Source: Acidobacteriota bacterium (lineage in GTDB: Bacteria; Acidobacteriota; UBA890; WLXD01). From it: a DNA stretch of 64,000 bases. The stretch is taken from NCBI GenBank assembly GCA_012103255.1, contig WLXD01000004.1:1-64000 (forward strand), read 5' to 3'. The notes under the pieces are model-generated. The model searched no databases. It was not told the DNA's origin and saw nothing but the letters and a program-made list of their open reading frames with translations. The position numbers were made by a program, and so were the translations under genes. Shown one piece after another: positions 1 to 64,000 of this stretch. Within the stretch, counting starts at the first letter, position 1, and the number at the start of each line of letters is the position of its first letter.

Positions 1-126
1 GAACTCCATCAGGGCGGCGCCACCATCTGCATGGTTACGCACGATCCTCGCTGGGCCGAGCACGCCGAGCGCACGATCCACTTGTTCGACGGCATGGTCG
101 TCGACGAGAAGGTCGCGGTCGTCTAG
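1..126 (+). CDS. ABC transporter ATP-binding protein, C-terminal end (partial)
   Basis: Only the last 41 codons are in the window. They read as the end of a MacB/LolD-type ATPase: the switch-histidine segment ICMVTHDPRWAEHAERTIHLFDG is typical of this family, with the H-loop histidine in VTHDP, followed by the usual short tail and a TAG stop. Such ATPases power export of lipoproteins, peptides or small molecules together with FtsX-type permeases, which would lie upstream. A strong terminator follows, so this operon ends here and the next regulator pair is transcribed separately. The substrate cannot be inferred from this fragment. Confidence 0.85.
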   Translation, partial: ELHQGGATICMVTHDPRWAEHAERTIHLFDGMVVDEKVAVV

Positions 127-147
127 ACCGATCTGAACGTCACTCGA

Positions 148-179
148 AAGGGCGCGGGTTTTATGAACCCGCGCCTTTT
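148..179 (+). terminator. Rho-independent terminator
   Basis: A perfect GGCGCGGGTT / AACCCGCGCC stem with a short TTATG loop is flanked by AAA before and TTTT after. It starts about 20 bases past the stop of the ABC ATPase and separates it from the response regulator gene. Confidence 0.85.
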
Positions 180-232
180 CAGTGCCGGTACACTACGAAC
201 GCCCATCTTGATCCCGCCGCCCCCTGAGCATC

Positions 233-1603
233 ATGACCCCGACTGACGACGGCCACCCTCACGTTCTGGTGGCGGATGACCAGCGCGACGTCCTCGAAGC
301 GCTACGCCTGTTGCTGAAGGGCGAAGGCTTTCATGTGGAAACGGCCACATCTCCGGCCGGAATCCTGACCGCGCTCGACAAGCACGACTTCGACCTCGTG
401 CTCATGGATCTCAACTACACGCGCGACACGACCTCCGGTCGTGAAGGGCTCGATCTTCTCCCGCGCTTGCGAGAGATCGACAGCACGCTCCCAGTGATCG
501 TCATGACCGCATGGAGCACGATCGACGGCGCCGTCGAGGCGATGCGCGAAGGCGCGCGTGACTACGTCGAAAAGCCCTGGGACAACACCCGTCTCGTTGC
601 GACCCTTCGCACCCAGTTCGAGTTGGGCCAGGCTCTGCGCCGGAGTCAGCGCCTCGAACTCGTGAACCGGATGCTCAGTGAGGACGGCCTCCCCGACCTG
701 ATCGCGGAATCGCGCATCATGCAGCCCGTTCTCGAACTGATGAAACGCGTCGCACCCTCAGACGCCAACGTTCTCATCACTGGAGAGCACGGCACCGGCA
801 AGGAAGTTGCCGCCCGGTGGATGCACGCGGCTTCGGAGCGCAGTAAGTCGACCTTGGTGACCGTCGATGTAGGGGCGATCTCCGATGGTGTATTCGAGAG
901 TGAACTCTTTGGCCACGTGAAGGGGTCCTTCACCGACGCTCGCGCCGACCGCGTGGGCTACTTCGAGCTCGCCGACCGCGGCACGCTCTTCCTGGATGAG
1001 ATTGCGAACATCCCGCCGAACCATCAGGCGAAGTTCCTTAGAGTTCTCGAGACCGGCGAAATGCAACGCGTGGGTTCGTCGCGAACACAGCATGTCGACG
1101 TCCGCGTGCTGTCGGCGACGAACGTCGATCTGCAGGAAGCGGTCTCGAAAAGCGAGTTCCGCGAGGATCTTCTGTACCGCCTCAACACCGTCGAGATCCG
1201 ACTGCCACCGCTACGCGATCGCCGCGACGACATCCCGCTACTGGGCGCTCATTTCCTGAAGATCCACGCCGAGAAGTACCGGCGTGATCTCGACGGATTC
1301 GACCGCTCTGCGATCCAGGCGATGATGAGCCATCCGTGGCCGGGCAACGTCCGCGAACTGCAGCACGTGATCGAGCGCGCGGTGCTGATGACCCCGGGCG
1401 AGAAGATCCGCGAGGAGGACCTCGGACTTCAGCCACGTCGCGAAAGCAGTTCACGGCTCGAGGACATGTCGCTCGAAGATGCGGAACGCACCCTGATACA
1501 GTCGGCCTTGGCACGCCATGATGGCAACGTCAGCCGCGCCGCGGAAAGCCTTGGGCTGAGCCGCAGCGCGCTCTACCGTCGACTGAATCGCTACGGCATA
1601 TGA
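233..1603 (+). CDS. Sigma-54-dependent response regulator (NtrC family)
   Basis: The protein (456 aa) has an N-terminal receiver domain (residues 10-125) with phospho-acceptor D59 in LMDL and the conserved lysine in YVEKPW. A central AAA+ sigma-54 activator domain (160-390) follows, with Walker A GEHGTGKE (184-191) and Walker B TLFLDE. A C-terminal Fis-type helix-turn-helix (about 432-456) ends the protein. It should activate sigma-54 promoters after phosphorylation by the kinase encoded next, whose ATG overlaps this stop by 4 bases. The sigma-54 contact loop is GSFTDA instead of the classic GAFTGA. Targets are not visible; a role in regulating the preceding ABC exporter is a guess from proximity. 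Confidence 0.93.
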   Translation: MTPTDDGHPHVLVADDQRDVLEALRLLLKGEGFHVETATSPAGILTALDKHDFDLVLMDLNYTRDTTSGREGLDLLPRLREIDSTLPVIVMTAWSTIDGAVEAMREGARDYVEKPWDNTRLVATLRTQFELGQALRRSQRLELVNRMLSEDGLPDLIAESRIMQPVLELMKRVAPSDANVLITGEHGTGKEVAARWMHAASERSKSTLVTVDVGAISDGVFESELFGHVKGSFTDARADRVGYFELADRGTLFLDEIANIPPNHQAKFLRVLETGEMQRVGSSRTQHVDVRVLSATNVDLQEAVSKSEFREDLLYRLNTVEIRLPPLRDRRDDIPLLGAHFLKIHAEKYRRDLDGFDRSAIQAMMSHPWPGNVRELQHVIERAVLMTPGEKIREEDLGLQPRRESSSRLEDMSLEDAERTLIQSALARHDGNVSRAAESLGLSRSALYRRLNRYGI

Positions 1604-2943
1604 CACACGAACGGTCGCGCCCCCTGGGGTTCGATCGCAGAGTTCTGCTACTGGCTCTCGCAGCCGGTTTTCCCGCCACAGCCGTGGCGATGTGGCTCCT
1701 GTGGACCGGCACGCTCACGCCGCGCCTCCAATGGACCTTGAGCGTCGCTGTGGTGGGAACCTGGGTTGGCTTCTCCCTGCTGCTGCGCCAGTACGTCGTG
1801 CGCCCTCTGCAGACGCTGTCGAACCTTCTGTCTGCCCTGCGCGAGGGCGACTTCTCCATTCGAGGCCGTGAGACTCACATCGATGAGGCACTGGGCCTCG
1901 CGATGATCGAGATCAACCAGATCGGCGAACTGCTCCAGCAGCAGCGACGCGGCGCGGTGGAGGCCACCGCGCTTCTCGAAAAGGTGATGGAAGAGATCGA
2001 CGTCGCGGTGTTCGCGTTCGATGTGAACCGCCGCGTACAGCTCGTGAATCGCGGCGGGGTGCGGCTGCTGAACCGTGACGTCGAAGAGATCGTGGAGCAG
2101 TCCGCCGAAGAACTCGGACTCGGCCAGTGTCTGGAGGGACTGCCGTCGCAGGTACTCGACCTTGGGTTGCCCAACGCGCCCGGAAGCTGGGAGATGCGAC
2201 GCGGAACCTTCCGTCAGGACGGCAAGCCCCATCAGCTGATCGTTCTGTCGGACCTGACCCGGACTCTTCGCCGCCAGGAACGCGAAGCGTGGCAGCGACT
2301 CATCAAGGTGCTGCGGCACGAGATCAACAACTCGCTTGCGCCGATCAACTCACTCGCCGACAGCCTGCGCCGCCTGGTAGGCAGAGACCCGTTGCCCGGT
2401 GACTGGCAAGACGATCTCAACTCGGGCCTGAAGGTGATCTCCGAAAGATCCGGCGGATTGAGCCGATTCATGTCGGCATACGCCCGGCTCACGCAGCTGC
2501 CGCCGCCCGAGGTGGTCGCCGTGCAGGTTGGCGACTGGGTGCGCCGCGTCGTGGCGCTCGAGCACCGCACCGACGTTGCCATCGAGGACGGTCCACCGAT
2601 TACTCTGATGGCCGACGGCGATCAACTCGACCAGCTCTTGATCAACCTGGTGTCCAACGCCGTCGAAGCCGCTGCCGAAACCGGCGGCGACGTTACGGTG
2701 CGCTGGGCGGCGCTTCCGTTTGGTGGCCAGGAGTTCATGCTCGAAGTGCTCGATGGTGGCCAGGGGCTCGCCGAAACGCAGAACCTGTTCGTGCCGTTTT
2801 TCACGACAAAGCCCGACGGCAACGGCATCGGGCTAGTGCTCAGTCGACAGATCGCCGAGAACCACGGCGGGACACTAACGTTGGAGAATCGGGTGGGTGC
2901 ACACGGCTGCTGCGCCCGTCTCCGTCTTCCGCTGAGCGCCTAG
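1600..2943 (+). CDS. Membrane sensor histidine kinase (NtrY-like)
   Basis: Two hydrophobic segments near residues 12-35 and 45-62 flank a very short periplasmic loop. They are followed by a HAMP-like linker, a PAS domain (about 125-215), an H-box with RHEINNSLAPI as the phospho-acceptor histidine motif, and a C-terminal HATPase domain with N box NLVSNAVEAA and G boxes DGGQGL and GNGIGL. The kinase is transcriptionally and translationally coupled (ATGA overlap) to the sigma-54 regulator, its obvious partner. With almost no extracytoplasmic domain, it probably senses a membrane or cytoplasmic signal through HAMP/PAS; this is inference. Confidence 0.92.
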   Translation: MTHERSRPLGFDRRVLLLALAAGFPATAVAMWLLWTGTLTPRLQWTLSVAVVGTWVGFSLLLRQYVVRPLQTLSNLLSALREGDFSIRGRETHIDEALGLAMIEINQIGELLQQQRRGAVEATALLEKVMEEIDVAVFAFDVNRRVQLVNRGGVRLLNRDVEEIVEQSAEELGLGQCLEGLPSQVLDLGLPNAPGSWEMRRGTFRQDGKPHQLIVLSDLTRTLRRQEREAWQRLIKVLRHEINNSLAPINSLADSLRRLVGRDPLPGDWQDDLNSGLKVISERSGGLSRFMSAYARLTQLPPPEVVAVQVGDWVRRVVALEHRTDVAIEDGPPITLMADGDQLDQLLINLVSNAVEAAAETGGDVTVRWAALPFGGQEFMLEVLDGGQGLAETQNLFVPFFTTKPDGNGIGLVLSRQIAENHGGTLTLENRVGAHGCCARLRLPLSA

Positions 2944-3443
2944 GCGCGCGGCAACTCGAGGTCGCGCATCGCCCTGCCCTTGGGCACCGAAGAGGCGAGG
3001 CCGCCCCGACGCCAGAGGCCGCAGCCGATCGGCACCCCGAGGTACCGAGCGATCACATAGCCGCGGTGTGGCAGCACTGCGCGTGCATCGTTTTCGAACT
3101 CGATTGCCTCCCGACCGAGAAACCGGCTCGCCTCGTCGGCTTCGAGATCCACCACGTTCCTCGCCACATCCCGGCCAAAATGAATGACCGCGACGGACGT
3201 GGGCTTCCAGACGTCACGCCCAGTGCGCAGCAACGGGATCCCGATACCGTCCACGGGAGATACCGCGCCTGGCTGGATATCGGCCGCGGCTACCCAGATC
3301 GTGTACTTGCCGCGTTGCCAGAACGAGTAGTCATCAAACAGTTCCGTCGGAGTTCCGTACTGCTCTGCCCACCACGACGACCAGGGCTCAGGTTCGATCT
3401 GGAGATAATCCGACCGGTTGCCGAAGTTACTCGCGTCGCTCAT
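2940..3443 (-). CDS. RsmF-type RNA methyltransferase C-terminal (PUA-like) domain protein
   Basis: This 167-aa protein resembles the C-terminal RNA-binding part of RsmF/YebU-type m5C methyltransferases. The segment YVIARYLGVPIGCGLWRRG followed by a PKGRAMRDLE-like end matches the typical '..RYxGxPLGxG..KG.. ' closing domain. Its ATG overlaps the stop of the upstream catalytic gene (ATGA), so the two products are made in equal amounts and probably work together. The last bases of the gene meet the convergent kinase gene. I see no catalytic motif. A normal one-piece RsmF split into two ORFs is the best reading; a fold-only resemblance is the alternative. Confidence 0.6.
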   Translation of the reverse strand: MSDASNFGNRSDYLQIEPEPWSSWWAEQYGTPTELFDDYSFWQRGKYTIWVAAADIQPGAVSPVDGIGIPLLRTGRDVWKPTSVAVIHFGRDVARNVVDLEADEASRFLGREAIEFENDARAVLPHRGYVIARYLGVPIGCGLWRRGGLASSVPKGRAMRDLELPRA

Positions 3444-4399
3444 GAATCGCTCGTCTTCCGGATACGCGCAACGGTGAAACCGCCGGTGTCGTTGAGGTGA
3501 GGCCAGTAGCGAGCCAGATTCGTGCAGTCGTCACGGAGCGACTTGCCCGCCCAATGATCGACGCCCGGGGCGTGGCGCAGACCTGGGATCTCGAACGGCT
3601 CGATGGCGGCATCGTCACCCAGGGCGTGGTCCAGTACGACTTCGTTCTCTTCGGGCGCGAACGTGCACGTGGAATACACCATGACTCCGCCTGGCCGCAG
3701 GAGTTTCCAGGCGCGTCCGAGGAGCGTCGCCTGCAGGCCGCCCCGGCCCGCAACGCCGGCAGTGGCTCGCCCCCGGGCATCGGGGTGCGAGTCGCGCACG
3801 TTCCCTTCACATGAGCACGGCACGTCGAGGAGAATCCTATCGAAGGGGCCTGCCTCTAGCGGGAAACGAACGCCGTTAATGGGCGTGATCACCACGTTGA
3901 GAATCCCGAGTCGCTCGCAGTTGGCGCGCAGCGGCCTGAGACGTTGCGGGCGCAGATCGTTGGCTATCACCGTACCCGTGTTGCGCATGGAGATCGCAAT
4001 ACCGGCAGTCTTTCCGCCGGGAGCCGCGCAGAGGTCGAGTACCCGTTCTCCGGGACGCGCCGCCAGAACCTCCGGAGGAGCCAGAGACACCTCCTCCTGT
4101 ACGTGCATCAGGCCCAGATAGTGCTCGAAGGTCCGGCCCGGTTTCGCGAGGCCGTCAACGCGCCAGGCCCCTGGGCGCCAATCGAGCGCCGTCGTGGAGT
4201 AGCCGCGGCAGCTCAGTAGGTCAGCGACTGTGGCAGCCTCGCCCAGCCCACACTCCGCGCCCACACGCGTTACCAAATCTCGGCGCAGAGGGTTCTCCCA
4301 GACGACCGTGGGGAGCGGCCGCTGGCAGGCCTCGAGAAACGCCGGCCAGTCGGCTACCAGTTCGCGGTAGCGGTCGAGGCCTGCGGCGGGTTCCGTCAT
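3440..4399 (-). CDS. rRNA/tRNA m5C methyltransferase, RsmB/RsmF/NOP2 family catalytic subunit
   Basis: The protein (319 aa from the ATG at 4399) has SAM-binding motif I DLCAAPGGKT (about 122-131), motif IV LDVPCSCEGN with cysteine 195, and motif VI VYSTCTFAPEENE with the catalytic-type cysteine 245. The two cysteines are the releasing and nucleophilic residues of RNA C5-cytosine methyltransferases. A 20-codon extension upstream in frame is possible, but the ATG at 4399 gives the normal N-terminus. The protein lacks the C-terminal PUA-like domain of RsmF, which is encoded immediately downstream by an overlapping gene. The exact RNA target is unknown. Confidence 0.85.
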   Translation of the reverse strand: MTEPAAGLDRYRELVADWPAFLEACQRPLPTVVWENPLRRDLVTRVGAECGLGEAATVADLLSCRGYSTTALDWRPGAWRVDGLAKPGRTFEHYLGLMHVQEEVSLAPPEVLAARPGERVLDLCAAPGGKTAGIAISMRNTGTVIANDLRPQRLRPLRANCERLGILNVVITPINGVRFPLEAGPFDRILLDVPCSCEGNVRDSHPDARGRATAGVAGRGGLQATLLGRAWKLLRPGGVMVYSTCTFAPEENEVVLDHALGDDAAIEPFEIPGLRHAPGVDHWAGKSLRDDCTNLARYWPHLNDTGGFTVARIRKTSDS

Positions 4400-4542
4400 G
4401 TGCGCAGCATACTGCGTGACACTCACCCTCGACGGACACGTGCAATCGGATACCGTCACGGGTTAGCCTGAGCGTACCCCCCGAGTTCAACGTCCCTCTC
4501 GAGGCGGTCTCCAACGCCCGCGTACGTCGCCCTGGCCTGAAA

Positions 4543-5643
4543 GTGACACGACCTCATCGTACGTATCTGGCGCTCCTCGCAGGTGCCGCGCTGCTGATAT
4601 CGCCTGCGGCCCACGGTCTGCCTGCCGCCGAACTCGGCTCGGAGCAGAGACTCCTCGTTCGCGAAGCCCTCCAGATCGTCGGCATCGTGGGTGACCAGAT
4701 CTGGCCCGGATGGGGCACCACGCCCAAGACGACCCTGGTGGTGGGTCAGGAGCACGAGTTCCTGGTGGCGCTCGGCCGACGGGTCGACGTACCCGAGGAC
4801 TTCCAGGACACGGGCGAACGCATCGCCGGATTCCGAGTCTTCTCTCGCGAGAGGACGCTGCCCATCACACTTCGCGCAGCGTTCGAAGTCGACGGCGTGC
4901 CCATGGCCGTTGTCGGTGCCTGGGACCCCACCGAGGAATCACCCAACGAGTGGGCTATTTCGCTCGTACAGCAGTGGTTCCATCTGCTGCAGTTGCAACG
5001 TGGGGTGGGACTTCGCGTTGACGCGTTAGGCGGGGAGGTAGCCACGCGCACCACCTGGCCTGCAGACTACGCCTTCCCGTTCGACGACGAAGATGTAGGC
5101 AACGCCATGGTCCTGCTTGGCGGGGCGCTCTACGACTTCGACGCCATCGCGGCTGATCTCCCTCGGGATTCTCAGCGTTCCTTCCAGGCCGAAACAACCC
5201 GTGCGGCGCTTCAGAATCTACGTACCGTACTCGAACTGAAGTACGGGCCCGACGCATACGCGTTCTTCCGCCTCCGCACCTGGCGCGACGGGGTCGCGCG
5301 CTACAGCGGAGTGCTGGTGTCGCGCCTGCTTGCCATCGCTGAAAACCGCCGCCAATACGAGTCGATGGACGGTTTCGATCGTCTGGAGGAGCACAAGACG
5401 TACCAGGACGTCTGGCGCGATGGCTATGCCAATCAGATCTGGCTGATCCGCACCGCGCAGTTCGATAGCGAGCGCCACCTGACGTCCTTCAACGCGCTCG
5501 GCCACGGAATGGCCGTGATGCTGGATGTCGTCCTTCCTGACTGGAAGAAGCGCTACTTCGAAAGCGACATCTGGCTCGACGACCTGATCGCCGATGGTCT
5601 CGACTCGCTCTCTGAGACGCCCAGGGCCTCGGCGCGTCGCTGA
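4543..5643 (+). CDS. Exported protein of unknown function, possible degenerate metallopeptidase
   Basis: The protein (366 aa) begins with a signal peptide (positive THR segment, hydrophobic LALLAGAALLISPAAHG). The mature part is mixed alpha/beta with no domain I can name. A segment VQQWFHLLQLQ sits where zincin-like exported peptidases have HExxH followed by FH, so a lost metal site is possible but speculative. The gene stands alone between a divergent methyltransferase gene and a convergent recombinase-like gene. The codon use looks like its neighbours. Confidence 0.6.
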   Translation: MTRPHRTYLALLAGAALLISPAAHGLPAAELGSEQRLLVREALQIVGIVGDQIWPGWGTTPKTTLVVGQEHEFLVALGRRVDVPEDFQDTGERIAGFRVFSRERTLPITLRAAFEVDGVPMAVVGAWDPTEESPNEWAISLVQQWFHLLQLQRGVGLRVDALGGEVATRTTWPADYAFPFDDEDVGNAMVLLGGALYDFDAIAADLPRDSQRSFQAETTRAALQNLRTVLELKYGPDAYAFFRLRTWRDGVARYSGVLVSRLLAIAENRRQYESMDGFDRLEEHKTYQDVWRDGYANQIWLIRTAQFDSERHLTSFNALGHGMAVMLDVVLPDWKKRYFESDIWLDDLIADGLDSLSETPRASARR

Positions 5644-5649
5644 ATCCGG

Positions 5650-6186
5650 CTAGATCACGCGTCGGCCGGAACGGCTTTCCGCGCCCAGGAACTTCTGGAT
5701 ACTCTCCGGCGACATTCCCGCCTCGCGCAGATGCCAGGCTCGAGAGAGGCGCGGCGTCACGAGGTTCACGTCGCGACTGATACTAGCCGCCTTCTTCGTC
5801 GCGCCGAGGATCTGACGAACCTCCGATAGCTGGATCCGTTGGCCACGATTCCCCAGAAAGAAGGCCTGCGTGTTCTGCGCGCCCGCCCCGGCCTGGACGA
5901 GCAGCAGACGTCGCGAGTCTGCCTTGTAGGCGTCGAGAAGCTCCGCCAGTTCGGGTACGAGGTTGACCCGATGCCGAACCCTTCCCTCGCCCCGCAGCAG
6001 AATCTGTTTGCGTCGTCGCTCGACGTCGCCCAGGTTCAGATTTGTGGCCTCGAGCCCGTTTGCGCCCGCGTAGTAGAGCGTGGCCAGCACGGCCGCGTCG
6101 CGGAGTCCCTGAATGTCCGAGCGGTCAGGAGCTGCGAGCAGACTCTGCACCTCATCTGCCGTGAGGACTTCAACGGGGGTTTGCAT
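5650..6186 (-). CDS. Tyrosine recombinase-like protein, catalytically degenerate
   Basis: The protein (178 aa) has the fold signature of the XerC/D integrase catalytic domain without the N-terminal core-binding domain: LTADEVQSLLAAPD, GLRDAAVLATLYYAGANGLEATNLNLGDV, and a late LSRAWHLREAGMSPESIQKFLGAES. In active enzymes these read 'TGLRxSEL' and 'HxLRHxFAT..LG'. Here the first catalytic arginine position reads ANGLEA, the HxxR box is TPRLSRAW, and the C-terminal nucleophilic tyrosine is missing after LGAES. It is therefore probably a DNA-binding relic or a repurposed accessory protein, not a recombinase. A stop right after the LGAES segment suggests truncation of the tail. Confidence 0.65.
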   Translation of the reverse strand: MQTPVEVLTADEVQSLLAAPDRSDIQGLRDAAVLATLYYAGANGLEATNLNLGDVERRRKQILLRGEGRVRHRVNLVPELAELLDAYKADSRRLLLVQAGAGAQNTQAFFLGNRGQRIQLSEVRQILGATKKAASISRDVNLVTPRLSRAWHLREAGMSPESIQKFLGAESRSGRRVI

Positions 6187-6300
6187 GGCGCCACGCGTTG
6201 TACCGATTCATGGGGGACGGATTCGTCCAAAAAAACCGATCTTAGCATGGGGTTTGGCGAGGTAAGCTGACCAGGAACATGTGACAAACGGACCTTGCTG

Positions 6301-6759
6301 ATGACCGAAAGTCTGTTCGACGAACCTTCGATAAGCCGCCAGTGGGTGCTGCGTCGCCTACAGCAGGCGCTAACGCTGGACCTCGCTGCTGGGGCTCTCC
6401 TCGACGGATTGGCTCGAACCTGTGCGCGGAGCGCGAGGACCTCAATGGACGATCTGGCCGAGGCTGCCCATCAACGCGCTGCCACCGTGCGCGAGATCAT
6501 CCTCGATGAGGGCGGGACTCCGTACTCGTCCGTAGGACTCGCGAGGGCGTGCAGCCGAGCCGGGGGATTCGTGCTCGGCCCGATCAGTCTGATCTGGCGA
6601 CCCGGGCTCCGCCTGCTTGCCGAGCACACGCTCCAGGAGTACGACGCGCTGGCGGCGCAGCTGCGTTCAGCGCCGGGGATTTCGCCGGATCTACGCGACA
6701 GGGCCCAACCACTGTTCGAGTCCGCTCAGCAAGGCCATCGGCTGGCAGATCAACGCTGA
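6301..6759 (+). CDS. Small helical protein, ferritin-like or demethoxyubiquinone-hydroxylase-like length
   Basis: This alpha-helical protein (152 aa from the ATG at 6301; an upstream in-frame TTG at 6295 adds two codons) shows repeated amphipathic helices and no clear metal-ligand set. Helices such as LAAGALLDGLARTC and HTLQEYDALAAQL suggest a four-helix bundle. It lies just upstream of queC on the same strand, with about 50 bases between. I do not recognise a family with certainty. It may be a membrane-surface or ferritin-like protein, but no function should be assumed. Confidence 0.5.
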   Translation: MTESLFDEPSISRQWVLRRLQQALTLDLAAGALLDGLARTCARSARTSMDDLAEAAHQRAATVREIILDEGGTPYSSVGLARACSRAGGFVLGPISLIWRPGLRLLAEHTLQEYDALAAQLRSAPGISPDLRDRAQPLFESAQQGHRLADQR

Positions 6760-6811
6760 GAGCTGGCTCGATTGGCGTGTATCATGAGCCGTTCCGCACC
6801 TTTGTAGCGAA

Positions 6812-7621
6812 ATGAACTACGTCCATCGACCGGCCCGGCCTGGCGAGATGAAGACCAAAGAAGCATCGCCCGTTGCCCCGACTCTGCAGGAAACCAGTGC
6901 GCCGGCAACTGAGCCGAGCGAACTGCGCCTCGAGAAACGGCGCAACGCGGTGGTTCTGCTGTCCGGAGGACTCGACTCGGCAACCACACTGGCGGTTGCT
7001 CTTGCCGAAGGCTACGAGTGCTACGCGCTCACGGTGGCTTACGGCCAACGGCATGATGTCGAGATAGACCGTGCTCGCTCCGTCGCTCTGTTTTTCGGAG
7101 TGCCCCACCAGACCATCGAAGTGGACCTGGCGATGTTCGGTGGCTCGGCTCTGACTTCGGAGGACGAGGAGGTGCCGCACCACGCCGAGCATGAGATCGG
7201 CGACAGCGTGCCCACCACCTACGTGCCCGCTCGCAACACGGTGTTACTTTCGCTCGCGCTTGCATGTGCCGAGCCGCTGGATGCGCGGCACCTGTTTCTC
7301 GGAGCAAACGTCCTCGACTACTCGGGATATCCGGACTGTCGACCGGAGTTCCTAGCAGCGTTCGAGAAGGTCGCGAACCTGGGCACCAAGGCCGGGTCCG
7401 ACGGAGGTCACCCGATCCGGGTGCACGCTCCCCTGCTCCGGTCCACCAAGTCGGACATCATCCGACGCGGCGCCGAACTCGGAGTGCCGTTCCAGCTAAC
7501 CCACAGCTGCTACGACCCGACCCAGAACGGTCTGGCGTGTGGGCTGTGCGATGCCTGCATCCTGCGCCGCAAGGGTTTCCAGGAAGCGGGCGTAGACGAC
7601 CCGACGTCCTATGCAGGCTGA
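6812..7621 (+). CDS. queC: 7-cyano-7-deazaguanine synthase
   Basis: QueC converts 7-carboxy-7-deazaguanine to preQ0 with ATP and ammonia in queuosine biosynthesis. The ATP-pyrophosphatase PP-loop SGGLDS is at 51-56, followed by the family segments TVAYGQRHDVE, PARNTVLLSLA and DYSGYPDCRPEF. The C-terminal zinc site is made by the cysteines in HSCYDPTQNGLACGLCDAC. The start at 6812 gives an N-terminal tail about 40 residues longer than usual; the ATG at 6848 is an alternative. The stop overlaps the next start by 11 bases, so the gene leads a translationally coupled que operon. Confidence 0.96.
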   Translation: MNYVHRPARPGEMKTKEASPVAPTLQETSAPATEPSELRLEKRRNAVVLLSGGLDSATTLAVALAEGYECYALTVAYGQRHDVEIDRARSVALFFGVPHQTIEVDLAMFGGSALTSEDEEVPHHAEHEIGDSVPTTYVPARNTVLLSLALACAEPLDARHLFLGANVLDYSGYPDCRPEFLAAFEKVANLGTKAGSDGGHPIRVHAPLLRSTKSDIIRRGAELGVPFQLTHSCYDPTQNGLACGLCDACILRRKGFQEAGVDDPTSYAG

Positions 7622-8300
7622 AGTCTCAGCGCTCTCAACCTCGGATACTTCCGAGGGACGGACCATCGCGATCAACGAGATCTTCGTCTCGATTCAAGGT
7701 GAATCGACGCACGCGGGGCGACCGTGCGTATTTCTGCGCACCATGGGCTGCCCTCTGCGCTGCACGTGGTGCGACACCGAGTACGCGTTCTACGAAGGCT
7801 CGCCATGGACGATCGATGCACTCGTGGAAGAGGCGACACGCCATGGTGTGCCGTTGGTCCAGATCACCGGAGGTGAGCCGCTGGCCCAAGCGGCAGTACC
7901 AGAGCTCGCCCAGCGCCTGCTCGACGCCGGCATGACAGTACTCGTGGAGACATCCGGTTCCTTCGACATTTCGGTGCTACCTGACGGGGTACGTCGGATC
8001 ATGGATCTCAAGTGCCCGGGATCGGGTGAAGTCGGACGCAACGACTACGACAACCTGGACCGTCTTCGCGACGGCGATGAAGTGAAGTTCGTCGTTGCCG
8101 GGCGTGAAGATTACGAGTGGGCGCGAGATCGCCTTCGGAAATACCGGCTCGAGGGCCGCTTTCCTCTGCTGTTTTCGCCCGTCTGGGACGACATGCCGGC
8201 AGCCGATCTGGCCGCCTGGATCCTGGAGGACCAACTTGATGTGCGCTTGCAACTGCAGCTGCACAAGATTCTGTGGCCGAACGTGGAGCGAGGCGTATGA
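7611..8300 (+). CDS. queE: 7-carboxy-7-deazaguanine synthase, radical SAM
   Basis: QueE makes 7-carboxy-7-deazaguanine from 6-carboxytetrahydropterin. The radical-SAM cluster motif CPLRCTWC (CxxxCxxC) lies after the typical INEIFVSIQGEST start. The segment ITGGEPLAQ and the ETSGS strand match the family. At 229 aa it is of normal length. It overlaps queC at its start and queD at its stop (ATGA), which fits equal production of the pathway enzymes. Confidence 0.95.
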   Translation: MQAEVSALSTSDTSEGRTIAINEIFVSIQGESTHAGRPCVFLRTMGCPLRCTWCDTEYAFYEGSPWTIDALVEEATRHGVPLVQITGGEPLAQAAVPELAQRLLDAGMTVLVETSGSFDISVLPDGVRRIMDLKCPGSGEVGRNDYDNLDRLRDGDEVKFVVAGREDYEWARDRLRKYRLEGRFPLLFSPVWDDMPAADLAAWILEDQLDVRLQLQLHKILWPNVERGV

Positions 8301-8710
8301 TCCGGCGTTCGCGCAGTCCCGAGCACTACGTCGAACTCACCTGCAACTTCGGCATCGAGGCGTCACATCAACTGCCTCGTGCGCCGCGCCGCAGTGTGTG
8401 TCGCCGTCTCCATGGGCACTCCTGGAAGATCGACCTGAAGGTCGGCGGAACAATCGATCCGAAGCGCGGCTGGCTGATCGACTACCACGACATCGAGGCG
8501 GCCTGGGAGCCTCTGCATGACGCCCTGGATCATCGCCATCTCAATGATGTCCGCGGGCTCGACAATCCCACCAGTGAGAACCTGGCGGTCTGGATCTTCG
8601 AACATCTGATCGATGATCTCGCCGAACTCGTGAGTGTCACGGTGCACGAAACCTGCACCGCTCGCTGCGAGTACTTTGGACCGGTACAGCACGGAGACGA
8701 CGATGAGTGA
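8297..8710 (+). CDS. queD: 6-carboxy-5,6,7,8-tetrahydropterin synthase
   Basis: QueD converts 7,8-dihydroneopterin triphosphate to 6-carboxytetrahydropterin. The zinc-binding histidines are in ASHQLP and RLHGHSW, with the catalytic cysteine four residues before the HGH motif (CRRLHGH). The later DYHDIE and LDHRHLND segments and the C-terminal glutamate in TVHETCTA complete the pattern. The start is the ATG overlapping the queE stop by 4 bases; an upstream in-frame ATG at 8273 lies inside queE and is less likely. The protein has 137 aa. GTP cyclohydrolase (folE), needed to feed it, is not in this window. Confidence 0.94.
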   Translation: MIRRSRSPEHYVELTCNFGIEASHQLPRAPRRSVCRRLHGHSWKIDLKVGGTIDPKRGWLIDYHDIEAAWEPLHDALDHRHLNDVRGLDNPTSENLAVWIFEHLIDDLAELVSVTVHETCTARCEYFGPVQHGDDDE

Positions 8711-9158
8711 TGTGAGCGGTGCTCCGGACACCGAGCCCACGGTAGCCGGCGGCTATACGGATGATCATGCCGCGGCTGGCCTCGACGCCGAGCTACCTGC
8801 ACTCGACGTATTCCCCAATCAGTTCCCGTCCTACGTGATCCAGGTCGACCATCCGGAGTTCACATCGATCTGCCCGAAGACCGACCTCCCGGACTTCGGA
8901 ACGATCACAATCGAGTACGAACCCGCCGAGTCCTGTCTGGAACTCAAAGCGCTGAAGCTCTATCTGAACGGCTACCGGAATCTCGGCATCTTCCAGGAAA
9001 ACGTCGTGAACCGCGTGCTCCGCGATGTTGTTGAGGCGGCCGAGCCTATGTGGTGCGAGGTGCGCGGCGAGTTCGCCGCGCGCGGCGGTATGACGACGAC
9101 TGTCACGGCAGGCTGGCGGCGGTCCGAGCTCGATATCGACGATCTGGACGAAAGCTAG
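8703..9158 (+). CDS. queF: NADPH-dependent 7-cyano-7-deazaguanine reductase
   Basis: QueF reduces preQ0 to preQ1. It is the short (unimodal) form, 151 aa, with the nucleophilic cysteine in EFTSICPKTDLPDFG and the substrate-binding segment ELKALKLYLNGYRNLGIFQEN. In many homologues the latter reads 'F-H-E'; here glutamine replaces the histidine before the conserved glutamate. The ATG at 8703 overlaps queD by 8 bases. The first 35 residues are a poorly conserved acidic extension. It ends the que operon, which runs from queC to preQ1. Confidence 0.94.
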   Translation: MSDVSGAPDTEPTVAGGYTDDHAAAGLDAELPALDVFPNQFPSYVIQVDHPEFTSICPKTDLPDFGTITIEYEPAESCLELKALKLYLNGYRNLGIFQENVVNRVLRDVVEAAEPMWCEVRGEFAARGGMTTTVTAGWRRSELDIDDLDES

Positions 9159-9160
9159 GT

Positions 9161-10093
9161 TCAGCCGCCGAGTAGGAGTTCCAGAGTCGGCAGAGAGTGC
9201 AGCACTACCCGACCCACGATGCCCAGCGAGTCAGCACTGAGCTTGTCGAGGGTGTCGGACGGCTGGTGCCAGTGGCGGTTGCCGGCCCCGTAGGTGAAGT
9301 CGATCAGATCGACTGCGTCCACGCCACGCTGCAGGAACGGGAGGTGGTCGTCCTGGATGGCGTGAACCGTCTCCGGGAAATGGGCCTCATATCCGAGTTC
9401 CCGCGCCGCATCCCAGATCACGTCGTTGATCCAGTTGGTGGAGTTCAATTCGCGCGGAATCTGCAGACTCGCGTCGCCCACCATATCGAGCAGGATCAGG
9501 GCGCCGATCGAATCGAGGTCCCCCTCTCGCTGCCAGCGCGCTGCCAGATGCCGCGAGCCATAGATGCTGTCGTCGTCGGTCCACGCGACCACCGCCTCCT
9601 CGCCGTCGAAGAACACCAAATCCACCGGCAATCCGGGCCTATGCTCGGCGAGCACCCTCCCGAGTTCGAGCAACACCGCCGTGCTCGACGCGCCGTCATT
9701 GGCGCCCACGAAGTCCACGCCGTCAAAGAGCTTGGTATCGAAGTGACTGGCGAGCACGAGTCGCGTATCCGTCGGCGCTCCCGCCCGCGGCGCAACGCGC
9801 GCGATGATATTCGCCATCGCCACTTCACCGATTGGCGTGCTGCCAACGAACTCGTCGCGCACTGGATCGAGGCCCGCTTCGCGTAGTTGCGTCTCGATGT
9901 AGGCACGGTTGGCCTCCAGGGCGTCCGAGCCGAGGGGCCGGGGCCCGAGTCCCACCATCGTTGTCACGTCGGAGAATGCACGCGCCTGATCGAAGGCAGC
10001 TACGGCGTCGGACTGTGCCGACGCGCTCGCGGAAGCAGCGACGAGGAAGAAGGCAGCAACGAGACCGTTTCGTGACAAACTTGTTTGGTGCAT
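9161..10093 (-). CDS. Exported M28-family protein, glutaminyl-peptide cyclotransferase-like
   Basis: The protein (310 aa from the ATG at 10093) has a signal peptide ending near ASASAQ. It carries the M28 zinc site pattern: LASHFDTK, GANDGASSTAVLLE, FFDGEEA and a late RHWHQPSDT. The stretch FFDGEEAVVAWTDDDSIYGSRHLA is especially close to animal and bacterial glutaminyl cyclases (QPCT), which cyclise N-terminal glutamine on exported peptides. An aminopeptidase role is the alternative, since the fold is shared. The gene is divergent from the YheT-like hydrolase, with only 39 bases between the starts. Confidence 0.82.
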   Translation of the reverse strand: MHQTSLSRNGLVAAFFLVAASASASAQSDAVAAFDQARAFSDVTTMVGLGPRPLGSDALEANRAYIETQLREAGLDPVRDEFVGSTPIGEVAMANIIARVAPRAGAPTDTRLVLASHFDTKLFDGVDFVGANDGASSTAVLLELGRVLAEHRPGLPVDLVFFDGEEAVVAWTDDDSIYGSRHLAARWQREGDLDSIGALILLDMVGDASLQIPRELNSTNWINDVIWDAARELGYEAHFPETVHAIQDDHLPFLQRGVDAVDLIDFTYGAGNRHWHQPSDTLDKLSADSLGIVGRVVLHSLPTLELLLGG

Positions 10094-10132
10094 GGCCCTG
10101 ATCCTAACCCGCTGCACAACCGGTCTCACACG

Positions 10133-11125
10133 ATGCGCGTCGTTCCCGATTTCAGTCCGCCCTTCTGGCTAGCCGGCGGCATGGCTCAGACAATCTGGTC
10201 GAACTACGCGCCGCGTTCGCGGTCGTGTTCCGAATTGCGCGCACGAGCGACGACGCTAACCTTGGACACCGCCGACGAGATCTATCTACGGGTGCACTGG
10301 AACCCGCAGGACTCGCTCGCGACGCCTACCGTGGTCATTTTCCATGGCCTGACGGGACGTGCCTCGTCTCCGCAGGTGTTGGGTCTTGCCGCGAAGGCGT
10401 GGCAGGCCGGATTCACAGTCGTTCGTGCCGATCTGCGTAACGCGCTGGGTGACACCCCCAGCATCGGAGTTGGCCACGCGGGACGATCGGAGGACGCCGA
10501 CGCGGTGCTAGCGCACGTGGCCAGCGAGAGACCGTCGTCGCCCATCGCCGCCATCGGATATTCGCTTGGCGGCAACGTACTTCTGAAAGCGCTCGGCGAG
10601 CGGCTCCCCGCCGCTGTGTCGGTCACGGCCGCAGTGGCGATTTCCACGCCGATCGATCTCGATATCGCCTGCGAAGCGATTGACTCGCCTGCCAACAGGG
10701 TCTTCCGGAACTACTTTGTTCGCCGCATGAAGCGAATCGTGGCCGGCCGCGCAGCACGTCACGAGGTCTACCGCGACGTTGAACTCGACGACGTGCGGAC
10801 GGTCCGCGAGTTCGACGGTCGCCTGGTCGCGCCGCTGTGCGGGTTTGATTCGGCCGAGGACTACTACGCGCGCAGTAGCGCGCTGCGCGTGATCGACGGC
10901 ATCGCGACGCCAACGCTGCTGATTCAGTCGGTCGACGATCCCTTCATTCCCTTCGCGCCCTTCGAGAGCCAGCCGGTCGGAGCCAACTCTCAGATCGAGC
11001 TTCTGCGCACGAGGCGTGGCGGACACTGCGGGTTCTGGGGTCGACCCGGCGCAGATGGCGACCGCTTCTGGGCAGAGCACCGCGCGGTGGAGTATTGCGC
11101 GGCGCAACTCGGAATGAGCGGCTAG
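10133..11125 (+). CDS. Alpha/beta hydrolase, YheT family
   Basis: This cytoplasmic alpha/beta hydrolase (330 aa) has the YheT opening pattern PPFWLAGGMAQTIW, the nucleophile elbow GYSLGGN, the acid in QSVDDPFIP and the histidine in RGGHCGFWG. It also has the oxyanion segment FHGLTGRASSP. The ATG at 10133 begins exactly where the family starts; an in-frame upstream start at 10085 lies inside the divergent gene and is unlikely. YheT proteins are esterase-like with no firmly known substrate; lipid or short ester hydrolysis is a family-level guess. Confidence 0.88.
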   Translation: MRVVPDFSPPFWLAGGMAQTIWSNYAPRSRSCSELRARATTLTLDTADEIYLRVHWNPQDSLATPTVVIFHGLTGRASSPQVLGLAAKAWQAGFTVVRADLRNALGDTPSIGVGHAGRSEDADAVLAHVASERPSSPIAAIGYSLGGNVLLKALGERLPAAVSVTAAVAISTPIDLDIACEAIDSPANRVFRNYFVRRMKRIVAGRAARHEVYRDVELDDVRTVREFDGRLVAPLCGFDSAEDYYARSSALRVIDGIATPTLLIQSVDDPFIPFAPFESQPVGANSQIELLRTRRGGHCGFWGRPGADGDRFWAEHRAVEYCAAQLGMSG

Positions 11126-11221
11126 TCCCCGATCCTTCGGGTCGCTTGAACAACGTCGCCCTATCGGCGGCGACTCCGTCTTGGCTAAGGTTGAAGGACC
11201 TTCCTGGAACCAGGCAACACC

Positions 11222-13633
11222 GTGCGACGAATCCTCTCCGGCCCGACTGCCGCCCTGCTTATTCTGAGCGTCCTCGCCCTCGCTCCGGCCCCGGCCCAGG
11301 ACACGAGTGCACCACCGCTCTATGACGAGCTGCGAGCAGTGGAACTCGAACATCGTGGGACCCTGCGCAACGTCGTGTTTCGACGCGATCGCGTAGAGCT
11401 GCACATCGAAGATGCCCAGCTCTACGTGACGACCGCGACCGGCGGAATACGCACGGGTGCGGTGATCCTTGGAGATGGCCGGTTGGTCGTGGAGCCACCC
11501 ACGGGCGTCGAACGGCAGCAGTTCGAGAAGTATCTCGACGAGTCCACGCTCGACGAGGAATTCGAGAAAGCCGTGCTGCGGTTTACCGATGATGGCGCCG
11601 ATGAGTTGATCTCGATGGCGACGGCGGGCGGGCGCGCCAAGCTAAACGACGCGCGTAAGCAGTATCGCGAGCGCCACAAGAAGCTTGGCGAGGATCAACT
11701 CGTCAACCTGGACAGTCGCGTCCTCCTTGATCTACTCGACCCGGTCGATACCGGGTTCTTCGCGGCCGACATCGACGCCAAGGGCTGGGTCACGGTGCTG
11801 CTCGATCCACGCGAGCGCGAGGAAATTCGCCTGAGTAAGTCGCACGGTGGCGAACGACAACCTGACACCTGGGGAGTCATGCACCTGGAGGAGCAGTACT
11901 CCACCGCAACCGGGCGACAAAGCGCTCGACTCGGCCCGCTCCGGCCAGCAGAGACCTGGCAACCAACGTTCGATGTTCCGGACGTACATGTCGACATGTT
12001 GCTCGATGATGACGACGACGTGGAGGCGCTCGCCACCCTACGTCTCCAGGCGCGGATCCCCAGTCGCGCAACCACACTGTCGATTTCGCCCGTGCTCGAG
12101 ATCACCGAAATCACATGGTCGGCAGACGACGGCGCCTGGCCTCCGCCCGCAGACTCGGCGTCATCGGATGAAGTTCCGCTGGCTCCGGGTGCGCCTCTCG
12201 AGTTCGTCCAGGAACATCTGCCCCGCGGCTCGCGCGAGGACTTCTACGATCGCCGGGTCGTCGTAACGCTGCCCGACTCCATGACGCAGGGCGACACGAT
12301 TCGCCTACACGTGCGCTACCAGGGAGAGCTGATCGACAAGGGATTTGATCGACAGTACCGGGTCCGCGACCAATCGGGCTGGTTCCCATGGCACCCGGAC
12401 GCCCGGCGCTCGCGGTTTTCGACCACGTTTCGCACGCCGGACCAGCATCGTGTTGCGAGCGGCGGTGCCGTTACTGCTGACGATGAGATCGAGGGCAAGC
12501 GGATCACCCGTCGTACCAACGACGTCGCGACGATCGGCATGTCGTTCCACTACGGTAGGCTCGAGACCTCCGAACACGAGACCGTCGATGGCCCCACGTT
12601 CACGGTGTATGCCTCGGAAGACTCCACCGCGTTCAATCCCGGCCGCCGGGACGACACGATCCGCGACCTGCGCAAAGCACTCGACCTGTTCTCGGACTAC
12701 TTCGGCCCCGCGCCGTTCAAGCAACTCGTCATCGCCGAGTCTCCGGCAACCGATGCATGGGCATTCCATGGCTTCCTCCTGATGCCGTACACCACGTTTG
12801 CGGGCATGCACACCGGCGAGGCGGAGATGTTCCGCTCGCACGAGCTGGCCCATCAGTGGTGGGGCAACTCCGTGACCTGGGACAGCTACCACGACGTCTG
12901 GCTCTCGGAGGGTTTCGCCAGCTACTGCGCCGCTCTGTATGCCCAGCGAGCACTCGATGACGAGGATCAGTTCGTCGACATGCTCGACGCGTGGAACAAG
13001 GACATTCTGCGCGGCGGCGACGTGGCTCAGCGTGTCGGAACGCGTAACTACGGATTCCCGCCCGAAGCGCTCCGCAAGAGTCAGGGCACCGAATCGGGGC
13101 CCATCTGGATCGGAGAGAGACTCTCGTCCGACAAGACACCGCCCGACTACCGCGTACTTGTGTACGAGAAGGGCGCCTTCGTGCTGCACATGCTGCGCAT
13201 GATGCGCTACGACTGGGAGACCGGCGACGACTCCGACTTCCAGGAGCTCATGCGCCGGTTCCAAGCAGATCACGCTGGAGGCGTAGCGTCGACAGAAGAC
13301 TTCCTGGACGCCGTCGAGGCAATCTATGACGAGGACATGCTGTGGTTCTTCGATCAGTGGGTCTACGGCACCGAGGTGCCGGAATACCGACCCGATCTCG
13401 AGGTACGGCAAGTGGGTGGCGAGTGGCGCCTACAAGGATCCATCGAACAGCGCGACACGAGCCACGACTTCCGTATGCCGCTCCCCGTCCGCGTGGAGTT
13501 CCGCGACGGCACGTCGCAAGTGGTGATCGTCGAGGTCAGCGGTACGGGTGTGGACGTCGACGTCCCGGTCCGCGGTCGGGCGGAGGACATCGAGGTCAAT
13601 CCGCTCCACGCTGTTCTTGCCAACATGCGCTAG
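11222..13633 (+). CDS. Exported M1-family aminopeptidase-like protein
   Basis: The protein (803 aa, GTG start, signal peptide ending at APAPAQ) has an unusual N-terminal half of about 330 residues. The M1 catalytic region follows: zinc motif HELAHQWWG with the third ligand glutamate in WLSEGFASYCAALY 18 residues on, and YEKGAFVLHMLR with the transition-state tyrosine. The substrate-binding GxMEN motif of classical M1 enzymes is replaced by a WAFHGFLLM segment, so specificity should differ. A C-terminal beta domain ends the protein. It probably acts in the periplasm on peptides. The gene stands alone and is followed by a toxin-antitoxin pair. Confidence 0.9.
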   Translation: MRRILSGPTAALLILSVLALAPAPAQDTSAPPLYDELRAVELEHRGTLRNVVFRRDRVELHIEDAQLYVTTATGGIRTGAVILGDGRLVVEPPTGVERQQFEKYLDESTLDEEFEKAVLRFTDDGADELISMATAGGRAKLNDARKQYRERHKKLGEDQLVNLDSRVLLDLLDPVDTGFFAADIDAKGWVTVLLDPREREEIRLSKSHGGERQPDTWGVMHLEEQYSTATGRQSARLGPLRPAETWQPTFDVPDVHVDMLLDDDDDVEALATLRLQARIPSRATTLSISPVLEITEITWSADDGAWPPPADSASSDEVPLAPGAPLEFVQEHLPRGSREDFYDRRVVVTLPDSMTQGDTIRLHVRYQGELIDKGFDRQYRVRDQSGWFPWHPDARRSRFSTTFRTPDQHRVASGGAVTADDEIEGKRITRRTNDVATIGMSFHYGRLETSEHETVDGPTFTVYASEDSTAFNPGRRDDTIRDLRKALDLFSDYFGPAPFKQLVIAESPATDAWAFHGFLLMPYTTFAGMHTGEAEMFRSHELAHQWWGNSVTWDSYHDVWLSEGFASYCAALYAQRALDDEDQFVDMLDAWNKDILRGGDVAQRVGTRNYGFPPEALRKSQGTESGPIWIGERLSSDKTPPDYRVLVYEKGAFVLHMLRMMRYDWETGDDSDFQELMRRFQADHAGGVASTEDFLDAVEAIYDEDMLWFFDQWVYGTEVPEYRPDLEVRQVGGEWRLQGSIEQRDTSHDFRMPLPVRVEFRDGTSQVVIVEVSGTGVDVDVPVRGRAEDIEVNPLHAVLANMR

Positions 13634-13666
13634 GTCGGCATCTCGTTGCATGCAGTTTGATTCATT

Positions 13667-13683
13667 TGTATTCTTCTGTATTC
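13667..13683 (+). promoter_or_regulatory. Direct repeats upstream of the antitoxin gene
   Basis: Two TGTATTC copies spaced 10 bases apart lie in an unusually AT-rich stretch, about 30 bases before the antitoxin start. One-turn spacing upstream of a ribbon-helix-helix antitoxin fits an autoregulatory operator; this is inference. Confidence 0.45.
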
Positions 13684-13713
13684 ACCCTGACCAAGCGCGA
13701 CGCACGGAAGACC

Positions 13714-13956
13714 ATGAGCAAGACCGTCACACTTCGGCTCGACGAGGCCGTCTATGAGGAACTGAAGGAAGCTGCGCGCGGGGCGCGGCGTCCACTCTCC
13801 AACCTCATAGAGACCGCCGCCTTGCAACAGATTCGACGCGAGCAGTTCACAGACGACGCCGAAGTTGCCGAGATCAAAGAAAACGAAGCGCTTCTGAAGC
13901 GTCTCCGGGAAGGTTCGCAGGAAGCCCGGGCCCGGCGCGGCGAGTTCGTTGACTGA
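13714..13956 (+). CDS. Ribbon-helix-helix antitoxin
   Basis: This 80-aa protein starts with the ribbon-helix-helix pattern MSKTVTLRLDEAVYEELKEAA, in which the beta strand contacts DNA. A charged C-terminal tail, probably the toxin-binding part, follows. The ATG is preceded by a GGAAG ribosome-binding site. The toxin gene overlaps the last 8 bases. It would neutralise the RelE/ParE-type toxin and repress the pair through the nearby TGTATTC repeats. Confidence 0.85.
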   Translation: MSKTVTLRLDEAVYEELKEAARGARRPLSNLIETAALQQIRREQFTDDAEVAEIKENEALLKRLREGSQEARARRGEFVD

Positions 13957-14227
13957 CTACCGCATCTTCGAAACGCGGCAGTTTCGACGCGACCTGGCGA
14001 AGTTAGCTAGAGGCGGCGAGACCGGCGTGGCGCAGAAGCTCCGCCGCATTGTCTACCCGGCACTCCGCGAGCACCCACATTACGGCACAAACATCAGACG
14101 CCTGCGCAATTGGACGCCCCCAACTTGGCGGGTACGTATCGGTTCCTGGCGTTTCTTCTACGAGATCGACGACACCGCCGGCATCGTCTTCATGATCGCG
14201 GCGTCGCACCGCTCCTCCGCCTACTGA
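13949..14227 (+). CDS. RelE/ParE-family toxin
   Basis: This 92-aa basic protein has the compact RelE/ParE pattern: YRIFETRQFRRDLAKL at the N-terminus, a central RRLRNWTPPTWRVRIGSWRFFYEIDD segment and a hydrophobic last strand. It begins with TTG inside the antitoxin gene (8-base overlap), which makes toxin output depend on antitoxin translation. RelE members cleave ribosome-bound mRNA and ParE members poison gyrase; the sequence alone does not decide which applies. Its end overlaps the convergent permease gene by 7 bases. Confidence 0.85.
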   Translation: MTDYRIFETRQFRRDLAKLARGGETGVAQKLRRIVYPALREHPHYGTNIRRLRNWTPPTWRVRIGSWRFFYEIDDTAGIVFMIAASHRSSAY

Positions 14228-16236
14228 GGCGGCCAGAGAATCGTCCTCTCGCCGGTTGCCGCGTCGAGAATCCGAATCTCACGAGACCAACCTTGTTGCA
14301 CGTCCAGCACTGCGGTCCGCTCGGCAACGGGGGTCGAGATCATCGCGTCAAGATAGACCAGCCGATCCGGGCCGAGCCATTCCGACCCGTACCAGGCGGT
14401 CGCGTCCACACCCCCGGCGTCCATGACGTCGCCCGTTGCGAGGTCGTAGACGGTATTCGAGACGACCCGACGCTCGATCATCGCACCAGTCTGCACGCGC
14501 GAGAACAGCCAACGACCGGCCGGCGAGAGGGCGAGCGTCGCCCCCCAGTCGCTCAACGGGTGCCGCGCAAGTACGGTCTCGCCCGCCGACTCCCTGCGTA
14601 TCACCAACTCGGTTTCGTCAGCATCGTCTGTGTGGCGAGAGAAGGCCACGAGGGCTTCACGCCCACCTGCGGGCGCGGCCACCGTGGCGATCGCCACGGA
14701 GCCGTAGAACTCCCCTTCGATGAGCCACGTGGTTTCCAGCGACGCGAGATCGAGCACGCCTGTTCTGTCCCGTCGTTCGTCCTTGTGGAGGTCATATGAC
14801 TCATGTACCCGCAAAGCAACGATGCGATCCGGACGCCAGCCCAGCCCGTAGAAGCGTTCGCGGGCCACTGTGGGCGATTTAGTTTCCCTTACCCGTTCCC
14901 CCGTGACGGGATCAAACCACTCCAGTGCACCCGAGACGCGGCACGTTCGCAGGACTTCCGCGCGGTGGGCGTCCCACCCCAGCAGGCGACAACTCGGGGC
15001 GTTCCCCCAGCCGGGCCGCCGCTGCCATGTGCGCGGCGGCAGGTCGGCTTCAACGTCCGCTACTACGGTGTCCCAAGGAAAATCCACGGCGACGAAGCGG
15101 CTATCCGTCGAGAAGACAGGCACCGCGGCGTTCGCGAAGTACTCCCCGGTCAAGGACGCGAGGGCGCGCTCCTCGCCCGTTTGGATGTCGTGTACATAGA
15201 GTGAGAGCGTGTTCGATCGCAGGCCTAGTCGGTTGCTCATGACCACGTACGCGAGATAGCGACCATCCGGCGAGAAAGCGGGGTTTCTCGATAGACGTTG
15301 GCCGACAAGCCGCATGTCACCGGAAGCGCCGATAAATCCGACAGTGAGCGAAGCTGCACGATCCTCGCGCGCAACGGTGGTCGCCACGGTTACGCCGTCC
15401 GGCGAAACCGCCAGCCCGTCGAAGAGAACATCGTCTCCAGGTGGCCGCATCTCGTATACCGCCATCGCACCGGTGGCTCCTAGCCAGAGAATAAGCACCG
15501 CCGCGCCCATTCCCAGCGTGCGGAGCACGTGTGCTTTCCCTCGCAGCAGTTCGCCTCGGCGGAAGCTCACGAACGTGGCTGCAAGTAGTCCGGCCGCCAA
15601 CACGACTGTCCACGCGGTTGTGCGCGAGTCGATCACGGGTAGATAGTCGAGACGCCACCAAAGCAGCAGGTTGGCCCCGAAGAAGGCTGAGGCCAAGATG
15701 CCGGCCAGCGGAACGACCTGGATCGCGCGGCTCAGCATCAGGGACAGGAACGCAGCGAAGGCGAAACACAGAGCGGCAAAAGCGACCACGCCCTCAACGA
15801 GAAGGCGATCCATTGAATCCAGATCGATCGGCGGCGGAGTGACTCCTTCGACGACCGGCTCGGCAAGCATCCAGCTGGCCGCGGTGGCGACGCCCTGCCC
15901 GGCGGCGATGATCGCCAGAGCGACGACCGCAGCGATGGCGAGTTTCACCGCGAGCAGCCGCGTTCGGGACACCGGTCGCGACAGCAGGAAGCCGAGGCGC
16001 GCATCGCCGAGTTCGCCCGTGACCGCACTCGCAGCGGTGGCCAGTGCCGCCAGGGGCCAAAGCAGCACCCAGTTGGCGATCGGGAGCAGGGTCAACACCT
16101 CCTGAACGCGTTGAGTTGCTCCAGCAAGGCCGAGCCCCGCAAAGATCAACCCGGGCATGAGCACGGCCACGACCGCACCTGAGATCGCGACCGCGCGCTG
16201 TTCGCGCCATTCCTTCCAGAGTAGTGATCGCAACAT
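14221..16236 (-). CDS. ABC-2 type permease fused to a beta-propeller-like domain
   Basis: The protein (671 aa) starts MLRSLLWKEWREQRA, the usual start of ABC-2 permeases. It has about seven membrane segments in the first 250 residues (for example VLLWPLAALATAASAV and LAIAAVVALAIIAAG). The remaining 400 or so residues carry TolB/WD-like repeats such as NPAFSPDGRYLAYVV and VFSTDSRFVAVDF, which predict an extracytoplasmic propeller. It pairs with the ATPase encoded 9 bases upstream and sits in the GntR-controlled operon. The propeller could bind a wall or envelope ligand, or sense the exported compound; the fusion is unusual. Confidence 0.85.
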   Translation of the reverse strand: MLRSLLWKEWREQRAVAISGAVVAVLMPGLIFAGLGLAGATQRVQEVLTLLPIANWVLLWPLAALATAASAVTGELGDARLGFLLSRPVSRTRLLAVKLAIAAVVALAIIAAGQGVATAASWMLAEPVVEGVTPPPIDLDSMDRLLVEGVVAFAALCFAFAAFLSLMLSRAIQVVPLAGILASAFFGANLLLWWRLDYLPVIDSRTTAWTVVLAAGLLAATFVSFRRGELLRGKAHVLRTLGMGAAVLILWLGATGAMAVYEMRPPGDDVLFDGLAVSPDGVTVATTVAREDRAASLTVGFIGASGDMRLVGQRLSRNPAFSPDGRYLAYVVMSNRLGLRSNTLSLYVHDIQTGEERALASLTGEYFANAAVPVFSTDSRFVAVDFPWDTVVADVEADLPPRTWQRRPGWGNAPSCRLLGWDAHRAEVLRTCRVSGALEWFDPVTGERVRETKSPTVARERFYGLGWRPDRIVALRVHESYDLHKDERRDRTGVLDLASLETTWLIEGEFYGSVAIATVAAPAGGREALVAFSRHTDDADETELVIRRESAGETVLARHPLSDWGATLALSPAGRWLFSRVQTGAMIERRVVSNTVYDLATGDVMDAGGVDATAWYGSEWLGPDRLVYLDAMISTPVAERTAVLDVQQGWSREIRILDAATGERTILWPPQ

Positions 16237-16245
16237 TGGCTTCTC

Positions 16246-17178
16246 CTACGCCGCGGTTTCGCGCGATGTCGTCGTGTCGGCGCCGTCTAGGGCGCCGCCG
16301 GCTCGGCCGATTTCGTCGACGAAGATGTCTTCGAGATCCATATCAATCACTTCCACGCTGTCGAAGCCCGCGTCGCGAAGCCCCGCCACCAGGCCGGCGT
16401 CGAACCGGCGGGCGGTGAAATCGCGGAAATGCGGACGCGACTCGACCAGCCGCACGGGAAGGTGCTCAGCTGCCGGAGCCGAATCGCCGCTGAACACGGC
16501 GCGAAGGCGACGGCGCGAGCGCTTCAGCGCCTCGAGGCTGTCTCGCACCAGCACGCGGCCGTCGTACATCACGACGACTTCATCGGCGATACGTTCCATC
16601 TCGTGCAGCAAATGCGTCGAGAAGAACACCGTGCCCTCCGTGGCGTGAACTTTGTCGATCATGGCCTCGAAGAACTGGCGCCGAACGATCGGATCGAGGC
16701 CCGAGGTCGGGTCATCGAGGACCAGCAACTCCGGACGCTGCGACAGCGCGAGCACGAGCCCGACCTTGGCCTGCATGCCCCGCGATAGATCGCGCAATTT
16801 GCGGTCTGACGGCAACCCCAACTGTGCGATCAGCGTGTCACACAACTGCTGATCCCAGGTTGGATAGAAGCCGGCGTTGAAGCGCGTGATCTCACCCACC
16901 CGCATCCATGGGTAGTAGGTGGGCTCCTCAGGGAGATAGCCGATCCGACGCCGGATCTCCACAGAGTCGCGTTGGGCGTCAAGGCCAAGAACCTCGATCG
17001 TTCCGCTCGTCGGCCTCAGCAGATCAAGCATGCAGCGGATCGTGGTGGTTTTGCCGGCACCGTTCTGGCCGAGGAGGCCGCATACAGAGCCCCGCGGCAC
17101 GTCGTATGTCGCGGCGTCCACAGCGGTGCGGCGTCCGTATGTCTTGGTGAGTTCTCTGATTGAAATCGCGGACGTCAT
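16246..17178 (-). CDS. ABC transporter ATP-binding protein
   Basis: This 310-aa ATPase is of the BcrA/YtrB type: Walker A LGQNGAGKTTT, signature LSRGMQAKVGLVLAL, Walker B LLVLDDPTSGLDP and H-loop FFSTHLLHEME. A C-terminal regulatory tail of about 90 residues follows the nucleotide-binding domain. The gene overlaps the stop of the GntR regulator by 4 bases and precedes the permease-propeller gene. The set is a classic YtrA-type operon, often induced by envelope stress or cell-wall antibiotics; the substrate is unknown. Confidence 0.92.
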   Translation of the reverse strand: MTSAISIRELTKTYGRRTAVDAATYDVPRGSVCGLLGQNGAGKTTTIRCMLDLLRPTSGTIEVLGLDAQRDSVEIRRRIGYLPEEPTYYPWMRVGEITRFNAGFYPTWDQQLCDTLIAQLGLPSDRKLRDLSRGMQAKVGLVLALSQRPELLVLDDPTSGLDPIVRRQFFEAMIDKVHATEGTVFFSTHLLHEMERIADEVVVMYDGRVLVRDSLEALKRSRRRLRAVFSGDSAPAAEHLPVRLVESRPHFRDFTARRFDAGLVAGLRDAGFDSVEVIDMDLEDIFVDEIGRAGGALDGADTTTSRETAA

Positions 17179-17582
17179 GAGGCGTCTCCAGCCGGGCTTG
17201 CGGCGCGTTGGGGGGCACGACGGGCCTTCGCAATACGGTTTGCCAACTCATCGGCAGTGAGGCCGAGGCCGGCGCCCTCCGCCAGAACACGCTCGACGAA
17301 GCGCTCGACGAGCTGCGCATGCGCTTCTTGCTGTCGGCGATCCGGCAGAGAAGCCACGAATGTCCCCTCTCCACGGCGGGTCTCCAGGATCCCGTCCGAC
17401 TCCAGGGCTGAATACGCCTTTGCCACGGTGTTCCGGTTGATTCGCTCGGATGCCGCCAGATCGCGCACCGACGGCATCCGGTCACCGGGCTTGAGGCCAC
17501 CCGACAGCACGAGCGATCTCACTTGCTCCACGACCTGCGCGTAGATCGGCACCGACTGCCGCGGATCGATGTTGAGGTCCAT
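17175..17582 (-). CDS. GntR-family repressor, YtrA subfamily
   Basis: This 135-aa regulator has an N-terminal winged helix (VPIYAQVVEQVRSLVLSGGLKPGDRMPSVRDLA...INRNTVAKAYSALE) and only a short C-terminal helical extension, as in the YtrA branch of GntR. It heads the ABC operon and overlaps the ATPase start. A perfect palindrome with 9-base arms lies 46 bases upstream and is very probably its own operator, giving autorepression. Confidence 0.92.
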   Translation of the reverse strand: MDLNIDPRQSVPIYAQVVEQVRSLVLSGGLKPGDRMPSVRDLAASERINRNTVAKAYSALESDGILETRRGEGTFVASLPDRRQQEAHAQLVERFVERVLAEGAGLGLTADELANRIAKARRAPQRAASPAGDAS

Positions 17583-17627
17583 TGCTTCTCCGGCGCGGGT
17601 GGCGAACTGTTCGCTCTCACCCGGTGT

Positions 17628-17649
17628 CCTAGTGTCTTATGACACTAGG
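17628..17649. promoter_or_regulatory. Palindromic operator of the GntR/YtrA regulator
   Basis: The site is CCTAGTGTC, spacer TTAT, then GACACTAGG: perfect 9-base inverted arms, 46 bases upstream of the GntR start codon. The position and symmetry fit a dimeric repressor site overlapping the operon promoter. Confidence 0.8.
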
Positions 17650-17779
17650 CCGTTGCGACGGCCGAACTCAATACCTTTTTGAGGCCGACCCGACAAACGC
17701 GGCCAGGTCCGAGCACCGCCGGCGGGCGCACGCGCGACGCGGCGCGGTTCGAGACGCGATCGCTAGCTCCGTGGGAGCG

Positions 17780-19537
17780 CTATCCGCTGAAATAGAGGTA
17801 GGCGGCCAGGATTCCCGCCAGTACGGCGGCCGAGGCCAGGACATCCGCGCGAGACCACGAAACACGAGTAGCGGCTCGTTGTTCAGTCGTAACGGTGCCG
17901 TACGTCAGGCCTTCAATCTGAGCTGCATCCGGCTCTTCGGTAGCGTAGCTAACGCTCACCAGAACGGCCGAAGAGACGGCGAAGATGAAGAGCGCGTAGT
18001 ACTGGAAGTAGATGTTGTGGACGATCCACAGGAACGACCCTTCCGTGTACGCAAAGCTGGAATCGATTTGCGCCGGTGTGTCCACCGCGAGCCTGAACAG
18101 ACCCAGGGCGAAGCCGATCACCAGGGCAGCCAGCGCACCTTTCGCGTTCGCGCGTTTCATGAACACACCAAACGCGAACACGGTGAAGATCGGAGCGCCG
18201 AGATACCCGCTCACGCTTTGCAGGTAGTAGTACAGCCCTTCCGCACCCTGGATGACGGGGATCCAGAGAAGCCCCACCAGAACCATCGTCGCAGTGGCGG
18301 CCCGACCGATCCAGACGAGTCGCTCCTGTGAGGCCCCTGGCCGGAACTTCGAGTAGAAATCCATCGTGAAGAGCGTCGAAGAGGCGTTGAACACGCCGGC
18401 GAGCGAGCTCATCAACGCTGCGAGCAAGCCGGCAACCACAAGGCCGCGGATGCCCACCGGCAGGACGTGCTGAACCATGGTCGGGAACGCTGCCTGACAC
18501 TGCGTCACGATCATCGCGCCGTCGGCGCCGACCATCGATGCCTGCATCTCGGGAATCGCCCCGCTGCGTGCCAACGCGGCTGACGTCATCCCGGGCACGA
18601 TGAAGATGAACACCGGGAGCAGCTTGAGCGCCGCGGCGAAGATGCTGCCGCGGCGCGCTTCGGTTTCGTTCGGCGCCCCCAGTGCGCGCTGCACGATGTA
18701 CTGGTCGGTGCACCAGTACCAGAGTCCGATGATCGGCGCGCAGAACAACATGCCGAGCCACGGGAACTCGGCGTTGAAGTACCAGGCGATGCGGCCTTCC
18801 TCCTTTACCGGAGCCCAGGTGCCTTCCATGCCGGCCGGGACCAACGGCTTCCACAGATTGAACGCGTCGGCACCCAACACCTCGCGCAACTCGCCCCAAC
18901 CGCCGAGCGCTTGCAGCCCGTAGACCGTCACAAGGAGTGAGCCCACAACCAGCACGACGGTCTGGATCGCCTCGGTGTAGGCCACCGCACGCAGCCCGCC
19001 GACCACGGTGTAGGCGCCGGTGGCGATAACCGCCAGGAACGAACCCACCCAGAAACTGTCGAGGACCACGAAACCGAGATCGAGGCTGAGCTCCGGCAGA
19101 AGCGTCCGGAAAACGATACCGCCGGCGAAGATCCCGACGGCGATCTTGGTCAGGACGTACGCGACCAACGAGATCAGGGAGAGCACCCAACGGTTGGTCG
19201 CCGAGAACCGCTTTTCGAGGAACTCAGGCATCGTGTACACACGCGAGCGCATGTAGAAGGGCACGAACACCCAGGCCAGCACGAGGAGGCACCATGCGTG
19301 CAGCTCGTAGTGGGCAAGTGCCACGCCATCCGTGCATCCGGAACCCGCAAGGCCAACGAGGTGCTCCGAGCCTATGTTCGACGCAAAGATCGACGCGCCA
19401 ACGATCCACCAGCCCAGATTGCGGCCCGCGAGGAAGTAGTCGTCAGCGGTGTCGCTGTCCTGACGGATTGCCCACCAGGCAACGCCACCGATCCCGGCGA
19501 AGTAGAGCGCGATGATCACCCAGTCGAGTGTTTGCAT
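17780..19537 (-). CDS. Sodium/solute symporter, SSS family (SGLT-like)
   Basis: This 585-aa membrane protein has about 14 membrane segments and the SSS opening pattern DYFLAGRNLGWWIVGASIFASNIGSEHLVGLAG, which is close to bacterial sodium/sugar symporters. Later conserved parts include VVGGLRAVAYTEAIQTVVL and the WYWCTDQYIVQRALGA segment with the sugar-transporter-type motif. It should take up a sugar or related solute with sodium; the exact substrate cannot be read. No catabolic gene is adjacent, so it stands alone between the GntR operon and an unknown exported protein. Confidence 0.9.
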   Translation of the reverse strand: MQTLDWVIIALYFAGIGGVAWWAIRQDSDTADDYFLAGRNLGWWIVGASIFASNIGSEHLVGLAGSGCTDGVALAHYELHAWCLLVLAWVFVPFYMRSRVYTMPEFLEKRFSATNRWVLSLISLVAYVLTKIAVGIFAGGIVFRTLLPELSLDLGFVVLDSFWVGSFLAVIATGAYTVVGGLRAVAYTEAIQTVVLVVGSLLVTVYGLQALGGWGELREVLGADAFNLWKPLVPAGMEGTWAPVKEEGRIAWYFNAEFPWLGMLFCAPIIGLWYWCTDQYIVQRALGAPNETEARRGSIFAAALKLLPVFIFIVPGMTSAALARSGAIPEMQASMVGADGAMIVTQCQAAFPTMVQHVLPVGIRGLVVAGLLAALMSSLAGVFNASSTLFTMDFYSKFRPGASQERLVWIGRAATATMVLVGLLWIPVIQGAEGLYYYLQSVSGYLGAPIFTVFAFGVFMKRANAKGALAALVIGFALGLFRLAVDTPAQIDSSFAYTEGSFLWIVHNIYFQYYALFIFAVSSAVLVSVSYATEEPDAAQIEGLTYGTVTTEQRAATRVSWSRADVLASAAVLAGILAAYLYFSG

Positions 19538-19631
19538 CGTGACGGCCTCCTACATCGGGCGCGGACAGGCGGAGTTGCGCCGCAACTGTAGTCAAAGTTG
19601 CCGTCAGATGGCAGCGAGCGAGCTCGATGAG

Positions 19632-21482
19632 CTACTCGGTTGCGCCCGCCAGCTTCCGGCTAGTCGCCGACAGGCCATGCAGGTGGTTGGTCGAGCACCG
19701 GTATCCACCGTTTCGGATGACCCCGGAGACCAACGGCGGCAAATAGTGCATGTCGACATTCCCGGCCGCGAAGGCGGCGGCCGCCAGCCGGTCGCCACGC
19801 GGGATACCGCTGGCGAACCCCTCAGCGACGAAGCCGCCGACGGATTTGGTAATCACGACGTTCTGCCACCCAATGAGGAAGTCCTCATGGGCGATCTCTT
19901 CCCGGTCCGCCAGGACCGTCGTCGGCGTCAGAAGCAGCGGTAGCCGCTCGACGCTCGTCGAGCTGGCCATGTGGTTCGCAATGTCATCGAGGAACGCGCC
20001 GAGGGCCAGGCCTCGCTCGCTGGCGATCCAGTCGCGGATCTGCCCGACCACATCTGCATCGGCATCCATGCCGTAAACCTCGCGGAGCCCGTGAATTTCG
20101 ACATCGTTGAGTTCTTCAAGCAACTGAACCCCGAGGCGCAGATCGCCAACGAGTACGCGCTCGGCGTCGCCCGAGTCGCCGGAGATCACCGTGGCGAGCG
20201 AATCCAGATCGAACCCACCGCCGCCGAGCAACGTTGTCATCTGCTTGCGCCTCGCGGCCGTTTCGCCTTGTCGAGGCAAATCGTGAACGAAACGCGGCTC
20301 GCGACCGAAGAGTGTGCCGAGCCCCTGTGCGGCGAAATCCAGAGCCGCCAGATACTCGTCGATTCCGTCGCCCGTCGCGAAGTTCCCCGTGGGGCCTCGC
20401 TGCAGCCCAAGGTGATCGAGCGCGGCGCGCTCGAGGGAATGGAGGCTGACCAGAACTTCGTTTGGCGTGAGCAGAATCTGTCCGTTGTGAAACGGCTGGC
20501 TGGCGGTTCGCCAGGTTGCAGCACGCCACCGCTCGTCGATCTGATCCGGCAACTGAGCGACGACGAGTTTGCCGAGATCGTTATCGAACTCACGGCCGAC
20601 CTGCAGATCCGGACGAATCACAACTTCGACACCCCCGTCGCCTCTCCGACCAAGCAGAAGAGGATCGCGCGGCCACGGCGATAGCTGTAGCCCGAGCGCG
20701 GAGAGGAATTCGGTGCGCGGCCAGCGGATCGGCTCGAGCTCATTTGCCAAGCGCTGATCGACAACCGCCAGAATGTCGCGATCTGGCGCATACCGCTGTA
20801 GCCCTGCGAGAAAATCGCTGGCCTCGGCGACGCCGATGAACTGCGACGTGAGCGCGACCAGCGTGGCCTCAATCGGCTCGAGTGCATCGACGACGATCTG
20901 CGTCTCTGGCGTGGCATTGACTCGTGCGCTGCTCTCGCGCCGGACCAATCCCCACGAGGCGGCTACGTCCTCGCCGATCCCGTAGTCGACACCGACGTTG
21001 TTGAGAATCCGTTCGAGCATTGCCAGGCGCAGCACATCCGACAGCGAAACGCTGTTCGCTCGGCGCAGAAGCGCTGCCACCTGATAGCGGAATGACTGAC
21101 TCTCGGCGAAGCGACCCGGGTTGACCAGCTGAACAGTCAGGAGGCGGTCCAACTCCTCATCCGTCCAGTCTCCGCGCTCATCAAGGGAACTGGCCATCGT
21201 CGACGCCACGGCCACCAGGTAGTCGGCGACGTCCGATACCGGGCCCGAGTACTCGAACGTGCGACTGAGCACGCTGAGCACCTCTTCGGATCGAGGCCCC
21301 CAGCGCAGAAGGCAATCTGCCAGTAGCGAAACCGGCACCGTCTCGAGGACATCGGACGCGTTGAAGGTGGGTCCAAGTCCCAAGGACTCGTCCTCTCCGC
21401 CTGAGCCGTGCGGCACGGTCCCAAGAGCCGCTGTGGCAAAGAGGACGCTCGCAAGTAGCGCGGTGCCCCGAAGAATAAACAT
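19632..21482 (-). CDS. Exported protein of unknown function
   Basis: The protein (616 aa) has a signal peptide (LRGTALLASVLFATAALG). The rest is predicted mostly alpha-helical, with many acidic helices and no cysteine pattern or catalytic motif I can recognise. One cysteine lies early (ADCLLRWGP) and one late (RCSTNHLHG). It is divergent from the PadR regulator gene about 260 bases away and is followed on the same strand by the symporter gene, but 94 bases separate them. I cannot offer a function. Confidence 0.6.
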   Translation of the reverse strand: MFILRGTALLASVLFATAALGTVPHGSGGEDESLGLGPTFNASDVLETVPVSLLADCLLRWGPRSEEVLSVLSRTFEYSGPVSDVADYLVAVASTMASSLDERGDWTDEELDRLLTVQLVNPGRFAESQSFRYQVAALLRRANSVSLSDVLRLAMLERILNNVGVDYGIGEDVAASWGLVRRESSARVNATPETQIVVDALEPIEATLVALTSQFIGVAEASDFLAGLQRYAPDRDILAVVDQRLANELEPIRWPRTEFLSALGLQLSPWPRDPLLLGRRGDGGVEVVIRPDLQVGREFDNDLGKLVVAQLPDQIDERWRAATWRTASQPFHNGQILLTPNEVLVSLHSLERAALDHLGLQRGPTGNFATGDGIDEYLAALDFAAQGLGTLFGREPRFVHDLPRQGETAARRKQMTTLLGGGGFDLDSLATVISGDSGDAERVLVGDLRLGVQLLEELNDVEIHGLREVYGMDADADVVGQIRDWIASERGLALGAFLDDIANHMASSTSVERLPLLLTPTTVLADREEIAHEDFLIGWQNVVITKSVGGFVAEGFASGIPRGDRLAAAAFAAGNVDMHYLPPLVSGVIRNGGYRCSTNHLHGLSATSRKLAGATE

Positions 21483-21699
21483 CGAGCTGAGTGGTCCAGA
21501 TCAGGGGTGTGCGCGCTCGTGCCGTGCCAGCTCGTTGCTTCCTCAGCCAGAGGCTGACAGGCGATTGAAGAAGTGTACCGAGAGCGCTCGCGGATGTATG
21601 TCACTCGTGTGTCAATTCTTGTCTAGATTCGTTACGCGCCGCCGACAATCGCCTCGGCGACGAGATCGTCTGGTTGGTCGAGTTATTCGATCGGATCAT

Positions 21700-21738
21700 A
21701 TAGTCTATGATGTAATAGTCTCTTCTAGAATAGAATCT
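21700..21738. promoter_or_regulatory. 15-bp-spaced repeats before the PadR gene
   Basis: ATAGTCT occurs at 21700-21706 and 21715-21721, with a variant ATAGAATCT at 21730-21738. They lie in an AT-rich stretch immediately before the PadR start codon at 21740. The position suggests a promoter with operator sites for the PadR protein; binding is inferred. Confidence 0.45.
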
Positions 21739-21739
21739 C

Positions 21740-22273
21740 ATGAGCCGCCCCATGCAGCACTCCTCCCTTGTCGTTCTCGGCCTCCTCGCCGCCCGTTCGC
21801 GCCATGGTTACGAACTCGAGCAGGAGATCCAGCGGCGAAACCTCCGACTCTGGGCACGGATCGGGACGTCGACCATCTACAAGTGCCTGAAGGATCTCGA
21901 GAACGGCGGTCTCCTCACCTCCCGACCCGAGCCAGCGGCACGCGGGGCCGGTCGATCGGTATTCACGATCACCGATCTTGGCCGCACTCGGCTGGCAGAG
22001 CTGGTGTCCGGGGCCCTCCGCTCAGAGGCTTCGATGTACTCGGACCGGATTGTCGGCATGGCGTTCGCGGCGACGCTCGCTCATCCGGTCGGACGGGATC
22101 GGCTGATAGGCGCTCACGACGGCCTCCAGCACGGAGTTGCCCGACTCCAGGAGGCCCGCGATCGCACCGACGACCCTACGGCACGGATCATCATCGACTA
22201 CTACCTCGACGTCCTCGTAGCGGAACGCAAGGCGCTGTCCCGCGCTGCAGCGTTGCTGGATGAGGCGCCATGA
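21740..22273 (+). CDS. PadR-family transcriptional regulator
   Basis: The 177-aa protein has a PadR winged helix at the N-terminus (LVVLGLLAARSRHGYELEQEIQRR and TSTIYKCLKDLENGGLLTSR) and a helical C-terminal dimerisation domain, as in the Vir/PadR long form. It overlaps the following CPBP protease gene (ATGA). It probably represses this two-gene operon through the repeats just upstream. The inducing signal is unknown. Confidence 0.88.
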   Translation: MSRPMQHSSLVVLGLLAARSRHGYELEQEIQRRNLRLWARIGTSTIYKCLKDLENGGLLTSRPEPAARGAGRSVFTITDLGRTRLAELVSGALRSEASMYSDRIVGMAFAATLAHPVGRDRLIGAHDGLQHGVARLQEARDRTDDPTARIIIDYYLDVLVAERKALSRAAALLDEAP

Positions 22274-23007
22274 CGAACCCTCCACCTGAGTTCGCTTCCC
22301 GGTTCCGCGCTCTGGTCGAGGTCATTCTGATCGCGTGGGTTGGAAAGCATCTGGTCACCCGAGGGATCCACGTCAGCCTGGTGGACGTGGAGTTCTTCGG
22401 ATGGCTGTTTGCCGGACAGCGCGAGATCCTCGCTTCGGCCGTACTGAGATCGATGACCGTCTACGTCGTCCTGCTCGGGTCGCTGGCTTTCCTGTTCCGG
22501 AACAAGGTCGTGCGAGACCTCCTGGCCAACCTGTGGGCGTCGGCCGAACGGCCGGGCTGGTACTTCGCGGCGATCACTGCCGGATTTCAGACCGCGACGA
22601 TCCTGGCCTTCTTCGTCCGCGATCTATCCGCTGTGTGGGAACCGAGCTGGTTCAACCTCTACATGAGCGTGGCGATGGCAACCAGCGGCGGGTTCGGAGA
22701 GGAGCTCCTTTTCCGGGGCTACGTCATCATGCGACTACGCGCTGGCGGGGTCTCCACCACCAGCCAGATCATCGTGTCCGGAGCGCTCTTCAGCATCGCC
22801 CATATGTCTTGGTCAACGGTGGCTGCGCAGACCGGATCCGGCCTACTGCAGATTGCAGCCCCGCTCCTGGGGACGTTCGTATTGGGCATGCTCTTCGCGC
22901 GCGCCTTCCAGCTCTCGGGCTATCGTCCGCTCCCCGTGATCGCGGCCCACGCGGCGATCAACCTGGTGATCGAGCCCGCGCTCGTCCTGAGCTACTTCGG
23001 CAACTGA
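22270..23007 (+). CDS. CPBP-family intramembrane protease-like protein
   Basis: This 245-aa protein has about six membrane segments and the CAAX protease/bacteriocin-processing (CPBP) motifs: GEELLFRGYV (EExxxR), FSIAHMSW (FxxxH) and HAAINL. Members cleave prenylated or bacteriocin-type peptides, or act as membrane scaffolds. It is coupled to the PadR gene upstream. A second CPBP gene occurs at 34410-35150 in the island under different control. Confidence 0.88.
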   Translation: MTNPPPEFASRFRALVEVILIAWVGKHLVTRGIHVSLVDVEFFGWLFAGQREILASAVLRSMTVYVVLLGSLAFLFRNKVVRDLLANLWASAERPGWYFAAITAGFQTATILAFFVRDLSAVWEPSWFNLYMSVAMATSGGFGEELLFRGYVIMRLRAGGVSTTSQIIVSGALFSIAHMSWSTVAAQTGSGLLQIAAPLLGTFVLGMLFARAFQLSGYRPLPVIAAHAAINLVIEPALVLSYFGN

Positions 23008-23051
23008 ACCGAACAGAGCCTTCACAATGCGTTGAATGGTTCGATCGCATC

Positions 23052-23081
23052 GTATTCAACCTATGGGTTGAATACTATTCA
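23052..23081. promoter_or_regulatory. Nested palindromes upstream of the ArsR regulator
   Basis: GTATTCAAC, 6-base spacer, GTTGAATAC forms a perfect inverted repeat at 23052-23075. It overlaps a second palindrome TGAATA-C-TATTCA at 23069-23081. Single half sites (GTTGAAT, GTTCAAC) flank it. This is a strong operator candidate for the ArsR protein, whose start is 23 bases downstream. Confidence 0.7.
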
Positions 23082-23103
23082 GATTCGTCATAAGTTCAAC
23101 GAT

Positions 23104-23430
23104 GTGGAACTCACGCGGGATTCGAATCTGGACTCGGTCTTCAGGGCACTCGGCCACCCGACCCGGCGTGCCCTTCTCGAAACGCTCGCCGCCGGCCCTG
23201 AGACGGTGGTGAATCTTGCCGAACCCCACGACCTGTCTCTCAACGCGGTCTCGAAGCACCTGAAAACGCTGGAGGCGGCCGGCCTCGTATCGCGGCAGCG
23301 CGACCGCACGTTCCATCAGATCACTCTCAGGCCTGAAGCCCTTCGGCCCGCGCTCCGGTGGATCGAGCACTACGCCGCCTTCTGGAGCGACAACCTGGCC
23401 TCACTCAAGCGGACATTGGAAGAGTCATGA
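23104..23430 (+). CDS. ArsR-family transcriptional regulator
   Basis: The 108-aa winged-helix protein starts at a GTG that leaves the palindromic operator outside the gene. The typical core is DSVFRALGHPTRRALLETLA...NLAEPHDLSLNAVSKHLKTLEAAGLVSRQ. No metal-binding cysteine pair (CxC) is present. This fits the non-metal branch of the family that is usually paired with an AHSA1 gene, exactly as here. The start codon is a judgement; a TTG at 23032 in frame would place the operator inside the coding region. Its stop overlaps the next gene (ATGA). Confidence 0.87.
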   Translation: MELTRDSNLDSVFRALGHPTRRALLETLAAGPETVVNLAEPHDLSLNAVSKHLKTLEAAGLVSRQRDRTFHQITLRPEALRPALRWIEHYAAFWSDNLASLKRTLEES

Positions 23431-23891
23431 CCGATCGCGTCGTGGAAGAGGCGGTTCGGATCGACCGCACCGTGAACGAAGTGTTCGCGGCCTGGACCAG
23501 TGGGGCGCGTCTCGCCGCCTGGTTTGCACCGATGGGCGCCACGCCGCCGGATGTCGAAATGCAGTTCGAGCAGGGCGGCAAGTTCCGCATCGTGATGGAT
23601 CTCGGCCCCGGTGGCATACACATCACTCGCGGGCACTTCGTCGAGATCGTTGAACACAAGCTCATCCGGATGTCCTGGCAATGCGACGCCTGGGCGGACC
23701 CGCCCTCAGAGGTCGAGGTGCGGTTCGAGGCCGATGGGCAAGCAACGATCGTGAAGGTGCGGCACCGCGGCATCACGAGCCCGCTGGCGGAGGAAGGTCA
23801 GAAGTTCGGCTGGCAGGCGTGTCTCGCCGGGCTCGCCGCTGCGCTATCCGATTCACCGGATCGCACAGCGACCACCGATCAACGCCCGTGA
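23427..23891 (+). CDS. SRPBCC/AHSA1-domain protein
   Basis: This 154-aa protein has the AHSA1-type START/SRPBCC fold: IDRTVNEVFAAWTSGARLAAWFAP, followed by the beta strands GGKFRIVMDL and HFVEIVEHKLIRMSW. Such proteins bind hydrophobic ligands in a cavity, and bacterial members often come paired with an ArsR regulator. The start overlaps the ArsR stop by 4 bases. The ligand is unknown. Confidence 0.87.
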   Translation: MTDRVVEEAVRIDRTVNEVFAAWTSGARLAAWFAPMGATPPDVEMQFEQGGKFRIVMDLGPGGIHITRGHFVEIVEHKLIRMSWQCDAWADPPSEVEVRFEADGQATIVKVRHRGITSPLAEEGQKFGWQACLAGLAAALSDSPDRTATTDQRP

Positions 23892-23922
23892 GGGCAGCCA
23901 CCCGTTCACATCAGGATTGACG

Positions 23923-24732
23923 ATGAGCGACACGAAACCCATCGGCGGCCACGACCCCGTTGCCTGTTCCGACGGCAAAGCTCTGCTCGGCACTAACGAG
24001 TTCACTCACGAGTGGAACGACGCCACGTGGAGGTTCGTCTCCGCGGCCAACCGAGACGCGTTCGCGAAGAACCCGGAACGCTACGCGCCCCAGTTCGGCG
24101 GTGCGTGTGCGTTCGCCGGCGCGCTCGGCAAGACCGGGACCCACGCGCCGGCGGGCGAGCCCTCGGTGGCTGCCGTGGCCAACGACAAGCTCTATCTCTT
24201 CAGCAATCGCGCAGCGCGCGCGCTTTGGCGACTGACGTTCGCTCCACGGGGAAGACTCGTGCGGTGGATCGGCGTGCTAACGGCCGTGGCGATTCTGGCC
24301 CTAGGCCTCGGTTTCGCTGTCGGCACCGCGCACTTCCCAGCCGGCACCGTGCCGGCGGGGGTCCTAGCCCCCGTGATGATCGACGACGAAGGCGTCGCGC
24401 TAAACGGCTACGACGCAGTCGCCTATCACCTAGACAACGCGCCGGCGCGAGGCGACGCCGCGATCAGCTTCGCGTGGAACGGAGCCATCTGGTGGTTCAT
24501 CAACACCAGCAACCGCGACGCCTTCGCCGCCGACCCCGCCCGCTACGCTCCGCTATTCGGCGGCCACTGCGCCTTCGCCGCCAGCCTGGGGAAGGTCGAG
24601 CCGGGCGACCCCGAGGTGTGGAACGTGGTCGAAGGTCGTCTCTACCTCAACGCGAACGTCGTCGCCAGCGGCCTCACCCGCGCGCTCCCGGGCACAGGCG
24701 CCCGAGCGTATGCGTCCTGGCAGGCGGAGTAG
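23923..24732 (+). CDS. Membrane protein with two YHS domains
   Basis: The protein (269 aa, ATG at 23923) has a YHS domain near 5-60 (HDPVACSDGKALLG ... NPERYAPQFGGACAFAG), one membrane segment (VLTAVAILALGLGFAVGTAHF, about 108-130) and a second YHS domain near 150-225 (LNGYDAVAYHLDNAP ... DPARYAPLFGGHCAFAA). YHS domains bind copper or heme-like cofactors. Two copies, one on each side of a membrane helix, suggest handling of a metal across the membrane. The region after its stop contains the left island repeat. Confidence 0.82.
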   Translation: MSDTKPIGGHDPVACSDGKALLGTNEFTHEWNDATWRFVSAANRDAFAKNPERYAPQFGGACAFAGALGKTGTHAPAGEPSVAAVANDKLYLFSNRAARALWRLTFAPRGRLVRWIGVLTAVAILALGLGFAVGTAHFPAGTVPAGVLAPVMIDDEGVALNGYDAVAYHLDNAPARGDAAISFAWNGAIWWFINTSNRDAFAADPARYAPLFGGHCAFAASLGKVEPGDPEVWNVVEGRLYLNANVVASGLTRALPGTGARAYASWQAE

Positions 24733-24756
24733 CACGCGGGTCGCATCGGCTGGCGC

Positions 24757-24790
24757 CGACTACCTCAGCACGTTGTGCTTGACGGTCTGC
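24757..24790. repeat. Left copy of the island-flanking 34-bp repeat (attL candidate)
   Basis: This 34-base sequence matches 38307-38340 at 33 of 34 positions in the same orientation. Read on the minus strand it encodes the last ten codons and stop of a glycosyltransferase (QTVKHNVLR-stop here, QTFKHNVLR-stop in the intact gene), but no such gene precedes it. It is therefore a detached 3'-end fragment, the expected product of site-specific integration at that gene's end. Confidence 0.75.
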
Positions 24791-24846
24791 ATATCCTCGA
24801 ATGCCCCTAGATCTGAGGTCGGAACCTAGTACTTTCCCCGGGTCGA

Positions 24847-24893
24847 GCTAGCAACATTTGCTAGCAAAGAGATTGTTGCTGTTCGGCTAGCAA
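24847..24893. repeat. GCTAGCAA repeats just inside the left island end
   Basis: GCTAGCAA at 24847-24854 and its inverse TTGCTAGC at 24858-24865 are separated by three bases. A third copy GCTAGCAA is at 24886-24893. They lie within about 100 bases of the left repeat. They may be recombinase or accessory-factor sites; no protein is assigned. Confidence 0.5.
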
Positions 24894-24949
24894 GACGCGG
24901 CACCGAGGCAGGCAACACGAACACAACCGCGCGTCCGGGGTATCCCGCT

Positions 24950-25336
24950 ATGGCAGCCAAAACACAAGCTCGCTTCGTGCCCTCGCTCCTGGCACGCGAC
25001 CTTCACACTACTGCGAGCTTCTACGCCGGTCTCGGATTCGAGATCGCGGGTCGATACCCGGAAGAAGGCGCAGCAACCTGGATGGAACTCCGGCACGGTG
25101 CGCTCGCGATCCAGTTTCACGCCGAGCCACCCGTCGACACGCCGCCCGGGCCGGTGATGAGCGGCACGCTCTACGTCTACGGCGCGGACGTGCGAACGCT
25201 CGCGGACCAGGTGGACGGCAGGATCGAGTTCGTCTGGGGGCCTGAGGTGATGGACTACGGGATGTTCGAATTTGGCGTGCGCGATCCGGACGGCTACATC
25301 CTCGCCTTCGCCGAGCCTGCGCCGGTCAGCAACTAG
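24950..25336 (+). CDS. VOC-family (glyoxalase/bleomycin resistance-like) protein
   Basis: This 128-aa protein has the paired beta-alpha-beta-beta-beta modules of the vicinal oxygen chelate fold, with FVPSLLARDLHTTASFYAGLGFEI at the start and FGVRDPDGYILAFAEPA at the end, the latter supplying the usual last metal-ligand glutamate. Small single-domain members include thiol-transfer resistance enzymes and binding proteins. It is the first gene inside the island. A second VOC gene lies near the other end. The substrate is unknown. Confidence 0.82.
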   Translation: MAAKTQARFVPSLLARDLHTTASFYAGLGFEIAGRYPEEGAATWMELRHGALAIQFHAEPPVDTPPGPVMSGTLYVYGADVRTLADQVDGRIEFVWGPEVMDYGMFEFGVRDPDGYILAFAEPAPVSN

Positions 25337-25344
25337 ACGGCTAT

Positions 25345-25629
25345 CTAGGGCGTCCAGTGTTCGTCCGCTGAGCGCGAAGCCTGCCAAAGGACGAGGCCGC
25401 CGACCCCGATCAGGAGCGACGCCCAAACCAGGTTCTCGCGCCCTGGGAAAAGGTCCTGGAGAACCAGGCCTACTCCGATGGCGACGAACGAGACTCCGCA
25501 GAGCCATCCACCCCACGGCAGCGGCCAGCAGGCGTAGTAGTTGTTCGTCGTCGTGCTCCGTTCTTTCGCCGCGAGTCTGTCATCAGCCACTTTCTTCCAT
25601 CTCCCACTACTACGAACGTAGTATTTCAT
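25345..25629 (-). CDS. Small membrane protein, third gene of the blaI-blaR1 operon
   Basis: This 94-aa protein has two membrane segments (WLCGVSFVAIGVGLVLQDLF and LVWASLLIGVGGLVLWQA) separated by a short loop. It overlaps blaR1 at its start (ATGA). Its first codons contain a perfect BlaI-type operator (25608-25623), so the start region of this gene is itself a control site. No family is recognised. As a BlaI-regulated small membrane protein it could modulate the sensor or the stress response. Confidence 0.7.
   Translation of the reverse strand: MKYYVRSSGRWKKVADDRLAAKERSTTTNNYYACWPLPWGGWLCGVSFVAIGVGLVLQDLFPGRENLVWASLLIGVGGLVLWQASRSADEHWTP
25608..25623. promoter_or_regulatory. BlaI/MecI-type operator inside the third operon gene
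   Basis: TACTACG-AA-CGTAGTA is a perfect palindrome matching the TACTAC...GTAGTA half sites found upstream of blaI and at 35162-35200. It overlaps the first codons of the small membrane protein, on the far side of blaR1, so it may act as a roadblock or serve an internal promoter. Confidence 0.75.
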
Positions 25630-26621
25630 CACAAAACAAAGGCGGCGATCAAGCCCGCGAAGAACACCGCCAGGAGGACTATCCAGACCGCTCCGAAGGC
25701 CACCCGCTCCCATGACGAGGCCGAAGTGTCGTCGCGGGCAAGCAGGTGTTCGATCCGCTCGCTGAACATCGGCCCAGTACCCAAGAGTTGGTGCGCGTAC
25801 CGAAGAGAGGGGTTCGCGGCGCTCGATCTACCGAGGCGGTACACGCGAATCAACATGTCGGCGTAGTCATCGCGATTGGAGAGAACATCCACGGCGATGT
25901 CATCGCATGCCTTCTCTTCTTCCCGGTGAAGCTGGGCGGCTATCAATGCACCGAATGGATTCGCGGCGGACATGGCTCGGACGTTCTCAGCCGAGAAACA
26001 ACTGGCCGGCTGGCGCAGGTAAACGTGGGCAACCTCGTGGGCAAGCGAGGCGTCCAGTTCAGGGTCCGACAAAGACTCGACCATCGCAGCGGGGAAGACG
26101 ATGACCGGTTCTTCGCCGAACACGACGGCTGGTCCACGAAGGTCGCGGTGGATGGCCCGGAGGTTGGGGCGGGCGGGCACGCCGTCGAAGCGACAGCGAC
26201 CGACGATTCGCTCAACGTTGTTGCGGTAGGCATCCATGACGCGATCCAACGACTGAACGAGCCGCGGCGGAGCCTGTGAATTCGAACCCGCCAACAACCG
26301 ACGACGCGCCCGATCTCTGGCGAACCACTGACCCAAGATGAGAAGTCCCGTCGAGAGGATGAACCACGGCAGCACCGTTTCAACAGGTAGGGCCTGAGCC
26401 CACCATGGGCCGAAGATCTCGCGCGGCCACGGCAGCACCGGCAGCAAACCCAACAACACGAGCGTCGACTTAAGCAGCGGGGCCGCGTATAGACAGAGCC
26501 TCAGCCTGCCGTGACGAATTCCCAGGACGCGCACGGCTGCGTGCACGAACGCCCAGGCAAGACTCCCTGCCAACAGCGCTGGCAGCAGGTTGTTGAGCGC
26601 GAACTGAGCTAGCACGCTCAC
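25629..26621 (-). CDS. blaR1: BlaR1/MecR1-like M56 membrane metallopeptidase
   Basis: The 330-aa protein has several membrane segments in the first 120 residues, then the M56 zinc-peptidase motif AHEVAHVY (HExxH) and a downstream REEEKACDDIA segment that provides the third ligand. A final membrane helix is at the C-terminus. In staphylococcal BlaR1 and MecR1 the protease cleaves the repressor after beta-lactam binding. Here the extracytoplasmic penicillin-binding sensor domain is absent, so the signal must come by another route. It starts with GTG overlapping the blaI stop (GTGA). Confidence 0.88.
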   Translation of the reverse strand: MSVLAQFALNNLLPALLAGSLAWAFVHAAVRVLGIRHGRLRLCLYAAPLLKSTLVLLGLLPVLPWPREIFGPWWAQALPVETVLPWFILSTGLLILGQWFARDRARRRLLAGSNSQAPPRLVQSLDRVMDAYRNNVERIVGRCRFDGVPARPNLRAIHRDLRGPAVVFGEEPVIVFPAAMVESLSDPELDASLAHEVAHVYLRQPASCFSAENVRAMSAANPFGALIAAQLHREEEKACDDIAVDVLSNRDDYADMLIRVYRLGRSSAANPSLRYAHQLLGTGPMFSERIEHLLARDDTSASSWERVAFGAVWIVLLAVFFAGLIAAFVL

Positions 26622-27019
26622 TGCTTGCTCTGGCGACGCGCTCGAATCAGTTCTTCGAGTCGGTCGAGTTCTGCGTCATCGACCTCTTCGTCGGATTCCA
26701 GCAAGTGGGCAATCGCCCTGGTCGACGATCCGTCGAATACCTTCTCCACCAGCGACGAGAGCATGGACGTGGCCACGCTCTCTCGCTCGATGGCGGGCGC
26801 GTAGACATACGCACGTCCCTCCTTGCGGCGCACAAGGAGGCCCTTGCCCGTGAGGCGACTCATCACCGTCATCAACGTTGTGTAGGCGGAGTCTCGTTCC
26901 GGTTGAAGTGCTCGCTGCACATCCTGAACCGTGCCCTCCCCCCGCTCCCACAACGCCCGCATCACGGCGGATTCAAGCTCGCCAAGTACCTTGGGCTGGA
27001 TATCTCTCTGAGTTGCCAT
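26618..27019 (-). CDS. blaI: BlaI/MecI/CopY-family repressor
   Basis: This 133-aa winged-helix repressor has the BlaI core: LGELESAVMRALWERGEGTVQDVQRAL, YTTLMTVMSRLTGKGLL and a C-terminal dimerisation helix. The ATG at 27019 is chosen because an upstream in-frame ATG (27049) would place the nearest operator inside the gene. The DNA site is evident from six copies of a TACTAC-N4-GTAGTA-like 16-mer across the island. It should repress its own operon, the divergent gene and the CPBP/metallopeptidase operon until cleaved by BlaR1. Confidence 0.9.
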   Translation of the reverse strand: MATQRDIQPKVLGELESAVMRALWERGEGTVQDVQRALQPERDSAYTTLMTVMSRLTGKGLLVRRKEGRAYVYAPAIERESVATSMLSSLVEKVFDGSSTRAIAHLLESDEEVDDAELDRLEELIRARRQSKQ

Positions 27020-27028
27020 GACTTTTTC

Positions 27029-27084
27029 TACTACAACCGTAGTTGCCAATCAACTACAACCATAGTAATACTACGATCGTAGTA
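27029..27084. promoter_or_regulatory. Triple BlaI operator in the divergent blaI promoter
   Basis: Three 16-mers lie in tandem: TACTACAACCGTAGTT (27029), AACTACAACCATAGTA (27052) and the perfect palindrome TACTACGATCGTAGTA (27069). They fill the region between blaI and the divergent poly-C gene, so both directions are likely controlled. Confidence 0.88.
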
Positions 27085-27127
27085 GATATCCATGCACCGG
27101 AACAATTCAAGTCAGAGGAGGTGGAGA

Positions 27128-27629
27128 ATGACGACCGAAACACCCCCCCCCCCCCCGGGTCTCCAAGTTGCCCGAAGCCAGGCCGATAAGCCGCGTCCTC
27201 CGCGCGCTGCTGGGCCTTGCGATGCTCGCTCTGGTGATTCCCCAGGTCCTCCGGGCTAGCACCGGGGGACAGATCCAGGTGGTCGGAGTCTTCTTCGGCC
27301 TGGTGATGTTCTACACCGCGGTCCACTTCGTGGTCGGGAGATACTTCGAGTGGCTCCATCCGTGGGTCGGCGCCGTGGTGGCGGTGATGCCCGCCTTGGC
27401 GGTCTTCCTGGTCGGAGCGGTGTTCGGGATCGGCGCTGGCGTGCCCGAGGCCGGGGTGGTCCTGTTCATAGGAGCCTCCCTGGTGCTGATCGCAGCGAGC
27501 GGTCAACCCGGTTGCGAGGTCCTTGCATTCCCGGCGGTGCTGCTCGGAAAGCGCACCCATCTTGCGTGCCTACTCTTCTCGCCACTCGATTGGATCGAGG
27601 GCACGTTCTTCTCCGGTTCCACGAACTGA
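27128..27629 (+). CDS. Four-helix membrane protein, out of frame at a poly-C tract (phase-variable candidate)
   Basis: A strong ribosome-binding site AGGAGG (27116-27121) stands 6 bases before an ATG at 27128. The fifth codon starts a run of 14 C. With 14 C the frame ends at a TAG at 27257. With 13 C (or 16) it continues into the open frame that runs from 27168 to 27629 and encodes a membrane protein with about four helices (for example LLGLAMLALVIPQVL and VVLFIGASLVLIAA) and a conserved-looking GQPGCEVLAFPAVLLG segment. The frame and the good RBS argue that the ATG is real and expression depends on tract length. A sequencing error in the homopolymer is the alternative. Divergent from blaI, it shares its operators. 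Confidence 0.65.
27143..27156 (+). repeat. 14-base poly-C tract
   Basis: An uninterrupted run of 14 C begins 15 bases after the start codon of the gene at 27128. Tracts of this length are prone to slipped-strand changes in length. Confidence 0.85.
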
Positions 27630-27655
27630 ACCGCGGTCTGCGTTCGCGGGGATAT

Positions 27656-28834
27656 CTAGCGTCGTTTTCGATAGCTGGATGCCTCGCGTCTCATCATGTC
27701 GAGAACCGCCGGGGCCCAGTTCTGCCTAGCGGCGGAGGCGAGCGCGCGATCCATCGTCGTCGCCGCCGCCCCCGGCTCTCCGAGTTGAGCTTCCAGCTTT
27801 GCAAGTGCCCAGTCGTAGTCCGGGTCGAGACCTGCCTTGAGGTCTGCTGCCGCGGAGGCTAGGTCCAGGGCGAGGCGACGCTCCGCAGCCTCCAATGGAA
27901 AGACTGTCGCGATCGATCGAGCCACCGCGAGCAGCGCCGGCGGATTTCTCGCGATGGCGTGAAGCCGAAGCGCGAGCGTGTCGAACGCCGTAGCCCGATC
28001 CAGGTCGACGTGCCGATTGAACAGATCGGCGATCCGCGCACCGAACAGGTCTGCGTGGAGTGCCAGTAGCTGATCCAGGAGTTGCGCAGCGTAGCCGAAC
28101 TCGCGAGCGCCAAGCGCCTCCTGGTAGGCGCGGAGGATAGGTTGGCCGGCCCGCTCGGCCTGTTCCCGTTCGACGTCGATAGCCCTGGCCTTCTGAGCGT
28201 CCCAGGTGCCCCGAAGCACGCGGGAGAGCGCAGTTTCGAGTCCGCCGTAGGGGTCTCCCGGGTTGCTTCGCCAGGCGATACGCCCATGGCGGTCAACGAT
28301 CACGAGAAACGGTACCGAATCGCGCTCTGCGGTGCTCTGAAACAGCTCCGGGACCGCACCATGGAGGCGTTCGCGCCCCACGGCGTACTGCATTGCGGTT
28401 GGCCTCATCTTCATGAAGTCGCTGGGAGACATACCGCCCCGCTGCAGAACGGCGATGCCGAGGACCTCAAGACCTTCTTCGGCGTGTTGCTGCGCGAGAG
28501 TGCTCAGGTGCGGCATGCGCGCGACGCACGACAGACACCAGGTCGCCCAGAAATCGATCAAGTAGACGCGCCCCGGCTCGTAAGTGGAGCGGAGACCGCC
28601 CCGGAGCCAATCGACGTGCGGACCGATCTCCGGAGCTGCTTCCCCGACTACCGGGCGCGAGACCTGTCCGGACGAGTCTCCCGAGCCTTCCTGAGGACTA
28701 CGGCCGTAGCTGCCGGTAGCTCGGCCCGCTAGGGCACCCGCCGCGGGGATGCACAGAGCCAGCAAAACGATCCAGATGAGTCTCGTGGCGACCCTAGCTC
28801 TCTCGGCGATGCGCACAAACACTCTAGCGATCAT
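27656..28834 (-). CDS. Membrane-anchored TlpA-like thioredoxin protein with a helical tail
   Basis: This 392-aa protein (ATG at 28834) has an N-terminal membrane anchor (LIWIVLLALCIPAAGALAG), a TlpA/ResA-type thioredoxin domain (about 60-210) with active site WCLSC in FWATWCLSCVARMP, and a C-terminal region of about 170 residues rich in helical, TPR-like repeats. It should act in the periplasm as a thiol-disulfide oxidoreductase. It is divergent from a small HMA-like exported protein, with a 10-bp inverted repeat between. The island context suggests a role with thiol metals such as mercury; this is inference. Confidence 0.8.
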   Translation of the reverse strand: MIARVFVRIAERARVATRLIWIVLLALCIPAAGALAGRATGSYGRSPQEGSGDSSGQVSRPVVGEAAPEIGPHVDWLRGGLRSTYEPGRVYLIDFWATWCLSCVARMPHLSTLAQQHAEEGLEVLGIAVLQRGGMSPSDFMKMRPTAMQYAVGRERLHGAVPELFQSTAERDSVPFLVIVDRHGRIAWRSNPGDPYGGLETALSRVLRGTWDAQKARAIDVEREQAERAGQPILRAYQEALGAREFGYAAQLLDQLLALHADLFGARIADLFNRHVDLDRATAFDTLALRLHAIARNPPALLAVARSIATVFPLEAAERRLALDLASAAADLKAGLDPDYDWALAKLEAQLGEPGAAATTMDRALASAARQNWAPAVLDMMRREASSYRKRR

Positions 28835-28887
28835 CACAAACGAATCCGGGGAAGGCGCGTTCTGACCGTTCGATGAATCGCACCGGA

Positions 28888-28909
28888 CTTTTCTTCCCCG
28901 GAAGAAAAG
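28888..28909. promoter_or_regulatory. Perfect 10-bp inverted repeat in a divergent promoter
   Basis: CTTTTCTTCC-CC-GGAAGAAAAG lies between the divergent TlpA-like gene and the exported HMA-like gene. It lacks a T tail in either direction, so an operator is more likely than a terminator. Confidence 0.55.
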
Positions 28910-28947
28910 CTGCGCCGCACGCATCGAATACTAGTAGGAGGACAGGT

Positions 28948-29457
28948 ATGCGTATCGCCATTCTGCTGTTTGCGGCCGCGATGGTCGCGCCGTCGACCCC
29001 GGTGCTCGCCGAAGTCCATGCGGTCGAAGTCGTGCTCTTCATGCCGTGCAACGAGGAAACCGCTGCGGCGGCGATCGCCGCTCTGCGCCAGGTCCCGGGC
29101 GTGGAAGAGGTTCACGCCGCGGCTGGAGACCTACGCGTCCGTGCTCTGGTCGGTGACGGCTTCGAAACGCATCCGCTGGGCCTCGTTCAGATGTTGTGGG
29201 ATATGAAGCTCTTCCCAAACCGCATCTTCGTCGAAGCGACGGTCGTGAACCTGCATCTGGAGGATGGGCGGGAGGTCCGGATAGCGGGCACGCCGCACCG
29301 ATTCGCAGTGACAGGAGGGCCGTCTGAACATGTCGCAGGAGCCCGACCGATCTGGCTGCGCGCCGAGGTTCTCGACTGGATCGAGGACGAGGGTCCCGAC
29401 GTCAACTCTCCGTATTCGCTCCGCGTCATCGAGAGCCAGGATACACCCGACTCTTGA
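28948..29457 (+). CDS. Exported HMA-like metal-binding protein
   Basis: This 169-aa protein has a signal peptide (RIAILLFAAAMVAPSTPVLAE). The mature start resembles a heavy-metal-associated domain (beta strand VVLFMPC, helix EETAAAAIAALRQVPGVEEVHA), but the motif is MPCN, not GMTCxxC, so only one cysteine remains. The second half is not recognised. The RBS GGAGGAC is strong. It precedes, on the same strand, the MerR-type promoter of the ECF-sigma operon. A role in periplasmic mercury or copper handling is plausible; the missing second cysteine leaves it open. Confidence 0.6.
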   Translation: MRIAILLFAAAMVAPSTPVLAEVHAVEVVLFMPCNEETAAAAIAALRQVPGVEEVHAAAGDLRVRALVGDGFETHPLGLVQMLWDMKLFPNRIFVEATVVNLHLEDGREVRIAGTPHRFAVTGGPSEHVAGARPIWLRAEVLDWIEDEGPDVNSPYSLRVIESQDTPDS

Positions 29458-29485
29458 CCCCGTACCCAGGTACGGCCCCTAGCCT
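29454..29485 (+). promoter_or_regulatory. MerR-type promoter-operator before the ECF sigma gene
   Basis: TTGACC is followed by the dyad CCGTACC-CA-GGTACGG. The -10 region (CTAGCC or TAGCCT) is at 29479-29485, a 19-20 base spacer instead of the standard 17. Overlong spacers with this dyad define MerR-activated mer promoters. The same dyad occurs at the merR promoter (37633-37648). It drives the sigma/anti-sigma/TlpA/lyase operon. Confidence 0.8.
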
Positions 29486-29526
29486 GAATTCCTGGATCAC
29501 CGGCGCCAACAACCCCCCCGGTTCTC

Positions 29527-30210
29527 GTGCAATTCAAGACCACGAACAGGACTGACGAAGCGGCGATAGTCGCCGGCTGTCAACGCGGTGAGGATTGGGC
29601 GCGGCGGGCTCTTTTCGAACAACACCATCGCTCGATCTTCCGATTTCTGGTCGCACAATGTCGGAATCCTGAAACGGCTGAGGACCTCACCCAGGAGACT
29701 TTTCTGCGAGCCTATGAGGCCATCCCGAGATTCCGTGGAGAAGCCCGAGTCTCGTCGTGGATGACGCGTATTGCACTCAACTGCATGTACGGGGCAGGCA
29801 GGCGAAGGGACCGGGACCGTCGAAACCTCGAACAGATCCACGACGACGAATCCCGCGGCGGATGGGTGCGACCGCGGTGCGCTTCAGACGACTCTCAACT
29901 AGAACGCGACCTCGTTTGGCGCGGACTGGCGCGTCTTGATGGCGATGCCGCCGCGGTTATTGTGCTGCACGACATCGAGGGTCTGGGATACCGCGAGATA
30001 GCCGAGTCGCTCGAGATCGCGGTCGGAACCGTGGGCTCCCGGCTCAGTCGCGCCCGGGTCCGGCTGCGCGAGGCGATTATCGAACTATCCAGGGTGCCGG
30101 AAGAAATCGCGTCGCACGGACATCAAACATCCGAGACCGGCGCTCCGATGGGAGCTCCGGACGAAGAGGCAGCACCTGACGCTTCCCGTGGCGTCGTATG
30201 GAGCGAATAG
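29527..30210 (+). CDS. ECF sigma-70 factor
   Basis: This 227-aa sigma factor begins at a GTG. Region 2 has LFEQHHRSIFRFLVAQCRNPETAEDLTQETF (about 30-75). Region 4 has ERDLVWRGLARLDGDAAAVIVLHDIEGLGYREIAESLEIAVGTVGSRLSRAR (about 125-185). A C-terminal tail of about 40 residues is unusual. The anti-sigma gene follows immediately. Its transcription from a MerR-type promoter suggests that mercury raises the level of this sigma factor, which in turn should control further genes not identifiable here. Confidence 0.9.
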   Translation: MQFKTTNRTDEAAIVAGCQRGEDWARRALFEQHHRSIFRFLVAQCRNPETAEDLTQETFLRAYEAIPRFRGEARVSSWMTRIALNCMYGAGRRRDRDRRNLEQIHDDESRGGWVRPRCASDDSQLERDLVWRGLARLDGDAAAVIVLHDIEGLGYREIAESLEIAVGTVGSRLSRARVRLREAIIELSRVPEEIASHGHQTSETGAPMGAPDEEAAPDASRGVVWSE

Positions 30211-30212
30211 TG

Positions 30213-31058
30213 ATGACACCGACCGAATGCGAACGGCTGGCCGGGCAGTTCGGTCTGTACGTGGACGCTGAGATTGCGCCGAAGGCGCGGGCCCAGGTCG
30301 AGGCGCACCTCCAGGTCTGCGACACCTGCCGCAGGTCATGCGAAGAGCTCCAGCAGCTCAAGGAGCGGGTTGCCGGAATCGCCCTCCCCGAACCCGCCAG
30401 CCTAGAGATTTACGACCGGATAGAGACGGCTCTCCAGAGCCGCGGTCAAAGGGCACAGTGGCGCGCTCCGTTCATCCTGAGCCGCGAGGTCCGCTTGGCG
30501 GCGGCTACGTTCGTCGTTGCTCTCGCATTGGGGTATGGCTATCCATACCTAGCGGAGAGATCCAACCCCGCCCCCCGCGCCGCGCCGCTGGTACCTCCGG
30601 TCGCTCTTACCGTTGGCGACTACGTGCAGCAGGTACGCCGTGGCTCTCCGGACGCCTTCTGGAATCGGTACGCGGCGCTCGACGCTGATTTGAGGTCGGT
30701 GGCTGAACCGCTCGACTTCAATCCACGTATTCCGCGGCAACTCTCGGGCGGGTACGAACTGACCGGCGCCAAGCTCCTCAAGGATGTCTGCTGCTACACA
30801 GTCCAACTGCGCTACGAATCCGCGGGGCGTGTTCTCGACGTATTCCAATGCCATGACGGCCATCCGGTGTCATTCGGTCGAGCCCGGAGCCGCAGATTGG
30901 AGACGCAGACCGGCGTCTACACCAGCCTCGCGTGGGAGGGCACGTCACTCGTTGGCCGGGTGTTCAGCGACGGCGATGTGAACATCATCCTGGTCGGCCA
31001 GGTCGAAGATCACCTGGCCGACAGGATTACCGAGGAGTTCCTGAACGCGGGCAACTAG
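30213..31058 (+). CDS. Anti-sigma factor with zinc-finger (HC2-type) domain
   Basis: The 281-aa protein starts with the zf-HC2 pattern CERLAGQFGLYVDAEI...HLQVCDTCRRSC (H-x3-C-x2-C), the zinc anti-sigma fold. One membrane segment (AAATFVVALALGYGYPYL, about 95-115) is followed by a periplasmic domain of about 165 residues with a CC pair (DVCCYTVQL) and two further cysteines. The ATG at 30213 has a GGAG ribosome site; an ATG at 30198 inside the sigma gene is the alternative. The cysteine-rich exterior could bind mercury directly and release the sigma factor; this is inference. Confidence 0.82.
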   Translation: MTPTECERLAGQFGLYVDAEIAPKARAQVEAHLQVCDTCRRSCEELQQLKERVAGIALPEPASLEIYDRIETALQSRGQRAQWRAPFILSREVRLAAATFVVALALGYGYPYLAERSNPAPRAAPLVPPVALTVGDYVQQVRRGSPDAFWNRYAALDADLRSVAEPLDFNPRIPRQLSGGYELTGAKLLKDVCCYTVQLRYESAGRVLDVFQCHDGHPVSFGRARSRRLETQTGVYTSLAWEGTSLVGRVFSDGDVNIILVGQVEDHLADRITEEFLNAGN

Positions 31059-31074
31059 GCTGACTCTCGCTGTT

Positions 31075-31593
31075 GTGGCTCTCGTGGCGGTCGTGTACGG
31101 CATGACCCGGCCGAGCCCGACGGCCCCCCCGAACATGACCACCGTCACGCGCGCCGCGTTTGTTCCCGAGCCGCTGCCTGCCGACTACACCGGCGTCGAT
31201 CTGGAGGGGCGCGCCTTCGCCGGTTCGCAGCTTCTGGGTAAAGTCGTGTTGCTGGACTTCTGGGCCGTCTGGTGCGCACCGTGCATCGACGCAGTGCCGA
31301 AGCTCAACCGGCTGCGCGCAGAGTTCCCCGACGAGGCGTTCGAGGTCATCGGCTACGCGGTCTTCTCCGGGCCTGGAGAAGACGTCGAGGCATTCGCCAC
31401 CGACCACGGCATCAACTATCGCGTCGTCGTCGGGGACAACGACCTGGCGTTGGACTATGGCGTCATCGGCTACCCCACCTACTTCCTCATCGACCAGCAA
31501 GGCCAGCGCGTGCGCAAGTACGTCGGCGCCCTGCCTGGCCTCGAAGACCGCGTGATCGCCGATGTACGTGCTCTCCTCGGTAGCTCACCCTGA
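31075..31593 (+). CDS. TlpA-like periplasmic thioredoxin
   Basis: The protein (172 aa, GTG start) has a short hydrophobic N-terminus and a TlpA/ResA thioredoxin domain with active site WCAPC in LDFWAVWCAPCIDAVPKL and the cis-proline loop GYPTYFLID. The frame is open only from 31045, so an upstream CTG at 31060 would add a little more of the membrane anchor. It sits between the anti-sigma factor and the selenocysteine lyase gene. A thioredoxin in this place could recharge the lyase's selenolate/selenosulfide pair or pass mercury by thiol exchange. Confidence 0.87.
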   Translation: MALVAVVYGMTRPSPTAPPNMTTVTRAAFVPEPLPADYTGVDLEGRAFAGSQLLGKVVLLDFWAVWCAPCIDAVPKLNRLRAEFPDEAFEVIGYAVFSGPGEDVEAFATDHGINYRVVVGDNDLALDYGVIGYPTYFLIDQQGQRVRKYVGALPGLEDRVIADVRALLGSSP

Positions 31594-31614
31594 CCCACAA
31601 GCTGGAGCGACTCA

Positions 31615-32481
31615 ATGCGCAAACCGCCCGCGTTTATCCCCCCGCTAATGCTCGCGTTCGCTGCCATCGCGGCCTTGGCAATGCCCGGAATCGCCGGCGC
31701 GCAGGTGTTGTCCGACTCCGCCCAGGAGGTGGTGGAGTATCTGCTGCAAGACTGGGAACGTCAGTTCAGTTCGACATCGATTCCTCACGCGATCGAGTAC
31801 ATGGGTCTCGCCGCTGATGACGAGCTGCGGATCGAAGTGGTCGAGCACTTGCGGGCCAACGACGACCTAGCTCGGAACCTCCAATGGTGGGGAGCGAACA
31901 ACTACTTGTTCTCGAACCTGGAGAAGCGGCTAGCCAAGTATCTGATCTACATGCACGACCGAGAGGTGAGCACACCGTCGGCCGGCGAAGTGGCGACCGT
32001 GTTCGGCCTCAGCGTAGATGAACTCCGGCGTCGGCTTGACTTCATGGTCGCGGGCGGGTTTCTCCAGAGCGCCGACAGTCCGCTAGGCTACGAACTCGCG
32101 CCCGGGTTCCGTCGCTGGGCGGGCCCGCTTCAGCACAACTTCCATACCGTCCGTATCGAGGGAGAAGCGCCGCTCGACGTCTGGTGAGCTGTCGACTTCC
32201 TGCTGTTGGTCAACAGCGACGACTACAAGGACAGCCACTTCACGATCGAAGACTCATGCGCGCACGGCTACTTACCGATCACGGTAGAAATCGAAGCCGC
32301 AGAAATCACGCGCCTGAACCCTGACACGGTCTGGGTCCAGCGAGGCGGTGGTTGAGCAGTCGACAATCTCTTCTGGTCAGAAGAGCACCTGAACGAATGG
32401 CTCGACGAGCACCCCGAGTATCGTGAACTCACCCAGCAGCCGATTCGTGAATTCCTGGAGGACCTGAAAGAAGGCCGCTAG
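31615..32481 (+). CDS. merB: Exported MerB-family organomercurial lyase with two selenocysteines (UGA at codons 191 and 247)
   Basis: The frame stays open from 31615 to the TAG at 32479-32481 except for two UGA codons (32185-32187 and 32353-32355). The N-terminus is a signal peptide (LMLAFAAIAALAMPGIAGAQ). The middle is MerB-like: a winged helix TPSAGEVATVFGLSVDELRRRL, then HNFHTVRIEGEAPLDVW-U-AVD. MerB has WCALD here, with catalytic Cys96 and Asp99, so the first UGA sits exactly at Cys96 and the aspartate is kept. The second UGA (GGG-U-AVDNLFWSEEHLNEWL) falls at the position of Cys159. Each UGA is followed by a SECIS-like hairpin. Known MerB cleaves the carbon-mercury bond with this Cys-Asp-Cys triad. 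The export signal implies action outside the cytoplasm. Confidence 0.83.
32202..32217 (+). other. Bacterial SECIS-type hairpin after the first UGA of the lyase gene
   Basis: GCTGTT-GGTC-AACAGC is a perfect 6-bp stem with a GGUC loop beginning 21 bases past the UGA. Bacterial SECIS elements need a G in the first two loop positions at about 16-37 bases; E. coli fdhF has the same GGUC loop. Confidence 0.8.
32368..32385 (+). other. Bacterial SECIS-type hairpin after the second UGA of the lyase gene
   Basis: CTCTTCT-GGTC-AGAAGAG is a perfect 7-bp stem with the same GGUC loop, beginning 20 bases after the UGA at 32353-32355. The stem sequence differs from the first hairpin while loop and spacing are kept, which argues for selection on structure. 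Confidence 0.82.
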
Positions 32482-32490
32482 TCTCAGACG

Positions 32491-34407
32491 CTATCCCCAG
32501 GGGTCCATCGCACGGAACGCCGCGCGCAGTTGGTCGTCCGATAGCAGGTCCAGTTGGAGCAACAGCGGTGACGATCGATCCAGGCCCGGAATGGCGTCGG
32601 CGTGTTCGCCCATCCACTCGATGATGTGGCGCATGATGCGTGCGTTGGCCTGGCCGTGTGCAGTGTCCGCGCCGATGTTCTCGCTCACGATCCCGCCGAC
32701 GAGAGCGATCCGGGGACTTGGGGCGAAAGCGACCTCGGATAGCTTGGCACGGTATTCCTTGTTCGCGGCAGGCCGCATCATGGTCACGATTGGCTGGGTG
32801 AGTCGGTCGATCGCATGTCTCCCTTCATGGGCGACGATCGATGAGGCGAAGGTCCGCTCAGATAGCTCGCGGATGAAGGCACGGCGCAGGTCCGAGCTCT
32901 CGAGACCTCGACTTGCGAGATCCTGAAGCACCTGTTCCCGACCCTGCCGGCGCAGCCGTAGCCAAAGTCCTTCGAAGTAGCCAGCCGGTTGTGCGGCTGC
33001 CGCCTGTCGGTCCATCGGCGCGAGCCGGTCGATCCGATCATCGGTCCGCCGCCGCTCCACCTCATCGGTCACTGCCCGCCACGCATCGATGGGACCACGA
33101 GCGTAGACGGGCCGGATCTGAACGATGGTGCCGTCCTGGGCCCAGCCGCCCGTGGAACTACCGCCGTCCCAGAACCAGGTGTTGAATCCGTTCGAGACCA
33201 TGAAATCGAGGCGCACGAACCGGAAGCTGGCCGAGCGCCCATACTGCTCGACATCGAGCGTCCGATCGACCACCCAGTGTCCATAGTTGAGATTGCGCCC
33301 GCCGGGTCCTCTGAAATGAACCTGGGCCCCGTACCGCCGCGCCAGCTCATCGACGAATTCGGAACGTCGATAGGTCGCGCCGTCGGTTCGAAGCAACGGC
33401 CACAAGTCCGTCGCGGCGGCGTCGAACCCGCGATTCAACTCGGAGCTAAACGGCTCACCGAAGGCCCGAAGCCTGTAGTGGCGTGCCGCTGAGGCCTCGA
33501 CCTGGTCCTGGAACCTCGCGTAGCCAATGAGCGCGAGTACAACCGGGTCCGTGTCGATGCGGCGCTCCGGGGGAACCCTCGGGTCAAGCGCGAGCCACGC
33601 GGCGGCTCGGAACATCCGCGAGTCCACCAGCGCGCGGACCAGCGCGCGTCGCTCTTGCGCCGCGGCCGCGGGGCCCTTCCACTCCGCGAGCAGCGCCTCG
33701 ATCCTCTGCCCGGTGTTCGTGATGTGGCGACGATCGTCCGGGCCGTCCCAATGGAAATAGGAGGTCCACGCCACAAATGCCGTCGTCCCGTCATCCGCAG
33801 CCAGCGCGAGGCCGACGCCGGCCCTGGCAAGGTCGAGGCGACCCCACTCCATCCGCAGAAACCGCCGCATGGCGTCGCGTCCCGCGTCGATCAGGTCATC
33901 GGCCGGAGGCTCCCCGGACTCTGCCGCAGAATAGAGGTGCCGCCATACGGCGCGCACGAGCATCCCCGCCGCACGTCCGGCCTCCAGGCTCGTTTCGGCT
34001 TGCTGCAGGAGCACGCGCGCGCTCGTCGCAGCGGCAGCCCAGTCCGCCCCCGAAAGGTGCTGGCGCACTCGCTCGGCGGTGGTCTCGAAGGGCCGGTCGC
34101 CAATCACCTCTGCTCGGTCCGTCCAGTCGCGAGCGCCGGCCAAATCCTCGTGGAACAGACGCCGTATCGCGGCAAGCCGGCGCGCCGCCTCGGCGCGGTC
34201 CGGTGCGGTGGCCCCGGATTCTTCGTAGACCTCGCGGAAGCCCTCCGTCGCCGCCTCGACTTCGAATCGGGCGTAGGCGCGCTCGGCAGCTGCGAGGCCA
34301 GCTTGTTGGACTGTCGGTGAGACCGCTTCGCATCCGGCGAGCGACGCTAACGAGCCCAACAGAACGACCGCCCTGGCAGCGTTGCGACCCTGGGAGCGAC
34401 GTTCCAT
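32491..34407 (-). CDS. Lipoprotein metallopeptidase-like protein under BlaI control
   Basis: This 638-aa protein starts at the ATG at 34407, two bases after the CPBP gene's stop, and has a lipoprotein signal (LGSLASLAGC). The first half is helical and repeat-like. The C-terminal half contains AHEGRHAIDRL, an HExxH zinc-peptidase motif, and a downstream KLSEVAF segment with a candidate third ligand. It is the second gene of the operon controlled by the two BlaI operators at 35162-35200. It is convergent with the selenoprotein lyase, nine bases away. Cleavage of periplasmic proteins during envelope stress is a reasonable guess. Confidence 0.78.
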   Translation of the reverse strand: MERRSQGRNAARAVVLLGSLASLAGCEAVSPTVQQAGLAAAERAYARFEVEAATEGFREVYEESGATAPDRAEAARRLAAIRRLFHEDLAGARDWTDRAEVIGDRPFETTAERVRQHLSGADWAAAATSARVLLQQAETSLEAGRAAGMLVRAVWRHLYSAAESGEPPADDLIDAGRDAMRRFLRMEWGRLDLARAGVGLALAADDGTTAFVAWTSYFHWDGPDDRRHITNTGQRIEALLAEWKGPAAAAQERRALVRALVDSRMFRAAAWLALDPRVPPERRIDTDPVVLALIGYARFQDQVEASAARHYRLRAFGEPFSSELNRGFDAAATDLWPLLRTDGATYRRSEFVDELARRYGAQVHFRGPGGRNLNYGHWVVDRTLDVEQYGRSASFRFVRLDFMVSNGFNTWFWDGGSSTGGWAQDGTIVQIRPVYARGPIDAWRAVTDEVERRRTDDRIDRLAPMDRQAAAAQPAGYFEGLWLRLRRQGREQVLQDLASRGLESSDLRRAFIRELSERTFASSIVAHEGRHAIDRLTQPIVTMMRPAANKEYRAKLSEVAFAPSPRIALVGGIVSENIGADTAHGQANARIMRHIIEWMGEHADAIPGLDRSSPLLLQLDLLSDDQLRAAFRAMDPWG

Positions 34408-34409
34408 CG

Positions 34410-35150
34410 CTAAGCCTGCACCGTGCCGGTGTAGACGAGCAGCAGGCCGATCGTGTCGTTGATCCCATGAGCTAGGATCACCGGCCAGAGGCTCCATCCC
34501 GCGAGCACGAAGGCAGCCCCGTAGACGAGTCCGCCGACGCCGATCGCCGCAGCCTTGGCGGGGCCCTGGTACAGATGAATCGCCCCGAACGCGACTGCCT
34601 GGAGGACTACGGCACCCGCGACCGCGGCCCGCGACCCTCCGAGCAGGCGCGCCAGTGTCGTCAACAGGAGGCCACGGAAGAAGAACTCCTCTCCGAAAGC
34701 AGCGAGAAGCCACATTGCTGGAATGAGGAAGATCAGCAGCTGCAGGTTGCCGGGAATCGCCGCGAACCGATCCACCGGACTCGCGGCTCCGAAGATGCCT
34801 TCCAGGAACGGGGTGGCGGCGCCAACCAGGACGGTGTCGATCACGATCGTGGCCACGACGATGCGACCCAGGGGGATTCCGATCCTCGGGCCACGCAGGC
34901 CGATCTCAGCGAACGGCGTCCCGCTGAGCAGCATCCAGGCCAGCGCTGCAGCGACCACGAGGCCGTTCAGCCAGGCGGTGTCTACCACTGGCATCAGGGC
35001 CCAGGACGCGGGAACTGCACCCACACCCCGGGCGGCACTCAATCCGAGGTAGAGGGCGATTAGGGTAAGCGGCGCAATACCGACGGGCCGGCGGCGCTGA
35101 CTGTCGAGTCCGGGCGCCGCGCTCTGCTTCACATCGCGTTCCGCTGTCAT
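34410..35150 (-). CDS. CPBP-family intramembrane protease under BlaI control
   Basis: This 246-aa protein has about seven membrane segments and the CPBP motifs GEEFFFRGLL (EExxxR), AFGAIHLY (FxxxH) and AHGINDT. Two BlaI-type operators lie just upstream of its start, at 35162 and 35185, so BlaI should repress it and the metallopeptidase gene that follows. With blaR1 this places three predicted proteases in one regulon. Substrates are unknown. Confidence 0.88.
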   Translation of the reverse strand: MTAERDVKQSAAPGLDSQRRRPVGIAPLTLIALYLGLSAARGVGAVPASWALMPVVDTAWLNGLVVAAALAWMLLSGTPFAEIGLRGPRIGIPLGRIVVATIVIDTVLVGAATPFLEGIFGAASPVDRFAAIPGNLQLLIFLIPAMWLLAAFGEEFFFRGLLLTTLARLLGGSRAAVAGAVVLQAVAFGAIHLYQGPAKAAAIGVGGLVYGAAFVLAGWSLWPVILAHGINDTIGLLLVYTGTVQA

Positions 35151-35161
35151 GCACTGAGTTC

Positions 35162-35200
35162 TACTACGTGCGTAGTTTTATTTCAACTACACCCGTAGTA
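35162..35200. promoter_or_regulatory. Paired BlaI operators before the CPBP/metallopeptidase operon
   Basis: TACTACGTGCGTAGTT (35162-35177) and AACTACACCCGTAGTA (35185-35200) match the sites at the blaI promoter in sequence and spacing. They lie 12 bases upstream of the CPBP start codon, where they would block transcription. Confidence 0.86.
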
Positions 35201-35347
35201 GAAAAGTCGGCGACCAGCCGGCCACAACCAGGCTCCGTCCGGCAGTAGCTCAGACCTCGCACCAACGTCCACAACCCAGATGAACTCACGACTCTCGGCC
35301 GGTAGAGTGACCACGATCTTTCCCTGAGCCACCGGGGGTTAGCGTCA

Positions 35348-35968
35348 GTGAGCGAACTCGACGAGCTTTGGGGGACGCTCCGCTATATCGAGGATCGGTG
35401 GCGAAGCGCCGATAGGCGAACCCTGCGGGTTGCCTTCGCAGAACTGGCGAACGGTCGGCCCGTCTCCCCCAGCCGACTGGCCGAACTCGCTGGTACCACA
35501 GCCGAACAAGCTCGGCACGCCCTGAAGTCCGGTCCGGTTGGTCTCGACGAGGACGGCAACCTCAACGAACTATTCGGCGTCATGCTGGATGCCACCCTTC
35601 ACCGAGTGGAAGTGGGCGGACGGGTGATTTACGCGTGCTGCGCGTTGGTCGCGCATTGCGTGCCCGTCATCGTGAACGAGACCGTTCGATTGGAATCGAC
35701 GGACCCCGTCAGGCGTCGATTGGTGACCCTAGAACTCGACGCTAATGGGGTTCGCCGAGGTAGTGAAACAGTACGGGCCTGTTTCCCGACCCCTCCAGCC
35801 GGACCCGACATGGACTCGGTACGTCAGGCGTTCTGTTCTCACATCCAGTACTTCGCCGACGCGAGGGCTGCCGCCGCGTTCGCCAGCCAGGACGAGCGAC
35901 GCCGAATCGTGGAGCCTGGCGACTTGCACGAACTCGCCCTCGCCACGGTTTCTCGTATCTGGTCCTAG
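35348..35968 (+). CDS. Alkylmercury lyase (MerB)-family protein with cysteines
   Basis: This 206-aa protein (GTG start) shows the MerB layout: winged-helix RPVSPSRLAELAGTTAEQARHAL, then GRVIYACCALVAHCVP, where cysteine 98 matches MerB Cys96, and VRQAFCSHIQYFADARAAAAF, where cysteine 163 matches Cys159. The catalytic Asp99 position is valine 101, so normal protonolysis of the carbon-mercury bond should be impaired or altered. There is no signal peptide, so it is cytoplasmic. It converges with merT, 16 bases away, and lies divergent to the BlaI-controlled CPBP operon. It may bind mercury or act on another substrate. Confidence 0.8.
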   Translation: MSELDELWGTLRYIEDRWRSADRRTLRVAFAELANGRPVSPSRLAELAGTTAEQARHALKSGPVGLDEDGNLNELFGVMLDATLHRVEVGGRVIYACCALVAHCVPVIVNETVRLESTDPVRRRLVTLELDANGVRRGSETVRACFPTPPAGPDMDSVRQAFCSHIQYFADARAAAAFASQDERRRIVEPGDLHELALATVSRIWS

Positions 35969-35984
35969 ACCAGGCGCGAGCGGT

Positions 35985-36350
35985 CTACAGACTCTGTAGC
36001 AGCGACGCGGTCCAAGCCGGAAACAACTTGAGAAGCAGGGCCACGAATACGACCAGAGTGGCGACTGAGAGCACCGACAGTCGAAACCTCTTGCCAACGA
36101 GTTCGCAGCCTGCGGTTGAGCACCGCTTCTGGTCATGGACATAGAGCCACCAGGCTCCAACGACCAGAGACACGCCGAGCGGGAGAGTGATCCACTCGTA
36201 GCGCATCATGGTCATCATGATGCCCGCGCCTGCGACGCCGCTGAGAATCAAAGCAAGCGGCAAGAGACAGCAGCTTGCGGCGAGCAGCGCACCGGCGACC
36301 CCGCTCAGGTTCGCGGCGGCTGAGCGCGGCGTCGGTTGAGCCTCGTTCAC
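35985..36350 (-). CDS. merT: Mercuric transport membrane protein
   Basis: This 121-aa protein has three membrane segments. The first holds the vicinal cysteine pair in LLAASCCLLPLALIL that accepts Hg(II) from MerP, and a second cysteine pair (CSTAGCEL) lies in the cytoplasmic loop. It starts at a GTG overlapping the merP stop (GTGA). The family carries Hg(II) inward to a reductase; no merA is present in the island, so the fate of imported mercury is open. Confidence 0.87.
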   Translation of the reverse strand: MNEAQPTPRSAAANLSGVAGALLAASCCLLPLALILSGVAGAGIMMTMMRYEWITLPLGVSLVVGAWWLYVHDQKRCSTAGCELVGKRFRLSVLSVATLVVFVALLLKLFPAWTASLLQSL

Positions 36351-36685
36351 GGCGTATCCGATTCCTGGTTCTCGGATAGCTTGGCCACGAAGCCAATCTC
36401 GTTGACCGCCTCGATCAGGCGCTTGGGGCCGACCTCCTCCGAACGGTATTCCACCTCCGCACATTTCTCCTCGTACGAGACCTTTGCCTCCACGACCCCA
36501 TCAACCGCGAGTAGTGCCTGGCGCACGGCCAGAGGGCACCCCCCTCACGTCATGCCCTCGACGTCCAAGAAGACCGTTTTTGTCTCCACCGGCTCCTGGT
36601 CGGCAAACGCTGCCGCGTGGATGAATCCAAGGACCATCGCTAGCAACAAAGTGGCCGCCATCATTCGCCCTGGTTTGAACTGCAT
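36347..36685 (-). CDS. merP: Periplasmic mercury-binding protein MerP with selenocysteine at the metal site
   Basis: The 112-codon frame has a signal peptide (MMAATLLLAMVLGFIHAAAFA) and one HMA domain. The metal motif reads GMT-U-GGC: the UGA at 36545-36547 (codon 47) sits at the first cysteine of GMTCxxC, and cysteine 50 is retained. The rest of the domain (LAVRQALLAVDGVVEAKV ... LIEAVNEIGFVAKL) is intact in one frame, so the UGA is the only interruption. A SECIS-type hairpin follows. A selenolate binds mercury more tightly than a thiolate, which fits a scavenger role. It lies between the metallochaperone and merT in the merR operon. Confidence 0.82.
36514..36539 (-). other. Bacterial SECIS-type hairpin after the merP UGA
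   Basis: On the minus strand, GTGCC and GGCAC pair, then TGGC pairs with GCCA after a 3-base bulge. The apical loop is CGUGC, with its G at position 19 after the UGA. Distance, stem and loop G fit the bacterial SECIS rules, although the loop differs from GGUC. Confidence 0.65.
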
Positions 36686-36700
36686 CGTTACTCTCATTGG

Positions 36701-37165
36701 CTAGGTGGTTTTGATACGGAGACGTGCCGCGTCGATCTCCGCGTTCACGGCACCCAGGCAGCACTTCCCGGTCGGGTTCCGAACTTCGCATGCACACGCC
36801 TGAGCGCTGATGGCCGTTCTGATCTCGGCTGCGATAGCCGAATCGCGAGACGTTCGGAGTTCGTTCTCGATGTCGCGGCGGCGCTTGTCGAAGCAATAGC
36901 AGAGCAGAGCATCGCCGCTGGGGTTTTTGAAGCCGGGCTCCACGTTCAGCGCGTCGGAGCGGTAGGTCGCCCCAGGATTCTCACCGAAATAGACCACGTC
37001 GCAGTTCGTTTCCTGACAGATCCAGAACTTCTGTTTGGGCGGGATCGGGGTACGAAGAAGCGCTGCAACAGTCAGCCACTCAACGTGTCTCGCCCGCTGG
37101 CCGCAAGACACACAGGCGTCAGCTACCTCGGACGACTCCGTCCGGTCGCAGCACGCTCCACTCAC
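36701..37165 (-). CDS. Zinc/iron-sulfur metallochaperone (CopZ N-terminal/BFD-like)
   Basis: This 154-aa protein has an N-terminal zinc-binding region (SGACCDR, ACVSCGQRA and ICQETNCDVVYF) and a C-terminal BFD-type [2Fe-2S] site (ALLCYCFDKRRRDI with CACEVRNPTGKCC). Proteins of this kind are frequent in mer operons and in Archaeoglobus CopZ, where they deliver metal to a transporter. It starts at a GTG overlapping the merR stop. It probably binds Hg(II) or donates electrons in the pathway. Confidence 0.82.
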   Translation of the reverse strand: MSGACCDRTESSEVADACVSCGQRARHVEWLTVAALLRTPIPPKQKFWICQETNCDVVYFGENPGATYRSDALNVEPGFKNPSGDALLCYCFDKRRRDIENELRTSRDSAIAAEIRTAISAQACACEVRNPTGKCCLGAVNAEIDAARLRIKTT

Positions 37166-37593
37166 TGTTCACTCTCACGAGAAGTCGACGCCAGATCCTC
37201 GTCGAGAGCCTCTAAGATCGGGCACTCGGTTGCCGACGCCGTGCCTTCCTCGCACGTGGTCACGAGGCTCACGAGCGCCTCGCGCATAGCGGCGACTGTC
37301 GCGATCTTCCGGTCAAGTTCCGCAATCTTGCTGAGGGCGCGACGCTGCACGTCTGCGCAAGATGCCTCCGGGCTTACCCGGAGCGAGAGCAGTTCATCGA
37401 TCTCAACAAGCGAGAAGCCCAGTTCCTGGGCACGCTTGATGAACCGGATGCGCGCAACGGTTTCATCTGGGTAATGCCGAAAGCCTGCCGCCGCCTTTGG
37501 TGGGACGGGGATCAGCCCACGCCGCTGGTAGTAGCGGACTGTTTCCACGCCGACGCCAGCCTGCTCAGCAACGCTTCCGATAGTCATGTGCAT
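37162..37593 (-). CDS. merR: Mercury-responsive MerR regulator
   Basis: This 143-aa regulator has the MerR winged helix (TIGSVAEQAGVGVETVRYYQRRGLI) and the long dimerisation helix. The three Hg(II)-binding cysteines are in place: SCADVQ, TTCEEG and ECPILEAL. With mercury, MerR untwists overlong-spacer promoters. Its own promoter and the sigma-factor promoter at 29454 share the same dyad, so it likely controls both. The next gene overlaps it. Confidence 0.93.
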   Translation of the reverse strand: MHMTIGSVAEQAGVGVETVRYYQRRGLIPVPPKAAAGFRHYPDETVARIRFIKRAQELGFSLVEIDELLSLRVSPEASCADVQRRALSKIAELDRKIATVAAMREALVSLVTTCEEGTASATECPILEALDEDLASTSRESEQ

Positions 37594-37623
37594 CTTCCCG
37601 TGACACCTCTTGGGTCCAGAGAA

Positions 37624-37654
37624 GAGTGCACTCCGTACCTAGGTACGGTGTCAA
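37624..37654 (-). promoter_or_regulatory. MerR-type promoter-operator of the mer operon
   Basis: Read on the minus strand: TTGACA (37649-37654), then the dyad CCGTACC-TA-GGTACGG (37633-37648), then a weak -10 (GCACTC) after a 19-base spacer. Spacer and dyad are those of classical mer promoters. The promoter drives merR and the genes downstream of it. Confidence 0.82.
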
Positions 37655-37671
37655 ACGCGAACAAGCAGGCT

Positions 37672-38067
37672 TCACGCCTTCGACGGGTCGTCTAACCGCT
37701 GATGCAGGTAGTAGCAGAGACCGTCGGGCGCGACCAGAAAGAACACCTTGAAACGCTGCCCGTCCCGCTCATCGATCCGAGAGTTCGCGGGGACAGCACC
37801 AGCGGCAACCACCTCTTGTTCGAGCTGCTCAAGGTCAGAGACAAGGATGGCCGCGCCCTCCTGGCTGGCGTCCCCCCCGTTTACCGAAAAACCGATGCGG
37901 ACACCGTCGCGCTCCATGAGCAACGCGGGCGGATCGTCCCGCCGCTCGACCTCGCGCAGCCCCAAGACTCTCGCGTAGTAGTCCGCAGCAGCTTCCAAAT
38001 CGGTCACTGGCAGCGCCAAGACATCGTCGGCGTAGGGATGGGCTTCGATGAACAGTCGGTCGTCCAT
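37672..38067 (-). CDS. VOC-family (glyoxalase-like) protein
   Basis: This 131-aa protein starts at the ATG at 38067 (a TTG two codons upstream is possible). The VOC pattern is clear: VLALPVTDLEAAADYYARVLGLREV, LLMERDGVRIGFSVNG and FFLVAPDGLCYYLHQR. Some VOC proteins detoxify reactive compounds, but none of the fosfomycin-type motifs is evident. It lies upstream of merR's promoter on the same strand, so it may be the last gene of the island or a stand-alone gene. Confidence 0.82.
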   Translation of the reverse strand: MDDRLFIEAHPYADDVLALPVTDLEAAADYYARVLGLREVERRDDPPALLMERDGVRIGFSVNGGDASQEGAAILVSDLEQLEQEVVAAGAVPANSRIDERDGQRFKVFFLVAPDGLCYYLHQRLDDPSKA

Positions 38068-38177
38068 GCTCAAGCAGCCTCCTCAGGCGCAGTCAGATTG
38101 TCGTCAGGAATGCCCAGGGGCTCCGGGATTCTCGCACACGCCGCGTCCACGCCGGCGAACACCGGACCGCCTTGGTG

Positions 38178-38285
38178 CGGTACCAAAACGGTACCAATCC
38201 AGCCCGAAAAGGACGGATCTAGATTGTTTTCCCGCAGATCAACACAAAACGGCAAGTCGCGTAAGTCCTATGAATAAAGGACTTA
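38178..38285. repeat. Repeats just inside the right island end
   Basis: Two CGGTACCAA copies lie at 38178-38186 and 38189-38197. A perfect inverted repeat TAAGTCCT-N8-AGGACTTA lies at 38262-38285, 22 bases from the right 34-bp repeat. Such pairs at an element end could bind recombinase or excision factors. No gene is supported between 38068 and 38309. Confidence 0.5.
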
Positions 38286-38306
38286 TCGCTAACTCGCGGA
38301 ACGGCG

Positions 38307-38340
38307 CGACTACCTCAGCACGTTGTGCTTGAAGGTCTGC
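38307..38340. repeat. Right copy of the island-flanking 34-bp repeat (attR candidate)
   Basis: This is the genuine 3' end and stop of the glycosyltransferase gene plus three bases. It matches 24757-24790 in the same orientation except for one base (A at 38333 against C at 24783). Confidence 0.75.
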
Positions 38341-39071
38341 CAGAGGGCCTTGTAGCCGTCGTGCCAGGTGATCTTCTTGCCCTCGCCGTAGGTTCGGCCG
38401 TGGTAGTCGACGCCGACCTCGTAGATGCGTAGGCGCGGGCGGGCCTTGGCGACCTGGGCGGTGAACTCGACCTCGAATCCGAAGCGATCCTCGGTGAGAT
38501 CAAGATGGTCGAGCACCTCGCGGCGGAACATCTTGTAGCAGGTCCAGGCGTCGGTGAGGTTGAGGTCGCTCAGCATGTTCGACAGCCACGTCAAGAACTT
38601 GTTGCCAAGCGAGTGCCAGTAGTAGAGCACGCGATGTCCACCCGAGCCGGAGAACCTCGATCCGTAGACGATGTCGGCCTTGCCCGCTTCTATCGGCCTG
38701 ATAAGACGGTGGCAGTCCTCGGGGTCGTACTCCAGGTCGGCGTCCTGGATGACGATGATCTCTCCGGCCGCAACCTCGAAACCGCGGCGGAGCGCGGCCC
38801 CTTTGCCTCGATTGCGATCCTGGAAGAACACCTGCACGCGCCCCAGCTTCAGGGGCGTGACCTCTGGGTCGAACGCGAACTCGGACTCGCCGGCTTCGAT
38901 CGCCTCGGCCATCTTCTGGAGCCGCTCACGCGTGCCGTCCTGGGAACAGTCGTCGACCAGAACGAGTTCCTTGTCCATGTCGACGCGCTGCACGCGATCG
39001 AGGAGTTCGCCGAACGTTGCGAGCTCGTTGTAGACGGGGACTACAACGCTCAGTCGGGGTCTTGTCGTCAT
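38310..39071 (-). CDS. Family 2 glycosyltransferase (dolichyl-phosphate sugar synthase-like)
   Basis: This 253-aa soluble GT-A enzyme opens LSVVVPVYNELATFGELL. The DXD region is IIVIQDADLEYDPED, and GSRFSGSGGHRVLYYWHSLGNKFLTW matches the polyprenyl-phosphate glucose/mannose synthases. It transfers a nucleotide sugar to a lipid phosphate on the cytoplasmic face. It overlaps the methyltransferase gene upstream (ATGA). Its last ten codons are duplicated at 24757-24790, evidence that the island inserted at this 3' end and rebuilt the gene. Confidence 0.92.
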   Translation of the reverse strand: MTTRPRLSVVVPVYNELATFGELLDRVQRVDMDKELVLVDDCSQDGTRERLQKMAEAIEAGESEFAFDPEVTPLKLGRVQVFFQDRNRGKGAALRRGFEVAAGEIIVIQDADLEYDPEDCHRLIRPIEAGKADIVYGSRFSGSGGHRVLYYWHSLGNKFLTWLSNMLSDLNLTDAWTCYKMFRREVLDHLDLTEDRFGFEVEFTAQVAKARPRLRIYEVGVDYHGRTYGEGKKITWHDGYKALWQTFKHNVLR

Positions 39072-39730
39072 GAATTCTCTTCCGAACCGGGCACCGCGTT
39101 GGCCGGGGGGCGTATCGCTATCGCTGTCAAACTCTGGCCGCGCGGCGGTCGAAGGATGGCCTCCAGGCGGGAGACAAACGGAATCACCAGCCGATCGTAC
39201 AACTTCATCTGACCCGTGCGGACCGTTCGCTGCCGCAGGAGTCGTCCTGCGACAAACCAGGCCAGCATCCCGGGCGCGTTGACGTAGTACACGTCCTCCG
39301 GTGAGAGGCCGCCGCTGGTCAACAGTTCGTTGAGTTGCGAACGGGTATATCGACGGAAATGCTCGAATTCCTCGTCGAGAGATCCGTAGAGCCAGGGGCC
39401 CGCCGGCACGAACAGGAGCAGTGCTCCGCCGGGACGCAGCGCAGCCAATGCGGAGGCCACCAGGTCGGCATCATCTTCGATGTGCTCGAGTACGTTGACG
39501 AGAACGATCGCGTCGACTTCCCCGCCCAGATCGTGGTCACCGAAATAGCCGTGATGCGTGCTCACCCGCGGGTTGTCGGCGAATCGAACGCCGAGATCGC
39601 CGTGCATGCCGAGATCCGGCTCGACGAGAATCAACTCGTCGATGGCGTCGATCGCGCTCAACTTCGCAGAGAATGTGCCTCGGCCAGCACCAACCTCGAC
39701 GACCCGTCCGGCGAGATGGGCCTCGAACAT
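39068..39730 (-). CDS. Class I SAM-dependent methyltransferase, start unclear
   Basis: The 220-aa frame from the ATG at 39730 has motif I VVEVGAGRGTF, an acidic LVEPD motif II and LVNVLEHIEDD, typical of lipid or glycan methyltransferases. In the same frame the open region runs 26 codons upstream to the rhodanese stop and reads protein-like (RNWKHSQGENYYSW), but has no ATG, GTG or TTG. Either an unusual start (ATC at 39805) is used through coupling to the rhodanese gene, or an indel shifts the frame. It forms an operon with the glycosyltransferase. Confidence 0.8.
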   Translation of the reverse strand: MFEAHLAGRVVEVGAGRGTFSAKLSAIDAIDELILVEPDLGMHGDLGVRFADNPRVSTHHGYFGDHDLGGEVDAIVLVNVLEHIEDDADLVASALAALRPGGALLLFVPAGPWLYGSLDEEFEHFRRYTRSQLNELLTSGGLSPEDVYYVNAPGMLAWFVAGRLLRQRTVRTGQMKLYDRLVIPFVSRLEAILRPPRGQSLTAIAIRPPANAVPGSEENS

Positions 39731-39808
39731 CGTGACGATCCAGGAGTAGTAGTTCTCGCCCTGAGAGTGCTTCCAGTTCCGCGCCTGAGTAGCGGAACTC
39801 GGGATCGT

Positions 39809-40288
39809 TCACGCCTCGACGTCCGGTGCTGCCTCGGAACTCGCGGCGCTGGCTGCGAGCTCCTCATAACCGAGTGCGCCACCGGTGCCCGTTTCGACCG
39901 GCAACCCCAGCGCCTGCCAACCAGCCTCGATCACTCTGCCGAGCGGATCGGTGACGCCGTTGAACCCGGGAGCGACGTTGAACGCCTTCGCGTATCCCGC
40001 CTGCTGCAACAGCGACACCGCGTGCCGCGATCTCGGTCCAGTCGCGCAGCCGCAGTAGATCGTCGCGTCCGGTGCGATCGACGACGTTGCCACTCGTACG
40101 AACTCCGGATTCGGAGCCATCATGCCTGTCGCCGGACTGGGCTCGGCGACCGGAATGTTGAGCGCGCCGGGCACGTGGCCCCGTTCGAACTCTTCCACAG
40201 TGCGGACGTCCAGATAGACGGCGTCGACGTTCTGTTCCAGGGCCTCAGCTACATCCTGCGGGGTTTGATCTTCGATCATCGGTTTCAT
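39809..40288 (-). CDS. Rhodanese-domain protein
   Basis: This 159-aa single rhodanese domain has YLDVRTVEEFERGHVPGALNIPV and an active-site loop YCGCATGPRSRHA with the catalytic cysteine. Such proteins move sulfane sulfur between thiols. It heads the rhodanese-methyltransferase-glycosyltransferase operon; its start is 111 bases from the divergent phosphotransfer gene. The biological sulfur acceptor is not known. Confidence 0.88.
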   Translation of the reverse strand: MKPMIEDQTPQDVAEALEQNVDAVYLDVRTVEEFERGHVPGALNIPVAEPSPATGMMAPNPEFVRVATSSIAPDATIYCGCATGPRSRHAVSLLQQAGYAKAFNVAPGFNGVTDPLGRVIEAGWQALGLPVETGTGGALGYEELAASAASSEAAPDVEA

Positions 40289-40399
40289 CGTTGGAATCCG
40301 CGCGCGGCCGCGCGCGCGGGTGGATAAGCTGGAAACCAGGACATACCCTACGGCGCGCCGACGCGCCACGTGAACCCGCCCGTCACGAAAGGCCCCATC

Positions 40400-43393
40400 A
40401 TGTCGCCTACCCGTATCACCTCGGTCTTCAAGAAACGCTTCACCGCGACAGCGATCATCGCGCTCACGGTCCTGACGAGCGTTGTCACGGCGGCCCCCAA
40501 CGATGACGCCGGGTGGACTTTCGAGCCGCTTTCCGGGGACGAAACCCTGCTGGTCCGCGACGCGCTGCTCGAGATGAAGGAGCGCGACCGTGGCCCGTTC
40601 GAGCGCCTTCGCTGGTTCTGCGCCGATGGGACGATCCTGCCGCCGCGCCCCTACGCCTGCCGCGAGCACGGCGGCGGCCTCCAGTAGGGCGAATACACCG
40701 CCACCGCGAGCCGCCTTCACGAGCTCGGCTTCCACGTGGGCCCGGTTTTCGCCGCAGTGGACTGGGATCAGTTCTATGACGCCACCAACTCGCACTACTT
40801 CCTGCGCGAGATCGTCCTGCAGCGATTTCTCGAGAACGCCGACAACGCCTGGGTAATGCGCCGCGCCCAGTACTACCGCGGCGCCCGACAGGCCGAAAAC
40901 GAAGAAGTCGCGGGACGCCAGCGTCTCGTTCGCCTTCTCTCTGATGGCGCCTGGACGGCGCGAAACTACTTGCTGGCTGCCTCTGTCGTGGAAGCTGTAC
41001 CGCACGGTGCCCCGGGAGTGGCTGGCGATGAGATCCGCGGCCTCGCCCTACAGGTGTCCGACGTCGACGAGGGCTTCATGCGGCTGCGAGTGAAGATCCA
41101 TTCCAGTCCCGGCCCCGAAGACCTTACGGCGGTCCAGGAATACAGGGCCAACCTCCCGACCGACGTACCCGAAGCTACTCGGACTCCGCTCGCGCAACTC
41201 GAAGCCGCTCTGATCGAACTCTACGCAACCGGAATCGACCCGGAGGCATGGCGACGAGTGGGGGCTGATCTCCCCGGTGCCCTGTCGGAAACTATGACCG
41301 CCACCGGCGCCGCGCTCGACGGCTGGAACGCGGGCCGGCGCAGCACGCGCCTCGCACTGCTGCTTGCCGATCTTCGAACCGCCGCCACCGCGTCGGCAGA
41401 CCGAGGCGACGGCTCGCAGACGCTCGCTGCCTTTGACGCCATTCACTTTGTGCGGGCGCAGCTCTTCGTCGATGCCAACACCTGGGTTGCCGAGCTCCTC
41501 GGAGGAACGTCCACCCGTAGCGAGCGGCTGGAGGCCGTCGGCCATCTTCTCGGCGCCGCCTACGGAGCCGGCTGGCTGACGGAGCGCGAGTGGCGCAGCG
41601 CAGCAAGGCGTCTGGCGGAAGCTCAGGCAGCCGACACAACGACTCGAGCCCAGTACCTAAGTCTCGCCCGGTACCTGGGCCGCACTATGGAGTGGAGCAC
41701 TGCCGCCGCCAAGCAGATGGTCGCTCTGGCCGAGCAGCGCTACGCCGCCGTGGAGCCCTTGGCTCATCGGTTCAGTGACGACGCCGTCCGTGGCTCCGTG
41801 CTCCTCCCGCTTGCGGAGATCCTGAATGCGATCGAGGGCGACGCCGCCAGTGAGGCCGGGCTCAGCTATGAACTCGGTGACGTCGAGGTATCGAGCGGCG
41901 TCATGGGCCTCAACCCCGGGGCCGCCTTCGGCACGCTCCACCTGATTACCGATCCCGCGCAAGTCCGCGACCTCGACCCGGATGGCATCTACATCCTTCC
42001 CGAAACGCCGGCCGACCTCGGACGACTTGCGGGCATCCTGACCATCGACCAGGGTTCGCGTCTATCGCACGTTCAGTTGCTCGCCCGCGGACTGGGCATT
42101 CCCAACGCGGCCATCGCTTCCCGCGTACTGGATGCCGTGCGGCCGTTCGTCGGCAAGGAAGTGCTCTACGCCGTTTCGCCGCTCGGCTCGGTGCTCGTGA
42201 AGCCAGTCGACCAGGTGAGCGAGGAAACGATCGCCAAGTTCCGTGAAGATACGGCGGCCAATGCTCCGCGCGTCACAATCGATACAGCCGCGCTCGATCT
42301 CGATACACGCCGCGTGCTCCCGCTCGATTCGATCGAAGCTGCCGACTCCGGCCGCCTCGCTGGGCCGAAGGCGGCGAACCTGGGACAACTGCACCAGCTG
42401 TTCCCCAATCGAGTGGCCCCCGGCCTGGTCATCCCCTTCGGCGTTTTTCGCGCTCATGTCGATCGCGACCTCGACGGAGACGGCCGGACGCTCTACCAGG
42501 AAACCGTCGAGATCTACCGCAGCGGTGGCTCGAGCCAGGCGATCGCGCGCGCGCTATCCGCGGTCGCTGAGAAAATCCGGGCGATGCCGTTGATTCCGCG
42601 GTTCGAGCGCGAACTTCTTGCCCCGATCAGGTCTCAGTTCGAACTGAGAGACATCACCGGCGTCTTCGTGCGATCGGACACCAACGTCGAAGATCTCCCC
42701 GGCTTCAGCGGCGCCGGCCTCAACCTCACCGTGATGAACGTCGTCGGCGAACAGGCACTACTGCAGGCCGTTCGTGACGTATGGGCCAGCCCGTACCGAG
42801 CCCGATCCTACGAATGGCGGCAACGCGTGGTCACGAACCCGGAAGCCGTCTACCCATCGATCGTCTTGCTTGGCAGCGTTCCTGCCGAGGCTTCGGGTGT
42901 GTTGGTCACCCGCGATGTCGATGGAGCCCTGATGGGAACGGACTACGCGCCAGAGGACGCCTGGACGGCAACGCTCGCGGCGGGCGTTGGCGGTGCTGTG
43001 GAGGGCGAAGCTACCGAGACGATTCTCCTACCTGCGTCGCGCGGGGAGTTCGACCCCATTTTGCTCACGTCGGCTCGAGCGGCCTAGCGGAAGTCTCTGA
43101 ACGCGACCGGCGGGATCCGTGATCTGCCTGTCTTTGGCGACCACACCTTGCTGACTGCGCCCCGGCAGGCCGATCTCAACGCGGTGGTTGCTGACATTCT
43201 CGAGCGATATCCCGACTCCGATGGTGCGACGCCCTGGGACATCGAATTCGGCTTCCTGGGTGACGAGACCGTGCTCTTTCAAATTCGCCCCTTCGTGCTG
43301 GGTGGGACGACACTCGCGGAACTCAGCGCGATGGACGCGGAAATGCTGAGAGGCGCCGCTACCCCGGTACCGCTCGATGGAGCCGCCCGATGA
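40400..43393 (+). pseudogene. Exported PEP/pyruvate-binding (PPDK N-terminal) protein interrupted by two TAG codons
   Basis: One frame runs from the ATG at 40400 to the TGA at 43391-43393 with only two stops, TAG at 40685-40687 and TAG at 43085-43087. Starting with a signal peptide (TATAIIALTVLTSVVTA), it has a long helical middle, a PEP-mobilising phosphohistidine-like segment ILTIDQGSRLSHVQLLARGLGIPNAAI, and a PPDK N-terminal ATP-grasp part with VFVRSDTNVEDLPGFSGAGLNL and, after the second TAG, DIEFGFLGDETVLFQIRPF. Intact relatives would be about 997 residues. TAG ends other genes here, so recoding is unlikely; a decaying gene or base errors are better explanations. Confidence 0.75.
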
Positions 43394-44664
43394 ACAACCG
43401 TCTACGCCTGCTCGCGCCCACCTCAGCATGCATCGTCTTGGTCGCTGGACTGGCTGCCGCCTACCCGCTCGACGGCTACGGCCACACCGGCATTCGTCGA
43501 CTGTGGGCGTACGACCCCGAGCTCCGGGAAGAGCTGGGTGGCCCCGCGTTGCCGGCGGGAGCGTTGCACGGCTACGAGTCCGTCCGCCTCCATCTGCTCG
43601 ACCAATCGGACTACGACGTCGACACCACCGACCCTGAACTCCAGGCGGGCCTCGAGGGGATCTTCGCGGACCGCGACGGTAGCTATTCGATCGCGGTCCT
43701 CGACATCACGGACCCGAGCGCGCCCCGCTATGGCGCACTCCGTGAAACCACCGCTCAGTTGCCGGGGAGCGTGGGCAAGCTACTCGTCACGACCGGGGTC
43801 TTCGATGCCCTCGCACGCTCATTCCCCGAGCCAGCCGATCGCCTCGAGATTCTACGAGGCTCGTGGATCGTCGCGGACGATTTCAGTCAGCGCGATTCAC
43901 ACAGTGTGCCGATCGTCGACGTGGCAGCGAGAACGCTCACGCATCGACCGATACGGATCGGCGACGGATTCACGCTGTTCGAGTGGCTTGATCACGCACT
44001 GAGTCCGTCCGCGAACGCCGCCGGTGCCACCGCGTGGCGCGAAGCGATGATCCTGAGGGAATTCGGCGCCCGTTACCCGGTACCGGCCGACGAGTGGCAA
44101 GCGTGGCTGGCCGAGACTCCCAAGACGGAACTCACCGAGCTGTCGCTTGATACGCTTGAGGCGCCATTGCGTGCGGTGGGACTCGACACGACGCAGCTTC
44201 GCCAGGGCACGATGTTCACCACCGGCGGGCGCGCGCACGTGCCGGGAGTGCGATCCCTCGCGTCTCCCAAGCAGCTACTCCGCATGCTCCTGCGCATCGA
44301 ACAGGGTCTGCTCGTTGACGAGTTTTCGAGCCTCGAGATCAAGCGCCTGATGTACTTCACGCGACGGCGATACCGCTACGCAGTCTCTCCGGCCTTGAAC
44401 GATGCCGCGGTGTACTTCAAATCGGGTTCGTTCTACCGCTGTGTGGACGAAGAGGGCTTCGAGTGCCGACAGTACGCAGGCAACAGCACGAACATCATGA
44501 ACTCGGTGGCGATCATCGAGAATCCCGCCGTACCCCAGGCTGGTGAGAGGCAGCGTGTGTACCTGGTCGCGCTAACGTCGAATGTCCTGCGAAAGAACTC
44601 GGCAGAAGACCATCGGGATCTCGCCACCGAGATCGACCGACTGATCGCCGGACTGAACCGCTAG
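43390..44664 (+). CDS. Exported serine hydrolase, class A beta-lactamase-like
   Basis: This 424-aa protein has a signal peptide (SACIVLVAGLAAA). The catalytic motifs of the penicillin-binding/beta-lactamase fold are visible: SVGK in PGSVGKLLV (SxxK), SAN in LSPSANAAG (SxN) and KSG in YFKSGSFYR (KTG-like). The protein is much longer than true class A beta-lactamases (about 290 aa), so peptidoglycan or ester hydrolysis is more likely than antibiotic resistance. It overlaps the preceding interrupted gene by 4 bases. Confidence 0.82.
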   Translation: MNNRLRLLAPTSACIVLVAGLAAAYPLDGYGHTGIRRLWAYDPELREELGGPALPAGALHGYESVRLHLLDQSDYDVDTTDPELQAGLEGIFADRDGSYSIAVLDITDPSAPRYGALRETTAQLPGSVGKLLVTTGVFDALARSFPEPADRLEILRGSWIVADDFSQRDSHSVPIVDVAARTLTHRPIRIGDGFTLFEWLDHALSPSANAAGATAWREAMILREFGARYPVPADEWQAWLAETPKTELTELSLDTLEAPLRAVGLDTTQLRQGTMFTTGGRAHVPGVRSLASPKQLLRMLLRIEQGLLVDEFSSLEIKRLMYFTRRRYRYAVSPALNDAAVYFKSGSFYRCVDEEGFECRQYAGNSTNIMNSVAIIENPAVPQAGERQRVYLVALTSNVLRKNSAEDHRDLATEIDRLIAGLNR

Positions 44665-44672
44665 TCGCGACG

Positions 44673-45674
44673 TCAGTCGAGGGTGTTCGTCGGTATTTCG
44701 ACCAGACCGTCAAGGCTGACGATCAGCTCTTCAAGCAGCCGAGAGCCATCTGCGTGGCGGGCCAGCCCGACTGCCACGTAGGTCCGCCCGTTGTCCTCAA
44801 CGAGGGCCGCGTCAGCATGGTAGTCGCGCCACGTGCCGGACTTCCGATAGATGTTCAGACCGGGGCGGTCCCCGAGTCCGCGGACGAACTTGTGACGAAT
44901 TCCCGGGTCGCCCAGAATTTCCTTCATCTGGGCCGAGGCGTCCGGCGAGACCAGCATGCCCTTCTGCAGCAGCACGAAGAACCGTGCCGCCTGACGGGCG
45001 GTAGCGCCGTGGGACGTGTTGCCGACAGGATCCCGGCGCCAGTAGTCGTTCCGGCCATAGGCCTTGCCGACCCACAGTCCGCCATCCTCGGGCTCGTAGA
45101 GTCTGTGGGGCATCTCCTGCACGGCCGACGCGATTCGCTCGAAGCCCACGCGATGCAACACCGATGTGGCCGCGGCATTGCTAGAGACGCGAATCATGTC
45201 GACCAACTCGGTGCCGAGTTGTGGCGTCCAGGCCAGATCGCCGTCCTCGATGGCATCGAAAGCACCGAGCAAGATTGCGATCTTCGGCAGGCTCGCCGCA
45301 TAGATCATGGCGTCGTCGTTGACACCGGCGTAGCGCAACTGCGGACCCGACAGGTCGACCAGCGCGACCGCAAGATCGCCGCGCGCCACCAGATCAGACC
45401 AGCCATGCTCCTGCATCGCGGCATCGAGTCGTCGATCAAGACGGGCGTTCTCACGCTCGAGCGGAAACGCCTCGCGACGAGCTACCGGACCAGCCACGGC
45501 GACAGGCTCGGCCACCGTGGGCGTGACACCCCGAGGGCTGGCCACCGCTCCCGTCGTCCCCATCCCTGATGCGACTAGCGCAACCCCCAGCGCAGGCGCG
45601 CACCATGCGATGCGACCCAGCTTGTTGCGCGGCACCGCCGGTCGAGGGTGGGAGTCAGAAGGTCCAGTCAACAC
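44673..45674 (-). CDS. Exported class A beta-lactamase-family serine hydrolase
   Basis: This 333-aa protein has an N-terminal membrane/signal segment (CAPALGVALVASGMGTTGAV). The motifs are SLPK in YAASLPKIAI (SxxK), SSN in RVSSNAAATSV (SxN) and KSG in YRKSGTWRDYHAD. The early RREAFPLERENARLDRRLD is predicted helical. No Glu166-type omega-loop can be assigned with certainty, so hydrolysis of beta-lactams is uncertain. It is convergent with the serine hydrolase at 43390. Confidence 0.82.
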   Translation of the reverse strand: MLTGPSDSHPRPAVPRNKLGRIAWCAPALGVALVASGMGTTGAVASPRGVTPTVAEPVAVAGPVARREAFPLERENARLDRRLDAAMQEHGWSDLVARGDLAVALVDLSGPQLRYAGVNDDAMIYAASLPKIAILLGAFDAIEDGDLAWTPQLGTELVDMIRVSSNAAATSVLHRVGFERIASAVQEMPHRLYEPEDGGLWVGKAYGRNDYWRRDPVGNTSHGATARQAARFFVLLQKGMLVSPDASAQMKEILGDPGIRHKFVRGLGDRPGLNIYRKSGTWRDYHADAALVEDNGRTYVAVGLARHADGSRLLEELIVSLDGLVEIPTNTLD

Positions 45675-45828
45675 AGTCTCGCGTGCAGGGAAACGCTCGG
45701 CGCTCAGCCGGTGCGGAATCGAGCAAGTATAGCAACGCGGATATGCCCGACGCTGCCCCTAAAATGCAACGGACTGATACTCTGGATCCTTGCCCCGAGG
45801 CCCGCGCTAGCTCGTCTCAGGAGTCCCG

Positions 45829-46119
45829 TTGAGCGACGCAACGTTCGAGATCACTTGTCCTTGTTGTGACAACAAGATGACGGTCGACGCCGGTGACGGC
45901 ACGATCCTTCTCGAAGAGCGCCCGAAGAAACCGGGGCGAGGCTGGGACGAAGTAGTCCAGGCGGGCGCAGACAAGCAGGCGGCCGCCGAGCGCCAATTCC
46001 AGCAGAACATGGAACGCGAGCGCAACGCCGACGACATCCTGGAAAAGAAGTTCCGCGAGGCCCTCAAGCGTGCCGAGCAGACCGAAGGACCTCCCCCTCG
46101 CATCTTCGATCTCGATTGA
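45829..46119 (+). CDS. Small zinc-ribbon-like protein with an acidic coiled coil
   Basis: This 96-aa protein (TTG start with a GGAG ribosome site) begins with a CPCC pair in EITCPCCDNKMTV, a half zinc ribbon that needs a partner. A long helix QAAAERQFQQNMERERNADDILEKKF follows. The next gene starts inside its stop (TTGA). It is cytoplasmic and not recognised beyond that. Coupling to the carboxypeptidase gene may only reflect operon packing. Confidence 0.65.
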   Translation: MSDATFEITCPCCDNKMTVDAGDGTILLEERPKKPGRGWDEVVQAGADKQAAAERQFQQNMERERNADDILEKKFREALKRAEQTEGPPPRIFDLD

Positions 46120-47453
46120 GACTACGCATCACGCTCAGCCTGGCCTTGCTCGCTGTCCCGACAGCTGTTGGCGCTCAAACTCCGTCCGAATCCACTGCCG
46201 TCGTCGGCGCGGCCCCGGTTGCCGACATCCCGGCGGCCGTGCGCGCCGTGCTAGGTCACCCAACCCTCAACGACGCGTCGATCGGCATGTACGCCGTCTC
46301 GCTGCCAGATGGCGAGGTGCTCCTTGACTCGAATGCCGATCAAACGTTCGCGCCGGCGTCGGTGACGAAGCTCTTCACCACGGCCGCTGCGTTGTGGAAA
46401 CTCGGTGGTCATCATGTCTGGCAGACACCGGTCGCCTATCGGGGAACCCTCCGGGATGGACGCCTCGACGGCGATCTCTGGGTTCTTGGCCGCGGCGCGC
46501 CCGATCTGGTGGAGGAGCGTCTCTGGGTTGCGGCCCAGTGGATCGCCGAACAGGGGCTCACAACGATTACCGGCGACCTCATCGTGGACGATCGCTACTT
46601 CTCCGGGCCGGTCTATGGAGCCGGATGGCCGGGCGGCCGTCAGGTAACCGAGGCGTACCACGCACGGGTCACCGCGCTGATGGCGAACTACGCGGCCGAG
46701 CGAGGCGATGACGGGTGGAACGCGGTTGAAGATCCTCCGCTGCATTTCGGCGGCCGCCTGGCGGCGGTTCTCGAACTCGCGGGCGTCCGGATTGAGGGCC
46801 CCGTGCGTCGCCCCCTCCCGGAAGAGCTCGAGCAGGTCGCGGCACCCGACTTCAGCGGCAGCGACACGGGGCGGCGGACGGTTCCGGCCTCACTGACCCA
46901 TCTCTACGACATCGGCTCAGAGCCTCTCGGCCGCCTCGTGATGGACGTCAACAAGTTCAGCAACAACGTGATGGCCGAGTCGCTGCTGCGCGCGCTTGGC
47001 GCCATCGAATACGGGGCGCCCGGCACCGACGCGAAGGGCGCTGCTGTCGTGGCGGAGTTTCTCGAAGACGAGCTCGGGATTCCGGCAGAGAGCTTCGCCC
47101 AATCCGACGGTTCCGGGCTCTCCGCGCAAAACAGGTTCTCGCCGGCCCAGGTGGTCAGGCTCCTGTCGTATGCCGAGAACGACTTCCACGTAGGCCCCGA
47201 ACTCCTCGCTTCGCTCAAGCATTCGGGCCTGGACGGATGGAATCCGGCTCCATTTCGCTACGCCCCGCTACGCGGCGAACTCCGCGTGAAGTCGGGGCAC
47301 ATTCGCGGCGTCAACACGCTCGGAGGATTCCTTCACACTTCGAGCGATCGCGTCGTTGTCTTTGCTTTCATGGTCAACGGCCATCGCGCACAACAGTGGG
47401 AAATCGACCAGCGCATGGCGGAACTCACTAGCGCGTTGATTCGCGACTTCTAG
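46116..47453 (+). CDS. dacB: D-alanyl-D-alanine carboxypeptidase/endopeptidase (PBP4 family)
   Basis: This 445-aa exported PBP4-type enzyme has SxxK in PASVTKLFTTA, SxN in FSNNVMAESLL and KTG-like KSG in RVKSGHIRGVN. A long insertion between the first two motifs is typical of class C low-molecular-weight PBPs. It trims D-Ala or cuts cross-links in peptidoglycan. A signal peptide (ITLSLALLAVPTAVGAQ) is present. It starts with TTG coupled to the zinc-ribbon gene. Confidence 0.92.
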   Translation: MRLRITLSLALLAVPTAVGAQTPSESTAVVGAAPVADIPAAVRAVLGHPTLNDASIGMYAVSLPDGEVLLDSNADQTFAPASVTKLFTTAAALWKLGGHHVWQTPVAYRGTLRDGRLDGDLWVLGRGAPDLVEERLWVAAQWIAEQGLTTITGDLIVDDRYFSGPVYGAGWPGGRQVTEAYHARVTALMANYAAERGDDGWNAVEDPPLHFGGRLAAVLELAGVRIEGPVRRPLPEELEQVAAPDFSGSDTGRRTVPASLTHLYDIGSEPLGRLVMDVNKFSNNVMAESLLRALGAIEYGAPGTDAKGAAVVAEFLEDELGIPAESFAQSDGSGLSAQNRFSPAQVVRLLSYAENDFHVGPELLASLKHSGLDGWNPAPFRYAPLRGELRVKSGHIRGVNTLGGFLHTSSDRVVVFAFMVNGHRAQQWEIDQRMAELTSALIRDF

Positions 47454-47477
47454 CCCAAGTTACGGAGACGATTCCGG

Positions 47478-48089
47478 ATGAAGGTCGAGGTCCCCGAGTA
47501 CTCACTCGCCGAGTCTGCGCCTGTCGATCCGAGTCGAACCGCGTTGATCGTGGTCGACATGCAGAACGATTTCGTGCGCCTGGATGGAGCGCTCCCGATC
47601 GAAGATGCTGCCGGGACGATCGGTGCTATCGAGCAACTGAGGAACTTCGCAAGGCGGGAATCGATTCCTGTGTTCTACACACAGGACTCGCACTATGCGG
47701 GCGACCCGGAATTCGCCATCTGGGGTGAACACTGCTGCGTGGGCACGGACGGATGGGAGATCGTTCAAGAACTTGCTCCCGACGAGGCTCTCGACGACCG
47801 TGTCTTCCGCAAGGACCGCTACGACGGCTTCTTCGGAACGAATCTCGACACCACGCTTCGGCAGCGAGGTATCGACACGCTGATCATCTGCGGCACCGTC
47901 GCGAACATCTGCGTGCTCTACACGGCGGCAAGCGCGGCGATCCGTTGGTACCACGTGATCCTTCCGGTCGACGCAGTGTCAGCGATCACCGAGTTCGACC
48001 TGCAACTCACCATCAGACAGGTCGGCTGGCTGTTTCAGGGAACGATCACCAGGTCGAGCGCCCTCTGCGCGACCGAATCTGTCGGCTAG
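47478..48089 (+). CDS. Isochorismatase-family cysteine hydrolase
   Basis: This 203-aa protein has the cysteine hydrolase triad: aspartate in IVVDMQNDF, lysine in VFRKDRYDGF and cysteine in TVANICVLYTAA. The close relatives include nicotinamidases and N-carbamoylsarcosine amidases; a nicotinamidase-type metal site (D-x-H-H) is not complete, though FYTQDSHY gives part of it. Substrate uncertain. It is convergent with fdhD, overlapping by 4 bases. Confidence 0.88.
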   Translation: MKVEVPEYSLAESAPVDPSRTALIVVDMQNDFVRLDGALPIEDAAGTIGAIEQLRNFARRESIPVFYTQDSHYAGDPEFAIWGEHCCVGTDGWEIVQELAPDEALDDRVFRKDRYDGFFGTNLDTTLRQRGIDTLIICGTVANICVLYTAASAAIRWYHVILPVDAVSAITEFDLQLTIRQVGWLFQGTITRSSALCATESVG

Positions 48090-48892
48090 ATCAGCCGCTC
48101 GGCTCCCGAATACACCACGCACTCTTCGCCGCGCACGAAGCCGATCAGAGTCATCCCGCTCTCGACGGCCAAGTCCACCGCGAGGCTCGATGCCGCCGAG
48201 ACGCCCGCAACCAACGGGATGCCCGCGACCAGCGCTTTCTGAACCACTTCGAAGGACTGCCGGCCGGAAACAACGAGCATGTGTCCACTCAACGGAAGCG
48301 TTTCGTTCAGATAGGCCCAGCCGATGATCTTGTCGATGGCGTTGTGGCGCCCCACATCCTCGCGAACGACGAGCATTTCACCATCCGGTGACACGAGTCC
48401 TGCGGCGTGGACCCCGCCCGTTTTGTCGAACGTTGGTTGAGCTTCTCGGAGGGTCGGCAATGCGGCTGTGACGGCATCGATTCGAAAGCGCGTGGCATCA
48501 CGGAGCCGGTCGTGCGTGACGCGCACGGCGTCGATGCTCGCCTTCCCGCAGATCCCGCACGATGACGTCGCATAAAAGTTCCGATGCCAGTCTGGCTCTC
48601 TGTCGAGCCCCGGCACGAGCGTCACCTCGACCACGTTTTCAGGATTCAGCGCATCCTCATCGAGACAGGCGCTGATTGTCGCGATCTCGCCGAGACCGAC
48701 AATCGTCTCTGTGTACAGGAATCCGGCTGCGAGTTCACGATCGTGTCCGGGCATGCGCATCGTAACGGCGACGGCCTCACCCCCGAGACGGATCTCGCAG
48801 GGCTCCTCGATCGTCAGCCGATCTGTTTCGACGCTCCGCCCGGCGCGCGTCACCCGCGTGACTGGTTTGTCGATCGCTCCGTGATCCGTCAC
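48086..48892 (-). CDS. fdhD: Formate dehydrogenase accessory sulfurtransferase
   Basis: This 268-aa protein starts at a GTG overlapping the sco1 stop (GTGA). The catalytic cysteine loop is SSCGICGKASI; other family segments are EEPCEIRLGG, VREDVGRHNAIDKIIG and LSGHMLVVSGRQSFE. FdhD sulfurates the molybdenum cofactor of formate dehydrogenases, many of which are selenoproteins. It supports the idea that the host carries such an enzyme, but none is in the window. Confidence 0.94.
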   Translation of the reverse strand: MTDHGAIDKPVTRVTRAGRSVETDRLTIEEPCEIRLGGEAVAVTMRMPGHDRELAAGFLYTETIVGLGEIATISACLDEDALNPENVVEVTLVPGLDREPDWHRNFYATSSCGICGKASIDAVRVTHDRLRDATRFRIDAVTAALPTLREAQPTFDKTGGVHAAGLVSPDGEMLVVREDVGRHNAIDKIIGWAYLNETLPLSGHMLVVSGRQSFEVVQKALVAGIPLVAGVSAASSLAVDLAVESGMTLIGFVRGEECVVYSGAERLI

Positions 48893-49794
48893 CGACCGCG
48901 ACCTGCGGCGTTCTCCGCCGCGCCGAGCAGGTCTTCTGGCGTCCACGAATTCCCGATGAATGTCTCGAGAACACGGCCATCGCTCCCCACAAGAACGGTA
49001 CGCAGCGAATGAACCAGCTCCGTGCCATCTGGCCTGAACCGCAGACCCGTGTACTCGCCGAGTTCGAACAGACCTGCGGTCGTCGAGGTGGCAAAGCGCC
49101 AACGTTCCAGAGCCGACGGCTCATCAGTAGGCAAGTATCGCTGGGCGTACTCCATGAGTACTTCGGGCGTGTCGTAGTCTGGATCGATGCTGAGCGACAG
49201 GAGGCGCAGATCGCCATAGCGTGCCGGATCGCTTGCGACGGCCTGGTAGACCGCGTCGAAGTGCTCGGACATCCGCGGACAGAAGTCCGGTATCGGGCAG
49301 CGCGTGTAAATGAAGGTGAACGCGTAGGGCGTGCCGCCATAGCTGGCGAGCCCGAGAGTATTGCCCGATTGATCGATCAGATCGATGGACGGTACTTCGC
49401 TCCCCACGTCAGGAGCCGGCACTACCGCTTCCACGGCCGCACCCTCAGCTGGAGCGGTGCGCACCACGACGTCTTCGAGCCAGCTCGCCGCACCCGAAAC
49501 AACCAGCGTCGCGCTCACGCTCGCCCCGGGCTTCGCTGCGCCAAACACCCAGTCATCGCGGATATTGAAGGGCATGGTCATTGCCCCCATGAAATCAGCC
49601 ACAGGCTCGTGATCGACGGTGACGGTGCGCTGCTCCCGATCGACAGAAACCACGGTTCCGCTCAAGTCGTAACGCCGTGCGTCTGCGTCAGCTTCATCCG
49701 CCGGGTCCGACCCGGCGCAGGCGCCCAACGTCACGATCGCCAGACCTACAAGAGCTGCGAGGGCTAGACGACGCAGTGCAGGGTAGTTGCTCAC
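48889..49794 (-). CDS. SCO1/SenC lipoprotein with a CusF-like copper domain
   Basis: This 301-aa lipoprotein (lipobox VTLGACA) joins two copper modules. The N-terminal one is CusF-like (VSVDREQRTVTVDHEPVADFMGAMTMPFNI). The C-terminal one is an SCO thioredoxin domain with cysteines in YTRCPIPDFCPRM (CX5C, longer than the usual CX3C) and the histidine in ELVHSLRTVLV. It probably delivers copper to cytochrome oxidase. It overlaps fadJ at its start and fdhD at its end. Confidence 0.88.
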   Translation of the reverse strand: MSNYPALRRLALAALVGLAIVTLGACAGSDPADEADADARRYDLSGTVVSVDREQRTVTVDHEPVADFMGAMTMPFNIRDDWVFGAAKPGASVSATLVVSGAASWLEDVVVRTAPAEGAAVEAVVPAPDVGSEVPSIDLIDQSGNTLGLASYGGTPYAFTFIYTRCPIPDFCPRMSEHFDAVYQAVASDPARYGDLRLLSLSIDPDYDTPEVLMEYAQRYLPTDEPSALERWRFATSTTAGLFELGEYTGLRFRPDGTELVHSLRTVLVGSDGRVLETFIGNSWTPEDLLGAAENAAGRGR

Positions 49795-51986
49795 AGTGTT
49801 TCCACTCTCGTCGGCCAGTTGCCCGGATAGAACCTGCGCCGATCAAGCGCGGCCACCGGTTGGAATCGAGATCCTTCGCGTTCCGACAACTCTGCCATGC
49901 GATCGCGAACCGCTTCGACTCCGCGTGACTCGGCGTAGCGGAAAATTCCGCCACGGAACGGCGCGAATCCGGTACCGAGCACCAGGGCGAGATCGGCTTG
50001 CGGGGCGCTGGCGACGATGCCCGCACCGAGCGCCCCGGCCGCCGCGTTGAGCATCGCGAGCACGCACCGATCGACGATGTCGACGGGAGCGAGAGGATCG
50101 CGGTCCGAGTCCGGGGCGGGTAGCTCTGCCACGGGCGCCGCATTGCCGCCCCCGTCGTGGGAGTAGAACCCCTGCCCTGACTTCCGACCAAGGCGGCCTT
50201 CCGCAACCAGACTCGCCGCGGTCGAAGTTGCCGGGAGCCCAGCGTCATAAGTGGGAGCAATCAGCGCAGTCACCTTTGTTGCCACGTCGAGTCCGATCTC
50301 GTCGAGCAGCCGTAGAGGCCCCATCGGCATCCCGAAAGACTCCAGCGCCTCATCGATCGCAGTCACAGAATTGCCCTGTTCGAGCAGGACCACGGCCTCG
50401 TTCACATAGGGAACGAGCACACGATTGACGAAGAATCCGGGCGCGTCGCCGACCACAACGGGCACCTTGCCGAGTTCGGTTACGAAGCGGTGCGCCAGAC
50501 AGACGGCGTCATCCGCTGACTCCGGACCGCGTACGATCTCCACGAGCGGCATGCGATGGACGGGGTTGAAGAAATGAAGGCCCAGAAATCGCTCCGGCCG
50601 TTCCAATGCGACCGCCATGGACGCCACTGTGAGTGATGACGTGTTCGTCGCCAGGACCGCTGTCGGGCCGGCCGCTTTCTCTGCGGCGGCCAGGACCTCG
50701 TGTTTGATAGCGAGCTCCTCGACGACCGCCTCGATGACGAGATCGCTCCGCGCGAAGCCGTCGTAGTGCCGTGTCGCCGAAATGCGGCCCCATCCCTCGG
50801 CCGCCGCCGCGGCGCTCAACCGTCCTCTCCGCCGCAGCGACGCAAATCGACGGCGGGCCACCCTCAGGGCGACGGCGAGAGGAGCGCGTTCGACGTCCTT
50901 GATGCGAACTTGGACGCCGGCATGGGCTGCTACCTGTGCGATACCGCCGCCCATGATTCCCGCCCCGAGGACAACCAGTCGCCGCACGCGTGCCCCCCGA
51001 GACGCCCCTCTACGCGCCGCCTGTCTCAGAAAGAAGAGTCCCACCAGGTTGCGTGACTCCGTCGAGATCACTGTCTCGGCGACCAGGTCAGCCTCGAAGC
51101 GCAGTCCCGCATCGAGTGGCATGGTTAGCCCAGCGCGGATCGCGCGGATCGCCTTACGCGGCGCCGGGTGGTGCCCTTTCGTCCGTGCAGTGACATCGGC
51201 ATCCGCCCGGCGAAACAGGGCCGCGCGACCGATCGGGTTCCCTTCCGTAGCCCACCTGCGGAGACGACGCCAGAGTCCGCGATCCTCCGGAGCTACTCGC
51301 CTTCCTGGCTCCGGTCGACGACGACACCAGCGCGCGGCCTGCTGCAACAGCAGAGGACCAGGCACTACCTCGTCCACCAGTCCGATCCTGTGAGCTTCTC
51401 TGGCGCCGAGCAGCCGCCCTGAGAGCACCATCGAGAGCGCCCGTTCCAGCGAGATCAAACGCGGCAAACGCTGCGTCCCGCCGAAGCCGGGGATGATGCC
51501 GAGCTGCACTTCGGGCAAACCGATCTTCAACTCTTCATTGTCGGCTGCGAGCCGGAAATCGCATGCCAAGGCGAGCTCGGTCGCGCCGCCCACACAGGTG
51601 CCATTGATCGCGGCAACAGTAGTCACCGGAAGGTCCGCGAGAGCGTCGAACGCGAGCTGTCCTCTTCGCGATCCCGAACGTGCGGCGGTCAACCCGCGCG
51701 CCCCGGCGATCTCGGCAACATCGAGACCAGCGATGAAGGAATCCGCCTTCCCAGACGCGATGATCACGCCCTGTACGTTGCCGGCGTCGGCCTGCGAGCG
51801 AACCGCGGTCACGAGCTCCACGAATCGCTCGAGTAACACCGAACTCAGTCGGTTGTGTGGAGCGCCGGGCTGATCGAACTCGATGACGGCAATCCCGTCT
51901 TCATCGATGTCCAGACTGATGCCCACAGCGTCGCTGGCGAGCCTCGCGCCGTACGGAGACCCCGGTTCGCGATCCCGCATCGCCAC
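49791..51986 (-). CDS. fadJ: Multifunctional enoyl-CoA hydratase/3-hydroxyacyl-CoA dehydrogenase
   Basis: This 731-aa protein has an N-terminal enoyl-CoA hydratase domain (1-190; glutamates in GGATELALACD and GLPEVQLGIIPGFGGTQ), then a 3-hydroxyacyl-CoA dehydrogenase with NAD motif GAGIMGGGIAQVAAHAG and the signature HFFNPVHRMPLVEIVRG. It carries out two steps of fatty-acid beta-oxidation. GTG at 51986 or ATG at 51980 may be the start. It follows the thiolase gene by 3 bases. fadJ or fadB are equally good names. Confidence 0.92.
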   Translation of the reverse strand: MAMRDREPGSPYGARLASDAVGISLDIDEDGIAVIEFDQPGAPHNRLSSVLLERFVELVTAVRSQADAGNVQGVIIASGKADSFIAGLDVAEIAGARGLTAARSGSRRGQLAFDALADLPVTTVAAINGTCVGGATELALACDFRLAADNEELKIGLPEVQLGIIPGFGGTQRLPRLISLERALSMVLSGRLLGAREAHRIGLVDEVVPGPLLLQQAARWCRRRPEPGRRVAPEDRGLWRRLRRWATEGNPIGRAALFRRADADVTARTKGHHPAPRKAIRAIRAGLTMPLDAGLRFEADLVAETVISTESRNLVGLFFLRQAARRGASRGARVRRLVVLGAGIMGGGIAQVAAHAGVQVRIKDVERAPLAVALRVARRRFASLRRRGRLSAAAAAEGWGRISATRHYDGFARSDLVIEAVVEELAIKHEVLAAAEKAAGPTAVLATNTSSLTVASMAVALERPERFLGLHFFNPVHRMPLVEIVRGPESADDAVCLAHRFVTELGKVPVVVGDAPGFFVNRVLVPYVNEAVVLLEQGNSVTAIDEALESFGMPMGPLRLLDEIGLDVATKVTALIAPTYDAGLPATSTAASLVAEGRLGRKSGQGFYSHDGGGNAAPVAELPAPDSDRDPLAPVDIVDRCVLAMLNAAAGALGAGIVASAPQADLALVLGTGFAPFRGGIFRYAESRGVEAVRDRMAELSEREGSRFQPVAALDRRRFYPGNWPTRVETL

Positions 51987-51989
51987 TCG

Positions 51990-53276
51990 CTAGCGCTCCA
52001 GCACTACCGCGCCGCCCTGCCCTCCGCCAATGCAAAGGCTCGCGAGCGCGTGCCGCAATCCGTTGCGCTGCATGGAATGCAGCAGCGTTGCGACCAGGCG
52101 CATGCCAGTGGCGCCCACAGGGTGACCGATCGCAATGGCCCCGCCGTTCACGTTGAGAATCTCCTCAGGAACCTCGCCGAGTGGTGCACTCGCCCCGAGT
52201 TCATCCCGGGCGAACGCCCGCGAGCGCATGCATAGCTGCACCGCGAGCACCTGAGCGGCGAAGGCTTCGTTGATTTCCACCCGATCCATGTCATCGAGGG
52301 CTCGGCCGGCATCTTCCAGTGCGGCGGGTATCGCATAGCTCGGCCCCAAGCCCATGCGGCGCGGATCGACCCCGGCCCAGGCATAGCCCGCCAGGCGACC
52401 AAGCGGTTCATAGCCGAGTTCACTGGCAGCAGACCCGCTCATAACCAGCGTGGCCGCTGCGCCATCCGTTAGCTGGCAGGAGTTGCCCGCGGTGACCGTG
52501 CCGTGGCGCCGGTCAAAGATCGGCCGGAGGTCATTGAGAGCCTCGAGGCTCTGCCCGGAACGCGGCCCGAGATCGAGATCGACGACGCCGGGAGCCTCGT
52601 CCGGCAGGAAGATGTCCACTCGCTCGTCGTCGAACTCACCGGCCGCTTCCGCTGTCACGGCGCGCTGGTGACTTCGCAAGGCAAACTCATCCTGGCGTTC
52701 GCGCTTGATGCCGAACTCCTGCGCGAGCGCCTCCGCCGTTTCCCCCATATTCAGCCCACTCACCGGGTCGGTTAGTCCCGTCCTCTGGGCAGGTCGAGGA
52801 CGAAAATGCGATGGTCGGAGGCCGGCTGTCGCAACGAGCTTGCCGCCCCATGATCGTGCCCCACCGATGCGTGTGAACTGCTTCCGGCCGGACTCCGGGA
52901 ACAGAAGCGGATAGTTGCTCATGGACTCGACGGCGCCCGCCACAACGACAGTGGCCCGCCCAGCGCGGATGCGCTCGGCGGCGGTCGTGATGGCATCGAA
53001 ACCAGACCCGCAGTTGCGCTGCACTGTCGATGCAGGAATCGACTGCGGCAAATCGGCGCGCAGCGCCACCACGCGGGCAATATTCGAGGCTTCCGCTGGA
53101 CTCCCGGCACAGCCCACCACCACTTCATCGACCCTTTCCGGATCAATATCGGAACGCGCGATGAGTTCCGTGACGACCTGCCGTCCGAGCTCAACCGCAC
53201 TCACGCTTCGCAGCGCCGTCCCCGCCCGCGCAAACGGCGTTCGTAGGGCATGAGTCAGAACGATCTCGTCGGTCAT
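51990..53276 (-). CDS. fadI: Acetyl-CoA acyltransferase (thiolase)
   Basis: This 428-aa thiolase has the acylated cysteine in TVQRNCGSGFDAI, the HPVGATG histidine and the second catalytic cysteine in SLCIGGGQGGA. It closes the beta-oxidation cycle with the fadJ product and heads the fadI-fadJ-sco1-fdhD operon. The ATG at 53276 is preferred to one nine codons upstream. Confidence 0.93.
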   Translation of the reverse strand: MTDEIVLTHALRTPFARAGTALRSVSAVELGRQVVTELIARSDIDPERVDEVVVGCAGSPAEASNIARVVALRADLPQSIPASTVQRNCGSGFDAITTAAERIRAGRATVVVAGAVESMSNYPLLFPESGRKQFTRIGGARSWGGKLVATAGLRPSHFRPRPAQRTGLTDPVSGLNMGETAEALAQEFGIKRERQDEFALRSHQRAVTAEAAGEFDDERVDIFLPDEAPGVVDLDLGPRSGQSLEALNDLRPIFDRRHGTVTAGNSCQLTDGAAATLVMSGSAASELGYEPLGRLAGYAWAGVDPRRMGLGPSYAIPAALEDAGRALDDMDRVEINEAFAAQVLAVQLCMRSRAFARDELGASAPLGEVPEEILNVNGGAIAIGHPVGATGMRLVATLLHSMQRNGLRHALASLCIGGGQGGAVVLER

Positions 53277-53380
53277 CGGCGCCTCGCGATTGGTGCGCCA
53301 CACAGTACCGCACGGGTTCCTGACAAGTTGCGCGGTTGCAGTGGTGCGCGGCGCTCGCCCTGTTGTGCGATGGTCAACGG

Positions 53381-54541
53381 ATGTTCGAATCTGGCGAATC
53401 GATCTATGCCCCGCTACTCCTCTCCGCGGACGAGGATGCGGTCGACGAGTGCAGCGGCCTCGATGCTGCGATCATTCCGGCGACGGTTGCGATGAATCCG
53501 CGCATGGAGCGGTTCCGTCAGCGCGCTCGCGACAAGAGCCGAACGCTGATCGTCGATCCGCGCAGCGCGATGTTCCAGTTTGAGGGTTACATGAGCATGG
53601 AGGACGTACGGTCGCTGCCGTATTCCCCCGGACTCTCGACGCTCGGAGCACTGTGGACGCCCGAGCAATTCACCCGCGAGTTCCGCGCCGCGACGGCGCG
53701 GCAGGTCCTTCAGGTTCAGCAACATCTTGGCGCCGACGTCGCGATCGCGCCGTACTTCTTCGTCGCGACGCCGGACCACGCATGGCTGGAAGTCGCCGTG
53801 GAGTTCGGCCGTGAAATGCGCGTCCTGGCAGGAAGATTGCCGGTCGCGGTTGCGGTTTGCGTCGATATCGACGCCATCCTCCCGTCCTTGGCACGAGAAC
53901 GTTTCGCCGATGCCTTCAGCAACGTCGACGCCGACCTCTTCATGCTCACGGTGATCAACTTCGACGAACTCGAGGCAACTCCGGAGGAAGCGCGGGCGGT
54001 CCTGGACCTGCTGAACCGCCTTGCTCAGTTCGCCCCGGTGATGCCGCAATACGTTGGCCGATTCGGCCTTACCGCAATCGCCCACGGCGCGATCGGATAC
54101 GCCGGCGGAGCCCTTGAACTGGAGAGCCATCCGCAGCGCTACCTGCGTGAAGGGCTAATCAATCTACACTCCGACGCCCACTACCTGGACGTGGCGATGA
54201 TGCGGCTTCCCGTACGGCTGGCGGCTGCGGTGACCGAGGTTGTCCCGGAAGCGGACACGGTAGGCCGCCCGCCGACGTGGTTAGTTCGGCGACGTCGGAT
54301 TCGCCACGCGCTCAACGCAAAAACATCAGAAGCGCGCTGGCTGGGAGCACTTGCGCCAGCCGAGCGTCGCGGCACGCTGGAGACGCGTTTCGCAGGTGCC
54401 CTCTCGCACTGTGTGGCCGCCGCGGATGCACTCGCCGATGCAACTGAAGAACTCGGGCGTGGCCGCTACCACTACCTCGAAGTGTTGCGAGAACTACTCG
54501 GCGGACCGGAAGCCGAGCTACTGGGCGGCGCTGGCTTCTAG
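53381..54541 (+). CDS. Conserved-looking protein of unknown function
   Basis: This 386-aa protein (start at ATG 53381) contains alternating strands and helices with a possible barrel order: AAIIPATVAM, RTLIVDPRSAMF, VAIAPYFFVATPDHAWLEVAVEFG, AVAVCVDIDAIL, LFMLTVINFDELE, PVMPQYVGRFGLTAIAHGAIGYAGGALE and LINLHSDAHYLD. The many strand-end acidic and histidine residues fit a TIM barrel. No signal peptide is seen. It overlaps the convergent cysteine dioxygenase gene by 24 bases. Function unknown. Confidence 0.65.
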   Translation: MFESGESIYAPLLLSADEDAVDECSGLDAAIIPATVAMNPRMERFRQRARDKSRTLIVDPRSAMFQFEGYMSMEDVRSLPYSPGLSTLGALWTPEQFTREFRAATARQVLQVQQHLGADVAIAPYFFVATPDHAWLEVAVEFGREMRVLAGRLPVAVAVCVDIDAILPSLARERFADAFSNVDADLFMLTVINFDELEATPEEARAVLDLLNRLAQFAPVMPQYVGRFGLTAIAHGAIGYAGGALELESHPQRYLREGLINLHSDAHYLDVAMMRLPVRLAAAVTEVVPEADTVGRPPTWLVRRRRIRHALNAKTSEARWLGALAPAERRGTLETRFAGALSHCVAAADALADATEELGRGRYHYLEVLRELLGGPEAELLGGAGF

Positions 54542-55099
54542 CTCAATGCCCTGAGCAAACGGCCCGACCGTGTCGTAGACCAGTTCGGTGACTTCCTTGG
54601 CGCCGGTCTCAAGGCAATAGGTGCCGCACTCGGTAAACGGTCGCGAGTACACGTGCAGGCTCACGGCCCGCTCTCCCCACTGGCCCGGGTTCGCGATCTG
54701 ATGAACGCACGCGCAGCGATCCAGATGTAGTTCCTCGCCGACGCCGCCCACCGTTTCACGATTGAGCAGGCTCGGTGCACCACCGCCCTCTTTCCACGCG
54801 TAGTCACTCATCTCGAGGCGACCGGACTCGATTCTCATCCAGCAACACTGGCCGGCGTGATCGTGGACCGGAGTCACCTGACCGATGCTCCATCCCAGCA
54901 GAATCACCTGGAACCGTTCGTCCCGATAAACCAGATGGCGTGTGTAGTGCTCCTCGTCCCACACCACATAGCGCTCAATCTCATCAGGATGGAGCCGATA
55001 GCGGTCCATGAGGGCGATCATGTCGGGATCGCACGGGTCACCCGGCGGCAGCTCTTGTAGCGCCGTAACGAACTCTTTGAAGGTGACGTACTCGACCAT
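54518..55099 (-). CDS. Cysteine dioxygenase type I
   Basis: This 193-aa cupin protein has the three iron histidines of cysteine dioxygenase: HDH in VTPVHDHAGQCCWMRIESG and the last in SLHVYSRPF, with HQIANPG nearby. It oxidises cysteine to cysteine sulfinate. The protein has no Cys-Tyr crosslink position I can confirm. It has its own promoter region; the TonB gene nearby has its own terminator in between. Confidence 0.9.
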   Translation of the reverse strand: MVEYVTFKEFVTALQELPPGDPCDPDMIALMDRYRLHPDEIERYVVWDEEHYTRHLVYRDERFQVILLGWSIGQVTPVHDHAGQCCWMRIESGRLEMSDYAWKEGGGAPSLLNRETVGGVGEELHLDRCACVHQIANPGQWGERAVSLHVYSRPFTECGTYCLETGAKEVTELVYDTVGPFAQGIELEASAAQ

Positions 55100-55224
55100 C
55101 GGAAGTGCCTCCCCGATTCGTGGCGACCACCGTAAGGTCGCTCACACGTTGCGTCCGGAGTCTACCAAAGGAATGGGCTCTCGGGGGACCGATCTCGTCT
55201 CTGCGCAAGGAGAGCTCCAGACAT

Positions 55225-55256
55225 GAAAAGAGCCCGCCGCGCGTGCGACGGGCTCT
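55225..55256 (-). terminator. Rho-independent terminator of the TonB receptor gene
   Basis: On the minus strand AGAGCCCG pairs with CGGGCTCT (8 bp) around a G/C-rich loop, followed by TTTT. It starts 19 bases after the receptor's stop codon. Confidence 0.8.
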
Positions 55257-55274
55257 GATCTCGAATCGGCGGAC

Positions 55275-57371
55275 TTACTGAACCGTGAGGGCGATCTCAG
55301 CAACGATCCGGCGGCCGATGATGTCACCGAAGATGTGCTGCAGCGCATCCTCGTTGAGCAGGTTGGTCGCGCGGATGGACGCCTCGGCAGCGCCATCGGC
55401 GAACATCAAGCCGAGCGACGCGTCAACCGTGGTGAAGGCATCGGTCGTGCCCCAGAATCGGCTATCCAGAACGTCCGTCCAGTAGGCCTCACCGGTGTAG
55501 TTCACGGCTGCCGAATAGAACCACTGCTGCTGGTAGCCGTTCCACCCTACGCTGAAACGATGGTTCGGCGGACGGCCGATCTCATCTTCCGGCACGCCCT
55601 CAACCTCGGGGTCGTCCTGATAGGAGTAGTTGACCGTCAGCGTGTTCCGCGCGATCGGCTGCGTGCGCAGACCAAGCTCGAAGCCCTTGTTCACCGTCTT
55701 ACCGATGTTCCGGTAGCTGAACCGCGACGGCAGCAGGAGCTGCCCCGGGAAGCCCGGTGGGCACGGCGGCACGGGCGCGCCCGGCAAGAAGCACTGGGCG
55801 AGCGGCGGCAGGCCAGGCGGCGGGTTGAAGAACGTGTAGGCACCGGCGGTGTAGAAGTCGAGCGAGTCCTTCGTTTCGGAACGATAGACAGCTACGTCCC
55901 ACGTGAAGCGTCCATTGTCGACGCTGCCGCGGTAGCCGAGCTCAAGCTGATCCGTGCGTTCCTCCACCAACTCGGGGTTACCCACCACGACGCTGGGGAA
56001 GACGTAGGGACCGATGAACGGCAACTGCACCTGGTTGAAGATCGTTACTTCGATGAAATTGTTGATTAGCGACGGCGTACGGAACGCGCGACCGAACCCG
56101 GCGCGAAGCACATGGTTCGGGCTCCCTGTCGGCCGGAACAGGATCGCACCGCGCGGTGACACGACGGTCGAGTCGATATTGCTGAAGCTATCCGCTCGGA
56201 CGCCGGCGTCGATGGCAAAGTGGTCACTTACATCAAGTGCGACCTGCGCGAACCCACCGCCTTCCTTGCGGTTGTCGTCATTCGGCGCAATCGATAGATC
56301 GAAGTCGATGTTGCGGAAGTTGGCGCCGTAGGTGATCGAATGACGGTCACCGATCGCCGACGTATTCGTCGCTGAAATGTCGTACGTGTTGCTGTCGAAC
56401 TTGAACAGCAGACCGTTCAACTGGTTGGTGCCTTGCCCGTCGATCGCATTCAGGAAAGCTCGGACGTTCAGATTGCGCCAGTTGTAGTCGGCACGCGTGT
56501 ACCAGAAGCGCGTGCCATCTTCGATCTGGAAGGGGCCGATTCCGGTATGAATCGTTCCGCTCGTGCCGGCGTAGCCGGCCGCGAGCGAGACCGTCGATTC
56601 CGCGCCGGTGATGAAGTCGATCCGGCCGTCGGCCTTGGGCTGCGACGTTCCGAAATTCGCGAAGGAATCTCCCGGCGTACCGTTCGGCAGCGGCGGTGGT
56701 CGGTCCCAGGCGTCCTGGGTCGAATATCCGGCGCTCAGCTTCCACGCCGTGTTGGGCCGGACGCCCGTCCATGTGGCCGAGGCGAATCCTGTGCCGCGCT
56801 CACCACCGCCGGCGCGGGCACGGAAGCCATTGCCGTAGGCCCGCGGCGTCTTGGTGATGATATTGACAACGCCGCTCATGGCGTTGGCGCCCCAAACCGC
56901 AGATCCCGGGCCACGCACCACTTCGATCTGCTGGATGTCGGAGAAGTCGAGCGGCAATAGGGCCCAGGCCACGAAGCCGAAGAAGTCCAGGTACACCGAG
57001 CGACCGTCAATCAGCACCAGCTGCGATGCGTCGAGCGTGGTGGAGGCGGCGCGCGAACTCATGTTGATGTCGCGCGCGCTGGTCTGTGTGATGTTGAGTC
57101 CCGGAACGCCGCGCATCAGGTCGGCATAGTTCTTGGCCGGGCTGAGCGCAATATCAGCACTGTCGATGACCGACGTGGCCACGGGCGAGTTCAGCAGAAG
57201 CTGCTCGGTCCGGGACGCGGTCACGACCACGACCTCTTCGATATTCTGGGTCTCCTGCTCCTCTTGCTCTTCTTCCTGCGTCTGCACCGGATACGCGGCT
57301 GCCGCGTAAGCCGGTGCAATGGTCAGGCCAAGAACAAAGAGCAACGCGAACGCCCGTAGGGCTGTCCTCAT
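55275..57371 (-). CDS. TonB-dependent outer-membrane receptor
   Basis: This 698-aa receptor has a signal peptide, a TonB box-like VVVTASRTEQLL and a plug domain (GVPGLNITQTSARDINMSSRA, VEVVRGPGSAVWGANAMSGVVNIITKTP), then a long beta-barrel with a C-terminal strand ending RRIVAEIALTVQ. A repeat-like glycine/proline loop (FNPPPGLPPLAQCFLPG) is extracellular. It imports an iron chelate, vitamin or other large ligand; the substrate cannot be read. A short exported protein is encoded just upstream in the same direction. Confidence 0.93.
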   Translation of the reverse strand: MRTALRAFALLFVLGLTIAPAYAAAAYPVQTQEEEQEEQETQNIEEVVVVTASRTEQLLLNSPVATSVIDSADIALSPAKNYADLMRGVPGLNITQTSARDINMSSRAASTTLDASQLVLIDGRSVYLDFFGFVAWALLPLDFSDIQQIEVVRGPGSAVWGANAMSGVVNIITKTPRAYGNGFRARAGGGERGTGFASATWTGVRPNTAWKLSAGYSTQDAWDRPPPLPNGTPGDSFANFGTSQPKADGRIDFITGAESTVSLAAGYAGTSGTIHTGIGPFQIEDGTRFWYTRADYNWRNLNVRAFLNAIDGQGTNQLNGLLFKFDSNTYDISATNTSAIGDRHSITYGANFRNIDFDLSIAPNDDNRKEGGGFAQVALDVSDHFAIDAGVRADSFSNIDSTVVSPRGAILFRPTGSPNHVLRAGFGRAFRTPSLINNFIEVTIFNQVQLPFIGPYVFPSVVVGNPELVEERTDQLELGYRGSVDNGRFTWDVAVYRSETKDSLDFYTAGAYTFFNPPPGLPPLAQCFLPGAPVPPCPPGFPGQLLLPSRFSYRNIGKTVNKGFELGLRTQPIARNTLTVNYSYQDDPEVEGVPEDEIGRPPNHRFSVGWNGYQQQWFYSAAVNYTGEAYWTDVLDSRFWGTTDAFTTVDASLGLMFADGAAEASIRATNLLNEDALQHIFGDIIGRRIVAEIALTVQ

Positions 57372-57428
57372 ACTCCCTCCTCACGTCGAGCCGGCGCGGC
57401 CGGCTGGGGATTCTCTTGAGCGCGGCTT

Positions 57429-57941
57429 CTAGCTTTCGAGAGCTGCCAACACCGCGTCTAACAGGGTCTCGTAGTTCGCGAGGTCTTCTTCACTAATCGT
57501 CTCGGCGCGAATGAAAGCGCCGCCCTGAGCCTTGAACAAGATATCGGGGATCTCACGGCCGGAGTCAGTCGTGAAGGGCACGCCCAGGCCGTTCCAGCCG
57601 TAGTCCGTGGCTCTCTGCGTCATGATTGCGCCGCCGGTGAAGGCCAGCGACGCGGCCTCCATGTCGCCAGCCTCGAGCGCGTCGTAGAAAGCCTGGATGG
57701 CGTCGCCTCGCATCGAGCCGCGCTCCAGGAAAAAGAACAGCGCCGTGGAGACATCCACGGAAATCACGGTGCTTCGGGAACCCGGCGCTGGAGTCAGGAA
57801 CTTCGCGTCTCCACGCGCCTGCACGAGTTCGCGAATTCTCTCTGTCTTGGCCGCCAGATCCTGCGCCTGCACAGGCAGCGCGGCAACGAGGAGACTCGCG
57901 AACAGCACAGCACCAACAACCAATCGCAATGATCTGTTCAA
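57429..57941 (-). CDS. Exported protein of unknown function
   Basis: The frame is open further upstream, but a TTG at 57941 begins a proper signal peptide (LRLVVGAVLFASLLVAALPVQAQ), giving about 170 residues. The mature part has helices and strands, with GSRSTVISVDVSTALFFFLERGSMRGDAIQAF in the middle. No family is recognised. It lies 57 bases upstream of the TonB receptor gene on the same strand; a shared transcript is possible. Confidence 0.6.
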   Translation of the reverse strand: MNRSLRLVVGAVLFASLLVAALPVQAQDLAAKTERIRELVQARGDAKFLTPAPGSRSTVISVDVSTALFFFLERGSMRGDAIQAFYDALEAGDMEAASLAFTGGAIMTQRATDYGWNGLGVPFTTDSGREIPDILFKAQGGAFIRAETISEEDLANYETLLDAVLAALES

Positions 57942-58164
57942 CGTAAATCCCCTTGCCGGCGTTTTGACCCAGCTCTGAATAGCCACCGTAACAAACGGGC
58001 CTAGGCGTCTCAATAGAGTCGGAGGCACGGCCAGTCTCGCGAAACGCCGCGGCCGTAGCTTGCCTCCCGGAACCGCGGGTGTCCACCTCCGCTAGAATGA
58101 CTGAAGCCCTGCCCCGGTAGTGAGCCCTACCCGACGTCGAGAGCAACGAACGGAACCCGCCAGC

Positions 58165-59547
58165 ATGACTGACACGCATCCGATTGCGAGCTACATCGAA
58201 GACCATCGCGAACGCTGGCTCGAGGAACTATTCGAGTTTCTTCGCATCCCGAGCATCTCAACCGACCCTGCGAGGGCTGGGGACGTCCGATCGGCCGCCG
58301 AGTGGCTGCTCGGGCGCCTCGAAGAGGCGGGCTGCACCGAGTCCGCCATCTGGGAAACAGCCGGCCACCCGGTTGTCTACGGCGCCTGGCGCGGCGCCGG
58401 CGATTCGGCGCCCACCGTGCTCATCTACGGTCACTACGACGTGCAACCGGAGGATCCGGTCGAGCTCTGGAGCAGCCCTCCTTTCGAGCCCGAGGTTCGC
58501 AACGGCAAGCTCTTCGCGCGCGGCTCTGCTGACGACAAAGGGCAACTCTACGTGCACGCGAAGGCGCTCGAGGCCTGGATGCAGACAGAGGGGTCGTGCC
58601 CAGTCAATGTCGTATTCCTGATGGAAGGCGAAGAAGAAGTTGGCAGCCCCAACGTCGCGGCTTCAGTGAAAGAACACCTCGATGAACTGCGCTGCGACGC
58701 CGTGGTCGTTTCGGACACCACAATGTTCGCGCCCGGCCTGCCGACACTCTGCAACGGGCTGCGCGGGCTCGCCTACCTGCAGGTCGACGTGCAGGGGCCG
58801 AACCGCGACCTTCACTCGGGCATGTTCGGCGGCGCCGTGGTCAATCCCGCCGAGACGCTGGCGCAGATGCTGGCCGCATGTCGCGACGACAACGGTCGCA
58901 TCACGGTTCCCGGCTTCTACGACGACGTCGTTGAGGTACCCCAGACGGAACGCGACGACTGGAAAGCACTGCCATTCGATGGTGATGCATACCGCGAGTC
59001 ACTCGATGTAGAAGCGCTGCTTCCAACGGGTGCATCAACGCTGGAGTCGTTGTGGGCACAGCCGACTCTCGATGTGAACGGACTGCTCTCCGGCTTCACG
59101 GGAGAAGGTTCAAAAACCGTACTTCCAGCCACCGCGATGGCCAAGGTTTCGATGCGCCTCGTGGCGAATCAGGATCCCGAGAAGATCGCGGACGCGTTTG
59201 AGGCCTACATGCACGAACTGGCGCCTCCAGGCGTGAAGGTCACAGTGAAGCGCATGCACGGTGGCAAACCCTGGTCGGCATCACGCGAGCATCCCGTGCT
59301 TCAGGCAGCGGCCCGCGCGATGGAACGGGGCTTCGGCGCACAGACCGTTTTCATCAGAGAAGGCGGCTCGATTCCTCTCGTGGCGACGCTGGAGGAACTA
59401 TTCGGCGTGCCCACCGTCATGATGGGCTTCGGGCTACCCGACGAGAACGCCCACGCCCCCGACGAGAATCTCGATCTGGGCAACTTCTACGACGGTGTCG
59501 CGAGCGCCGCCTATTTCTTCGAGGAGCTCGCGGGCTCCGACTCGTAG
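58165..59547 (+). CDS. M20-family dipeptidase
   Basis: This 460-aa cytosolic enzyme has the M20 zinc sites: LIYGHYDVQP (H and D), GSADDKGQLYVHAKA (D), LMEGEEEVGSPN (catalytic Glu and zinc Glu) and a late HAPDENLDLGNFY. The dimerisation domain lies between. The length and order match carnosinase/CNDP-type dipeptidases and succinyl-diaminopimelate-like relatives. The ATG at 58165 follows a weak RBS; an upstream GTG is possible. It probably recycles dipeptides. Confidence 0.92.
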   Translation: MTDTHPIASYIEDHRERWLEELFEFLRIPSISTDPARAGDVRSAAEWLLGRLEEAGCTESAIWETAGHPVVYGAWRGAGDSAPTVLIYGHYDVQPEDPVELWSSPPFEPEVRNGKLFARGSADDKGQLYVHAKALEAWMQTEGSCPVNVVFLMEGEEEVGSPNVAASVKEHLDELRCDAVVVSDTTMFAPGLPTLCNGLRGLAYLQVDVQGPNRDLHSGMFGGAVVNPAETLAQMLAACRDDNGRITVPGFYDDVVEVPQTERDDWKALPFDGDAYRESLDVEALLPTGASTLESLWAQPTLDVNGLLSGFTGEGSKTVLPATAMAKVSMRLVANQDPEKIADAFEAYMHELAPPGVKVTVKRMHGGKPWSASREHPVLQAAARAMERGFGAQTVFIREGGSIPLVATLEELFGVPTVMMGFGLPDENAHAPDENLDLGNFYDGVASAAYFFEELAGSDS

Positions 59548-59563
59548 ATCAGGCACCGAGACG

Positions 59564-59911
59564 ATGAAACGCAAAGACTTTCTGACCCGCATGCGCAACC
59601 GCCGTCGCGGCGATCAGCTCGAACTGCGCACAGGAGACCGGCGTCGCGCCATCGACTGGCGCACGCTGCGCGTCGAACTTCCCGACGACGATAACGTGGC
59701 CACGCAGGATCTGGCCGTCGGAACGGTCGAGATGCTGAGCTCCGGAATCAGACTCAGGCCGAGCGAACCATGCTGGGTCCGTGGCTATCGAATGTGGCAG
59801 GACGACGAAGGCCGCGGGCGGGCTGAATTTCAATACCGTCCGGTGCCCGAAGATGCAGCACCGCCGCCCGGCGCGACCGCGGTCGGCCTCGACGAGATCT
59901 GGCAGCCGTAG
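59564..59911 (+). CDS. Small hypothetical protein
   Basis: This 115-aa basic-to-acidic protein starts at ATG 59564. It is rich in arginine at the front (FLTRMRNRRRGDQLELRTGDRR) and has a single cysteine. No domain is recognised. It follows the M20 gene closely and may be cotranscribed. A palindrome (AGCCGCGG...CCGCGGCT, 59910-59935) covers its end. Confidence 0.5.
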   Translation: MKRKDFLTRMRNRRRGDQLELRTGDRRRAIDWRTLRVELPDDDNVATQDLAVGTVEMLSSGIRLRPSEPCWVRGYRMWQDDEGRGRAEFQYRPVPEDAAPPPGATAVGLDEIWQP

Positions 59912-60002
59912 CCGCGGATCCGATCCGCCGCGGCTCGGCACACCGATCACTCGGCGCACCGATCCCCGCATCGTAGACGTCGCCTAGCTGCGCGAGATCT
60001 CG

Positions 60003-61028
60003 TCAGCTAAGGAGCGCGTCGTTCTGATCGCGATCGGGAGCCGAGTTGCCCGGCGCCCGTGCGTAGAGGAACGTCGCCGCCTGCACATCGCGATCGCTCG
60101 GAGCCGAACGGCCACCGCCGCTCATGATCGAGCTGCGCCCCGAACTGGTTCCGTACGCGCCTGTGGAATGACCAACCATCTTGTTGAAGAGCTCGATGGT
60201 CGATTCCAAGGCACAGCTGATACGGCCTCGCGAAATGGCAAACGGGTCACTGACCAAACCTGTGTGCTCGCTCTCCTCAGTGACAGAGTCGGTCTGCACC
60301 ACGGTGATGTGTCCGGATCGCGTGTCACCGAGACTCGGCGGCAAGCTGTCGCGGACGACCACTGTCGGGAAACCAACCGTCGAGGCCGTCAACGCCGGGA
60401 AGATGGAGAGAATCGAGGACCGCATCGCATCGATGCGCGAGTCCGGTACTACGGTCTTGCTCGAGTCCGGCACGCGCCGATAGATCCGATACGTCGGAGG
60501 CTGGGTCCACCTGTTGGTGTATCCGGGCGTCCGCGGCTCAACCACGATGCCTTTGCCCGAGCCGGCGCCACGCGCGTACTCGTTGATGAAGCCCTGCGAC
60601 ACGCCAGCGTCGCTCTCCATCATGGTCACGACGAGCGTGCTGTTGCCGAAGATCGATACCCGACCGGAACGCGCGAAGTGCTTCGCCGCACGGAACTCGA
60701 CCTCGTAGGTCCCGTTCCTCTGGAACCGGACGCTGAGCTGCCCCTCGGAGTCCACGGTAGTCGTGCCGACTCCGAGGACATTCATTGTGGCGCCGCCGAC
60801 GACGGCGCCCCCAAGAAGTCCGGAGATCGCGACGGAAAGGGTACCGCCCTCCTGCAGGACCTGAGGTGGCGAGGTCGGGTCGACGAGTTCGTCGTCCGGC
60901 CGCTGTTTACAGCCGGCGAGGCCGAGGCCTACGGCGCCGGCACCTAGAAAGCCCGCCTGGCGCAACAAGTCGCGGCGGTTGAACGGGCGCTTGTCGCGGG
61001 GAGCGGACTTGCGCTTGATATCCGTCAT
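60003..61028 (-). CDS. Tat-type lipoprotein with a degenerate metallopeptidase-like end
   Basis: This 341-aa protein starts with a twin-arginine segment FNRRDLLRQAGFLGAGAVGLGLAGC, which also has a lipobox cysteine. It carries a beta-sandwich-like region around ALSVAISGLL...LSVRFQRNGTYEVEF. Near the end, LFNKMVGHSTGAYGTSSGRSSIMSGGG resembles the zincin end HExxHxxGxxH...SIM, but the glutamate and first histidine are absent, so catalysis is doubtful. It overlaps the GIY-YIG-like gene by 4 bases. Confidence 0.7.
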   Translation of the reverse strand: MTDIKRKSAPRDKRPFNRRDLLRQAGFLGAGAVGLGLAGCKQRPDDELVDPTSPPQVLQEGGTLSVAISGLLGGAVVGGATMNVLGVGTTTVDSEGQLSVRFQRNGTYEVEFRAAKHFARSGRVSIFGNSTLVVTMMESDAGVSQGFINEYARGAGSGKGIVVEPRTPGYTNRWTQPPTYRIYRRVPDSSKTVVPDSRIDAMRSSILSIFPALTASTVGFPTVVVRDSLPPSLGDTRSGHITVVQTDSVTEESEHTGLVSDPFAISRGRISCALESTIELFNKMVGHSTGAYGTSSGRSSIMSGGGRSAPSDRDVQAATFLYARAPGNSAPDRDQNDALLS

Positions 61029-61393
61029 GGGTTCTTCATGGCCTCGCGGATCCGATGACCCTTCTTGGGGAGACTGATTTCCGAATTCCGAAAACGGCCG
61101 TAGCCTTCGTTATAGAGCGGTTTCAGTATGGACAACTCAGCCTCGGCGGCGACACGCGCCTCCTCGGCAGTTGCGGTTTCGCTGTATTCGATGAGCGTCA
61201 CCCCCGCCACTGGGGCATTCGTCCACGCATCTCGGATCACCTCGCGCAGCCCCGTCTCGCCGGCATGGCCTACGGACATCACGCGCTGCCCGGAGGACAG
61301 CAATCGATAGTGCGCCGAAGTCTCGGGTAGACGCTCAATAGCGTCACGATCCAGTGGGACCATGCCCGAGGCCAAGCGCCCTTCGTGACTCAC
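61025..61393 (-). CDS. GIY-YIG-like domain protein
   Basis: The frame is open to 61831, but conserved-looking sequence begins near YVSHEGRLASGMVP; GTG at 61393 is chosen, ATG at 61363 is possible. The fold-like pattern is HYRLLSSGQRVMSVGHAGETGLREVIRDAWT and EEARVAAEAELSILKPLYNEGYGRF, matching GIY-YIG nucleases (YxL...G...VG.A...L and E...P.YNE). Divergent from an exported protein gene. Whether it cuts DNA cannot be said. Confidence 0.6.
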   Translation of the reverse strand: MSHEGRLASGMVPLDRDAIERLPETSAHYRLLSSGQRVMSVGHAGETGLREVIRDAWTNAPVAGVTLIEYSETATAEEARVAAEAELSILKPLYNEGYGRFRNSEISLPKKGHRIREAMKNP

Positions 61394-61595
61394 GTAGACG
61401 TACTCCTGCGGAACGAAGCGCGGGGATTCACTCGATGACCCCTCGATTCTACGTTTTTTCGCGCCGCGATGCAGGCTTGCATCGAGCCCATGCCCACAGA
61501 ACCGCTCGTGCGCACATCTGTTTTGGAGTTGCCGGGTCGTTCGAGCGGGTGTCACCATGTGACGGAACTCATCAACCTCGCTATTGTCGAGCCCC

Positions 61596-62492
61596 ATGTC
61601 GAACTCAATCGCCGCACGAATCACCGCCGCCGCGCTCGCGCTGGGAGCGGCCTCGCCTGCGCTGGCGCAGCAGGCCGGCAACCTCATCGTCGGTGGTGAC
61701 TTCGAACTCGAAGCCGTCAGTCTTCGACTACCGGAAGTGAGGCCGTTCCCGCTCATCATGGGCGGCTGGGGCTCGCGCGCCGATGTAGCCGACGCGGCCA
61801 TCGCCACCTCCGGTGCGCGCTCGGGAATCACCGCCCTCCAGATCTTCAGCAGACCCGGGGAACCCGCGCACGCGATTCAAGACGTGCCGTTGGCAACGCC
61901 CGGGTACGTTTTTGGCATCGCGGTGCAACGCCGCCAAGGGCGCCAGAGCATCAGCCTCACTGGTGCTTGGGATCGCATGAATCCTGGCGACGAAAACCTC
62001 GTCAGTCTCGAACTCCGCGCGGCTACGATACGACTGCGCACCCCGGCAGGACGCTGGAACGTCACATCGGCGTTGAGTGACGGCGATTGGCACGACCTCG
62101 AGTTGTTTGTGGATCCGCGTCGCGCAACCGTCGTGCTACGCATCGACGGCCTGTCCGTCGGCGAATTCCCCAGTGGCCGGATCGAAGCTCCTCGAACAGT
62201 GATCCTGGGCAGTCACGGTACAAACGGCGCGTCGACCTTCCGGTATGACGACGTCACGCTACGACGCCTGCCGGAGATCGAACTCGGGGACTTGCAGCGC
62301 CTGGCTCGTGCTTCCGGCGATACCAACCTGACGCGACGCCTTGATGCAGCACGGCTCGCGCTCGACGCGGGTGCGCCCAGGATGATGGCCGCCGAACTGC
62401 GCGCAGCAGAACGCCTTGTCGGGCAGACCGATCTCCAGGAGATCGCAGTCGCTGTCGAAGACCTGCTCGCGCTTCTGGAAGCTACTCGGTAG
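61596..62492 (+). CDS. Exported LamG/jelly-roll-like protein
   Basis: The protein (298 aa from the ATG at 61596) has a signal peptide (ITAAALALGAASPALAQ). It shows beta-sandwich segments NLIVGGDFELEAVSLRLP, YVFGIAVQRRQGRQSISL and WHDLELFVDPRRATVVLRIDG. These resemble carbohydrate-binding (LamG-like) modules. A C-terminal helix pair ends it. No enzyme motif is present. Its promoter is shared with the divergent GIY-YIG gene. Confidence 0.65.
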   Translation: MSNSIAARITAAALALGAASPALAQQAGNLIVGGDFELEAVSLRLPEVRPFPLIMGGWGSRADVADAAIATSGARSGITALQIFSRPGEPAHAIQDVPLATPGYVFGIAVQRRQGRQSISLTGAWDRMNPGDENLVSLELRAATIRLRTPAGRWNVTSALSDGDWHDLELFVDPRRATVVLRIDGLSVGEFPSGRIEAPRTVILGSHGTNGASTFRYDDVTLRRLPEIELGDLQRLARASGDTNLTRRLDAARLALDAGAPRMMAAELRAAERLVGQTDLQEIAVAVEDLLALLEATR

Positions 62493-62577
62493 GCCATTCC
62501 AGTCGACTGCGCGACGACCCGCGCCGGGCTAGACTGAGCGTGAAAGCGCTCCTCTTTTTCGCGTCACGAGGTCCATC

Positions 62578-63306
62578 ATGGCCGGGCTCACGGATATCAC
62601 GCGATCCACCGTCGGCAAGAAACTACTCAACGGCCTCACCGGCTTGTTGCTGTGCGGTTTCATCGTCAGCCACCTCACCGGGAACCTGTTGTTGCTGGTG
62701 GGTCGCGAAGCCTTCAATCAGTACGCCTACTTCCTGCACAGTCTCGGCCACGGCGCCGTGGTTCCGATCATGGAAGTCGGCCTCGTGATGCTGTTCGGCG
62801 CGCATGCGATCAGCGGCATCAGCGTCGCAAGGTCGCGTCGCCGCGCGCGTCCGGACGGCTACAAGAAGTCCGCCAACGCCGGGGGCACGAGCCGTAAGTC
62901 GCTTGCGTCCCGGTCGATGATCGTAACCGGCACCGTGCTCCTGATCTTCGTGATCCTGCACGTGGCGCAGTTCAAGCTCGGCTGGGGCCAGCTCCGCGAC
63001 TATCCGGACGTGATGATCGACGGACACGCCAGCGTCGACCTCTACTCTCGCGTCGTCGACTGGTTCAACTGGGCGCCGATGGTGGGGCTCTACGTGGTGG
63101 TGATGCTGATGCTCGGCAATCATCTGCGGCACGGCTTCTGGAGCGCCTTCCAGACGCTCGGCGCGAACAACCCGCGGTACGAAAACCTGATCAACACGGC
63201 AGGGATGCTCTTCGCGGCCGCAATGGCTGTCGGATTTCTGCTGATCCCGATCTACATCTTCCTGTTCGTGGAGCCCACGGCCGGCAGCAGCCTCGCCGCC
63301 GGCTAG
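62578..63306 (+). CDS. sdhC: Succinate dehydrogenase cytochrome b subunit
   Basis: This 242-aa integral membrane protein has five membrane segments, as in the single-anchor B-type succinate:quinone oxidoreductases: KKLLNGLTGLLLCGFIVSHLTGNLLLLVG begins, and histidines that can bind heme b occur in SHLTGN, FLHSLGHG, GAHAIS, ILHVAQF and GNHLRHG. It anchors SdhA/SdhB and passes electrons to quinone. It starts 9 bases before sdhA's start. Confidence 0.9.
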   Translation: MAGLTDITRSTVGKKLLNGLTGLLLCGFIVSHLTGNLLLLVGREAFNQYAYFLHSLGHGAVVPIMEVGLVMLFGAHAISGISVARSRRRARPDGYKKSANAGGTSRKSLASRSMIVTGTVLLIFVILHVAQFKLGWGQLRDYPDVMIDGHASVDLYSRVVDWFNWAPMVGLYVVVMLMLGNHLRHGFWSAFQTLGANNPRYENLINTAGMLFAAAMAVGFLLIPIYIFLFVEPTAGSSLAAG

Positions 63307-63315
63307 GAGACGACA

Positions 63316-64000
63316 ATGAATGACGTCACCGTGCAAAGCGCCTCCGCCGCACCGGGCCCGTTGAAGTCCGGCGCGCCGGATGGGCCCATCGAGGACCGCT
63401 GGGACAACTACAAGGCGAGCATGAAACTCGTCGCCCCGGCGAACCGGCGCAAACACAAGATCATCGTCGTGGGCACCGGACTCGCAGGCGGCTCGGCTGC
63501 GGCTACGCTCGGTGAGATGGGCTACAACGTCCAGAGCTTCTGTATCTCGGATTCGCCGCGACGCGCGCATAGCGTTGCCGCCCAGGGCGGCATCAACGCT
63601 GCCAAGAACTACCAGAACGACGGCGACTCCATCTATCGCCTGTTCTACGACACTGTCAAAGGTGGTGATTTCCGCGCCCGCGAGTCGAACGTCTATCGAC
63701 TCGCACAGTGCAGCGTGAACATCATCGATCAGTGTGTCGCCCAGGGCGTGCCCTTCGCACGCGAGTACGGCGGAACACTCGCCAACCGATCGTTCGGCGG
63801 CGTGCAGGTGCAGCGAACCTTCTACGCGCGAGGCCAGACGGGGCAGCAGCTACTCCTCGGCGCCTACAGCGCTCTCGTCCGACAGATCGATGCCGGCACG
63901 GTCACCATGCACGCACACCACGAGATGCTCGACCTCGTGATGGTCGACGGCGTGGCGCGCGGCATCGTCACGCGCAACCTCAACACGGGTGAGATTCAGA
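63316..64000 (+). CDS. sdhA: Succinate dehydrogenase flavoprotein subunit (partial)
   Basis: The first 228 codons are in the window. A dinucleotide-binding [20 protein letters not shown], the FAD-attachment histidine in [17 protein letters not shown] and [21 protein letters not shown] identify the subunit. An N-terminal extension of about 45 residues precedes the FAD-binding fold. It oxidises succinate to fumarate and follows sdhC; sdhB should lie beyond the window edge. Confidence 0.95.

Follow-up and report, generated by a model that had tools for sequence, protein, structure and literature searches.

Among the known enzymatic routes by which methylmercury is broken, MerB is the main one. 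Canonical MerB is defined by the four signature positions Cys96, Asp99, Cys117 and Cys159 (PMC8261052); mercury is bound by Cys96 and Cys159 with the assistance of Asp99, and Hg(II) is subsequently removed by external thiols or by MerA (PMC4525700, PMC8261052). A MerB-related selenoprotein has also been described in an organometal context, namely SaoL, a MerB-like organometallic lyase represented by the model NF040728 (Haft and Gwadz 2023, as given in PMC13188914). A review from 2026 lists 119 prokaryotic selenoprotein families, among which SaoL, with one selenocysteine (Sec) in a CU motif, is the sole entry of the MerB type (PMC13188914). The gene analysed here is predicted to encode a MerB-family protein with Sec at both catalytic cysteine positions, a form which is absent from this catalogue (PMC13188914). 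Searching the literature for Sec in MerB revealed nothing closer than SaoL, and precedent may remain in the primary SaoL/Tso papers. The view of the initial annotation that selenium in such a lyase lacked precedent was too strong, since a MerB relative with one Sec is catalogued. Judged from the sequence, the new elements would be the double catalytic Sec and the export signal, in a protein of the already known MerB/SaoL kind.

The gene is located in the middle of the window, i.e. the whole analysed stretch of 64,000 nucleotides of acidobacterial DNA. Its coordinates had been given correctly, as re-reading of the frame returned 288 residues in which codons 191 and 247, both TGA, are the sole interruptions, with a GGAG ribosome-binding-like motif immediately 5′ of the ATG (Table 1). 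The residues flanking the first UGA are W-U-A-V-D and those flanking the second one are GGG-U-A-V-D-N. A classical export signal, already proposed for this protein, was recognized by eye at the N-terminus; the N-termini of the orthologues described below are hydrophobic alike, and residues 1-28 were modeled by AlphaFold with a pLDDT below 50.

Table 1. Features of the double-Sec MerB-like locus and its surroundings (positions in the window)
Feature	Position	Strand	Remarks
194-aa protein, probably exported	28873..29457	+	conserved synteny 5′ of the ECF sigma gene (three genomes); operon membership uncertain
ECF sigma factor	29527..30210	+	syntenic in genus
Anti-sigma factor, zf-HC2 domain	30198..31058	+	syntenic in genus
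TlpA/ResA-type thiol-disulfide reductase (WCAPC)	31075..31593	+	directly upstream; start codon uncertain; TGA is an ordinary stop
Double-Sec MerB-like gene (predicted)	31615..32481	+	288 aa, Sec191, Sec247, TAG stop
N-terminal export signal, residues 1-30	31615..31704	+	by eye, MRKPPAFIPPLMLAFAAIAALAMPGIAGAQ
UGA codon 191 (Sec)	32185..32187	+	alignment partner MerB Cys96
Asp194 codon	32194..32196	+	alignment partner MerB Asp99
SECIS-like hairpin 1	32202..32217	+	6-bp Watson-Crick stem (32202-32207 / 32212-32217) plus one T-G, GGTC loop 32208-32211
Cys215 codon	32257..32259	+	alignment partner MerB Cys117
UGA codon 247 (Sec)	32353..32355	+	alignment partner MerB Cys159
SECIS-like hairpin 2	32368..32385	+	7-bp stem (32368-32374 / 32379-32385), GGTC loop 32375-32378
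Second, cytosolic MerB-like protein	35348..35968	+	vicinal Cys95-Cys96; Val for Asp99
MerT-like gene	35985-36464		mer-like cluster
CopZ-like gene	36701-37165		mer-like cluster
MerR-family regulator of mer-like cluster	37162..37593	-	with MerT-like and CopZ-like genes

Homologues were searched with stops read through in 396 Acidobacteriota genomes, and the overall search covered roughly 500 Acidobacteriota genomes, plasmids and viral contigs. The 396 genomes contained three orthologues, with 77, 75 and 52% identity to the window protein; two belong to the same genus (G001 and G017) and one to a distant family (G245), all of them in metagenome-assembled or draft genomes. Each orthologue has exactly two in-frame TGAs, and in all four genomes both are found in the same two alignment columns, so that UGA, and no codon for an unrelated residue, occupies both positions throughout. 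Only these four genomes were found to carry the gene in the class- and phylum-wide Acidobacteriota searches. A scan of genome contigs for close relatives returned two loci which, their contigs being equal in length to those of G001 and G017, appear to be identical with these records. Due to the fact that the Acidobacteriota search revealed no Cys-containing orthologue, the comparison of Cys with Sec relies on MerB itself. No homologue was present in the plasmid collection or in IMG/VR, and these provided no sign of mobility. A match in G394 (25% identity, N-terminal region) disappeared with the profile and was discarded as fortuitous.

By standard annotation only 31615-32187 would be called, and accordingly the UGAs might terminate translation, the locus being a pseudogene, a sequencing error or the gene for a functional truncated protein of 190 residues. 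However, the same two UGAs recur in four independent genomes, which rules out the assembly error that had been named as a possible objection. Moreover, the within-genus dN/dS was 0.10-0.30 between the UGAs and 0.05-0.11 past the second UGA, and these low values indicate protein-level selection on the sequence past both codons. In comparison with G245 the dN/dS estimates were noisy and exceeded those within the genus, with values of up to ~1 between the two UGAs; they are inflated because the hairpin described below also constrains synonymous sites.

For the analysis of the downstream RNA structures, the TGA codons of both strands were scanned for hairpins in six regions from the four genomes, the window being one of them (~159 kb in total). 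A GGTC-loop hairpin with at least 6 Watson-Crick pairs was detected 3′ of all eight UGAs of the gene in the four genomes, and among 3,704 TGAs, a total including these eight, no others were followed by at least 5 pairs on a GGTC loop. The stems of 6 and 7 bp and the GGUC loops of the initial annotation were thus recovered, while its distance of 20-21 bases fits the loops, located 20 and 19 bases past the UGA, and not the stems, which begin at 14 (hairpin 1) and 12 (hairpin 2) bases. In hairpin 1 the four genomes share 18 identical nucleotides. In the comparison of the window with G245 the eight consecutive codons 196-203 are identical, and across the domain 40/68 of the codons for the same residue are identical. 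In hairpin 2 of G245 two pairs differ, the innermost (C-G in place of T-A) and the outermost (T-A in place of C-G), both changes being compensatory. The Rfam SECIS_1 model had no match in the genome, nor in any of the control genomes. Taken from the comparison of these sequences, it is strongly supported that each UGA is read via the GGUC-loop hairpin just downstream.

The Sec machinery, which the initial annotation had called for, was found in the genome with tRNA-Sec (selC, anticodon UCA), SelA, SelB and SelD, the last with a UGA in its frame, and the other three genomes likewise encode SelA and SelB. The SelD gene (G000:C2:892635-893561) carries its in-frame UGA in an SGGUAAK motif followed by a hairpin, and SelD of this genome is likely a selenoprotein itself. 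A global reassignment of UGA was rejected, since UGA is the ordinary stop of 9 of the 25 window genes, among them the TlpA gene directly upstream. By comparative criteria the double-Sec gene is a real selenoprotein gene, and termination at the UGAs is very improbable in view of the full machinery, the recurrence of both codons, the purifying selection past them and the unique hairpins with compensatory changes.

Homology to MerB was assessed at the level of sequence and fold. With U read as C, which favours a MerB match, Pfam MerB (PF03243) matched residues 176-270 (E 1.5e-5, 25.4 bits, marginally below the gathering cut-off of 27) and left the N-terminal half uncovered. A sequence search of the PDB, based on the same reading of U, returned MerB2 (5c17), in whose alignment U191 is paired with the WCA cysteine and U247 with the GGTC cysteine. 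Since this reading favours the result, both UGAs were masked as X for the profile comparison, in which the profile of the double-Sec family was aligned with four annotated plasmid MerBs adjoining merA. This hhalign comparison resulted in an E of 1.7e-8 over 148 columns and paired U191 with Cys96, D194 with Asp99, C215 with Cys117 and U247 with Cys159; Asp194 and Cys215 are invariant in all four orthologues. The score against NF033555, the NCBIfam model of MerB, was 21.3 bits versus a cut-off of 200, and the protein is thus homologous to MerB, yet outside the curated MerB equivalog.

AlphaFold modeling on the four-sequence alignment reached a pLDDT of 78, and in a fold search against the PDB the eleven best matches were all MerB or MerB2, with the next one at E 0.12. 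Superposition of the full-length model gave an rmsd of about 14 Å, which is probably due to domain orientation, and therefore the C-terminal domain was folded separately. This domain alone matched MerB and MerB2 with TM scores of 0.62-0.72 and rmsd values of 2.6-3.2 (MerB2: TM 0.71, rmsd 3.1). The protein hence resembles MerB (PF03243, NF033555; PDB 3f0o, 1s6l) and MerB2 (5c17) in the fold of the C-terminal domain, the triad positions, the equivalent of Cys117 and a helical, winged-helix-like N-terminal region. It differs from them in that both catalytic cysteines are encoded as Sec, in its signal peptide and extra helical region, in its location beside TlpA and an ECF sigma pair and not beside merA, and in its scores below the curated MerB cut-offs. 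Membership in the MerB family, as originally proposed, is supported by the masked alignment, the Pfam match and the fold; the placement of Sec at both catalytic Cys positions agrees with the masked columns and with UGA in all four genomes. From SaoL, likewise a MerB-related selenoprotein, the protein is set apart by the catalogue description, as it would have two Sec in WUAVD and GGGU and no CU motif, and its score against NF040728 was 13.8 bits versus a cut-off of 140.

Mercury is bound very tightly by selenolates, and the main rival to a lyase is the same double-Sec protein acting as a metal-binding scavenger, whose selenolates would serve as a sponge for, or a chaperone of, Hg(II), methylmercury or a different soft metal. 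The structurally related NosL, a copper chaperone, provides an analogy: it is extracytoplasmic, as is predicted from the sequence here, and among the fold classes that recurred it followed MerB, even though as a weak match only (ranks 14-16 and 19, E 1.2 or worse) and with no sequence match to the double-Sec protein seen. Moreover, no canonical MerA above the cut-off was found in the genome, which encodes five related flavoproteins, all below it, and turnover could be slowed by very strong Se-Hg bonds, which would speak for binding rather than catalysis. However, the fold match to MerB is far better than that to NosL, and the equivalents of the catalytic Asp99 and of Cys117 are invariant in all four genomes, so that this alternative is considered unlikely, albeit the most serious one.

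The gene order ECF sigma factor, zf-HC2 anti-sigma factor, TlpA and double-Sec MerB is kept in the genus, and the TlpA gene is located directly upstream of the double-Sec gene in all four genomes including the distant G245. This adjacency is the strongest functional link of the gene. The probably exported protein of 194 residues further upstream had no Pfam or NCBIfam match. In G001 and G017 the convergent next gene encodes a second MerB-like protein and is followed by the genes for a regulator of the MerR family and for a CopZ-type protein. The second MerB-like gene of the window is located at 35-38 kb together with MerR, CopZ-type and MerT-like genes. No mer genes were found near the double-Sec gene of G245. 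The second MerB-like protein is kept in the genus with Val or Ile in place of the catalytic Asp99, and by its sequence it is probably not a canonical MerB and perhaps a metal-binding protein or an altered lyase.

The presence of this second MerB-like protein also fits a MerB-type lyase acting on a different substrate, such as organotin, organolead, organoarsenic or an unknown natural organometal, comparable to the proposal for the SAO system, whose SaoL is described as organometallic. Metal-range shifts are furthermore known for MerB variants at position 99 (PMC8261052). However, the MerR, MerT-like and MerB-like neighbours in the genus point to mercury, and a non-mercury substrate is regarded as less probable still than a scavenging function.

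The best explanation, to which a probability of roughly two in three is assigned, is an exported MerB-family lyase of organomercurials (or organometals) whose active site holds a pair of selenolates. SelB with Sec-tRNA would read each UGA, guided by the downstream GGUC-loop hairpin, and the protein would be exported by its Sec signal to the cell envelope. By analogy to the MerB mechanism, R-Hg+ would be bound by the two selenolates, Asp194 would help to protonate the carbon, R-H would leave, and Hg(II) would be kept by the selenolate pair until its removal by thiols. Two selenolates in MerB geometry would bind R-Hg+ more tightly and be deprotonated at lower pH. In the oxidising envelope the Sec pair would need a reductant, for which TlpA is the natural candidate; based on the gene order, the adjoining TlpA-type reductase may keep the selenol pair reduced or supply thiols, and the co-located ECF sigma/anti-sigma pair upstream may act as regulators. 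The sequence, its conservation, the hairpins, the Sec machinery, the homology and the gene order were established directly, and Sec content, export, lyase activity, TlpA partnership and ECF control are all to be understood as inferred. The wider proposal, that Acidobacteriota possess an envelope pathway of organomercury demethylation consisting of a selenolate-pair MerB, a dedicated TlpA and ECF control, independent of the cytoplasmic MerB-MerA hand-off, is tentative and held to have slightly less than even chances.

Demethylation could, as suggested by these predictions, occur outside the cytoplasm. An enzyme in which Sec naturally takes the place of both catalytic cysteines would allow a direct test of how selenium affects the cleavage of C-Hg bonds, the release of the metal and the range of substrates, and a double-Sec MerB bears on selenium-mercury antagonism. 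As annotation ends at the UGA, genes of this kind would escape surveys of merB.

Two tandem tRNA-like matches just under the cut-off of the tRNA-Sec model were additionally observed at G000:C1:907158-907347 and are probably long-arm tRNAs of the Ser/Leu type. Elsewhere in the window, an FdhD-like protein with a GICGKASID motif (by eye) is encoded at 48086-49102 on the reverse strand, which suggests a formate dehydrogenase in this genome and, possibly, another selenoprotein there.
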